Positions 1-40,562 of a DNA stretch of 40,562 nucleotides are shown in pieces (the stretch's first letter is position 1; each line of letters begins with the position of its first letter). Under the pieces are notes generated by a model. It had not been told where the DNA came from. It saw only the letters and a list, made by a program, of their open reading frames with translations, and did no database searches. The stretch is from Bdellovibrionales bacterium (GTDB lineage: Bacteria; Bdellovibrionota; Bdellovibrionia; Bdellovibrionales; UBA1609). The position numbers and the translations under genes were made by a program. The stretch is from NCBI GenBank assembly GCA_020850475.1, contig JADZEO010000013.1, forward strand, positions 1 to 40,562. The letters run 5' to 3'.

Positions 1-1
1 C

Positions 2-214
2 ATAGTTCTATTGATTGTCTTGTTGCTCTTTGGACCGAGCAAACTTCCAAATTTGGGTAAATCCTTAGGCGAAGCCATTCGCGGATTCAAAAAGGGCTTA
101 AACGAAGATCCCGAAATCGACGTTACCTCTTCGGCCAAGCGCGAGCAAATTCAGGACTCCGACTCACCCAACGCCTCTCACGCCGAAAAAAAGAAAGAAA
201 CGTCTAAGTCCTAA
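2..214 (+). CDS. tatA: Twin-arginine translocase subunit TatA/TatE, 3' part only
   Basis: The gene begins before the window; the reading frame is open from base 2. TatA is the small pore-forming subunit of the Tat system, which exports folded proteins across the inner membrane. What is visible is the end of the N-terminal membrane helix (hydrophobic [16 protein letters not shown]), the Phe-Gly hinge followed by the amphipathic helix ([16 protein letters not shown]), and a charged Ser/Glu/Lys-rich tail. This is the standard TatA arrangement and normal tail length. The stop codon at 212-214 overlaps the stop codon of the convergent transketolase gene. A TTG at base 11 is an internal Leu codon in the membrane helix, not a start. 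TatA and TatE cannot be told apart here. Confidence 0.93.
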
Positions 215-2253
215 AGCCTGCGGGCGGTGGCAACGATGGTTTTGGCGTCAACACCGTGTTTGGCGTACAGTTCTTTGGCCAAATAAGCACTCTGACCAAA
301 CTCACCGTCCACGCCGAGCGAATGAAGTTTAAATGGCACATTTGCTTGCGCGAGGGCATGAGCCACAATCGCACCCATTCCACCCACCAGCTGATGGTCT
401 TCGACGGTGATCAACTTTTGCTGGGTTTGCTGCAAACATTGACGAAGCAACTTGACGTCAGGTCGATGAAGAACTGAGGCGTTGACCACCAAAGCGCCGA
501 TTCCTTCTTGATCTAACATCTGGGCCGCTTCCATTGCTTGCGCAAGCACAGAACCACCGGCCCAGAGAGTGACCGCCTGGCTCTTGCCCTTGGTGGTATC
601 CAAAACGAGTTGGGCTCGGCCCAATTCATACTGACCTTCACCGGTCGAGAAGGTGCGCGGAAAGTCCTCTCGCCCAAGGAAGAATAAGGTCGTGGGCGGC
701 ACTTGTCCCTGCGTGCGCATTTGATAGAAGCGATCGAGCGCCTGACTCACCAGCACTTCGGCTTCCTGACTGCAAGTCAACGCGTAACACTCGCAATGAG
801 GAATCGAGGCCGTCATCCCGAGCCAACTCAAGGCTTGGTGACTGGCTCCATCGGCCGCATCCTGAAATCCTGTGTGCGAAAAAAAGGCGATAACGGGGGC
901 CTGCGAGAGCGAGGCCATGATCAGCGGCAAAGCCCCTTTGGTCACACCAAATTGGGCGAAGGTATCGACGATCGGGATGAAACCCTCTTTGGAGAGTCCG
1001 GCTGCGACACTCACCATGTTGGCTTCCGCAACTCCGAGGTCCTGAGTGCTGTCGGGGAAGGCCTTTTGAAATTCCGCCGTACCCGTCGAGCCCGCCAAAT
1101 CCGATGACACCGAAATGATGGGGTAACCGCCCTGGCGTTTCTTCATCAGGGCCGCACTCACGCCTTTTTGAATTTTCTCATTCGGGACCGAGGCCGCGGG
1201 CGAGGCGGAGGGCGAATTCTTGGCCTTCTTTTCGGTTTGTTGTGCAACCAACTCGTGAGCCCAGGCCACAAAATCTTGGGGTACCTCGGCTCCGCCGTAA
1301 ATTTCATTTAAAAAAGCCATCATCTGGCTCGCATCCTTCAAGGGAAAACCGTGTCCCCCACTGGCGGACTCAGCGGTCGCCTTGACGCCGTACCCTTTGA
1401 TGGTCTTGGCATGAATGGCCACGGGCTGGCGAGGATTGGCCTCCGCCTGAGCCAGGGCTTCTTCAAACACCGTCACACAAGATTGAATATTATGCGGATG
1501 AGCCATGTGAATGACCTTCCAACCCAACTGAGTGAGCGATTCGAAGGTGGGCTGCATCGAAAAAGCTTCTTGATCAATGCGTCCTGACAACTTGGTGTTG
1601 TTGTCGCTGACGATCATGATGAACGGTGCGAGCCGCCCTTTAGCGGCCAAACCTGGGATCGAAGCCATCGCTTCGCGCGCCTCGCCCTCCATGCAAGCTC
1701 CGTCAGAAATGGCGGTCACCGTGACTCGTGAACGGCCCGCCAAGTGGTCCGCCAAGGCCAAACCTTCGGCCTGGGGGAGGCTCGATCCTAAAGGACCGTT
1801 GCTCAGATAAACTCCCTCGGGGAACAAGTGCGACTCGCCATGACCGGTGAGCTTACTTTTGATGGATCGAAAACCTTTGAGGGATTCGAGGGTCAGATCC
1901 CCATACCCGTAGTTGGCTTTAAGGGCATAGATGCCATTCTCACAGTGACCAGCGTCGTTGATAAGGTGAGCCACCTCATACCACTCGCACTTTTGCCGGC
2001 GGGCACGATGAAAAACCACGCCGTAGGCAGCTCCCATCAACTCAGCAAAGGCCGAAGGCCCTCCGAAGTGGCTGGCGGCTCCACCGAGAACGGCTTGCAT
2101 GTCCATTAAGGCCACCATCGCGCGAGTGGCCCGAGGGTCCACCACCGCCAGTTGCTCTCCGTTTTTCAATTGAACTGCGACCGACCACTGGGGATTCTTG
2201 GTCGGCGTCGGAGCCAGAGAGTTCTTCACTTTCAAGGGGGTGAGTTTGGACAT
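211..2253 (-). CDS. tkt: Transketolase family enzyme
   Basis: A 680-residue thiamine-diphosphate enzyme of the transketolase family, which moves two-carbon units between sugar phosphates in the non-oxidative pentose phosphate pathway. The TPP/metal motif SDGACMEG lies at about residues 183-190, with the matching metal ligand region DNNTKLSG at about 217-224. The family block [15 protein letters not shown] is at 152-166, and the Pyr-domain block [14 protein letters not shown] carries the catalytic Glu. A Ser/Pro/Ala-rich linker at about residues 380-395 separates the two halves. The start at 2253 is chosen because a GAGGA ribosome-binding site precedes it; the frame stays open to 2358 but that extension resembles nothing. 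Length is normal for transketolase. It differs from textbook TktA at several loops ([11 protein letters not shown] where LSNGHGS is usual), so the exact substrate is less sure than the family. Confidence 0.88.
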
Positions 2254-2423
2254 GTGATCCTCAAATGAAAAAGTGTTCGGCGAATGAGTTTGTAGATAGA
2301 CAAGTTTGAAGCAAAGTTCCAGGAAAACTCTCACCTTTTGCTCCCCAGCCAACCTCAATTGTGAAATGCGTCAAGAAATCGCGGCACTTGTACCTCGGCC
2401 CTCCCGAATTTATTCTGACCCTC

Positions 2424-3437
2424 ATGAATTTAAAGGAAATTCCCAAGGTTGAACTGCACCGGCACCTCGAATTGAGTGTGCGCCATTCGACTCTTCGCGA
2501 ACTGGCGCCTGCGGGCGGGATCCCCGTCCCCAATGACCAGGTTTTCGCCGAGCGTTTCCTGATTACCGAGCCCATGGTTAACTTGGGGGCGGTGCTCAAC
2601 AAGTTCCTCGATACTCAAAAGCTTCTAGGTTCGAGTGAAATTCTCGAACGAATTACTTACGAAGCCTGTTGGGACGCCTACCACATCGAAGGTATTCGCC
2701 TGCTGGAACTGCGCTACGCCCCTACCTTTGTGCGCCAGGGACACGAGCACCTGTCGTTTCAGCAAATTCATGACGCTATCGTGAGAGGCGCTCGCCGGGC
2801 GCAGACGGAAGTGCCCATTGCCGTCGGCCTCATCTGCATCATTCAGCGCATTTTGCCCGTTAAGGAGGCAGAAGCGGTCACTCAGTTTGCGATTGATAAC
2901 CGGAGTACCTTTGTCGGTCTCGATTTAGCCGACAATGAAGAAGGTTTTGACTCGAAGCCCTTTGCGCCGTTTTTTCAGCGGGCCGCGACCGCCGGGCTGG
3001 GCATTACCGTTCATAGCGGCGAGGCCAACCTCCCCAAAGCGCCACGGTATGTGAAGGACGCCATCGACTATTTGGGAGCCACGCGCATCGGCCACGGTGT
3101 GCAGATTTATCGCGATCCTGAAATCATGAGTTATGTGAAGGCGCGCGGCGTGACTCTCGAACTTTGCCTAACTTCCAATTGGCTGACTCAAGCGGTTACG
3201 CAAATTCAAGACCATCCCTTGCGTCGACTGATGGAGGCCGGCGTGCGGACCACCATCAATTCTGATGATCCTGGAATTTTTAATATCGACTTGGTCCATG
3301 AGTACGAATTGCTCCAGAAGCATCACCACTTCACGCTCGCTGAGTTCGACCGCTGTAATGACCTTGCCGCCGAAGCCAGCTTTATTCCCTTTGCTGAGAA
3401 GCAAAAAAACTGGCCACGCCCCCTGAGAAAAGTCTAA
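2424..3437 (+). CDS. Adenosine/adenine deaminase family protein
   Basis: A 337-residue protein of the metal-dependent adenosine deaminase family, which hydrolyses the 6-amino group of adenosine or a related purine. The zinc ligands are visible: HxH at residues 12 and 14, His197 in HSGEA with the general acid Glu200, His224 in RIGHGVQ, and the Asp pair 281-282 in SDDPGIF. The start at 2424 is chosen because homology begins there (IPKVELHRH); the frame is open upstream to 2361. The Asp-Gly that follows HxHL in true adenosine deaminases is Glu-Leu here (HLELS), so whether the substrate is adenosine, adenine or another aminopurine cannot be read from sequence. The gene stands alone on the plus strand, divergent from transketolase. 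Confidence 0.85.
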   Translation: MNLKEIPKVELHRHLELSVRHSTLRELAPAGGIPVPNDQVFAERFLITEPMVNLGAVLNKFLDTQKLLGSSEILERITYEACWDAYHIEGIRLLELRYAPTFVRQGHEHLSFQQIHDAIVRGARRAQTEVPIAVGLICIIQRILPVKEAEAVTQFAIDNRSTFVGLDLADNEEGFDSKPFAPFFQRAATAGLGITVHSGEANLPKAPRYVKDAIDYLGATRIGHGVQIYRDPEIMSYVKARGVTLELCLTSNWLTQAVTQIQDHPLRRLMEAGVRTTINSDDPGIFNIDLVHEYELLQKHHHFTLAEFDRCNDLAAEASFIPFAEKQKNWPRPLRKV

Positions 3438-3675
3438 TTGCACTGAGACATTCTGCGACAAACTGTGACCTAATTCCCACGGGTAATTTCAGTTTTTGTG
3501 ACTTTTTGCCAACAGAATTCCCCTTCGGTCGAGTGCTATTCTGGGACTTCCTGTGATGCGTCCTTTCCTACAGAAAACTTGAACGCAAAAGTAGTTGCTG
3601 GAGGGCCGGTTATGCGCAACTCTTGAGTGGTTTCAAAAACGCAAAACTATGAGATTTAAAAAAGGAGACTCCATT

Positions 3676-4563
3676 ATGAAATCTCTCGTTATGACCCTTG
3701 CTGCACTTGGCTTGGCCGCTGCAGCCAACGCTGCAACTCCCATTCAATCTGAATTTTTCTATCAGGCCGCTCCTGATAGCAACATTCTTGCTCCCGAACT
3801 CAACTACGGCTCTAGCTCATTGGAAGCAAAAGGCGGTGGTAAACTTGAGACTTCAGGACAAATCCTGAACCTCACGTATGAGCGCGGAATCAACGAAATG
3901 TGGTCGGCTGGTGCGACTCTCGGTTACACCACCACTACCACTGAGTTTGGCGGAAGTGACACGGACACTAAAGGTTTGAATGACCTGACCATCTTTGCCA
4001 AAGGCCAAACGGCTTTTGCAGAAGGCGGCAGCATGCACTTTGGTGCCAACCTGCTCTTCTCACCGAGTGATAAAGAAACTGATAACACCAGCGCAACTGC
4101 TGAAACTGATGCCGTCTCTGGTGGTAACAGCCTTCAACCCTGGATCGGCTACCAATGGCTCATGGGCGCCAACGTTTTGGGTGCTAAACTCCAAATGGAC
4201 ATGCTCCTTGGCGATCGCACTTTGAAAACCAAAGGTTCTTCTATTGAGTCGAAAGAATCTGGTGGCACCACCACTGAAATGTCACTCTTTTATGAGATCC
4301 CCCATGAAATGGGTGCTGTGGGCTTTCAGTATTTCTACCAAACGGTTTCTGAAACTGAGACCGAGACCTCTGGCACAACTACCAAAGGTAACGATGACTA
4401 CACCGTTATGGGCTTAGGCGTATATAGCCCCTATAAGTTCTCTGAGACCGCCACTGTTATCGGTGCTCTGAACTATGCCAAAGTGACTTCTGATTACGGC
4501 ACGACCGAGCTTGATAGCTCTTCAATCATGGAACTGTCAGTTGCTGGCCGTTTCGCGTTCTAA
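3676..4563 (+). CDS. Outer-membrane beta-barrel protein (putative)
   Basis: A 295-residue exported protein of unknown function. A clear Sec signal peptide (MKSLVMTLAALGLAAAANA, cleaved near residue 19) is followed by alternating-hydrophobicity segments rich in Thr, Ser, Gly and aromatic residues. The chain ends in Phe (VAGRFAF), the usual C-terminal signature for insertion by the BAM complex. The start is fixed by a strong AAAGGAG ribosome-binding site ending about 9 bases before the ATG; the longer open frame from 3595 lacks this. About 240 bases upstream are non-coding, and a good terminator follows, so it is probably monocistronic. Composition is low-complexity with acidic, Thr-rich loops. 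I cannot assign a transport substrate. Confidence 0.8.
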   Translation: MKSLVMTLAALGLAAAANAATPIQSEFFYQAAPDSNILAPELNYGSSSLEAKGGGKLETSGQILNLTYERGINEMWSAGATLGYTTTTTEFGGSDTDTKGLNDLTIFAKGQTAFAEGGSMHFGANLLFSPSDKETDNTSATAETDAVSGGNSLQPWIGYQWLMGANVLGAKLQMDMLLGDRTLKTKGSSIESKESGGTTTEMSLFYEIPHEMGAVGFQYFYQTVSETETETSGTTTKGNDDYTVMGLGVYSPYKFSETATVIGALNYAKVTSDYGTTELDSSSIMELSVAGRFAF

Positions 4564-4593
4564 TTGTTGACCAAATTGATTGGTTGATGAAAA

Positions 4594-4621
4594 GGCGGCT
4601 TTCGAGCCGCCTCTTTTATTT
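4594..4621 (+). terminator. Rho-independent terminator of the barrel-protein gene
   Basis: A perfect 7-bp stem GGCGGCT/AGCCGCC with a TTCG tetraloop is followed by TCTTTTATTT. It begins 30 bases after the stop codon of the outer-membrane protein gene, the expected place for its terminator. Confidence 0.9.
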
Positions 4622-4707
4622 GGAGCACATTCACTGCGGTAAAGTAACTCAATCTTGATTAAGGAAACCTGACTAACGATTTGGCGTAGGCGGTTCTTAG
4701 AATCTCG

Positions 4708-5208
4708 TTAAGCCACCCAGTTTGTGATAATCTCGTCGTCACGAAGGCCAAGGGCACGGGCGATTTTGTAGAGAGTCACTCGACGAGGCACCGATACCGA
4801 GTTAAAGAATCGACTCAATGACGGCTGAGGAATTCCTGTCTTATGCGCGAGCGCGGAAATTCCACCCTGCTGATCGACGATCCGACGGAGATGTCGTTTA
4901 AAGCCTTCAATGTCTTTGGCAATCAGCTCCACGTCATCGAAACGAACAACCTTCCGCTTACCTCGTTGAAGGTTCGACCGGCTATGGTGAGCATCGATTT
5001 CATCCTGTAGATCAGCTTCTACATCTTCGCAATCTTGGGCCGACGGGGCCTGCGCCCAAAGGAGCATGAGTTCTCGGGCCCCATCATAGTCCAATGCCAA
5101 CCGAACACTCTTGACCACAAACTCGGGTGACAAGCGGGCAGCACGCATGGCCACAGCGATCTCGAAGATCCGCACCAGCTCCTTTGCCTTCTTCTTGCTA
5201 TTCTTCAC
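4708..5208 (-). CDS. XRE-family antitoxin-like regulator (HigA-type position)
   Basis: A 166-residue protein whose last 60 residues form a helix-turn-helix of the XRE/Cro type (ISALAHKTGIPQPSLSRFF, then a stabilising helix RRVTLYKIARALGL). The first 100 residues are helical and charged and do not resemble the usual short HigA N-terminus. It starts with GTG at 5208, overlapping the TGA stop of the upstream toxin-like gene as GTGA, behind a GAGGGAG ribosome-binding site, so the two are translationally coupled. By position and fold it is the second gene of a toxin-first type II toxin-antitoxin operon: the antitoxin would bind the toxin and repress the shared promoter. That role is inferred. It is longer than typical HigA antitoxins (about 100 residues). 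Confidence 0.72.
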   Translation of the reverse strand: MKNSKKKAKELVRIFEIAVAMRAARLSPEFVVKSVRLALDYDGARELMLLWAQAPSAQDCEDVEADLQDEIDAHHSRSNLQRGKRKVVRFDDVELIAKDIEGFKRHLRRIVDQQGGISALAHKTGIPQPSLSRFFNSVSVPRRVTLYKIARALGLRDDEIITNWVA

Positions 5209-5609
5209 AGACTCCCTCGCAATTCAAAATCACCCTGCTCAATGTCCTGAATCCTTATTCTGAGTTTGGCCATTTCACGGCGGTCCACAAACTCACTCTG
5301 CTTTACATACCCTTGGCAAAGAAACGCTGAGTTCTTGATCACAGCAATTGCCAGACGAAGCTGGAACTTGCCCGAGCCCATGTTATGCCACTTCATCTTG
5401 AATCCCTTGCTTATGACTCTGTTATTCAAATCCTTTGCCGGCCCCCAAAATTTTGGATTCGAGAACTTTGGGTGCGATAATGGCATCTCAAGTTTAAGAA
5501 GCTCGACATCGGGCCGAACCTTCCGCTTGAAGTCAGAAGTCGACAGGATGTTCCTATGCCTGAGGTCCAGGTACGAATCCAGTGCCCATTCGGTGATCAA
5601 AACGCGCAT
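5205..5609 (-). CDS. RelE/HigB-like toxin (putative)
   Basis: A 134-residue protein. Its C-terminal half (residues 84-126) follows the RelE/HigB pattern: a strand (LRLAIAVI), a hydrophobic strand running into FLCQGYVKQ where family members have LLHGFxKK, then a charged helix starting REMAKLRIRI. RelE-fold toxins cut mRNA on the ribosome; the catalytic residues of this divergent member cannot be assigned by eye. The start at 5609 is preferred because a near-consensus promoter lies immediately upstream at 5631-5659, so the longer open frame to 5717 would begin before the transcript. GGGA six bases upstream is a weak ribosome-binding site. It is followed with a 4-bp overlap by the XRE gene. Toxin function is inferred from fold pattern and context. 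Confidence 0.65.
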   Translation of the reverse strand: MRVLITEWALDSYLDLRHRNILSTSDFKRKVRPDVELLKLEMPLSHPKFSNPKFWGPAKDLNNRVISKGFKMKWHNMGSGKFQLRLAIAVIKNSAFLCQGYVKQSEFVDRREMAKLRIRIQDIEQGDFELRGSL

Positions 5610-5627
5610 TGAATCCCACATGTCCAA

Positions 5628-5641
5628 TATATCATAATATA
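5628..5641. promoter_or_regulatory. Candidate operator palindrome over the -10 box
   Basis: TATATCATAATATA is a 14-bp palindrome with a single mismatched pair, and it covers the -10 box of the operon promoter. A dimeric XRE antitoxin binding here would block RNA polymerase, which is the usual autoregulation of such operons. Because the site is AT-rich, chance symmetry is possible. Confidence 0.45.
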
Positions 5642-5659
5642 CCTTTACATAACTTTCAA
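5631..5659 (-). promoter_or_regulatory. Sigma-70-type promoter of the toxin-antitoxin-like operon
   Basis: Read on the minus strand, a TTGAAA -35 box (5659-5654) and a TATGAT -10 box (5636-5631) are separated by exactly 17 bp. Each box differs from consensus by one or two bases. The predicted transcript start is near 5624, giving a leader of about 15 bases before the ATG at 5609. Confidence 0.75.
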
Positions 5660-5776
5660 TAACATTTAGAGGTGGCCGCTTTAAATCGTGACTTAGGTGC
5701 AATTTGGCCGCCAACAAGGCGTCACTTCGAACATCCCTCGCAGAGTGCTTCGTTCCGAATTTCGACCGTTGAACTT

Positions 5777-7204
5777 TTATTTTGGGACGCTGGCCGACGA
5801 CGAGGACGTTGAGGTGGCCGTAGGGGCCGCCGCCGGTGAGGAGAAGGTGACCTCGGGCAGGCGATGGCTACCCAAGCGCTTGACGAAGTTGGCCGTCAGA
5901 TGAACCGGTTCGATCACCTTGCCATCTTTTTGATCGTAGAAGCTGTCGCCCTCGTAGTGTTTTGACGACACGTAATCGGCCACCATGTATTCGAGAAAGG
6001 TGCCTTGGCGGAGCTGCTCTTCCAGTTCGGCTTGCACTTCCGCCCAAGTCGCGACCCTTGGACCGTACATAAGGCTGACGGTGTGGGTGCGGCAAACCAA
6101 GTCGGGAAAGGCTTCGGCCAACTCACGCGCGACGAGTGTGCTCTGCCGGTAGGCTCGCAGTTCGCTGATCGCGCGCAACTGATCATACTCGCGGCGAGCT
6201 AAGATGTACTCTTTGGCGATAACTTCCATCTTATCCCGTGACTCTTCGAGAGCCTTTTTGAAGTTGCGAATTTCAACGGCGGCGGGGCTGCGATTGCCCT
6301 CTTGCTGACCTTTGACAAACTTTCCAGTCTGAGTGCGGTCCAGATCGGCGGATTTTTCTTCGACGTGTTCTAGCATCTTTTGCGTCATCACATATTCGCC
6401 CATTTGATGGCGAAAGCTTTGGCCCACCCGTCGCACTTGGTGAGCGGCCACGGTCAACTCCGGCATCTGCTGACTAAAATCGCAGCCGTGACTCAACTCA
6501 TGAGCCAAGCCGAGCAAGGCTCCGACGGGATCTTCGTTGAAGTCAAAGCGCAGAAAGGTCGCGTACTGCTTGCTTTCGTCTTCGGTGGTTTGGGCTGGCA
6601 CCATATCCAGAGACATTTTTTCGTTGGAAGAAAGCTCAGCTCCAACAATCAATCGCCCCATGGGACCCTTAACCAACAGCGGATGGCGGGCATCGCTTTG
6701 GTAGCACTTAAGAACTTCTTGCCCCACGTCGGTCAAGGCGAGGGCCTCCTCAAGCTCTTTGTAATATTCATCACCCTTATCCACTCGCGACTGAGCCGTA
6801 GGATAACGTTGAACCACGCGCTTCATCTTTTGCGCCAGACGATTGCTGGGGGCCGTGGCCAGACTGTCATGCATTCCCGAATTCAGTCGCTCGCTGATAT
6901 TCTCAAGGTAAGTGCGGACCTGTTTGTTTTCGCGCCAATCTTCCTCGTTCACCGCCTCGAGGCGCTTGGCAAAGGCTTCGAGGCCCTTGTACATCGCTCG
7001 AACCTCGGGATGACCATGATCCTTGAGATGCTGATGGGACACCCCTAGATCCGTCGGCTTGTTGATTCGCGCCAACGCACTCGCCTGGCGCAGCGAAGAC
7101 TGTTTACAGGTTTCTCCGATGTCGCGAGCCCAAGCCACCCTCGGCATCAGCCAACCCGCGCCCGCCATTAAGAAGAGCAAGTGTCTCAATTTGAAATGGT
7201 TCAA
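5777..7204 (-). CDS. Secreted zincin-like (HExxH) protein
   Basis: A 475-residue protein with an N-terminal signal peptide (hydrophobic core LLFLMAGAGWLM, likely cleavage after AWA at residues 24-26). A zinc-protease motif HELSH lies at residues 235-239, extended as HELSHGCDF. Glu348 in SELRAYRQ fits the third ligand of gluzincin-type HExxH...E(x)xAY proteins. The region before the motif is helical and charged and may be a pro- or substrate-binding domain; the tail is Ser/Ala/Thr/Pro-rich. It starts with TTG directly after an in-frame stop; a TTG five codons in is an alternative, and the ribosome-binding site is weak either way. It is probably a periplasmic or secreted metallopeptidase, but protease activity is not proven by the motif alone. 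No named family recognised. Confidence 0.72.
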   Translation of the reverse strand: MNHFKLRHLLFLMAGAGWLMPRVAWARDIGETCKQSSLRQASALARINKPTDLGVSHQHLKDHGHPEVRAMYKGLEAFAKRLEAVNEEDWRENKQVRTYLENISERLNSGMHDSLATAPSNRLAQKMKRVVQRYPTAQSRVDKGDEYYKELEEALALTDVGQEVLKCYQSDARHPLLVKGPMGRLIVGAELSSNEKMSLDMVPAQTTEDESKQYATFLRFDFNEDPVGALLGLAHELSHGCDFSQQMPELTVAAHQVRRVGQSFRHQMGEYVMTQKMLEHVEEKSADLDRTQTGKFVKGQQEGNRSPAAVEIRNFKKALEESRDKMEVIAKEYILARREYDQLRAISELRAYRQSTLVARELAEAFPDLVCRTHTVSLMYGPRVATWAEVQAELEEQLRQGTFLEYMVADYVSSKHYEGDSFYDQKDGKVIEPVHLTANFVKRLGSHRLPEVTFSSPAAAPTATSTSSSSASVPK

Positions 7205-7352
7205 TTACTTCATCATCTCATCTCTTATCGGTACCAAGGTCTAGACCCAACAGAGGAAATCCGCTCTGGCAGCGATTTTCCCGTGATATTGTGACTGAGC
7301 TTCGAGGGAAAAAGGTTCATTCCCCTCTGAATTCACTCTGAGGATTTGGTCT

Positions 7353-7383
7353 CCGCGTCGCCCCTTATGGGGCGCATACGCGG
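7353..7383. other. GC-rich stem-loop downstream of thiQ
   Basis: A two-part hairpin: outer arms CCGCGT/ACGCGG and an inner perfect stem CGCCCC/GGGGCG around a TTAT loop. It lies about 30 bases past the thiQ stop codon. No T-run follows on either strand, so it is not a classical intrinsic terminator; it could stabilise the 3' end of the thi transcript. Confidence 0.4.
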
Positions 7384-7414
7384 GAATTATGGGACCGCGG
7401 TGCTTGGCCGATCT

Positions 7415-8074
7415 TTAGAGTGGCGCGCTGAAGGTGTCATCGGGTACGAGTCGCCCCTCTCGCAGACGCACAAGGCGAGCGCCGAGAGCTTCGACGTCCT
7501 CGCGATCGTGAGTAATCAGCAGAGTCGGGATCGAAAATTCCTCAATCACACGCTTCACGAGTTGGCGCGCACCCGTTCGCAAGTCGGCGTCCAGGGCCGA
7601 GAAGGGCTCATCAAGAAATAAAAATCTCGGTCGACCGGCCAAGGCGCGGGCAATCGCCACCCGCTGCTGCTCACCGCCGGAAAGCAAACGAGCCGGACGC
7701 TCGAGGCAATTGCCTAACTGCAGGGCCGAAACCAGCCGCTGGAGCGCGGGCTCCCGCTCGGCCAGAGGAATGTGGCGAGCGCGAAAGGCAAACTCAATAT
7801 TTTGGCGGGCCGTTAGGTGCGGAAATAGCTCCAGGCTTTGAAACACCACCCCCAAGCGACGTTCCGGGACCGGAAGTTTTGCCAAATCGGTGCCGCCAAA
7901 ATTCCACTCCAGTCCAGGACAAGATTCCAAGCCGATCAACAGTCGAAAGACCGAAGTCTTGCCCGAGCCCGAAGGGCCCCAAAGAGCGGTCAGGCCCTGA
8001 TCGGCGATCTCCCACGAAGGGATTTCGATCTTGAAGTCTCCGTAGTCACGAATAAGATTCTTGATGACTGACAT
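7415..8074 (-). CDS. thiQ: Thiamine ABC transporter ATP-binding protein
   Basis: A 219-residue ABC ATPase that powers thiamine uptake across the inner membrane. Walker A GPSGSGKT is at residues 33-40; also visible are the signature LSGGEQQR, Walker B FLFLDEP with the D-loop SALD, and the switch His in LLITHD. The short length without a C-terminal regulatory domain matches ThiQ. The start at 8074 follows a GGAGG site; it overlaps the end of the permease gene by 29 bp. The assignment to thiamine rather than iron rests mainly on the ThiB-like binding protein two genes upstream; ATPases of the ThiQ and FbpC groups are very similar. Confidence 0.85.
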   Translation of the reverse strand: MSVIKNLIRDYGDFKIEIPSWEIADQGLTALWGPSGSGKTSVFRLLIGLESCPGLEWNFGGTDLAKLPVPERRLGVVFQSLELFPHLTARQNIEFAFRARHIPLAEREPALQRLVSALQLGNCLERPARLLSGGEQQRVAIARALAGRPRFLFLDEPFSALDADLRTGARQLVKRVIEEFSIPTLLITHDREDVEALGARLVRLREGRLVPDDTFSAPL

Positions 8075-9515
8075 GAGCCCACCCTCCAAAGACAGCAAAA
8101 ATAATTCCACTCACTAAAAGCAATATCCAGCTCAGGGCCGTTGCCAACTCCAGCTGATAGGAACTCATGTAGGCCTTGGCCATCAGTCCTAGCGTGGAAT
8201 TGGACTCGGCAACGATGGACGACAAGGCAAAGTCACCGCTTGCCCAAAATCCGGCCAAACCCGCCAACCACAAAAAGTGGCTTCGCACTTGGGGGAAAAT
8301 GATGACCCGAAAAATCAGACTCCAACTTGCTCCCGCGACCCGCGCAACCTGCACCTGCCGCCCCAAACTGAGGATGGCGGCCCGACCGAAGAGTCGATAC
8401 AGAGACGGCAATGAAAGCAAGGACAGTCCCAGGATCATCGCTCCGTGAGAACCCCAGTAGCCGTAAAATCCAAACAACAAAAAGGCAAAGGCGGTGATGA
8501 CCGGACTGGGAGAGGAATATCCCACGAGAAAACGATCCAAACCCCAATGCGGGCTGAGAGCCGCCACCAAATTCATGAGCAGGAAGGCGACCACCCCCGC
8601 GCCGAGTCCCACTAGCATGGTATTCGCAATTAGCCGCGGCAGTGCCAACAGCAGTTCGCGTGCGGCCATCAACTGGGCGAGACCGGTAACGAGTCCGGCG
8701 ACTTGACCAACCACCACCAAAAAGGTGATCGCCAGGGGAACTGTGATCCCTAGCCGCCAGGACAAAAATCTCACCTGGCTGCGGCCGCGCGGCGGGACCA
8801 CTATTCCCCGGCGTAGCACCAAGGAGAAGGCAAACAAGAACACCAGTTGAATGATCGACAGCACAAAGGCCTCAGACCAAGCTCCCCCTTGACGAATTTT
8901 TTCGTAAATCAAAACTTCGATCGTTAGACTTTGTGCTCCCCCCATCACGAGCGGTACGGCAAAGGACGAAAAACACAGGGTGACCAGATAAAATCCCAGC
9001 AGAAGAAAGTCGGCGCGCAAATACCCCAGCAAGCCCTGCCGGATCAGGCTCCAGCGCGAGGCACCCTCGACCCAAGCCAATTCGATCATGCCGCCCAGTT
9101 TGGATTGAATCAGGCGTGCCACGGCGACTGCGACTAAACCAATGCACATCAAGCTGTGGACCAACACGATGCCGTGCCAACCGAAGGGATAGTGACCCAC
9201 CCAGGAACCCCACCGAAACACTGGCAAGATAACCAAGAGGGGCGGCAAAAACCCGGGGAGCAAACAAGCGAGCTCAAACCAGCGATAACGGGGCTGTCCG
9301 GCAAAGCTGAGCAGACCCAAAGCCCCGATGGTTCCCAACACCAGCGAAATCGCCGCGCTGACGATCGACTGACTCAGGGTCGACTGCAGCACGCTCAGCA
9401 GAGCTGCGGTGTCTGGCCAACTCCAACTGTGTGCAAAAAATAAAATCGCAAACACGGGACAGATCAGGATAACTCCCAACCCGAGGCGAGCCAGCGTACG
9501 AACGTGATTCTCCAT
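8046..9515 (-). CDS. thiP: Thiamine ABC transporter permease (fused two-domain)
   Basis: A 489-residue membrane protein with about twelve hydrophobic segments, built as two fused binding-protein-dependent permease domains. Each half carries an EAA-type loop that docks on the ATPase: VEGASRWSLIRQGLL in the first and VARVAGASWSLIFRVII in the second. This duplicated layout is typical of ThiP and FbpB. The ATG at 9515 is used, 16 bases after the thiB stop; the frame is open to 9554 from a TTG inside thiB. A small palindrome CGACACTTGTCG sits immediately before the ATG and there is no strong ribosome-binding site, so translation may be coupled to thiB. Confidence 0.85.
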   Translation of the reverse strand: MENHVRTLARLGLGVILICPVFAILFFAHSWSWPDTAALLSVLQSTLSQSIVSAAISLVLGTIGALGLLSFAGQPRYRWFELACLLPGFLPPLLVILPVFRWGSWVGHYPFGWHGIVLVHSLMCIGLVAVAVARLIQSKLGGMIELAWVEGASRWSLIRQGLLGYLRADFLLLGFYLVTLCFSSFAVPLVMGGAQSLTIEVLIYEKIRQGGAWSEAFVLSIIQLVFLFAFSLVLRRGIVVPPRGRSQVRFLSWRLGITVPLAITFLVVVGQVAGLVTGLAQLMAARELLLALPRLIANTMLVGLGAGVVAFLLMNLVAALSPHWGLDRFLVGYSSPSPVITAFAFLLFGFYGYWGSHGAMILGLSLLSLPSLYRLFGRAAILSLGRQVQVARVAGASWSLIFRVIIFPQVRSHFLWLAGLAGFWASGDFALSSIVAESNSTLGLMAKAYMSSYQLELATALSWILLLVSGIIFAVFGGWAHVSHQESYS

Positions 9516-9531
9516 CGACACTTGTCGCTTT

Positions 9532-10614
9532 CTATTTTTGCAAACGAGCGGCAAATTCAGCCGACCATTTCGCTTCGTCTGCTCCGAGTTTTTGCAAATC
9601 CCCCGCCGCTAAAAGAGGAAACTTGGGCAACTCAGCGAACGGAGTTCCCGCTTCAACCCCCTCTACCACCGGCAGCATATAGTTCTTCTCCATCAACACC
9701 CGCTGTGAAGTCGCCTGCAGAAGAAACTCGACAAATCGTTCGGCCAACTCGCATTGTTGACAGTTCAGCGGAATGGCTGCCAGCTCCACTTCATACGGAT
9801 GCCCCTCAGTAAAAACCGCCGGGCGGTAACTCAAATCTTGGTCTTGCTGCCAATGGTAAACCGGAGAAGTGGCGTACGAAAAAGTCAGTTGGGCGTTTTT
9901 CTGCCGAAAGAGACCGTAGGAGGCGCTCCAACTCGGGGCGACCGACAACACCGCGTGCTGCAGAGTCTTAAGGCGAAATTCATCGAGCGCTTGAGATTCG
10001 GAATTAAAAACCCAGGCCACGAGGTGCACGCCGGAAACACTAAAGCGCGGGTCCGGCGTGGTGAGAGTCTTTTGCCATTGCGGCTGACTGAGGTCTTCCC
10101 AACTCGCCGGGGGAGTGACCTCGCCCTGCCGATAGATAAAAGTCATCGGCGACCAGGCCACGGGAACAAACTCGGTGCTACTCTCAGACTTCAGCAGCGA
10201 CAAATCCGGCATGCGCTGACTCCACACAACGTGGGCCGGCCATTTCAATCGGCGCCATGCCACTTTCGCTTGAGCGCGGGCCAGATGAATAAAGCTGAGG
10301 CCCAGGACCAAATCGATTTGACGATCAGGAAACTGCGCGAGCTTCTCAAGAAAGAGAGCCGAGTCGTCGCCGTCGACGTATTCGACTCGACACTGGCAGG
10401 ACTTTTCAAATTCCTGTTGCAGCAAGGGGCCTGGGCCCGAGGGTAGAATAAAGGAACCATAGGTCATTATCCGGAGAGTGGGAGTTCCAGTTCCACTGCC
10501 CGAGAGCGCGTGATCTTGATGGACCAAAAAATAATAGGCCCAGCCCAAGGCAACCAGAATAATGAGGGCGAAAGCAAAGACACGAACCCGAGGCACGGCG
10601 ACCGGCCCTACCAC
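9532..10614 (-). CDS. thiB: Thiamine ABC transporter substrate-binding protein
   Basis: A 360-residue periplasmic binding protein. The block TLRIMTYGSF...GPGPLLQQEFEKSC closely matches the ThiB pattern (TVYTYDSF...GPGPVVKKAFEADC), and DLVLGLS matches its ADVVLGLD segment, so thiamine is the likely ligand. The N-terminus has a membrane segment (about residues 9-30) without a clear cleavage site, so it may stay anchored in the inner membrane instead of being released. The start is unsure: a GTG at 10614 has better spacing from GAGG than the TTG at 10617. It overlaps the end of the doxX gene and is followed by thiP and thiQ, giving the standard thiBPQ order. No TPP riboswitch was seen upstream. 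Confidence 0.85.
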   Translation of the reverse strand: MVGPVAVPRVRVFAFALIILVALGWAYYFLVHQDHALSGSGTGTPTLRIMTYGSFILPSGPGPLLQQEFEKSCQCRVEYVDGDDSALFLEKLAQFPDRQIDLVLGLSFIHLARAQAKVAWRRLKWPAHVVWSQRMPDLSLLKSESSTEFVPVAWSPMTFIYRQGEVTPPASWEDLSQPQWQKTLTTPDPRFSVSGVHLVAWVFNSESQALDEFRLKTLQHAVLSVAPSWSASYGLFRQKNAQLTFSYATSPVYHWQQDQDLSYRPAVFTEGHPYEVELAAIPLNCQQCELAERFVEFLLQATSQRVLMEKNYMLPVVEGVEAGTPFAELPKFPLLAAGDLQKLGADEAKWSAEFAARLQK

Positions 10615-11090
10615 CAAATACCTCGACGGCGCTTGTAAAAAAAGAAGTCAAAGCCCATGCAGCGTCCGGCTCCCACCCACCACATGACAATAAATATCGT
10701 CAAAAATACCCGATGTAAGTCCGCGACGGCGGCACCGGTATTGTAGAAAAAATTGATGGTCAAAAACACACCGAGAATGGCCACCGGACGTACCAAGAAG
10801 CCGAGCAAAAAACTAATTCCAATGACAAACTCAGAATAAGTGATGAGGTAGGCAAAGACTTTCCAGTTGGGTACCACGATCGTTTCCAAAAGGTCTTTGT
10901 ACCATTCGGGGGCTGTGCTGATCGGCAACCACTCGTCTATCGATCGACTCAAAATAGGCTGCACCAAGAACTCGCTATTGAGGCGCTCGAGAGCGCGTTG
11001 GAGAAAAAAGTACCCCATATAGATACGCAAAAAGGCGATGGGCAACATATGCCCCACATATTTGATGCTTTCAAAAAAGGAGACGATCAT
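10608..11090 (-). CDS. DoxX-family membrane protein
   Basis: A 160-residue integral membrane protein with four hydrophobic segments. The DoxX/DoxD-like features are the first helix LPIAFLRIYMGYFFLQRALER, a middle pair of helices, and a final helix ending WVGAGRCMGFDFF. DoxX proteins are poorly defined; some associate with quinone or thiosulfate redox chemistry. The ATG at 11090 is preferred because it opens just before the first hydrophobic stretch; a GTG at 11108 is an alternative. The gene lies 44 bases after nth (26 if the GTG start is used) and overlaps thiB, so it probably belongs to one transcript, although no functional link to thiamine import is obvious. Confidence 0.78.
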   Translation of the reverse strand: MIVSFFESIKYVGHMLPIAFLRIYMGYFFLQRALERLNSEFLVQPILSRSIDEWLPISTAPEWYKDLLETIVVPNWKVFAYLITYSEFVIGISFLLGFLVRPVAILGVFLTINFFYNTGAAVADLHRVFLTIFIVMWWVGAGRCMGFDFFFYKRRRGIWW

Positions 11091-11134
11091 GACGACATCT
11101 TCACCCACTCAGCGTCGGAGTGTCAACGAAGGGA

Positions 11135-11797
11135 TCACAATCGCTGGGGACAAATTGGCGCTAAAAAACACTGCTTACAGTCGGGCTTGCGGGCCGAACA
11201 CACCGTCCGCCCGTGTTGAATGAGCCAATGCGAAAACTGAATCCAGTGCTCCACTGGGACCAGCTCCACCAACTCTCGTTCAATCTTAACCGCATCCTCT
11301 GTCTTGACCAAGCCCAGGCGGTTACAGAGACGGGTGACGTGAGTGTCCACCACAATGCCCGACGCAATGGCAAACGCATTGCCCAGAACGACGTTGGCGG
11401 TCTTCCGACCAACGCCGGGCAGAGCGGTCAACTCCTCGAGGGTTCGCGGCACTTGGCCTCGATACTCTCGAGCGATGACTTCGCAACAGGCGCGAATGTT
11501 CTTCGCCTTGTTGCGAAAGAACCCCGTCGAGTGAATCGCCTCTTCGAGCTCGGCGACGGGAGCGGCGGCATACTTTTGCGCCGTCGGATATTTTTTAAAG
11601 AGCTGGGCCGTCACTCGATTCACTCTCTCGTCGGTGCACTGGGCACTTAAAATCGTGGCGATCAATAACTCCAAGGGATTGGTAAACTGCAAAGCACAAT
11701 GCGCTTCGGGATAATGAGCTGCCAACTCGGTGACCAGGCGACCGGCGCGCGCTCGACGTTGTGCTGGGGATTCGGCCCGAGTTCGTTTTGACGGCAT
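11135..11797 (-). CDS. nth: Endonuclease III (DNA glycosylase/AP lyase)
   Basis: A 220-residue base-excision repair enzyme that removes oxidised pyrimidines and nicks the abasic site. All hallmarks are present: the helix-hairpin-helix LPGVGRKTANVVLG with the catalytic Lys132, catalytic Asp151 in VVDTHVTRL, and the C-terminal [4Fe-4S] cluster ligands Cys200, Cys207, Cys210 and Cys216 (C-x6-C-x2-C-x5-C). The start ATG at 11797 follows TGAGG at ten bases. It is the first gene of a same-strand run nth-doxX-thiB-thiP-thiQ with short gaps or overlaps. Length is standard. Confidence 0.96.
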   Translation of the reverse strand: MPSKRTRAESPAQRRARAGRLVTELAAHYPEAHCALQFTNPLELLIATILSAQCTDERVNRVTAQLFKKYPTAQKYAAAPVAELEEAIHSTGFFRNKAKNIRACCEVIAREYRGQVPRTLEELTALPGVGRKTANVVLGNAFAIASGIVVDTHVTRLCNRLGLVKTEDAVKIERELVELVPVEHWIQFSHWLIQHGRTVCSARKPDCKQCFLAPICPQRL

Positions 11798-11937
11798 TCA
11801 GGAACCTCAATGAGCTTGAGGGGTAGCGGCGTCCCCGGCCGAAGTCAAGGTCCCACCTGAGCCCCAGGTCCGGATTTGCCGGGGTCCAGCGCGGCGGGGT
11901 TCAAGATCCGCTACAATAATATTGAGAGGAGTGGACT

Positions 11938-13029
11938 ATGGAAGGACCACGCGCCCCGCTCGATTCGGAACTGCCGCAGGTGTACGACTTCTTGGACCGC
12001 CAATTGCGTCCCTCACAAGGATGGTCGATCCAGCACGAGTATCCCTCAGCCTTTAACACCAAAAACTCGGGCAATATTCGAATCATTAAAGACGGTGAAA
12101 AAATTCTGTCGCACGCAGTGATCAATTACAGTTTGTCCAAAACTGCTGCCGGCATTTTGAAGGTGGCCGCCATTGGCAGCGTCGTTACCGATCCCGATCA
12201 TCGCAATCAAGGGTTGAGTCGGCAAATCATCGAGTCCTGCATTAAAACGGCAGAGCTTCACGGCTGCGACATTGCTGTGCTGTGGACCGATCTCTACGAC
12301 TTTTATCGCAAGTTTGACTTTGAGTTGGCCGGATCCGAAACGGCTCTGGTTATTGAACAAGAGTTCTCCCCGCCCAACCCGGGTCTAAAACTCATCGACT
12401 CCAATAAAGTCGCACCCGAAGCCCTGTTGCGCGTTTACTCGCAACACACCGTGGGGGCCATTCGCGTCGTCGAAGACTTCCGGCGCTGCCTGGCGATTCC
12501 GAACACTCACCTTTACACGGCCTGGGACGAACACAACAATCTCAAGGCTTACGCGGTCGAGGGCAAGGGCGCCGATTTGGTCGGCTATATCCATGAGTGG
12601 GGCGGACAGGTCTCCGCATTGTTGCCACTCTTAGCTCACATTCGGCACCAAGCTCAAAAACCCATTACGGTCATCGCCAGCGGACGTGCCACCAATCTGG
12701 CCCAACAGTTAGTCGACTACGGAGCTCTCAAGAATGAAGGTTACCTGGGGATGATCAAGATTCTCAACCCGCGGCACCTTTGCTTTAAACTCATGCGCTA
12801 TGCTCGCGCTCTCGGCAAAGAGGACTGGATTGTCGATTACAATGACGGCGTCTATTACCTCGGCTCAACTCAGCGCTTGTTCAAGACGAATAATCCCAGA
12901 GACGTCGTCAAGCTGGTCTTCGGCCCTCTCAAAGCCACCGAGATCAAAGGCTTTGATGAGGCCACGCTCCAATTGACTCGCCAGGTGTTGCCGATTCCCT
13001 TTTGGATTTGGGGTTGGGATTCAATATGA
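11938..13029 (+). CDS. GNAT-family N-acetyltransferase
   Basis: A 363-residue protein whose first 150 residues form a GNAT fold. The acetyl-CoA loop is seen in SVVTDPDHRNQGLSRQII (R-x-x-G type) and a typical last strand in DLYDFYRKFDFE. The remaining 200 residues are a second domain, as in Eis-like two-domain acetyltransferases; its substrate is not evident. GGAG lies a few bases before the ATG. Its TGA stop overlaps the ATG of the next gene (ATGA), and that gene in turn overlaps elbB, so all three are probably one operon. An AT-rich TACAAT at about 11911 may be the -10 box, without a good -35. Confidence 0.8.
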   Translation: MEGPRAPLDSELPQVYDFLDRQLRPSQGWSIQHEYPSAFNTKNSGNIRIIKDGEKILSHAVINYSLSKTAAGILKVAAIGSVVTDPDHRNQGLSRQIIESCIKTAELHGCDIAVLWTDLYDFYRKFDFELAGSETALVIEQEFSPPNPGLKLIDSNKVAPEALLRVYSQHTVGAIRVVEDFRRCLAIPNTHLYTAWDEHNNLKAYAVEGKGADLVGYIHEWGGQVSALLPLLAHIRHQAQKPITVIASGRATNLAQQLVDYGALKNEGYLGMIKILNPRHLCFKLMRYARALGKEDWIVDYNDGVYYLGSTQRLFKTNNPRDVVKLVFGPLKATEIKGFDEATLQLTRQVLPIPFWIWGWDSI

Positions 13030-13862
13030 AGGACCTCGCTCTCGAAGAAGCCCAGGAGAACATCCGGGCGCTGAAGCTCATTCATTTTTTTTTAACTTTG
13101 CTTTTGCCAGTGGGTCTGTTTTTGTTGCTCGGCTGCACCGAGGATCCGGAAGTCAAAAAGGCGGACCTGGGACCAGAAGTCAGCGTCGATCAAGTTAATA
13201 AAGTCATGGACGAAGCCCTCGCCAGTCGCAGCCCCACCGAAACTCGCGTGGGCGACAAAGTTCTTTATGAAATTAACCAGCGGGTCGAAACCAGCAGTAT
13301 CATTCGTCTCAAAGAGGTGCTTCTCGACGTCAAGTCCCGCAGCGAAGACAATGAGTTCATCGTCTACCTACTGGACGAAGCCACCACCGATTACCAAGGC
13401 GATACGCCCGACACTGTCCAGAAAGAGGTTGAGTGGCGCATTGCCAAAACCAATCTTCCCGAACTTCCGCCCGCCTCTCTTTATCGCGCCACCCTTTGGC
13501 AGCCTTTGCAGTCGGTGGTCCGTCCGCCGAGCCTTTTTGCTAAAGACACTCCAGTGACTTTCCATAATCTTTCGATCACTAAGGGCGTCAGGCCGGCCCC
13601 ACCCGCCGTGGCGGAGTCGGCCGACTGTCGCGGGCTCTCTCCGTGCCAACTCAACGTGGCCGAAGTTAATTTTGATCTGGTCGAGTGGCCCTCGCCCGAT
13701 GATTGGAAGGTCACCAAGTATCGCTACATTTATTCTTCCGACACTCCCTACCCGGCGCATTTGATTTTACTTTGTGTTAAGACCCTGGTTGACACAGAGG
13801 CGCGTGACTATTTTGTCTCCCAATGCCAAGTCTTACGAGACTTCATTGGAGGTGCAAAGTGA
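13026..13862 (+). CDS. Putative lipoprotein of unknown function
   Basis: A 278-residue protein with a lipobox: a hydrophobic stretch (LIHFFLTLLLPVGLFLLLGC) ending in the Cys expected to be lipidated, followed by an acidic linker TEDPEV. The amino-terminal region ahead of the hydrophobic core is unusually long (about 24 residues), so an internal start may be used, but the ATG at 13026 is coupled by ATGA to the GNAT gene. The mature part is soluble, acidic in its first half, and has Cys in its second half (CRGLSPC, LLCVKT, SQC). No family recognised. It overlaps elbB by 4 bp. Confidence 0.72.
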   Translation: MKDLALEEAQENIRALKLIHFFLTLLLPVGLFLLLGCTEDPEVKKADLGPEVSVDQVNKVMDEALASRSPTETRVGDKVLYEINQRVETSSIIRLKEVLLDVKSRSEDNEFIVYLLDEATTDYQGDTPDTVQKEVEWRIAKTNLPELPPASLYRATLWQPLQSVVRPPSLFAKDTPVTFHNLSITKGVRPAPPAVAESADCRGLSPCQLNVAEVNFDLVEWPSPDDWKVTKYRYIYSSDTPYPAHLILLCVKTLVDTEARDYFVSQCQVLRDFIGGAK

Positions 13863-14506
13863 AAAAGATTGCGGTCGTTCTTTCGGGTTGTGGACATAAA
13901 GACGGCGCTGAAATCACGGAAGCCGTGAGTGCCTTGATCGCGCTCAGCGAAGCGCGGGCCTCCTATCAAGTGTTTGCTCCTGATATCGAAATCACGAGCA
14001 CCAATCATCTGCAGGGAGCGCCAGGAGAAAAACGCAATGTCATGATTGAAGCCGCTCGCATTGCTCGGGGTAACGTAAAAAATTTGGCCGACCTAAAGGC
14101 CAAAGATTTTGATGGCGTGGTTTTTCCGGGCGGCTATGGAGCCGCTTTACATTTGTGCTCGTGGGGGAAAGAGGGCGTTCAATGTAAGGTGCTTCCTGAG
14201 GCGGAGCGAGTGATTCGCGAATTTCATAAGTCCTCAAAGCCCATTGGCGCCATCTGCATTGCACCTGCCTTGATAGCTCGGGTGTTGGGCAAAGAGGGAA
14301 TCACCGTGACTATTGGCAATGACCGCGAGACGGCTCAGGAAATTCAGAAAACCGGAGCTCATCATGAAGAGTGTGCGGTCGATGACTTCGTCACTGATCG
14401 CGAAGCGAAGGTCATTACCACGCCGGCCTACATGCTTGAGGCCAAGCCACACCAGGTATTTACTGGAATCCGCAAAGCCATCGCTGAACTCGTCGAAATG
14501 GCCTAA
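13859..14506 (+). CDS. elbB: DJ-1/PfpI-family glyoxalase ElbB
   Basis: A 215-residue member of the ElbB group of the DJ-1/PfpI superfamily, reported as a glyoxalase and connected in E. coli with isoprenoid metabolism. Whole-length resemblance to ElbB is obvious: the opening KKIAVVLSGCGHKDGAEI, the RNVMIEAARIARG block, FPGGYGAA, the nucleophile region GAICIAPAL with its Cys, and VITTPAYML near the end. The start is a GTG at 13859, which forms GTGA with the stop of the lipoprotein gene and follows a GGAGG site. The frame is open upstream but that part is the tail of the preceding gene's region. Confidence 0.93.
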   Translation: MKKIAVVLSGCGHKDGAEITEAVSALIALSEARASYQVFAPDIEITSTNHLQGAPGEKRNVMIEAARIARGNVKNLADLKAKDFDGVVFPGGYGAALHLCSWGKEGVQCKVLPEAERVIREFHKSSKPIGAICIAPALIARVLGKEGITVTIGNDRETAQEIQKTGAHHEECAVDDFVTDREAKVITTPAYMLEAKPHQVFTGIRKAIAELVEMA

Positions 14507-14514
14507 GCGCGGTG

Positions 14515-15480
14515 CTAGCCGCGCTCGAGGTGGGTCGGATTTTGCTCGGGCGGAAGAGTCGCCTTTTGCAAGGCCGTGTGGTTCGCTAAGTCCTGATCCC
14601 GCACAATTGTACAGCGGGCGCTGTCGATCCAATATCCCTGGCGACGCTTGCCGTTTTTGTCGGCAAAATCAGACAACAGATCATCCGGTGAAGAAGGATT
14701 GGTCTTAGCCCACCACAACAAGTTCTTCCCGGCGGTTGTCACTAACTGATCAGAAAGTGACTCTGCTAAAAGATCCGCATCGCTTAAGGATCCCGAAAAT
14801 ATCTTAATTCGGCGAACAAATCCCGACAGCCGCTCATGTTGATGGTCTCGCCACCAAGGGCAATTGCCAAACACCATCGCCTTGTAGGGATGTGGAGCCA
14901 AGCGGGCGTAACTGCCCCAATGGGTGTAATCAAAGTATTGACTGGTCGGCGTGTTACCACCCGTGATTTGGGTATGAAAGCGCAAAGCCGATTGTCCCGT
15001 ACCCAAGTCATCGACTCGCATCCGAAAAGCCTGGGTGAACTTCTGTCCATACCCAACCAAATTACTCAACTGATCTCCACCGTCGATCGAAAATTCCCAT
15101 CTGTGAATCGTGTGCAACTCCCCATTGGGTTCACCATTTGAGGAAATGGGATAGGGATGGCAACCAACATAGCCGTTGTTGTCTCGCAGATCGTAGAAAT
15201 CCGTATTTTGTGAAGCTGAGTAAAAAAAGGTAGTGTAGTAAGCGGCCTGGCGCACGGGAATCAACTGCCACGTCAGACTAAAGCCACCGAGCCAAGGTAG
15301 CGTGTCCTTTCCACTCTCTAAAATCGGAATGTAAAAGTATCTCTGAAGGTTGATATGATCCCACTCCCCGTTGCGCTGGGAGGTGTGCCCGTTGCCCTTG
15401 AAGTACATCCAATTGATGTCACCACTTCCGGTAGACGGGACCACAGACACTTTAGTCGCCGTTGATTTGATGATCCCCAT
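14515..15480 (-). CDS. Orphan protein with LamG-like features
   Basis: A 321-residue protein I cannot place in a named family. It is rich in Trp, Tyr, Asp and Gly, has no signal peptide and no membrane segment. The stretch FVRRIKIFSGSLSDADLLAE near residues 218-237 resembles the closing strand of LamG/concanavalin-like lectin domains, and the preceding alternation of short strands fits a beta-sandwich. No strong ribosome-binding site precedes the ATG at 15480. The gene ends 9 bases from the stop of elbB (convergent). Such jelly-roll proteins occur in phage tails and in carbohydrate binding, but neither role is supported by the neighbours. Confidence 0.6.
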   Translation of the reverse strand: MGIIKSTATKVSVVPSTGSGDINWMYFKGNGHTSQRNGEWDHINLQRYFYIPILESGKDTLPWLGGFSLTWQLIPVRQAAYYTTFFYSASQNTDFYDLRDNNGYVGCHPYPISSNGEPNGELHTIHRWEFSIDGGDQLSNLVGYGQKFTQAFRMRVDDLGTGQSALRFHTQITGGNTPTSQYFDYTHWGSYARLAPHPYKAMVFGNCPWWRDHQHERLSGFVRRIKIFSGSLSDADLLAESLSDQLVTTAGKNLLWWAKTNPSSPDDLLSDFADKNGKRRQGYWIDSARCTIVRDQDLANHTALQKATLPPEQNPTHLERG

Positions 15481-15605
15481 GTGTTTGATTTTAGATCAAT
15501 TTGAATGCAAATGACACAATCTCCGAGTCTTGTCTCATTTTGATTCTCGCCCCTCGACCAACTCGCGGCCCAGCCAGCAAACAATTGCAGCTCGACCATT
15601 AACCT

Positions 15606-16322
15606 CTAGCTGCGCCGAAAGCGCGCCAGTACGGCCTTATGCGAAGGATTGTGCCACAAGCGCGCAAAGATTTTGGTCTCGCGCAGCGATGACCACTGAC
15701 GCAAATAGGGCAAGGGCTCGCTCGGCCAGGCCATAGCCGAATGAAGCCAGCGTTCTCCCGCCGCGCGCAGGCCAGAAGAACTCTGAATCTCGTTCACCAA
15801 TCCCAAGCGCAAGGCTTCGTAGCTCGAAAAACACCGAGATTCGATCATCAAGCGAATGAGAGAACCTTGGCTGATCTTGCGCTCCCAACGAGCCCCGCCC
15901 CCCCAGCCAAAGGTGAGCGCGAGTCGCCGCTGCCAAAAGCCCAAAAACACGTGAGGCGCTGCGATCACGTGGTCAAACAGACTGAGCACTTCGAGTCCGC
16001 CGCCCAAACAATCGCCTTGTACCAAAGCCACTTTGGGCTGAGGCAAGGCCGCAAACTGACTTAGAACCCGACGGATTTGCAAATTGGCCCGCAAGCCTTC
16101 GCTGCGCGACTTGAGCTCAGCATAAAAACGCAAGTTGCCGCCGGTGCAAAAAAACCGCGAGCCCTCCGCTTGCATCACAACTCCATCAAATTGCCCGCGG
16201 AACTGACGCAGATGTTGCGCCAACTGCTTTGCCTCCAAAAGGCTAAAGGAATTTCCCTCTTTGACATTATCCAAAGTGAGAACCAAAACTCGATCGCTGA
16301 CTTTTGCATTGAGAGTATTCAA
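15606..16322 (-). CDS. Enoyl-CoA hydratase/isomerase (crotonase) family protein
   Basis: A 238-residue crotonase-fold protein. The two oxyanion-hole regions are visible: FFCTGGNLRFYAE and VALVQGDCLGGGLEVLSLFDHVIA. The usual catalytic Glu positions after the second region are not clear (SLFDHVIAAPHVFLGFWQ), so it may act on a non-standard acyl-CoA. It begins with TTG at 16322, two bases after the stop of the PilZ gene, so the two are probably co-transcribed and coupled. It is shorter than most family members (about 260) because the C-terminal helical part is reduced. Not MenB, which is elsewhere in the window. Confidence 0.8.
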   Translation of the reverse strand: MNTLNAKVSDRVLVLTLDNVKEGNSFSLLEAKQLAQHLRQFRGQFDGVVMQAEGSRFFCTGGNLRFYAELKSRSEGLRANLQIRRVLSQFAALPQPKVALVQGDCLGGGLEVLSLFDHVIAAPHVFLGFWQRRLALTFGWGGGARWERKISQGSLIRLMIESRCFSSYEALRLGLVNEIQSSSGLRAAGERWLHSAMAWPSEPLPYLRQWSSLRETKIFARLWHNPSHKAVLARFRRS

Positions 16323-16324
16323 GC

Positions 16325-17008
16325 TCAGACTTTTTCCATCAGTTGGCGGTAGATATCGTCATACTTGACGAATCTCATACCTGCCCCCTGCCCACCTGTG
16401 CAAGAGCCGCTGCGGGTGATCCAAACGATTTTGGCATTCATCACATACTGAGTGCCCAGGTCTTCGAGCTGCACTTTGAGCTTGACCAAGTCACCCACCG
16501 ATACGCCGGTCTTACCAAAAAACTCGCAGTAGGCTCCGCCCATGCTCAGGTTGTAAATCTGCGAGGGCAATACCTCGCCGGAGAGAAAGGTCTCCATGGT
16601 CGCCGTTTGCTGGGTGGGAAAGCGCTTATGACGTTGTTGGGTGATGGTCCGCGACACCATGAGCTTACGAGTAACGCCAACAAAGGCCTTCGGATCAAAG
16701 GGCTTCGGCAAGAAAAACAACTTGTGGTCGTCTTTGCCATAAAACTGATCGAACTTAAGTTCTTCAGCCAAGATCAGGGCCGGGGAACTGAAGCCCAGCT
16801 TGCGCAAATCCTGAGTGAAATCGTAGTCGCTCTTGCGAAAATTCTTGGTCTCATAGGCCAACAGATGCACGGCTTTATTTTCGACAATCGAGCGAGCCGT
16901 GCGTTCATCAAAGGAAAGGTGGACCGGGTAGGGAAGTTTAGTCTCCAAAGCGGCACGCATCGCTTCCGCTTCAGTCACTGAGTTGCAATGGAGGAGTATC
17001 TTCTGCAA
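16325..17008 (-). CDS. Receiver-like/PilZ two-domain protein
   Basis: A 227-residue protein with a C-terminal PilZ domain, the common cyclic-di-GMP binding module. The basic motif is QQRHKRF (residues 124-130), and NLSMGGAYCEF (153-163) matches the D/NxSxxG motif. The N-terminal 115 residues have the strand-helix rhythm of a response-regulator receiver and end in LPKPFDP, the conserved Lys-Pro of that fold. No phospho-acceptor Asp sits where it should (HLLAYETKN), so it is probably a non-phosphorylated receiver. The start is TTG at 17008 behind AGGGG. It is likely a c-di-GMP effector; its partner is unknown. Confidence 0.8.
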   Translation of the reverse strand: MQKILLHCNSVTEAEAMRAALETKLPYPVHLSFDERTARSIVENKAVHLLAYETKNFRKSDYDFTQDLRKLGFSSPALILAEELKFDQFYGKDDHKLFFLPKPFDPKAFVGVTRKLMVSRTITQQRHKRFPTQQTATMETFLSGEVLPSQIYNLSMGGAYCEFFGKTGVSVGDLVKLKVQLEDLGTQYVMNAKIVWITRSGSCTGGQGAGMRFVKYDDIYRQLMEKV

Positions 17009-17217
17009 GGCAACGCCCCTTAGTACCTTCGTCCAGCTATATTACTTTTCGGTACTGCGTCCGGCGAAGCTTAGTGGCTTGGGAGGGGAATCTTCGTTTT
17101 CTTTAGCAATTATTGCCCAAATTCTGGACGTAAGCCGGGAACGCCATTTCCTTCGCTCTGAGGCAGGAATCAACGGCGGCTCAAATCAACACGCTTCACT
17201 TCGAGGCGCACGAGGCT

Positions 17218-18354
17218 TTAGCGACGATCCGACGGCGGCACCCACTTGAGCCCTTCCGGCCCTGTCCATTGCCCACGCGGGCGATAGATCCGGTTGTTGC
17301 CGTATTGCTCAAAAACGTGAGCCAACCATCCCGACACTCGCGACACCGCAAAAATGGGCGTGTAGAGATCGATCGGAATTCCCAGACTGTAGTAAACGGT
17401 CGCCGAGTAAAAATCCACGTTGGGCATTAAGCCTTTTTGACCTTCGACGGTCTCGTGAATCATCTTAGACATTTCATACCAATGAGGCTGGCCCGTCTTT
17501 TTTGTCATCATCTGACTCATTTGACTCAAAATCTTCGCACGTGGGTCGCCGTTTTTGTAAACTCGGTGCCCAAAGCCCATCACCTTCTTCTTCTGCTCCA
17601 GCGCTTCCTTCACCCATTTCACCGCCGCTTCGAGAGAGCCGATTTCTTTGAGCATCAACATGACTTGCTCGTTCGCGCCCCCGTGCAACGGGCCCTTAAG
17701 AGCACCAATCGCTGACGTAACGGCTGAGTAAATGTCACTCAAAGACGAGGCCGTCACTCGAGCCGAAAAAGCCGAACAGTTCAATTCGTGATCGGCGTGT
17801 AGGATCAAGCACACATCAAACACTTTGACGGCATCGGGATCGGGATCTTTACCGGTGAGCATATACAGAAAATTCCAGGCCAGTGATTTGTCAGGTTTTG
17901 GCTCGACATAAGGTTTCCCCTGGCGCACGCGTTCAAAGAGGGCCACGAGGGTTCCCATCCGAGCGGTCAAGCGCATTGCTACACTCTTGCGAGCGGAGTC
18001 GGAGTCGAGCTGCGCCTCTTTGTCCCACAAGGCCAACATGGAACAAGCCGTGCGCAACCAAGCCATGGGATGCACTCCTGCAGTTGGCAAAGCTTGGAGT
18101 TGCTTCAAGGCCGCGGCCTCGATGTTCATCGTCTTGCCGAGAGTGGCTTGAAAATTCTCAAGCTCGTCAGGTTTTGGCAAACGGTTGTTCCACAACAAGA
18201 ACACAGTTTCTTCGAAGGTGGAGTGTGCTGCGAGGTCTTCGATCGTGTAACCACGAAAACACAAAGTTGTGTCAACAATGGAAGAAATGGCCGTGGTACA
18301 CGCGACGACACCTTCAAGACCACGATCAACAGCACCGGCATAAATGTCGGACAT
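17218..18354 (-). CDS. gltA: Citrate synthase
   Basis: A 378-residue citrate synthase that condenses acetyl-CoA with oxaloacetate at the entry of the TCA cycle. Active-site segments are complete: LHADHELNCS (186-194), LHGGANE with His224, GFGHRVYKNGDPRA with His263, and NVDFYS with Asp314. The short form without the long N-terminal domain of E. coli GltA resembles Gram-positive-type citrate synthases and 2-methylcitrate synthase (PrpC). No propionate genes are nearby, so citrate synthase is preferred. The start at 18354 follows an AAAGGAA site; the frame is open to 18390. Confidence 0.92.
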   Translation of the reverse strand: MSDIYAGAVDRGLEGVVACTTAISSIVDTTLCFRGYTIEDLAAHSTFEETVFLLWNNRLPKPDELENFQATLGKTMNIEAAALKQLQALPTAGVHPMAWLRTACSMLALWDKEAQLDSDSARKSVAMRLTARMGTLVALFERVRQGKPYVEPKPDKSLAWNFLYMLTGKDPDPDAVKVFDVCLILHADHELNCSAFSARVTASSLSDIYSAVTSAIGALKGPLHGGANEQVMLMLKEIGSLEAAVKWVKEALEQKKKVMGFGHRVYKNGDPRAKILSQMSQMMTKKTGQPHWYEMSKMIHETVEGQKGLMPNVDFYSATVYYSLGIPIDLYTPIFAVSRVSGWLAHVFEQYGNNRIYRPRGQWTGPEGLKWVPPSDRR

Positions 18355-18502
18355 AAACAGAATTCCTTTCGAAGACAGTTGCCCCTTCAATCCCTCAAGA
18401 ATTTCAATTGTATCGGGTTTTCTTTACCATTCAAATAAGACAAGAGTCGCGCTCTCTCATAACGCGTTCGTCGTCCTGCGTCGCGGCTTGGCCGCGCAAC
18501 CA

Positions 18503-19504
18503 CTAACTCTTTGCGAGCTTTATGACTCGGTCTTTAACTTCAGCGACCACCACCGTTTGATCACGCTTGGGGTCTTGATACTGGCCAAACTTCTGGACCT
18601 GATACAAAATTTGGTTACGAAGTTCGTGAACGCCGCGCTTGGGTCCCTCCAAAACAGCCTTCATGACCCGCTCTTGGCCAAACGCTTCCCCATCGGTGTT
18701 GGTCACCGAGGTCACTCCCCGAGTGCAGACGATCAGTCGATCCCGAGGGTTCAAAGCAACTTTGTGACTTTCTGCCACGGCCGCAAAATCCCGTGTTACC
18801 ACTCCCCCGGATGACTTCAATGATCGGAGTTCACCGGTCGCGTAGTCCTGAACAAGACCCACCACATCTCCGAGTCGGCAGTAGTGGAGATCAAAGGTGC
18901 GACGATCAATCAGGGCGTAAAAGATATCGATCCGATCCTCTTCGCGGAGTCCGGGTCGCAGGTCATTCGCCAGCAAATTAAGAATTTCGTGGGGAGACGA
19001 GCCGCGACGCGCCTCCATTCGCGAGGTCATTTTGAGAAGTACCGACATAAAAAGCGAGGAAGTGGCATACCCCGAAGAACTCGCGGCAACGATGCCAAAG
19101 TGCATCGGATCATCGTGCTCAAAAATGTCGAAATAATCTCCGCCAGAGACCGCACTCGGAATAAACTTGGTGCTAAATTCGAGACCCGAGATATTAGGAA
19201 ACTCCGTCGGCACCATGAGTCGTTGAATGGCTTCGGCCGCCCGAAGATCAGTGGCAATTTGGGCAATGAGGCTTTCCAGCCGGGTATTGGCTTCGCCCAA
19301 TTCTCTCCGAAAGCGCGCCAAGTCCTGTTCCCGATGAAAAACTTCATCTTCGAGCTCGCGGATTCGTTGTTTGAGTTGAACTTCACTTTCGCTGGGAACC
19401 ATAAGTGGTTTATTGTCAGAGCCCTGACGAGTGATGTCAAGGGGGCCTGGGTTCCCATCTAAATCCACAAAATGATTAATAAAAAGGCATTGCTGGGGTG
19501 CCAT
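18503..19504 (-). CDS. SpoIIE/RsbU-type phosphatase-domain protein, degenerate active site
   Basis: A 333-residue protein. Residues 38-90 are predicted coiled coil, and residues 100-325 follow the SpoIIE PP2C-type phosphatase fold found in RsbU and partner-switching regulators. The first metal motif GGDYFD (121-126) is intact. The next three are altered: DVSGHG is ASSSGYA (141-147), TDGVTEA is TRGVTSV (261-267), and DDxT is RDQT (314-317). It is therefore likely a pseudophosphatase acting by binding. The start is uncertain: no ribosome-binding site precedes the ATG at 19504, and Met35 at 19402 is an alternative. It is divergent from the SirB1/TPR gene with only 46 bases between. Confidence 0.8.
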   Translation of the reverse strand: MAPQQCLFINHFVDLDGNPGPLDITRQGSDNKPLMVPSESEVQLKQRIRELEDEVFHREQDLARFRRELGEANTRLESLIAQIATDLRAAEAIQRLMVPTEFPNISGLEFSTKFIPSAVSGGDYFDIFEHDDPMHFGIVAASSSGYATSSLFMSVLLKMTSRMEARRGSSPHEILNLLANDLRPGLREEDRIDIFYALIDRRTFDLHYCRLGDVVGLVQDYATGELRSLKSSGGVVTRDFAAVAESHKVALNPRDRLIVCTRGVTSVTNTDGEAFGQERVMKAVLEGPKRGVHELRNQILYQVQKFGQYQDPKRDQTVVVAEVKDRVIKLAKS

Positions 19505-19550
19505 ATTTTAAGTTGTTGAAAGTTTTACAGAGCTATTCTACCGCTTATGT

Positions 19551-20426
19551 ATGGATCCGAAACGACGAATTACCCTAGAAAAGCTCTCCCTGGATCTGGA
19601 GTTCTTGGCGGTTGAAGACCCCGGTTCTCTGGCTCCGGTCCTTATTGGGGTGAACACTCTTTTAGATAACTTGGAATCGGGCGAGTCCATTCAGCGCGTC
19701 CTCAACTTCATGACCTATGAACTGTCGGCACTGTCGGCGGACCTCAACGAGTTGGACCGCTTTTTGTTGCTCAACGATTACTTTTTTAATCGTAAGGGCT
19801 TTCAGAGCCGTCCCCCAGCAGGGGCCAACGTGCGGGACGATTTGTTAATCCAATCGGTGCTCGCCAATAAGATGGGCCATCCGCTGATTTTGGCTTTGAT
19901 CTACAGTCATTTGGCCACGCAAATCGATATCCCGGCATTTTTAATCAACTTGCCCTCGCACGCCCTCCTGAAATGGGTGCGCGGCGGCCACTCGAGTTAC
20001 GTCGACCTGACTGAAAATGGCAAGTTACTCGAGGAAGAACAGTTGGTCGCGCTGGTCAATCGGGCGTTTAACGGCGAAGACGACGGCAAGTCAGAGTCGC
20101 TGGATATTTTACCGAGTCGCCAGGTGATTGCCCGTTATCTCCATTTGCTGCTCGAGCAAGAGGAGACTCTGGGCAATAAGAAGCAGACGCTTTTGCTCTA
20201 CAACTTGCTGCTCAAACTGGAACCGTCAAACCTTAAGGTGTTGGCGCGACGTTCACTTCTCCTTCGCGAGATGGGTTTGGCCAAAGAGGCGATTGCGGAT
20301 CTTAAGCGCTACTTCTCGTTTGTGGACCGCAGCCAGGTTTCGCCCGAATTGCAGATGGCCTTTCTCGAGCTTCAGCAACTCACCGAGCCTCAGCACCCGA
20401 CGCCGTCGAGCGAGTATCTCCACTAG
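19551..20426 (+). CDS. SirB1-like/TPR protein
   Basis: A 291-residue cytoplasmic protein. Residues 1-165 resemble the SirB1 N-terminal (transglutaminase-like) domain, with its hallmark helix LLIQSVLANKMGHPLILALIYSHLA written here in two parts, LLIQSVLANKMGHP and LILALIYSHLA. Residues 195-270 form tetratricopeptide-type helical repeats. There is no Cys in the expected catalytic position, as in other SirB1 proteins, so it is a scaffold and not an enzyme. There is no ribosome-binding site; a TATTCT at 19534-19539 would place the transcript start within about five bases of the ATG, so a leaderless mRNA is possible. The molecular role of this family is not established. Confidence 0.75.
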   Translation: MDPKRRITLEKLSLDLEFLAVEDPGSLAPVLIGVNTLLDNLESGESIQRVLNFMTYELSALSADLNELDRFLLLNDYFFNRKGFQSRPPAGANVRDDLLIQSVLANKMGHPLILALIYSHLATQIDIPAFLINLPSHALLKWVRGGHSSYVDLTENGKLLEEEQLVALVNRAFNGEDDGKSESLDILPSRQVIARYLHLLLEQEETLGNKKQTLLLYNLLLKLEPSNLKVLARRSLLLREMGLAKEAIADLKRYFSFVDRSQVSPELQMAFLELQQLTEPQHPTPSSEYLH

Positions 20427-20439
20427 CACCCGCGCAGCC

Positions 20440-20636
20440 TTCAGGATTTTGTTCTCTTTCTTCCGAAAGACTTTGTCTCCGTCGATCCGAAGTTCACGTG
20501 CGCGCGGGGCGTATCCGGGTTGCGTTGGCCCCCTGGAGGGCTAACGCAATCCGAAGACGAGCCCGCGGCCGTCGAGTGCTACGAGGACCGACGGAGACAA
20601 AGTCTTTCGGAAGAAGGAGTAACTCAAAGTCTTGAA
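20440..20636. repeat. Structured inverted-repeat element, copy 1
   Basis: A perfect 27-bp inverted repeat (20458-20484 with 20589-20615), weakly extended outward to 20440 and 20636, encloses a 104-nt core. The core has a conserved 5' block at 20484-20503, a conserved GGGGCGTATCCGG at 20506-20518, a hairpin with stem GGGTTGCG/CGCAATCC (20517-20524/20545-20552), and a conserved 34-nt 3' block at 20554-20587. That block can fold as GACG-A-GCC-CGC-GGC-CGTC. Copy 2 lies about 1.06 kb away in the same orientation. This copy fills the space between two convergent genes, where it could also end transcription. Strand of activity unknown. Confidence 0.85.
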
Positions 20637-20650
20637 TGGTTCTGGTGAGT

Positions 20651-21304
20651 TTAGCGAGAGCCCGTCACTGGCGCAGCCGTGCCAGGTGCTACGGTGTCGG
20701 ATGCGGAGGTTGGACTAGGCAATTTGGCTGGTCCCGGTCCAATTACAACGGCCGCCGAGGGGCTGGGGCAATCACTTTGATCAACTCGAGGCCCTGACCA
20801 AGTTTGCCAGCGACGCCGAGTATCTTTAACCAACTTAGGGAGCTCACCCCTAAAGACAAAACCTTCGGACCAAAGTTCACTAATCGAATCACCTCGCGGA
20901 ACCTGCCGGTCTTGCCCATGGCTTATCACCGTGTAAGTCGTATTCGGCTCCTCTTGCAGCCTCGGCTGAAAGTAGTGTCGGTTTTGAGGAGTATTCACGG
21001 CATATTGACTGATGCGGTTAACATCCAACCCTTGACTGTTCTGGACCTCGCGATGTTCAAATTGGACGCCGGTGTTACTAATAATGCGCGTGACGATCTG
21101 ATCGGGAGTGGCACCTCCATCGATGAAACCTTCGACGGTTTGACCCAAGTGACTCGTACAAACTACTTCGGTTCGGTACTGACAACGAGCATTGAGCAGG
21201 AAGTTTTTATTTTCGCAACGCCACTCAGCTCTTGCTGCTGGAGTCAGCAAAATTCCTACAGCAGCCATCAATAACCAAATTTTACTAAACGTGGTAGTTT
21301 TCAT
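20651..21304 (-). CDS. Secreted Cys-containing protein of unknown function
   Basis: A 217-residue exported protein. The signal peptide (KIWLLMAAVGILLTPAARA) is cleaved near residue 26. The mature chain has four Cys (30, 41, 49, 179) that could form disulfides, and the last 37 residues are a Pro/Ala/Ser/Thr-rich tail. No family recognised. The start at 21304 follows an excellent GAGGAGAG site; the open frame continues to 21382 without support. The gene is flanked on both sides by the two structured repeat copies, one 15 bases beyond its stop and the other about 200 bases upstream of its start. Confidence 0.72.
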   Translation of the reverse strand: MKTTTFSKIWLLMAAVGILLTPAARAEWRCENKNFLLNARCQYRTEVVCTSHLGQTVEGFIDGGATPDQIVTRIISNTGVQFEHREVQNSQGLDVNRISQYAVNTPQNRHYFQPRLQEEPNTTYTVISHGQDRQVPRGDSISELWSEGFVFRGELPKLVKDTRRRWQTWSGPRVDQSDCPSPSAAVVIGPGPAKLPSPTSASDTVAPGTAAPVTGSR

Positions 21305-21867
21305 AACTCTCCTCACATTAAAAATAAATTTCTCCGTGCCGTACTCTCTAAAATTGCAACTCCGGGGCCAGTGCAAGTTCACAAGATGTGGAACTCACCT
21401 TCCTCTTCGACGGCCAGATCGCTCAACCGACTCGCTTCACATCCTGTGAAAAGTGAATTGTTAGACAGTTGGTAAGAGTGTCGCCATTTCCCGCCGACTC
21501 CCTTCAAGAGTTTGACTTCTTCTTTCCAAGACTTCCTTTCGATCCGAAGTTCACGTGCGCTTTGGGGCGTATCCGGCGTGCGGTGGCTCGAAGAGGTAAC
21601 GCACGCCAAAGACGAGCCCGCGGCCGTCGAGTGCTACGAGGATCGAAAGGAAGTCTTGGAAAGAAGAAGTCAAAGCTTGAATTAGGGTCGGAGGCGCAAA
21701 AAGGGGCGATCGGCCTGTCTATCGCTCGAGGGAGGATTCGGTTGCAAAGCTGAGGACTTAGACTTTGCCCACCAAAGGTGTCAAAACTCTCGACACTCGT
21801 GGGGCCTGAAAACCAGGGTGGCACGCTTGCACCTCTATGGGTAAGGCACAAATCGAGGAGAGGAAAA
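21305..21867. other. 563-base divergent intergenic region
   Basis: No convincing gene lies here. It holds the start region of the minus-strand secreted protein (ribosome-binding site just past 21304), structured element copy 2 at 21503-21681, and the leader of the plus-strand Lcl_C-like gene, including a small inverted repeat GTGTC/GACAC near 21778-21796. I could not find a near-consensus promoter for either gene. Open frames crossing it are by-products of the inverted repeats. Confidence 0.6.
21503..21681. repeat. Structured inverted-repeat element, copy 2
   Basis: A perfect 35-bp inverted repeat (21511-21545 with 21640-21674), extended by TTCAAG/CTTGAA at 21503-21508 and 21676-21681, encloses a 94-nt core. 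The conserved blocks of copy 1 recur unchanged at 21541-21560, 21564-21576 and 21609-21642. The internal hairpin stem is GGCGTGCG/CGCACGCC (21575-21582/21600-21607): two pairs differ from copy 1, and both changes keep pairing. A symmetric internal loop with TGG opposite TAA is kept in both copies. The basal arms differ in sequence from copy 1 yet pair perfectly. It lies between divergent genes, so it is not simply a 3'-end terminator. Confidence 0.85.
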
Positions 21868-22638
21868 ATGAAACTACGGAATCCGGAATTACGCTCATAT
21901 ATTGTTATTGGTTTGACCCTGAGTTGGTCATTGTTTGCCCTTGCGGCTCTGGCTGAAACCGCAGGCTCTGCCGCCGACCCCCAAACCGTGGATGTGCGAG
22001 CCGCAAACGGTTCAGGCTCAACGGCGCCGTCCATCCGAGTCGGTCAGTGTGTTCTTGGCGCAGATCATCGCTTTGTTCGCTTTGAGGACGCTCGAAACGT
22101 TTCAGTTGTTCCCTTAGAACACGCTCGCCTCCCCGACAGCGGTTGCCCCCAGCTTCGCGACTATTCCAGGGCAGAACGCGTCTACGGAGTCGCTCGGCCC
22201 GAACCCGTGAATTGTTCGAATCACAATTTTCTTGCCATCGAAGTTGGAACTGTTTGTCGAACGCTCGCTGGCGGTTTCTTTGAGCGCATTCGCAATCAAC
22301 ACGGCGAACTCGGCTGGCGTGACTTAGGTTCTCGAGGCTTGGTGTGGTACGATCGAACTCAGAATCGACTGCTCAGCAGTGATGCAAAGGCCTTCTGCCA
22401 AGCCCAAGGATTTTTGCTCCCGAGCTCAGCAGAGTTAATGGTGGCAAATAACCGCGGACTTCAAGAAGTCTTCCCGGCCTTTCGCGACTTCAACTTTGTA
22501 ACATCAGCTCCAATGACACCACCAGTAATCGATCCCGCCAGCCAACAGGTTGAAATCTATGTTGGTCAGCGAGGGACGACCTCCCTTCGCCCAATGTCGG
22601 AGAGCCGTGCACACGCTATTTGCGTTGTACGCCAGTAG
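21868..22638 (+). CDS. Secreted protein with Lcl_C-like (DUF1566-type) C-terminus
   Basis: A 256-residue exported protein. The signal peptide spans about residues 1-30 (LTLSWSLFALAALAETA). The C-terminal part has the pattern of lectin-like Lcl_C/DUF1566 domains: SDAKAFCQAQGFLLPSSAEL, a variable middle, and a closing HAICVVRQ. Such domains occur in secreted and surface proteins. Additional Cys at about 54, 92, 114 and 128 suggest disulfides in the first half. The start at 21868 follows a strong GAGGAGAGG site. The gene ends at a clear terminator. Ligand and role unknown. Confidence 0.7.
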   Translation: MKLRNPELRSYIVIGLTLSWSLFALAALAETAGSAADPQTVDVRAANGSGSTAPSIRVGQCVLGADHRFVRFEDARNVSVVPLEHARLPDSGCPQLRDYSRAERVYGVARPEPVNCSNHNFLAIEVGTVCRTLAGGFFERIRNQHGELGWRDLGSRGLVWYDRTQNRLLSSDAKAFCQAQGFLLPSSAELMVANNRGLQEVFPAFRDFNFVTSAPMTPPVIDPASQQVEIYVGQRGTTSLRPMSESRAHAICVVRQ

Positions 22639-22668
22639 TAACTTCCACCATGCACCCAGCCCACCTGA

Positions 22669-22704
22669 CGAGCAACCACCCCACCGGTTGCTCGTTGGTT
22701 TTGG
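22669..22704 (+). terminator. Stem-loop terminator after the Lcl_C-like gene
   Basis: A perfect 9-bp stem CGAGCAACC/GGTTGCTCG (22669-22677/22686-22694) is followed by TTGGTTTTGG. It sits between two convergent genes, 30 bases after the plus-strand stop codon and 9 bases from the stop of the minus-strand gene, so it may serve both. Confidence 0.75.
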
Positions 22705-22712
22705 CCTAGGTC

Positions 22713-23696
22713 CTAAAGGATATTGAATCGGTGACTCCAGGTGATGCCGATCGTTTTCTGCGTAGCAATCATAGCACCGGCCACACCCAAGGATCCTACA
22801 ACTCCAGAGACCAAATCACGATATCCATCGATTCGAACTTCGTCGGTGTAGACACCCTGCTTTTTGTACTTTCTCCGATCTTTGATTTCCTCGGCCAAAT
22901 TAGCTGCATTACCAGTCACAACTCCGGTGACGAGACAGTCTTCAAAGCTATACTCCGTCACGAGCATGCACAATGTGGCGGTCCCCCCAGCGATATAGCC
23001 GGTGTGAAATCCATGCTGAATGCGATCATACCGGCTGGGGTACATCTTCCGAATGACTAACTTGGCAATCTCAACCCCCAGCAATGTCGCACCAACCCCC
23101 TTTGCCGCCACCTTGAATTGGTCAAAGACCTTGCGATTCTCAGTTTCAATTGAGGGATCAACAAATTCCCCTCTTCTCAGCTCGACCAGGGTTGCCCCCT
23201 CGACATAGTCTTCGATCTCTAAATTTCTCGTTACGAGCTCCCGAGTTCTCTTTGACACATCAAGGATGACCTCAAAGGAGGTGCGCTCTTCTTCAAGCCC
23301 AGGGGCGGCATTGGCACACGCGAAAGAGAGCGTGAGGGTCGATTTTTCGAGACGCCAAATGAGGTTGGTCGTCGACTGCAAAACTTGGTGACAACTTGAG
23401 TTGAACATCTCCGCTAATTTGAGTGAATCACCTGACTCCGCCGGAAGCGCCACCATCGCTGGCTCAGGACCTTGATCCGTCGTTCCTACCATCGCGAGAA
23501 TACCCACCTCACCATTGTTCTTGGCCGCTTGCGAAAGTTTGGCGAGGGTCATTTCCAAAATTTGGGCATAACTCGCGCTCCCCTTTGGAACAATTCCACT
23601 CGAACTTGTCACGCCGGCTCGAGGGGCAGGAACCTGGGCCTGTATGCCGACCGCGCCAATTATCAAGAATGCGATTAAAAAGTATTTTTGACTCAT
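22713..23696 (-). CDS. Secreted protein of unknown function
   Basis: A 327-residue exported protein. The signal peptide (YFLIAFLIIGAVGIQAQ) is cleaved near residue 21. The C-terminal third is rich in Gly and Ala with helix-compatible segments (VGATLLGVEIAKLVI, TGYIAGGTATLCMLV, VSGVVGSLGVAGAMIA), which look like glycine-zipper or small membrane-associating helices. No family recognised. The start at 23696 is supported by AGGAG about 5 bases upstream; the open frame reaches 23831 without support. It is the third consecutive secreted orphan in this stretch. Confidence 0.68.
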   Translation of the reverse strand: MSQKYFLIAFLIIGAVGIQAQVPAPRAGVTSSSGIVPKGSASYAQILEMTLAKLSQAAKNNGEVGILAMVGTTDQGPEPAMVALPAESGDSLKLAEMFNSSCHQVLQSTTNLIWRLEKSTLTLSFACANAAPGLEEERTSFEVILDVSKRTRELVTRNLEIEDYVEGATLVELRRGEFVDPSIETENRKVFDQFKVAAKGVGATLLGVEIAKLVIRKMYPSRYDRIQHGFHTGYIAGGTATLCMLVTEYSFEDCLVTGVVTGNAANLAEEIKDRRKYKKQGVYTDEVRIDGYRDLVSGVVGSLGVAGAMIATQKTIGITWSHRFNIL

Positions 23697-23883
23697 CGAT
23701 GCTCCTGAGGTGATTCGAGCTTGCGGGTGCACTGCTTGGGCCAACTTTTTAACAGTTTTATTAGAGGTAGATGAGTCCTGAGGCTGGCTTGGGCAAAATC
23801 CGGCACATTTCAACGCAATTTCTGTCCTCAACTCAGAAATCCCTCACTCACTGTATCCCTAGTTGAGGCTCTTAAGACCCGTT

Positions 23884-24651
23884 CTATTCGGGGGCGGAAG
23901 TGGGAGGAAAATAAACGTCATACCGAACGGCCTTGCCCTCGTATTGGTGGCGAGGCTGAGGGCGCAACGGTGGGGCGGCCATCGGGCGCTTCACGATCAC
24001 CCGATCGCGACAAGCAGCAAGCGCCTGGTCGAGCAAGAGTTCATCGCCTTCAGGAGTGGCGGGGATGAGTTGTTGAAGCAACTGCATCTCCTTACCCGCC
24101 AAGGCCGACTTGCCAATATTGGGAAACATGGGATCGATAAACACCACATCGGGTTGCAGCTCTCCTTGCGAATGCTGCCGCAACCACTGGCCAGCCTCGC
24201 CGTGGACCAAGGTCAACTGGGCCAGCTCTGACTCTGCTCCCTCCGATGCGAGAGCCCGCAGGCGAGCGGATTCCAAAAGAAACACGAGCAACGCCGACCG
24301 CTCAATCGCTAATACCGAAAATCCCAGCGCCACCAAGTGCAAACTATCTCGTCCGAAGCCCGCCGTCGCGTCGACCGCCCGACGTCCGCGAACTTTGCCG
24401 AGAGCCTTCGAGAGAATGTCTCCCCCTTTGCGCAGCTCCCGACGACGACGGCTCCATTCTCCCTGAGTGAAATCCACGCACAGAGGATTCATGTTGGGCA
24501 GATCACGAGCCACCAGACCCCAAACACCTTCCACGCACATCGCACAAAACGCCGCGTCGGCGGGGTCTTGAACCAGAGGTAACTGAAGGCTTTGGGCGAG
24601 AGCAAGATCCGGAGGCGAAGCCTGGCGCGAACACACCGCCTCGCGACTCAT
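23884..24651 (-). CDS. rsmJ: 16S rRNA (guanine-1516-N2)-methyltransferase
   Basis: A 255-residue SAM-dependent methyltransferase that modifies G1516 of 16S rRNA. The RsmJ pattern is unmistakable: VDFTQGEWSRRRREL, the SAM-binding VDATAGFGRDSLHL, the catalytic-type FIDPMFP followed by GKSALAGKEM, and VIVKRP with the closing VRYDVYF. The start at 24651 forms ATGA with the stop of the upstream UbiA-family gene, so it is translationally coupled; an ATG at 24666 is also in frame. Third gene of the set polyprenyl synthase, UbiA protein, RsmJ. Confidence 0.94.
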   Translation of the reverse strand: MSREAVCSRQASPPDLALAQSLQLPLVQDPADAAFCAMCVEGVWGLVARDLPNMNPLCVDFTQGEWSRRRRELRKGGDILSKALGKVRGRRAVDATAGFGRDSLHLVALGFSVLAIERSALLVFLLESARLRALASEGAESELAQLTLVHGEAGQWLRQHSQGELQPDVVFIDPMFPNIGKSALAGKEMQLLQQLIPATPEGDELLLDQALAACRDRVIVKRPMAAPPLRPQPRHQYEGKAVRYDVYFPPTSAPE

Positions 24652-25736
24652 CGGCCCGCCTGCCACACCAAGAACAACAGGAGATTAAGGCCCAGCCCCA
24701 TGAGCAAATGAAAGGTCAATCCCTCCTGCCACAGGCCAATGAGTTCCGACGAAAGCGGCGAACGCACCTCACGCAAGCGTCGAAAGATTCGATAGACGCT
24801 TCCTAGTAAGGGTAAAAACACCAGCACTTGCAGCGGGCGATTGGCTTGCCAGCCAACAAAGAGAGCCAAGATGACGACAAATATCAACAACTGGGCCGTC
24901 ACAAACCACTTCGAACGATCAAACCCCAGGCGGCTCACCAGTGTTCCGGTCTTGGCTTGTGCGTGCGCTAAGAGATTTTCCATGTTGCGAAGTTGAATGC
25001 AAAGCGAAGCACCGATTCCAAACAAGCTGCCGACAATTAATACCGATGAATTCACCCGACCCGCCACTGCCAGTGAAAATCCGGCCGTGAGCAGCGGTCC
25101 CATTCCTAAAAACACCGGCAAATTTCCCAAACCCCAAGACTTGAGACCTCGTCCGGCATAGGAAAAAGTCAAAACCAAAAGAGTTGCCGTGGCGCCAATA
25201 AAAAGCATGGTCCAAGTGCGGGCCAAAAGCGCGGGGATTCCCAACACCAAGCCCAATGCAAACAACCAAAAGGCCCACAGCTTGACTTGATGAGCGGTGG
25301 CCCAACCCAACTGAATCACCTGACTCCCACCAAATCGCGAGAGGCGGTCCACTCCGGTAAGGTGATCCGAATAATCATTGAGTAAAAACGCGGTCCCGTG
25401 CCAGCAGCACACCGCCAGCAGAGAGCTCAGCCCGAGCCACCAGTCCACCGCCCAGCCCATCGCCAAGGCGTAGACCAAGATCGTCGTCACGGGCCCTAAG
25501 GTCAGCGGCAAAAGCAATGGCCGCAGGCTGCGCCACCAAACTCCGGCGCGGCTCGGCGTCTGCGTTTCGTTGGTTCCGACTATCCGGAAGGTGACTTTTT
25601 CGTCAGGTGTTCCCACGTGAAACGAATCGACGGGCAGAGCCCGCTCCACTTCGGAGAAAGTTCCGTCCAAGTATGCGGCAAAGCGCTCATCCGTGCGTGA
25701 CAAGGTAATGAAGCGATTGCCGATCCCTGGCTTCAC
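24648..25736 (-). CDS. UbiA-family prenyltransferase, MenA-like, with N-terminal extension
   Basis: A 362-residue membrane protein. Residues 70-362 have about eight to nine transmembrane helices and the prenyl-diphosphate/Mg motif NDYSDHLTGVDR (120-131), followed by GGSQVIQLG where MenA proteins have GPSRVIxEG. It thus belongs near MenA, which prenylates dihydroxynaphthoate. About 65 soluble residues precede the first helix, which UbiA proteins normally lack. The start is GTG at 25736 overlapping the polyprenyl synthase stop (GTGA) behind a GGAGG site, so the extension is well supported. A second, canonical MenA is encoded at 30038-30925, so this one may use another aromatic or lipid acceptor. 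Confidence 0.85.
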   Translation of the reverse strand: MKPGIGNRFITLSRTDERFAAYLDGTFSEVERALPVDSFHVGTPDEKVTFRIVGTNETQTPSRAGVWWRSLRPLLLPLTLGPVTTILVYALAMGWAVDWWLGLSSLLAVCCWHGTAFLLNDYSDHLTGVDRLSRFGGSQVIQLGWATAHQVKLWAFWLFALGLVLGIPALLARTWTMLFIGATATLLVLTFSYAGRGLKSWGLGNLPVFLGMGPLLTAGFSLAVAGRVNSSVLIVGSLFGIGASLCIQLRNMENLLAHAQAKTGTLVSRLGFDRSKWFVTAQLLIFVVILALFVGWQANRPLQVLVFLPLLGSVYRIFRRLREVRSPLSSELIGLWQEGLTFHLLMGLGLNLLLFLVWQAGR

Positions 25737-26668
25737 ACCTTCCTCCAGTACAGAGGGCCCGGCAGTGATTCCATTCGCTGAATGAGTTCCTGTTGTGAGG
25801 GCGCGAGCATGGCCTTTAAGCTCTGCAAATGATGAGCGTACAAATCAATCACTTGTTGATTCATTCGATCAAAGCTGTCGAGCTTGCGTTGAAAGGCCTC
25901 GGCCCCCACAACTCGCATCACTTCATCGAGATCATCGGCTTTTTTAAGAGCCTCTCGCTGGTCCGTAGACAAATCGTGAGCGAGGTATGCCCCAAAAGAA
26001 TTGAGGTAACCAGACTTGAGATCGCCGAGGACTTCTTTTTTTTCATAATTACGAATGTTGAAGTCGAGCAAGTCGTCACTTCGTTGAAACAACAGACCCA
26101 AGAGCTCGCCCAGTTTCTCGAGAATTTCATGTAAGTGGGGGTCGTAGTTTTCCTTAGCAATAAATGGGGCGCGAATGCACCACTTAAACAAGGACGCGGT
26201 TTTTAGATTGTGCACTTGATCGAGTTGTCCGAGTTGGACATTCCAATCATGAACCAAAGTGTCCTGCATCCACTCGCCCTCGAGCAGATCAGAGATGATC
26301 TCCGCCGTGTATTGGATCAGGCGCAGGTTGCCAAAGCGAGAGAGATTCACCATCACTCTTGCTAAAAGATAATCGCCGGCCAAAACCGCGTACTCGGGAG
26401 TGTACTTGAGCCAGGCGGCCGTTTTGTTGCGTCGAAGCGGCGAGCGATCGATTAAGTCGTCGTGAAGAAGAGAAGCGTTGTGAATAAACTCAATCGTTTG
26501 GCCTAAGAGGCGCACCACTTCGTCGGGGAGAGCCAAGGGGCCGGAGACCATGCCGATAAGTTTGGATCGAAACCCTTTGCCGGCGGAAAACAAATCATCG
26601 TAAAGCGCATTGAGCTTTGGCAGGTACGCGGGAAAATCACCTTCGCTAAATATTTTGTAATCCTTCAT
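25733..26668 (-). CDS. Polyprenyl diphosphate synthase
   Basis: A 311-residue trans-prenyl chain-elongating enzyme that makes the isoprenoid tail of quinones. Both aspartate-rich motifs are present: LLHDDLIDRSPLRR (DDxxD at 70-74) and QRSDDLLDF. The N-terminal GGKRxRP motif is degenerate (GKGFRSKL). Chain length cannot be read confidently, but the neighbourhood suggests a menaquinone side chain. The start at 26668 gives the family's usual N-terminus; the frame is open to 26773 with a Ser/Gln-rich extension that looks non-coding. Co-transcribed with the UbiA-type gene and rsmJ. Confidence 0.88.
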   Translation of the reverse strand: MKDYKIFSEGDFPAYLPKLNALYDDLFSAGKGFRSKLIGMVSGPLALPDEVVRLLGQTIEFIHNASLLHDDLIDRSPLRRNKTAAWLKYTPEYAVLAGDYLLARVMVNLSRFGNLRLIQYTAEIISDLLEGEWMQDTLVHDWNVQLGQLDQVHNLKTASLFKWCIRAPFIAKENYDPHLHEILEKLGELLGLLFQRSDDLLDFNIRNYEKKEVLGDLKSGYLNSFGAYLAHDLSTDQREALKKADDLDEVMRVVGAEAFQRKLDSFDRMNQQVIDLYAHHLQSLKAMLAPSQQELIQRMESLPGPLYWRKV

Positions 26669-26774
26669 ACTGCTTCCATTCCCAACGCGCTCCGCCCCAG
26701 GTAATTGTTTTTGGGGCTGGCTCGTTCTAACAGAATGACTCTTGCTGTCAAGGGGAAGTTCCTCCTCGCTCAAG

Positions 26775-26796
26775 TTGTAAGCTTTTGAAATTACAA
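26775..26796. promoter_or_regulatory. Inverted repeat in the divergent promoter region
   Basis: TTGTAA and TTACAA form a perfect 6-bp inverted repeat with a 10-bp spacer, in the 219-base gap between the divergent polyprenyl synthase and DUF1232 genes. TTGTAA-N18-GATTAT on the plus strand is a weak promoter candidate overlapping it. It could be an operator; the AT-rich context makes chance possible. Confidence 0.35.
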
Positions 26797-26887
26797 ATGA
26801 TTATGTGAGGCCGAAGTTCTTTTGCGCCATTTATCCGGGGCTGTTAAAAAGAACCTCAGACTTGCCACCCCAACGGAGCGTGAGTGC

Positions 26888-27241
26888 ATGGAATTCATCA
26901 AGAAGGTCATCGGTTTTCTCCGCAATGTTGTTCAGGACGAACGTATTCCTTCTCGAGACAAAAAAGTTCTGCTCACTCTCGTGGCGCTCATATTGAGTCC
27001 GATTGACTTGATTCCTGATTGGGTGCCGATTCTCGGTCTGCTTGATGATTTGGTGATCCTCGCTCTCGTGCTGGATTATTTTTTTGAAGTTCTCGACTCA
27101 GAAGTCCTCTTGAGTCATTACCCCTGGGGAATGAAAAGCTTCTCAGCACTTCGGCGCTCCTCTCGGATGATCACCCGTCTCGCTCCTCGAGCACTCAAGC
27201 ACCTCATTTGGAAGTACGAAAGTTCTCCCTATAAAAAATAA
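26888..27241 (+). CDS. DUF1232 (YkvA-like) membrane protein
   Basis: A 117-residue protein with the DUF1232 signature at residues 32-62: ALILSPIDLIPDWVPILG followed by LLDDLVILALVLDYF. The family is small, membrane-associated and of unknown function. The ATG at 26888 follows GGAG at about ten bases; the frame is open to 26822, but that extra part is not family-like. The C-terminus is basic. It is followed 36 bases later by two short overlapping genes on the same strand. Confidence 0.8.
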   Translation: MEFIKKVIGFLRNVVQDERIPSRDKKVLLTLVALILSPIDLIPDWVPILGLLDDLVILALVLDYFFEVLDSEVLLSHYPWGMKSFSALRRSSRMITRLAPRALKHLIWKYESSPYKK

Positions 27242-27277
27242 TTTCCCATTCAGGGGCTCCTCCCCTACAGTAGAGGT

Positions 27278-27526
27278 ATGGCAAAGACCAGTGCTTTAAA
27301 GATTGTCGAAGAACAACGCGAGTTTTTGCACGACCTGTCGTCGCCCTTGATGATTGCCATGGGAATCGTCGAAGCGACGCAAGCCTTGTTAACTCGGGAC
27401 GGCCACACGGCCGAAGCGGAACGGCTGGAAAAGGCCCGCGTTGCCATCAATCGGATGTCTGAGATGCTCAAAGCCAACCGCCTCAAGCTTAAAACTCTGA
27501 CCGAGGAGCTGAAGGCCGGACAATGA
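27278..27526 (+). CDS. Small helical protein resembling a stand-alone histidine-kinase DHp segment
   Basis: An 82-residue helical protein. The segment EFLHDLSSPLMIAMGIVE (residues 14-31) resembles the H-box of HisKA dimerisation domains (HxLRxPL), with His18 at the phospho-acceptor position, and a second long helix follows (residues 43-80). No ATPase domain is attached or adjacent. It could be a phosphotransfer or dimerisation module, or simply a helical hairpin that looks similar. The last four bases overlap the start of the thioesterase gene (ATGA), so the two are co-translated. Confidence 0.6.
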   Translation: MAKTSALKIVEEQREFLHDLSSPLMIAMGIVEATQALLTRDGHTAEAERLEKARVAINRMSEMLKANRLKLKTLTEELKAGQ

Positions 27527-27933
27527 AGTATTCCAACACTCTGACTTGTCATTTTGATCAGTGCGACCCAGCCGGCATCTTGTTTTACGGGAACTCCTTT
27601 ACGCTCAGTCACCAAACCATTGAGAGTTTCGTCCAGCACATCGGCATTCCGTGGGCCGACTGGTTTAATAATCCCAAATATGCCGTACCGGTTCGTCACG
27701 CCTCGAGTGATTTCACTTTGCCCATCCGCGCCGGCGAGAAGTTTAAAACCGTCCTTCATGTCGCTAAGTTGGGGCAATCAAGTGTCAACTTCGAAGTGGC
27801 CCTCCAGAACGAACAAGGCCAGACTTGCGCTTTGGTCAAATCCACCCATGTTTTTGTCGACAAAGCGACCGGAAATAAAGCGAAGATCCCCAGTGAATTT
27901 CTAGATCGGCTCCGACGGTACCTGACGGAGTAA
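27523..27933 (+). CDS. Hotdog-fold acyl-CoA thioesterase (candidate DHNA-CoA thioesterase)
   Basis: A 136-residue 4-hydroxybenzoyl-CoA thioesterase-type protein. The opening FDQCDPAGILFYGN (residues 11-24) matches the active-site block of that family, with Asp15 as the catalytic acid/base. Hotdog thioesterases of this group hydrolyse DHNA-CoA in phylloquinone and menaquinone synthesis. The gene converges on menE and overlaps it by 33 bp, and no other thioesterase is in the men locus, so that role is a reasonable inference. A general acyl-CoA thioesterase is the alternative. Translationally coupled to the preceding 82-residue gene. Confidence 0.8.
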   Translation: MKYSNTLTCHFDQCDPAGILFYGNSFTLSHQTIESFVQHIGIPWADWFNNPKYAVPVRHASSDFTLPIRAGEKFKTVLHVAKLGQSSVNFEVALQNEQGQTCALVKSTHVFVDKATGNKAKIPSEFLDRLRRYLTE

Positions 27934-29061
27934 TTGTTGCAGCTGGGTGCGCTGAACTTTACCCAAGTCCGTGCGGGGGATTTTGGCGACCACTCGCAAC
28001 TCGACAATGCGTTCAAAGGGCAACACCTGGTGATTCACGCGCCGAAGGCATTCGCGAATTTGCTCCAGCGGCAAGCCATGAGACTCGGTCACACACACCA
28101 GGCGATGCCCGCTGCGCTCGTCAGGCACCACGCTCACCACCGCTCCACCATAAGCGGAGGCCGCTAGCTCGTGGTCGACCAGCAACTGCAAGCGCGCCAA
28201 TGAAACCAGCTCACCCAGCACCTTCACTTGGTCATCCCGACGACCGAGGAGCTTGAGCCAATGGCCCTCACTCAACTCGCCACAGTCATCCGTGGTGAAC
28301 CAGCCCGCCCGTCGCGGATCTTCAAGATGGGAGTTTCCCCCGGCCACGAGCAAATAACCAGACAGCAGAGCGGGCGACAAGATCTCCAGAACTCCTGCAC
28401 TCGTGACCCGCACCTGGGCGTGAGGAAGCACTCTCAAGCGTGGAAAATTCCGCTCTAACAGCGACGACAAGGGAGCCGTGGCCACTTGAGAGCAACACTC
28501 GGTGAGGCCGTAGGACGGCAGCACGGGCCAGCCCAACTCCCGAGCCGCTCGATAAAGTGGTTCCGGCAAACTCCCGCCCCCCACCAGCACGCCACGCAAG
28601 GAACTCGGCGCCCGACACTGGCTCTTGACCAGATCAAAAACCTGAGTCGGAACGAGTGAGCACCAAGTTGCCCCCGTATTTATCAGGGTGCGGAAGAACT
28701 CGGCGGAGTGCCAGGCAAGCTCATGGCGTGCCACTCGCATTCCGCAGACCCGAGCCCGCGCCCAAATGGCGAGCCCTCCGACGTGAAAGTCCGGCAAGAC
28801 ATGCAACCATATGTCTCGCTGATCAAGCTGCAGAAACTCCACTGCGCCCTGAGCCGCACACAGCAGAGCTTCGCGCGACAACAAGACAATTTTGCTCGAG
28901 CCAACTTGAGTGGAGCCCGACGTCGCGACCCCGATGACTGCACGGTCGGCAACCCTTCGACTGAACTCCTGGTGGAGGTGATTTTGTTGCTCTTGGGGTA
29001 ACCGTGGATTCAGAAACAGCGCCGAGGAGCTGGCGTGCCAGTCAATCGGTCCTATCGACAT
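27901..29061 (-). CDS. menE: o-Succinylbenzoate-CoA ligase
   Basis: A 386-residue AMP-forming acyl-CoA synthetase that activates o-succinylbenzoate. The ATP-binding P-loop is VATSGSTQVGSSK (residues 45-57), followed by SYGLTECCSQVA and the adenylation block GWFTTDDCGEL...LLGRRDDQVKVLGE, and a C-terminal IPRTDLGKVQR with the catalytic Lys. It is shorter than most synthetases (about 450), as usual for MenE, because the N-terminal domain is trimmed. The identity is strengthened by order: it follows menB, menA and menC and overlaps menC by 10 bp. Its 3' end overlaps the convergent thioesterase gene. Confidence 0.88.
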   Translation of the reverse strand: MSIGPIDWHASSSALFLNPRLPQEQQNHLHQEFSRRVADRAVIGVATSGSTQVGSSKIVLLSREALLCAAQGAVEFLQLDQRDIWLHVLPDFHVGGLAIWARARVCGMRVARHELAWHSAEFFRTLINTGATWCSLVPTQVFDLVKSQCRAPSSLRGVLVGGGSLPEPLYRAARELGWPVLPSYGLTECCSQVATAPLSSLLERNFPRLRVLPHAQVRVTSAGVLEILSPALLSGYLLVAGGNSHLEDPRRAGWFTTDDCGELSEGHWLKLLGRRDDQVKVLGELVSLARLQLLVDHELAASAYGGAVVSVVPDERSGHRLVCVTESHGLPLEQIRECLRRVNHQVLPFERIVELRVVAKIPRTDLGKVQRTQLQQLLRQVPSEPI

Positions 29062-30041
29062 TCCACCCACTCGCACTGTTCCAATTGAGAGGTAAAGCCC
29101 ACTCCGAGGTCGTCCGTCCCCAGCTGCAAACACCCGTCGGTGAAAATACCCTGATCAAAGGCCGAAGGTTCAAACAAGGTCTGACTTTCAAAACCACCCG
29201 GCTCCAGCTTTTGGGGATTAATGTTATAAAAATTGGCAGCATAGGCCAGCGCCATCATCCGTCCAACCGGGTGATCCATCGCGTGGGTAAAGACCCAACG
29301 TTTTTCGCCGTAGAGTTCCGCACAGCGTTCGATGTCTTCGCCTGAATTTCGCGCCGGCTTAATGACCAGCACCTCAGCACCCGCCAAATCCAAATCCCAA
29401 TGCAGCTCTTGATCCAGAGCCAAAGGCACTCCCCACCGTTGAGAGAACTCTCGCCACCCTGTTGGCTCGTAGAAAAAGGGGTCTTCGATAAAATCCAGTC
29501 GGCTCACAAAATCGTTTCCGAGCTCAGCCATCCAGCGATCCAAATCGCCGACCGTAGCGGAAAGATTAAAATCCAAGCGGAGCTTAAAACCCTCGGGCAT
29601 GACCGATACCAGACGACGCAAAAACTGGCCGGCCTCATCAAGATCATTGCCCACTTTGACTTTCAAAAATTGGTAGCCCTGTTCCGCGAGTTCGTTGAGT
29701 AACGGCAAAGAAAAGCTCGACCAATCCGACAAAGTGTAGTGGCTGGCTAAGACCGGCTCCCGCAAAAACAGACTTTTTTGATCACGACGAGCGGTCGCGT
29801 CCCAATGTGCCAGTTCCAAACTTCGGGAAACCAAGGCCGAGGGACGATCAAGGCGAAGACTCTCCAACTGAGCTTGTCGTGGTTCATCTCCCCATTCTGG
29901 AAGAGGGTGGCAATCCGCATACCCAACCCCGACGTCGGCAAACTCCACCTTTAATAAAAATCCGTCGCGTACCGCAGCCCCGGCGCGCGCATTAAGACGG
30001 CCTTGGGGAACCAGTGCATAGGGTGTGTACCAAATCTTCAT
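29052..30041 (-). CDS. menC: o-Succinylbenzoate synthase
   Basis: A 329-residue enolase-superfamily enzyme that dehydrates SHCHC to o-succinylbenzoate. All active-site residues are visible: Lys127 and Lys129 in LKVKVG, metal ligands Asp157 (RLDFN), Glu186 (DFIEDPF) and Asp210 (ALDQE), and Lys228 in VIKPA. The ATG at 30041 overlaps the menA stop codon (ATGA). It differs from the E. coli protein in length and N-terminal domain but keeps the whole catalytic set. Confidence 0.92.
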   Translation of the reverse strand: MKIWYTPYALVPQGRLNARAGAAVRDGFLLKVEFADVGVGYADCHPLPEWGDEPRQAQLESLRLDRPSALVSRSLELAHWDATARRDQKSLFLREPVLASHYTLSDWSSFSLPLLNELAEQGYQFLKVKVGNDLDEAGQFLRRLVSVMPEGFKLRLDFNLSATVGDLDRWMAELGNDFVSRLDFIEDPFFYEPTGWREFSQRWGVPLALDQELHWDLDLAGAEVLVIKPARNSGEDIERCAELYGEKRWVFTHAMDHPVGRMMALAYAANFYNINPQKLEPGGFESQTLFEPSAFDQGIFTDGCLQLGTDDLGVGFTSQLEQCEWVECR

Positions 30042-30925
30042 AGCAGAATGAGCCCCAAACTCAGTTGAAATCCAAACAACAGATGAATCAATCCCGCCTT
30101 GGCCAAAAATTCGTTGTACTCAGGACCAGGTTCAGTTGTTTGTACTCCTCGAAGGGTGGACCAGGCAAGCGGCCCTGCGACGAGAGGCAGGAGGGCAGCC
30201 CCCCAGTGTCCGGTGACCCACCAAAAGGCATTCAAGCCAAAGCTGGCGATTAACAGCGCGGCAATTTCCGCGCGCGCAAAGGTCGGACCAAATCTCACGG
30301 CAAGGGTCTGTTTGTTCACGCGCCGATCTTGCTCGATATCTCTCAGGTTGTTAATGGCAATCAACACCGTTGCCAACATTCCGACTTGCAACCCCGCAAC
30401 CGCCACCTCGACATCGACCCGACCCGTGTGGAGAAAATAAACGCCACCGACTGCGACCCAACCAAAAAACAAAATTACAAAAACATCGCCGAGGCCTCGA
30501 TAGGCCAGAGGAAAGGGGCCGCCCGTGTAGGTGTAGCCAAAAAAAAGCGAGAGCAGACCAATCACGACAATGACCCAGCCCCCTTCGATCACTAAGGGAA
30601 TTCCGCAGAGAGCGGCCAAGCCAAAACTCGCGAGGCCGGCGGCCATCACCGTCTTTTCGGCAACCAAGCCCGACTGAGTGACGCGCTTCGGGCCCACGCG
30701 TTCAGCAGTATCAGCGCCTTTTTTAAAATCGAGGGCGTCGTTAAAGAGGTTGGTACCAATTTGGATAAACAGCGCCCCCAGTAAAGCCCAAATACTCATC
30801 CACCAACTAAACTGACCACCCACGCGGTAAGCCAAGGTGGTACCGACTAGGACCGGAACGACTGCGGCAGTGAGTGTTTTCGGCCGAAAGGCCATGAGCC
30901 AAGGTTTTACGACGAGAGCATTCAT
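30038..30925 (-). CDS. menA: 1,4-Dihydroxy-2-naphthoate polyprenyltransferase
   Basis: A 295-residue membrane prenyltransferase that joins the isoprenoid tail to DHNA, giving demethylmenaquinone. It has about eight to nine membrane helices, the motif [11 protein letters not shown] (62-72) and the MenA-specific [11 protein letters not shown] (78-88), and a second acidic motif [11 protein letters not shown]. The start at 30925 is chosen because the family N-terminus ([15 protein letters not shown]) begins there; the open frame to 31096 covers the end of menB. A GGA about eight bases upstream is a modest ribosome-binding site. Lies 29 bases after menB. Confidence 0.94.
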
Positions 30926-30954
30926 GAGAAAATCCAAATGAGCAACGGCACGAC

Positions 30955-31779
30955 TTACGGCAAACGCGGAAATTTTGAAAAGTTGGGCTCCCGCTTTTCC
31001 ACAAAAGCATTCTTGCCTTCTTTGGCTTCCTCGCTCATGTAGTAAAGCAGTGTGGCGTTGCCCGCCAAATCCAAGAGTCCCATTTGTCCATCGCAATCAG
31101 CGTTGAGCGCCGACTTCAAACAGCGAAGTGCCAAGGGTGAATGTGCCAAAATCTCGCGACACCACTTGAGCGTTTCTTGCTCCAGTTCATCCACCGGGAC
31201 CACGGTATTGACTAACCCCATGTCGAGCGCTTGCTGGGCATCGTATTGGCGACACAGATACCAAATTTCACGGGCCTTTTTTTGTCCCACGATCCGGGCC
31301 AAATAAGAGCTCCCCAAACCACCGTCAAAGCTTCCCACCTTGGGGCCGGTTTGACCAAAGCGAGCGTTGTCCGCCGCGATTGTGAGATCACAAACCACAT
31401 GCAAAACATGGCCTCCGCCGATGGCATAACCAGCCACCATGGCGATCACCGGTTTGGGAATGCCGCGAATCTGCTTTTGCAAATCAAGCACATTCAAGCG
31501 CGGAACACCGTCTCCCCCCACATAGCCCGCATGACCTCGCACTTTTTGGTCGCCACCGGAGCAGAAGGCTTCTTGGCCTTCGCCGGTCAAAATGACCACC
31601 CCAATACGCGAGTCTTCACGACAAAGCTCAAATGCTTCTTTGAGTTCCATGACGGTTTGAGGACGAAAGGCATTGCGAACCTCGGGACGATTAATTGTCA
31701 CTTTGGCAATGCCGTCTTCGGTCACTTCCAGCTTGATATCCGTGTATTGCTTAATCGGCGTCCAACTTTCGCGAGCCAT
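30955..31779 (-). CDS. menB: 1,4-Dihydroxy-2-naphthoyl-CoA synthase
   Basis: A 274-residue crotonase-fold enzyme that cyclises o-succinylbenzoyl-CoA to DHNA-CoA. MenB hallmarks are present: [57 protein letters not shown], and the C-terminal [15 protein letters not shown]. The start at 31779 follows AAGGA; the frame is open to 31809. First gene of menB-menA-menC-menE. About 140 non-coding bases separate it from tetR and should hold its promoter, where TATAGC is a possible -10 box. Confidence 0.96.
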
Positions 31780-31918
31780 AGTCAGTCCTTTAGTGATTTG
31801 GTGTAACACGACGACCTGTGCTATAGCCTAAAATCGACCGACCGAGTAGCCCTTTTCCTGAGCGGCGATCGCCCTTTTGGTGGGGCTTTGCGGCCACCGT
31901 GCGAGACCGCCCTTTGAC

Positions 31919-32596
31919 CTATTTACGCGATGCGGCGGGGGCCGCCTGAGAGAATTTCTCTTCGTCGGCTCCATGGGCCTTCAAAAACGCGAGAGTGGCC
32001 TCGGCATTCAACTGAATCAGGTGCCGAATGCGCTGGGGAGAAAGCTCGGGATTCACCTTACAAATTTTCCCAAAATAACTCGTACTCAGCATCAAACTCC
32101 AATGAGCGATGGAAGAAAACAAAACCCTTACAGCCCACACTTTGCCCGCTCGGCAAGTCTCGGCACCCAACTCGCGTTCAATCACCGCAAGGAGAATCTC
32201 GCCCCCGGGTGGCCCTACGCGACTGGGATCAGAGCAAAATCCCCGCAGTTCTCCCTCCGGCTCAGGAACCGAGTCCGACAGAATCAACTTAAAGGTGTTC
32301 TTGACCATGTCTCCGCTACGAAACATCAAATCAAAAGTCTTGAGGCAAAACTCGACTAAGCCCACCCCCGGTTGCGCGAGCTGCTGCATTTCTTCCGTTA
32401 GCCGCTGGTGCGCGCGCTCGTAGATTTGCCAATAGAGCGTCGGTTTATTGGTGAAATGATAATTGACCGCTGCCACGTTGACTTCCGCCTGACTTGCAAT
32501 ATCGCGAATCGAAGTCCCGTCATAGCCAAACTTGGCAAACAAGTGGCTCGCAACTTCGAGAATTTTCTCGCGGGTATCGACAGCTTCTCGATTCAT
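31919..32596 (-). CDS. TetR/AcrR-family regulator of the efflux operon
   Basis: A 225-residue repressor-type protein. The N-terminal helix-turn-helix is clear (residues 8-55: KILEVASHLFAKFGYDGTS, IRDIASQAEVNVAAVNYHF). The remaining part resembles the larger ligand-binding domain of CecR-like TetR proteins (FTNKPTLYWQIYERAH). The start at 32596 forms ATGA with the stop of the RND pump gene, so the regulator is the last gene of the tolC-RND-tetR operon and is co-expressed with it. It probably represses the operon through the palindromic sites upstream of tolC; the inducer is unknown. Confidence 0.85.
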   Translation of the reverse strand: MNREAVDTREKILEVASHLFAKFGYDGTSIRDIASQAEVNVAAVNYHFTNKPTLYWQIYERAHQRLTEEMQQLAQPGVGLVEFCLKTFDLMFRSGDMVKNTFKLILSDSVPEPEGELRGFCSDPSRVGPPGGEILLAVIERELGAETCRAGKVWAVRVLFSSIAHWSLMLSTSYFGKICKVNPELSPQRIRHLIQLNAEATLAFLKAHGADEEKFSQAAPAASRK

Positions 32597-35500
32597 GGCG
32601 AGATCTCTTTCATGGGCGAAGGAGCCATTCGAGAGGTGGAAGTGGTCGCTTCCTGCCGCCGCATCTCTTCGCTCTTTTTGCCCAACAAGCGATAAACCCA
32701 AGTGGTGAGGTCATTCAAAATCGCATAGGCCGCCGGAATCCAAACCAGGGTGAGGACCGTACCACTGGTCAAGCCCCAGGCCATGGCCATCGTCAGGGGA
32801 ATCAGGATCGCATCTGTTCCGCCAATTCCGTAAGCGGTTGGCAACAATCCCATGATGGTCGTAAAGGAACTGACAAATACCGCCCGCAACCTGAGGCCAG
32901 AGGCATGCACCAAAATATCTTCGAGTGACAGATTCTTGTGCTCCGCCTTCAACTCCTCAATGAAACTAATCAGAACGATTCCTGAGTTCACGATGATTCC
33001 GCCAAGACCAATCATCCCAATCATGGCCAAAAAACTAATCGGCCGGCCATGCAAAAAGAAGGCGATCGAAAAGCCCACTAGACCCAAGGGAATCGTTGTC
33101 ATGATAATTCCGGGGCTCAAGAAGGAGTTAAAAGTAAACACCAACAGCGCGAAGATGGCAATGAGGGACAACCACAGGGCGTTCCACAGACTCTCCATGG
33201 ACTCTTTGGTGTTTTCCCCCTCACCACCGAACACGAGAGACACATCTTTGTACTCTTTGCGGGCCTCCGCAAACACCGCCGCCATTTTTTTATTGGCCTC
33301 AATCGCATTGGTGACTTTGTCGTCAATTTCTCCCGTTACGGTTTTACTGCGCTTGTAATCAAAGCGCTTAATCTGACGTGACCCCGATTCCCGACGAAAG
33401 GTCGCGAGACTACCGAGCGGAATCAGATTGCCCTGGCGGTCCATCACTTTGAGCGCCTTGAGATCTTCCAAGTCCCGTCGCGAATTCGCATCGAGTTGCA
33501 CTCGCAAGTCCACCTTTTTGTTGTTGAGATTAACATTCGAAATGGACTTGCCCTGAACCGCCGCCCGAACCGTGTCGCCAATCATTTTAACATCGAGCCC
33601 CAGGCGATCTGCCATGGGGTAATCAATTTGCACGTAAACCTCGTCATCGCCGACCACGTCGTCGACGCGCACATCGCGAATCCCCGGAGTTTTGCTCAAC
33701 TCGCTCGTCACTTTCTCAACCACCGCGTTGAGGCTCGCCATGTTGTTGGAGCGAAAGGTGCCGTTGATCGGCTCGCCCACGGGCGGGCCGTTGACCATGG
33801 CCTCAAAGATAACCTCGACTCCTGGTGAAAATTCCAACGTCCGAAGTTGGGCCAAGATCTCGGTACTGGGAATGTTGTTCTTGGTATCTTCGTTAGCGTA
33901 CATCGTAATGAAGCCCACGTTATTGCCGGACTTGGCTTTGGGATCGGCCGGCCCCACCTGAACGGAACCCGCGCGTGCCACCAGGTGAATCAGCTTTTGT
34001 CCAACGAGGCCGTTGATCTTGCGACTCACCTCTTCGAGGGCCTGGTGGGTGACCTCAAGTTGGGTTCCCTTGGGGGTCTCGACCCGCGCTATGTAGACTT
34101 CCGTTTGTTCCGGTGGGAATAAAATGATTTTATTGAAAACCCCCATCAGGACAAAAGACATCACCAACAGCGCCGTGAAAATCGACCCGGTGATATAACG
34201 ATGTCGAACCGCCCAACGCACGACCTTTTGAAAGGGTTGCCGCGCCTTGGTTTCAAACCAGTCCTTGCTTTCATCGACAAACTTATCTTGAGGTGAGCTC
34301 GTTTCGACCAGCCGCATGGGTAACAAGAAAAAACTCTCCGCCAAGCACGCCACGAGAGCAATCGTCACAATAATGGGAATAAACTTGATAAACTGGCCCA
34401 TGATTCCGGTGGTTACCAGCATCGGCATAAACGAGGCGATCGTGGTAAACGCGGTCGCCGAAATCGGCAAAGCCAATTGGCGGATCGACTTCAGGGCCGC
34501 CTCCAAGGGAGTGAGCCCTTCGGAGCGACGAAGGCGAGCGAAGTTTTCGGCAATCACCACACTGTTGTCGACCATCATGCCGAGGGCAATCACCTGAGCT
34601 AAAATGGTAATGGCATTAAGGTTCATCCCAAATGGCGGCATCAGGCCTGCTGTAAATGAAATTGAAAGCGGCAATGACAGCGACGCCATGAAGCCGATTT
34701 TTCCCGGCAAAAAGATCATCATCACGATCATGACCAAAATGAGTCCGCTGACGGCGTTTGAGGTCAATACCGCCAGACGATTTTTTACCCGCTTGGCTTC
34801 GTTATTGAAGATCTCAAACTTAAACTGACTGCCGTATTTTTCCGCAAAGTCCGCGATCTTGTCATCGATCTGATCGACCATCTCAAGAGTGTCGGCGCCG
34901 GCTTTTTTGGTAATCGTCAGGAGCGTGGCTTCTTCACCGTTATAGCGCGCCAGAATTCGCGCTTCTTCTTCACCGTCCTCAACGGTGGCGACATCCTTGA
35001 GATAGATTTGTTGGCCGGAAAAATTCGACCGAATCAAAACTTGGGAGAGTTCTTCGCGGTCGCGGATGCGCCCTTCGATCCGCAGCAAGTCTTGATGCTC
35101 CCCTTTTTTAAGATTACCACCTGGAACATTCACATTGCGCGCTTGTAGCTTCGCCAAGACTTCATCAATTCCAATGTGGAGCTCACGCATTCTGGAGGTA
35201 TCTAATATAATGTTAAACTGGCGCTTCTTAAAACCATCCTCGCGAACACTCAAAATGGTTTTGATGTCTTCCAGATCTTCTTTAAGCAAGTCCGCGACCA
35301 AATCCCGATGACGGTCTTGGTTGGCGCCCACAATCGCGAGCTCGACCACGGGAAATTCCTCAGACTTCAACTCCAGAAAAGTCGGCCGCTCACGCAGATC
35401 CGGCGGTAAATCACTCACCCGATCGACGGCCCGCTGCAAATCAGCGATCACCACCGGAACATTGGCCTTATCAATGTCCGCGCGCACCAGAATTTTGCTC

Positions 35501-35766
35501 AACCCCGACTGGCTGACCGAGCGTACATCCTTAAGCCCGGAGACTTTGCGGATTTCGTCCTCCAGAGGCTTGGTGATTTTGGTTTCAATATCCTCGGGCG
35601 AGGCCCCTTCGTAGTTTGTCGTGACTTGAACCATCGCAAAGTTTACGGCAGGAAAACTTTCGGCGTTCAGTCGCAACCAACCGCCCACCCCAAACACCAA
35701 AACCCCGAGCGTGAGAACCAAGGTGAATTTGCTGTGCCTGATAAAAAAACGTGAAAGTGGTTCCAT
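32593..35766 (-). CDS. RND-family efflux transporter
   Basis: A 1057-residue inner-membrane pump of the AcrB/MdtB type, driven by the proton gradient. It opens with the family's first membrane helix (FFIRHSKFTLVLTLGVLVFGVGGW), then the porter-domain block FPAVNFAMVQVTTNYEGASPEDIE (split here: FPAVNFAMVQVTTNY and EGASPEDIE). The central helix GMMVDNSVVIAEN carries the proton-relay Asp. A second repeat with FLAMIGMIGLGGIIVNSGIVL follows. The ribosome-binding site GAGG is eight bases before the ATG. It lies 10 bases after tolC and overlaps tetR. The substrate is not evident, and the operon has no periplasmic adaptor gene. Confidence 0.93.
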   Translation of the reverse strand: MEPLSRFFIRHSKFTLVLTLGVLVFGVGGWLRLNAESFPAVNFAMVQVTTNYEGASPEDIETKITKPLEDEIRKVSGLKDVRSVSQSGLSKILVRADIDKANVPVVIADLQRAVDRVSDLPPDLRERPTFLELKSEEFPVVELAIVGANQDRHRDLVADLLKEDLEDIKTILSVREDGFKKRQFNIILDTSRMRELHIGIDEVLAKLQARNVNVPGGNLKKGEHQDLLRIEGRIRDREELSQVLIRSNFSGQQIYLKDVATVEDGEEEARILARYNGEEATLLTITKKAGADTLEMVDQIDDKIADFAEKYGSQFKFEIFNNEAKRVKNRLAVLTSNAVSGLILVMIVMMIFLPGKIGFMASLSLPLSISFTAGLMPPFGMNLNAITILAQVIALGMMVDNSVVIAENFARLRRSEGLTPLEAALKSIRQLALPISATAFTTIASFMPMLVTTGIMGQFIKFIPIIVTIALVACLAESFFLLPMRLVETSSPQDKFVDESKDWFETKARQPFQKVVRWAVRHRYITGSIFTALLVMSFVLMGVFNKIILFPPEQTEVYIARVETPKGTQLEVTHQALEEVSRKINGLVGQKLIHLVARAGSVQVGPADPKAKSGNNVGFITMYANEDTKNNIPSTEILAQLRTLEFSPGVEVIFEAMVNGPPVGEPINGTFRSNNMASLNAVVEKVTSELSKTPGIRDVRVDDVVGDDEVYVQIDYPMADRLGLDVKMIGDTVRAAVQGKSISNVNLNNKKVDLRVQLDANSRRDLEDLKALKVMDRQGNLIPLGSLATFRRESGSRQIKRFDYKRSKTVTGEIDDKVTNAIEANKKMAAVFAEARKEYKDVSLVFGGEGENTKESMESLWNALWLSLIAIFALLVFTFNSFLSPGIIMTTIPLGLVGFSIAFFLHGRPISFLAMIGMIGLGGIIVNSGIVLISFIEELKAEHKNLSLEDILVHASGLRLRAVFVSSFTTIMGLLPTAYGIGGTDAILIPLTMAMAWGLTSGTVLTLVWIPAAYAILNDLTTWVYRLLGKKSEEMRRQEATTSTSRMAPSPMKEISP

Positions 35767-35776
35767 GAATTGTCCT

Positions 35777-37240
35777 CTAAATCCGGTTCACTTCACACGG
35801 GTAATCGGTGAAGACCTGAAAGTAATCAAACAGGGTGTGGATCACAGTGAGCTTAATATTGATTTCGGAAAGCAGACTCTGCAGGAGAGCGTCTTGGTCG
35901 TTAATCAAGGCCGACACCGGAATCCTCGCCTGCTGATATTTGCGCGTCATCACTTGGGTGGACTTCTGCAGGTTCTTACTATTGATCTGGGCACTGGCAA
36001 TGGATTGTTCCAGGAGCCGAATCAAAGGACCGATTTCCTCGTGTTGGCTCTTGATACGCCCCAAGAGCCTTTGCTTTTCTGCCAAATAGCGCTGGCGATC
36101 CAGATCGGCCAGAGTTTCCTCGGTATGACGGCTTTGGCTTCCCAGCGGCACCGTCACCGCAATTCCCACCGCATAACCGCTTTTGCCGTTGTCCTGGAAG
36201 TCCTCAACTGACGCCGATGTTCCTTGATCGACTCCGCTCATCTGCAACTCGGCATTCAATTGCACGTCGACATCACTGTGTGAAGCCGTGACCTTTTGGG
36301 TGCCTTGATATTCCTTTTCCACAAGTGCGACCATCTCGTCGAGGGAAGTGGCTTCCCAAGGTGTCTGCTTCTGCTGCGCAATCGTTTGCGTGCAACTCAG
36401 CACCCCCGCCACCGCTCGGTCCAAATCATAGTTACCCAAAGTCAAATTGCGTTCATGCAGTCCGGGAAGCTGTTCCTTGAGTTGACGAAACAAAATTTCG
36501 CGCTGGTATTCAAGAGCGGTCAAGTTGCCCTTGCGCCCGGCGACCAGGGCTTCCCATCGCGCGACTTCACCGGCGTCCGTGACCGAGCTGCTAAAGCGGG
36601 CTTTGGCTTCTTTGAGTTGACGTTGAGCCGTGTCCAGCAGACCCTGCGAAATCTTTGCCGCCTCTTGGTTGGCCACGAGAGACCAGTAGACTTTGCGAAG
36701 GTTCATCTCGAAGGCTTTTTGCTGAGCCACACTGTCGAACTTTTGAATTTCACTGCGCAGGCGCAGATTATCGAGTTGGGTTTTGTTTTGTTTCCCTAGT
36801 AAATTGCGCCACAAATCCAGCGTGGCTTTAAGCTGCAGCCCTGTGCGGGTCGCCCGGTCAATGCTGCCGTTTTCAGTCGAACGCTGATCAGTAAAGGCGT
36901 GAACGCCCCACGAAGCCCCATAGGGTGAGGCCTTCTCCACGCCCAAAGAATAAAGATGAGTCGGACCAAAGGTCGGAATAAACACCGCAATACTTTTTTC
37001 TTCGGAGTTTTGATAATTCCCGCGGCCCACTAAGCGGGCCTGATATTTTTCGCTCGCCTGACCGAATTGAGCTTCGGCCTGCGCCCGCCGCGCTTGGATG
37101 TCAGCGGCCGCGGGAGCTTCCTGCCGCGCCAACTCGATCAACTTTTTCTCATCCAGCGGCAGCGCCTCTTCGGCGCCTGCGACACCCATCCAGAGTGGGG
37201 TGAGACTCAGCACTGCCACCACCCATTGCAACCCATTCAT
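35777..37240 (-). CDS. TolC-family outer-membrane efflux protein
   Basis: A 487-residue outer-membrane channel component. A signal peptide (MNGLQWVVAVLSLTPLWMGVAGA) leads into two repeats of long helices with the TolC-type spacing, for example LIELARQEAPAAADIQARRAQ and LRLRSEIQKFDSVAQQKAFE in the first half and LADLDRQRYLAEKQRLLGR in the second. It would connect the RND pump to the outside. GAGGTGG precedes the ATG. First gene of the efflux operon, with two candidate operators upstream. Confidence 0.88.
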   Translation of the reverse strand: MNGLQWVVAVLSLTPLWMGVAGAEEALPLDEKKLIELARQEAPAAADIQARRAQAEAQFGQASEKYQARLVGRGNYQNSEEKSIAVFIPTFGPTHLYSLGVEKASPYGASWGVHAFTDQRSTENGSIDRATRTGLQLKATLDLWRNLLGKQNKTQLDNLRLRSEIQKFDSVAQQKAFEMNLRKVYWSLVANQEAAKISQGLLDTAQRQLKEAKARFSSSVTDAGEVARWEALVAGRKGNLTALEYQREILFRQLKEQLPGLHERNLTLGNYDLDRAVAGVLSCTQTIAQQKQTPWEATSLDEMVALVEKEYQGTQKVTASHSDVDVQLNAELQMSGVDQGTSASVEDFQDNGKSGYAVGIAVTVPLGSQSRHTEETLADLDRQRYLAEKQRLLGRIKSQHEEIGPLIRLLEQSIASAQINSKNLQKSTQVMTRKYQQARIPVSALINDQDALLQSLLSEINIKLTVIHTLFDYFQVFTDYPCEVNRI

Positions 37241-37258
37241 AATGCCACCTCATGTAAT

Positions 37259-37268
37259 CAAACGTTTG
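37259..37268. promoter_or_regulatory. Candidate TetR operator 1 (perfect palindrome)
   Basis: CAAACGTTTG is a perfect 10-bp palindrome 19 bases upstream of the tolC start codon. The surrounding TCAAACGTTTGTTTAATT recurs nearly unchanged 51 bases further upstream. Palindromes of this kind ahead of an efflux operon that encodes its own TetR protein are typical binding sites. Confidence 0.6.
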
Positions 37269-37309
37269 TTTAATTTAGCACGGGGGTGTGAGAACCCACA
37301 AGGGGATTT

Positions 37310-37319
37310 CAAACGATTG
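37310..37319. promoter_or_regulatory. Candidate TetR operator 2
   Basis: CAAACGATTG, one mismatch from the site at 37259-37268, lies in a longer shared block TCAAACGATTGTTTTAATT. The two copies are in direct orientation about 51 bp apart (roughly five helical turns), which would allow two repressor dimers to bind the same face of the DNA. Confidence 0.55.
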
Positions 37320-37389
37320 TTTTAATTGTCTTAAATATTTGATTTTATTTACTATTTAAATATCAAAGTGAGACTTAGTGGCCCCGACC

Positions 37390-37584
37390 TTAAGGTTGGT
37401 CGAGAAGAGCCATGACCTCTTTGGCCGTCCCCTTGATGGCAAACTTGAACCCGGCCACGAAGAGTTTTACGTGCCCCTCAACCCGACTGCTCGCCGGAGA
37501 ATCCTCGAGTACGTCCACGGACTCTTTGCGCACAAAAATGGTGGTATTGTCAGTCGTCTTTAATTCCACATACTTCTTGCCCAC
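37390..37584 (-). CDS. Small conserved-looking protein, FlbD-like in size and pattern
   Basis: A 64-residue protein. It starts with GTG at 37584 behind a perfect AAGGAGG ribosome-binding site, which is the main evidence that it is real. The sequence (KKYVELKTTDNTTIFVRKESVDVLEDSP, written in part) alternates short beta strands and ends in a helix KEVMALLDQP. It resembles the small FlbD-type proteins in size and strand pattern, but no flagellar genes are near, so this is only a hint. It sits alone between menH and the tolC operator region. Confidence 0.65.
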   Translation of the reverse strand: MGKKYVELKTTDNTTIFVRKESVDVLEDSPASSRVEGHVKLFVAGFKFAIKGTAKEVMALLDQP

Positions 37585-37632
37585 TCAAGTCCTCCTTAGC
37601 AATCCGAGTTCCTTGCACTGCTAATTGAGATT

Positions 37633-38349
37633 CTACGACTTAAAAAAGCGAGACACAACCTCGAGGAGCTTGTCTGGCATATCTAGATGCACTCGATGGC
37701 CCGCTTCGGGGACGATTTCGACCTGTCCAAGAGTCCCGTTGGCGCGTCCATGGCGATAAAGCTCGGCATACTTCTGGTCTCGCTCGCCTGCGACCCACAA
37801 AACGGGTCGGTCGAGTTGGCGCAAATTCGATTCGTCAAAGGTGTGGCGCGTGGGGGACCACCTGGTCAAGGCCAGCGCCAACATCTCCCGAAGCTCAGGT
37901 GATTCCAGAGGGGCTTCGCGCTCCTGGGAGCGACCCAGGACTTCAAGTGAGTTCCACTGCTGCCACACTTCAAACCACGGGCGCTCGCGAAAACGCTCGG
38001 CCCATCCTTGCTCCCACTGGCGACGACTCTGCACCTCGGTGGGCTCCCTCACGCCGGTATGGCTGGAAATAATCACCACTCGATGAAACGCCTCGGGCGC
38101 GGCGACTAAAGCGTGAAGGAGCAGTCGGCCGCCGAGCGAGTAACCCACCGCATGGGCCCGCTCACCTCGGGTTTGCTGACGAAGTTCAGTAAGGAAGTTC
38201 TGCGTCCAGGTGGTGAGGTTGTGAATCGGGGAGAGCGGGCCGGCGGTCAAGAGCTCAGGAGTCCAGACTTTTTTTGCCGCGAGCTGAGCGCCCAAACTCG
38301 CCAGCTCACGCCCGGAACCACCAAACCCGTGAAGCCCTACAAAGTGCAT
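37633..38349 (-). CDS. menH: SHCHC synthase (alpha/beta hydrolase)
   Basis: A 238-residue alpha/beta-hydrolase that removes pyruvate from SEPHCHC in menaquinone synthesis. The catalytic triad is visible: Ser71 in the elbow VGYSLGGRLL, Asp191 in VAGERDQKY and His218 in EAGHRVHLD. The oxyanion region is LHGFGGSG (7-14). The start at 38349 is set by homology and overlaps the menD stop by 13 bp; the frame is open to 38493 but that part lies within menD. Identity depends on the menD neighbour as well as on the fold. Confidence 0.88.
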   Translation of the reverse strand: MHFVGLHGFGGSGRELASLGAQLAAKKVWTPELLTAGPLSPIHNLTTWTQNFLTELRQQTRGERAHAVGYSLGGRLLLHALVAAPEAFHRVVIISSHTGVREPTEVQSRRQWEQGWAERFRERPWFEVWQQWNSLEVLGRSQEREAPLESPELREMLALALTRWSPTRHTFDESNLRQLDRPVLWVAGERDQKYAELYRHGRANGTLGQVEIVPEAGHRVHLDMPDKLLEVVSRFFKS

Positions 38350-39950
38350 GGGAGTGCCTTGCAGAGAGCCTGGTAGTGCTCCCAAAATCGCGCCGTCGCC
38401 TCTTCGTTGGGGCGAATTTCGATCAGCGCGTGACGGGCCATGGGGGGCGGCCGCTCTGGCACCCGCCGCCAGAGGTAGTAATCCAGTCCCCACATCTCCG
38501 CCAAACCCTCAAAGCCGAGGCGGTGTTGATTTTCAAAGAGCGGATCGTGAAACAGTCGCCGAAAAATCTGCCCACCCTGATTGTTGATAACCACTATGCG
38601 CACGGGAGTTTGGCCGCTGTAGCGAAGGGCCCAGGGCGCGTTCAAATCGTACAGCGCCGAGAGATCTCCCAACACGAGCCAGTTTTCCTTCTCGGCAGAC
38701 AGGGATCCCAAAAAACTCGACATCACGCCATCGATGCCATTGGCCCCGCGGTTGGCCATCGGCACGGCATTGGCTTCGCGGTACCGGGCCGCCAAATCCC
38801 ACTCGCGAATCGGCAAACTACTCCCCAAAAACAAATGGGCTTGGGGAGGAATCAGACCGGACAAATCGCGAAACACACTCGGCTCAGCATGAGGATCCTG
38901 CGCCAACAAGTGATCCAAGCTCGCAACCAGACTTTGGCTCCGCCGCAGCCATTGGCCTGCGGCCTCAGTGGTTCCTCGAGAAGCCGGTTCACGGAGCAAC
39001 TCCAGGGCCTTTAAAGGCAAAGGTTGATTCACCTTGCGGCCCAAGCCCGAGAAGGGCCGCGAAGAAAAACTCAAGACCGGCCAAGGGCGAAGCTGTTCCA
39101 GGTCTCGCCACAGGCGCGTCGTGGGAATTCCGCCGATGCGGATCACGCCATCGAAGGCTTGATTTAACTCTGGACCTTGAAAAATTCCATCGCCGCCCTC
39201 GAGGCGAAAGTCCGCCAAACTTTTTTCTTCCCGTAGCCCGGAGGGACCTTCGAGCAACATCGGCCAGCGAAGATTCAGCAAGGCTGACCGTACCGGCGCT
39301 CGCTCGCCCTCGGACAGGTCTCCCACCATGATCAGAGGTGAGCGCACCGTTTTAAAAAAACTTTCGGTGGTAGCCTGCCAGCGAGAAAAGTCGCTGGCCT
39401 CGACACCCTGAGTGGCCTTTGCCTCAGCGTGATACTCTTTGACGGCGCACGCCCAAGGACTCACTTCACTATCAATCAAAGGCTCCTCAAAGGCCACGTT
39501 GATATGGGTGGGCGCAACGGCGCTCACTGCCACCTCCGGAATATCAGTGCCACTCAAATCGTAACTTTGAGCCACGTAGTGCGAGAAGATTCCCACCTGC
39601 TCAATGGCCTGTGGCGCTCCGGTTTCACGGTACTCCGCAGGCCGATCGGCCGTGACCAATACCAGCGGCAAACGCGAGTACCAGGCTTCAACCGTCGCTG
39701 GCAGAAGCTCCGCCACCGCCGTTCCTGAAGTTGTTACCACCGCCACCGGACGTCCGTTCGAGCGCACCCGACCGAGCGCAAAAAAAGCGGCCGCCCGTTC
39801 ATCAAAAAATGAAACCACTTGCAGACCACTGGCGGCGCCCAACACTTTAACCAGAGGGGCGTTGCGAGCCCCAGCACAAAGCACAAAGTCACGGATGCCT
39901 TGTGTGGCAAGTTGCTGAATGAGGTGTCGCGCTCCTTCAATCTGCTTCAT
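38337..39950 (-). CDS. menD: SEPHCHC synthase
   Basis: A 537-residue thiamine-diphosphate enzyme that joins isochorismate and 2-oxoglutarate. MenD features are the N-terminal block CAGARNAPLVKVLG, the segment DERAAAFFALG, VAVVTTSGTAVAELLPATVEA with LVLVTADRP, and the C-terminal TPP site beginning NRGANGIDGVMSSFLG followed by LGDLSALYD. The start at 39950 overlaps the menF stop (ATGA); the frame is open to 40001. Middle gene of menF-menD-menH. Length normal. Confidence 0.95.
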   Translation of the reverse strand: MKQIEGARHLIQQLATQGIRDFVLCAGARNAPLVKVLGAASGLQVVSFFDERAAAFFALGRVRSNGRPVAVVTTSGTAVAELLPATVEAWYSRLPLVLVTADRPAEYRETGAPQAIEQVGIFSHYVAQSYDLSGTDIPEVAVSAVAPTHINVAFEEPLIDSEVSPWACAVKEYHAEAKATQGVEASDFSRWQATTESFFKTVRSPLIMVGDLSEGERAPVRSALLNLRWPMLLEGPSGLREEKSLADFRLEGGDGIFQGPELNQAFDGVIRIGGIPTTRLWRDLEQLRPWPVLSFSSRPFSGLGRKVNQPLPLKALELLREPASRGTTEAAGQWLRRSQSLVASLDHLLAQDPHAEPSVFRDLSGLIPPQAHLFLGSSLPIREWDLAARYREANAVPMANRGANGIDGVMSSFLGSLSAEKENWLVLGDLSALYDLNAPWALRYSGQTPVRIVVINNQGGQIFRRLFHDPLFENQHRLGFEGLAEMWGLDYYLWRRVPERPPPMARHALIEIRPNEEATARFWEHYQALCKALPCTL

Positions 39951-40562
39951 AACCCCAGACCCTCGAGAACAAACTGACGCTTTAATTCCAGCTCTTGCCA
40001 CTCTCGCTCGGGGTCACTGGGAGCCACAATCCCACAGCCGGAGGCTAACAGTGCACCTTGGTCGTTCCACTGGATGTTACGGATGGCAACCAAGCACACC
40101 ATCTCCCCTTGCGGAGAGCGCACGCCAAAGGGTGCGCCAAAACGATTCGCCTCCGCCGGTCGACGGGTGCGAAGCCACTCTCGGCCCGAAGCCCGGGGGT
40201 AGGCGCCCAAGGCGGCGGTGGGATGAAACACTTCCACCAGTTCCTCAAAGTGCCACGCACGCTCCAACTCCACGCTCAATTCCGTCTTAAGGTGAGAGAG
40301 TGAACCCAGATGGCACTCCTGAGTTTCGCCGATGTGGACCGACCCCAAACTCGCCATCTGCGCTGCTAAATCTTCAATGACCAAACGGTGCTCAAATCTT
40401 TCTTTGGGATCAGCCAACAACTCACCCGGGATAAATCCGCCGCGCCTGGTGCCAGCGAGGGCCATGGTCGTCAGCCGGCCGTCGCGAACCATAAACAAAA
40501 CCTCAGGGCTGAGTCCCACCATCCCCGCCGCCGGTGTCCACCAGGCGTAGGGTCGAAGATGA
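39947..40562 (-). CDS. menF: Isochorismate synthase, C-terminal part (5' end outside the window)
   Basis: The last 204 codons of a chorismate-binding enzyme; the frame is open through the window edge. Active-site blocks of the MenF/EntC/TrpE family are in order: LSPEVLF, ALAGTRRGG, KERFEHRLVIEDL, LKTELSVEL, FHPTAALGAYPR, NRFGAPFGV and the closing GCGIVAPSDPEREWQE with a downstream Lys. Next to menD and menH it is the entry enzyme of menaquinone synthesis, turning chorismate into isochorismate. A methionine at 40522 is internal, since the upstream residues AWWTPAAG continue the family pattern. Confidence 0.92.
   Translation of the reverse strand, partial: HLRPYAWWTPAAGMVGLSPEVLFMVRDGRLTTMALAGTRRGGFIPGELLADPKERFEHRLVIEDLAAQMASLGSVHIGETQECHLGSLSHLKTELSVELERAWHFEELVEVFHPTAALGAYPRASGREWLRTRRPAEANRFGAPFGVRSPQGEMVCLVAIRNIQWNDQGALLASGCGIVAPSDPEREWQELELKRQFVLEGLGL

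Follow-up and report, generated by a model that had tools for sequence, protein, structure and literature searches.

E1, a structured element of Bdellovibrionales whose copies lie between host DNA and an inverted copy of it

The DNA analysed here, termed the window (40,562 nt from a Bdellovibrionales bacterium), contains two copies of a structured element, which we named E1. Insertions of this element have the footprint N-core-reverse complement(N), where N consists of 31-112 nt of host DNA from one side of the site. E1 is probably a small, non-autonomous, mobile structured element, which is inserted together with an inverted copy of its target flank by a snap-back or a hairpin-opening process.

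The window elements and the E1 family

The two elements occupy positions 20440-20636 and 21503-21681 of the same strand, exactly where an earlier note, made from the sequence alone, had placed them. Its claim of shared core blocks was borne out by three common repeat blocks with lengths of 55 nt (89% identical), 24 nt (88%), and 22 nt (100%). All parts of both elements are given for the plus strand. The core of copy 1 (20482..20592), which comprises repeat blocks and a covariance-model match at 20493-20575 (84.8 bits, E 2e-19), is closed by a left inverted arm (20454..20488) and a right arm mirroring it (20585..20619). As the note had described, these arms contain a perfect run of 27 bp (20458-20484 and 20589-20615); in total, 33 of 35 positions (94%) are paired. 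Further outside, two imperfect arms follow: TTCAGGATTTTG (20440..20451), located 13 nt past the TAG of the left gene, and CAAAGTCTTGAA (20625..20636), located 14 nt from the stop of the right gene. Thus, copy 1 fills a gap between convergent genes, whose stop codons are both 13-14 nt beyond the arms: a 291 aa ORF on the plus strand (19551..20426), which ends just beyond the arm, and a 243 aa ORF on the minus strand (20651..21382), which lies between copies 1 and 2. In copy 2, the core (21546..21639; covariance-model match 21550-21630, 69.9 bits, E 2e-15) is enclosed by arms of 35 bp (21511..21545 and 21640..21674), all 35 pairs of which are perfect; an outer arm TTCAAG (21503..21508) pairs with CTTGAA at 21676-21681. 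The paired changes reported for the inner hairpin were found as well: columns 29/91 change from GU to CG and columns 30/90 from UA to GC. The similarity between the arms of copies 1 and 2 is borderline (z 3.8), and these two copies may have a common arm ancestor, unlike most other copies in their genome. As their arms are possibly related, the window pair alone is no proof of the footprint; the proof comes from the whole family.

An alignment of 22 E1 cores, whose size is about 75-145 nt, gave a rod with conserved internal loops. Its outermost helix of 2-3 bp alternates between UCG:CGA, CG:CG, and AUG:CAU and is followed by a 1x3 loop; further inward are GCGGG:CCYGC, a G/AG loop, CGU:ACG, a 3x3 loop (AUC/AAG), and the inner hairpin. 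The covariation check suggested in the earlier note had a positive outcome: seven pairs show two-sided changes versus 3.8 in shuffled alignments, the score is 0.254 versus 0.112, and none of 500 shuffles reached either the covariation score or the percentage of paired positions of the core. Judged by this covariation and by its G:U-tolerant helices, the core presumably behaves as a folded single strand, either RNA or ssDNA. In carrier G014, the apical stems show paired insertions and deletions on both strands as well as double changes. The copies L056-L062 of G037 have an extended apical loop with a CCAATTGCTTTCGG-type sequence, which is complementary to a downstream GGCCGAAAGCAATTGG and covaries with it among copies; a pseudoknot or an alternative fold is possible.

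The covariance-model search of relatives, likewise proposed in the note, detected E1 in 12 of the 144 genomes of the class and nowhere else among 369 genomes of the phylum. From the 12 carriers, 86 copies were extracted. All carriers belong to the order Bdellovibrionales, a name which was taken from one matching record; the carrier G006 is, according to a contig match, the Bdellovibrionales MAG ALOHA_A2.5_10. The genome of the window has nine copies, G014 has the most, and BLASTN found more copies on other contigs of the window's genome and in other genera. The spread is patchy: core matches are absent from the congeners G018, G031, G022, and G033. Rfam 15 contained no match to the window elements, at gathering threshold or at E<=5, and the viral contigs, phages, and plasmids searched gave no match to E1. 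An exact-pattern scan of 84,980 species identified, outside of the G006 MAG, only coding-like sequences without complementary arms. In G025, E1 is apparently nested within the apical hairpin of another E1 (L139/L140 and L142/L144), and contig breaks occur there. Head-to-head pairs with a distance of about 180-380 nt are found in G006 (L102, L103, L105) and in G037 (L060:6303-6764), which suggests that insertion is preferred near existing copies.

Properties and host origin of the arms

Inverted arms were observed in 79 of the approximately 80 E1 copies with enough flanking sequence; they span 31-112 nt and contain perfect runs of up to 99 bp. Exceptions are one half copy and copy L130 of G014, which has no matching arms. 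The two flanks of the latter (L130:2542-2686) are unpaired and the left one is like that of L120; L130 may be a recombinant between E1 copies. Within some genomes, arm lengths are narrowly distributed (62-66 nt in G025, mostly 40-44 nt in G006, 37-50 nt in G055), which suggests a length ruler.

The arms of closely related copies are, with one exception, not related to each other. For 13 pairs of cores from G000 that are at least 90% identical, the arm identity is 0.59, compared to 0.57 for shuffled arms; in G025, G006, and G055, the arms of such cores are likewise at about the shuffled level. The exception is G037 with an arm identity of 0.79, where the inner arms are partly homologous among copies, so some of this arm sequence is inherited. 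The most instructive case is G025: Cores are identical or nearly identical out to the closing AGG/CCT, and completely different arms of 62-66 nt begin directly beyond. It is not possible for 60 flanking pairs all to be exchanged in step around a core that remains unchanged; consequently, compensated drift fails to explain the arms.

The origin of the arms can be read from the neighbouring genes, which were called mechanically. In 20 copies, the stop codon of one neighbour lies inside exactly one arm, usually with a coding tail of up to 38 nt, and the mirror copy of this sequence is found across the core. Examples are the tails ...KDALKNL* of the left gene at L060:3764-3873, ...RGTIFF* of the right gene at L058, and ...QLKEKT* of the right gene at L062. 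Native sides were assigned on the basis of gene tails and terminators; according to the true gene tail, the native side is the left one in 11 copies and the right one in nine. Four of the seven G055 copies (L053, L108, L110, L111) follow an intrinsic terminator; in each of them, the T-run marks the precise start of the mirror copy, which ends at the stem. A T-run boundary of the same appearance exists in L114 (G133) and L100 (G004), which brings the number to about six copies. In five copies of G037 (L058, L059, L060:3764-3873, L061, L062), the stop codon of the neighbour is exactly 14 nt from the TGTTGA at the outer end of the element; in the left arm of L062, this conserved sequence reads TGCTGA.

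Direct repeats of at least 4 nt, which would signal a direct target duplication, occur in none of 79 copies (0.38 expected by permutation). As the arms are unrelated, contain coding tails and T-runs, and are not accompanied by a direct duplication, each insertion has to be described as N-core-reverse complement(N). Insertions are mostly found between genes or just downstream of them, and convergent gene pairs host 30 of 72 copies, whereas they make up 17-19% of background gaps of at least 30 nt (P ~2e-4 to 4e-4). There is no universal boundary motif: about five copies of G006 have GGGTT(A/C) just beyond their right arm, and the boundaries in G055 are mostly terminators. In congeners, the core is missing from syntenic loci with matching flanks, where the intergenic DNA is too diverged for reading the pre-insertion sequence base by base. 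Based on the dispersed copies and the empty syntenic sites, we strongly infer that E1 is mobile; of the two options offered in the earlier note, the hairpin-based non-autonomous mobile element is the one favoured by these data.

The other option was a structured non-coding RNA family, i.e. a gene family whose stems were shaped by selected compensatory changes. For the core, this option has merit, as the core covaries, tolerates G:U, and keeps its AUC/AAG internal loops. The arms do not comply. In 79 copies, arm positions comprise 4215 Watson-Crick pairs, 78 G:U, 52 A:C, 129 other mismatches, and 95 gaps; thus, the number of G:U pairs is close to that of A:C, and their share is 1.8% versus about 9.5% in the core helices (P 8e-48). 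This is how arms copied at the DNA level and decaying by mutation would look, next to a core selected as a folded strand. The note had argued that arms which differ between copies and stay complementary indicate a selected structure. With unrelated arms on cores that are at least 90% identical, with arms that include the coding ends of neighbouring genes and the T-runs of their terminators, and with few G:U pairs, this conclusion is not supported: For the arms, which are inverted copies of host flanks, the RNA option is already refuted; it holds for the core only, and as an account of the element as a whole it is improbable.

Arms of this length and perfection are not part of the genomic background, since seven of the eight perfect inverted repeats of at least 18 bp in 397 kb of the window's genome, from which all statistics for this genome were drawn, enclose an E1 core. 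The same holds for G014: in a 400-kb stretch taken without selection, all six such repeats enclose a conserved core (one E1 and five of a second family, F3, see below). Among the loci read, the only long coreless palindrome is the one at L110:3589-3687 (G055), with 48 perfect base pairs and a loop of 3 nt. These numbers bear on the idea that E1 inserts into the loops of pre-existing palindromes. Both the nested cores of G025, with one E1 in the apex of another, and the insertions beside terminators in G055 are compatible with it. However, hardly any long perfect palindrome without a core occurs in the DNA scanned, and the arms contain the coding tail of one gene plus its mirror copy; we therefore regard such a target choice as very unlikely. 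A technical origin, i.e. fold-back chimeras of amplification or assembly, could be suspected for those copies that coincide with contig breaks. Such an artefact is practically negligible as an explanation, given that one and the same core is found in 12 independent genomes, that the arms have accumulated mismatches, and that F3 is present in G042, a complete genome consisting of one contig.

The alternative deserving most attention is a two-step process: a conventional insertion of E1, followed by replication template switching at the hairpin (quasipalindrome correction), by which the arms would be extended into either flank and made perfect. It would be in agreement with the use of either side as template, with the paired indels and double changes in the apical stems of G014, with old copies that are perfect inward and degenerate outward, and with the homologous inner arms of G037, which are kept perfect. 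On the other hand, long arms are found in almost every E1 copy, their length is near constant in several genomes, and the other long perfect hairpins in the scanned stretches almost always enclose a conserved core; this speaks for a process linked to the cores. For these reasons, we consider later growth of the arms unlikely and prefer that the inverted copy arises with the insertion of E1.

Further core families and candidate enzymes

The inverted-copy footprint is also shown by at least one more core family. This family, F3, has an unrelated core of 79 nt (GCTCAGACA...hairpin...GAACTCGC), and the 400 kb of G014 contain five copies with copy-specific perfect arms, which are mutually unrelated (L213:35-223, L211:4516-4685, L211:3693-3855, L210:2741-2871, and L214:18311-18439). 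A search with an F3 model detected this family in 40 of 144 genomes, among them the complete genome G042; its arms reach 90 bp (L256). F3 is present in nine of the 12 E1 carriers versus 31 of the 132 other genomes (P 5e-4). A possible third core family, F2, is represented by candidates from four genomes, which align poorly: hairpins with a CCUCC-like loop and a three-way junction, enclosed by perfect arms of 34-83 bp (L123:1340-1567, L120:3604-3776, L056:10394-10559, L053:3690-3842, and L054:5737-5872). The arm of the L123 candidate contains the coding tail ...FDPKMKK*. The F2 and F3 loci gave no match to Rfam.

The search for a mobilising enzyme of E1 identified no candidate. A reverse transcriptase (RVT_1) is encoded in five of the 12 carriers and never adjoins a copy. 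Y1 transposases occur in nine of 12 carriers, compared to 99 of 144 genomes overall; at E<=1e-5 they are absent from G002, G014, and G017, and none is near a copy among the matches listed. At the sensitivity used, neither enzyme class tracks or flanks E1, and both were rejected as common partners. A class-wide search for the palindrome nuclease subunit SbcD (TIGR00619) showed that it is absent from all E1 carriers and present only in 11 genomes of family f10; these are without the element (P 0.034, a value confounded by phylogeny). The absence of SbcD may allow the palindromes to persist in the carriers.

Proposed mechanism and comparison with known systems

In the proposed mechanism, the mirror copy of N would be newly made by the insertion itself. 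One end of the E1 core would be connected to the end of a strand of N; as its own ends pair, the core would fold back, and its 3' end would prime synthesis along N. In an equivalent route, a DNA end capped by the core as a hairpin would be opened off-centre. After N has been copied, the product would be joined to the far side. A folded terminator stem on the template could halt copying, thus creating the T-run boundaries, and at least F3 would use the same process as E1. The simplest form of this scheme is at odds with the native sides, which are found both on the left and on the right: A route of single polarity is insufficient, and we assume that either strand of E1 can be used. In a broader sense, it is quite conceivable that several unrelated cores (E1, F3, and perhaps F2) share one machinery, which produces an inverted rather than a direct target duplication via a hairpin-capped or self-primed end in hosts without SbcCD; this would be a new mode of DNA mobility.

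Several known systems resemble E1 in part. Bacterial MITEs such as Correia/NEMIS, ERIC, RUP, RPE, and YPAL possess short terminal repeats, 4-24 bp according to the table of a review (PMC2229807). Like these, E1 is short (class of about 100-200 bp), non-coding, multicopy, dispersed, and intergenic and forms long stem-loops. The terminal repeats of MITEs, however, belong to the element, whereas the arms of E1 vary from site to site and mirror host DNA; neither terminal repeats common to the copies, given an arm identity at shuffled level, nor a direct target duplication was found. With REP/REPIN-RAYT systems, E1 shares short hairpins between genes, which at times form inverted pairs. In contrast to them, E1 is not associated with or adjacent to Y1 transposases, and its richest carrier, G014, has no Y1 match; to our knowledge, REPs do not have copy-specific arms. 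Quasipalindrome template-switch mutagenesis, in which one arm serves as the template for the other, likewise yields perfect inverted repeats, but it is a mutation process acting on existing hairpins, and E1 is dispersed and has a conserved core. Retron msr-msd and integron attC sites are folded units with copy-variable, complementary closing arms; E1 lacks the associated reverse transcriptase of retrons, and its arms derive from the host flank, the comparison with attC being one of the arms alone. The P nucleotides of V(D)J recombination are inverted copies of a DNA end, generated after the off-centre opening of a hairpin-capped end. They comprise a few nucleotides, are eukaryotic, and do not contain an inserted core; the analogy to the off-centre route is one of mechanism only. 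In the open-licence literature, we found no description of such elements and could not match the insertion footprint to any known mobile element; E1 thus appears as an undescribed family.

The well-characterised transposons we know of generate a direct duplication of their target or do not alter it. If our interpretation is true, the extended inverted copy of host DNA that remains at the insertion site implies an integration chemistry so far undescribed. Insertions of the E1 type would then be one origin of the long palindromes in bacterial genomes; they would also rewrite the terminators and 3' ends of genes. The presence of F3 in a complete genome makes this process testable in a cultured predatory bacterium.
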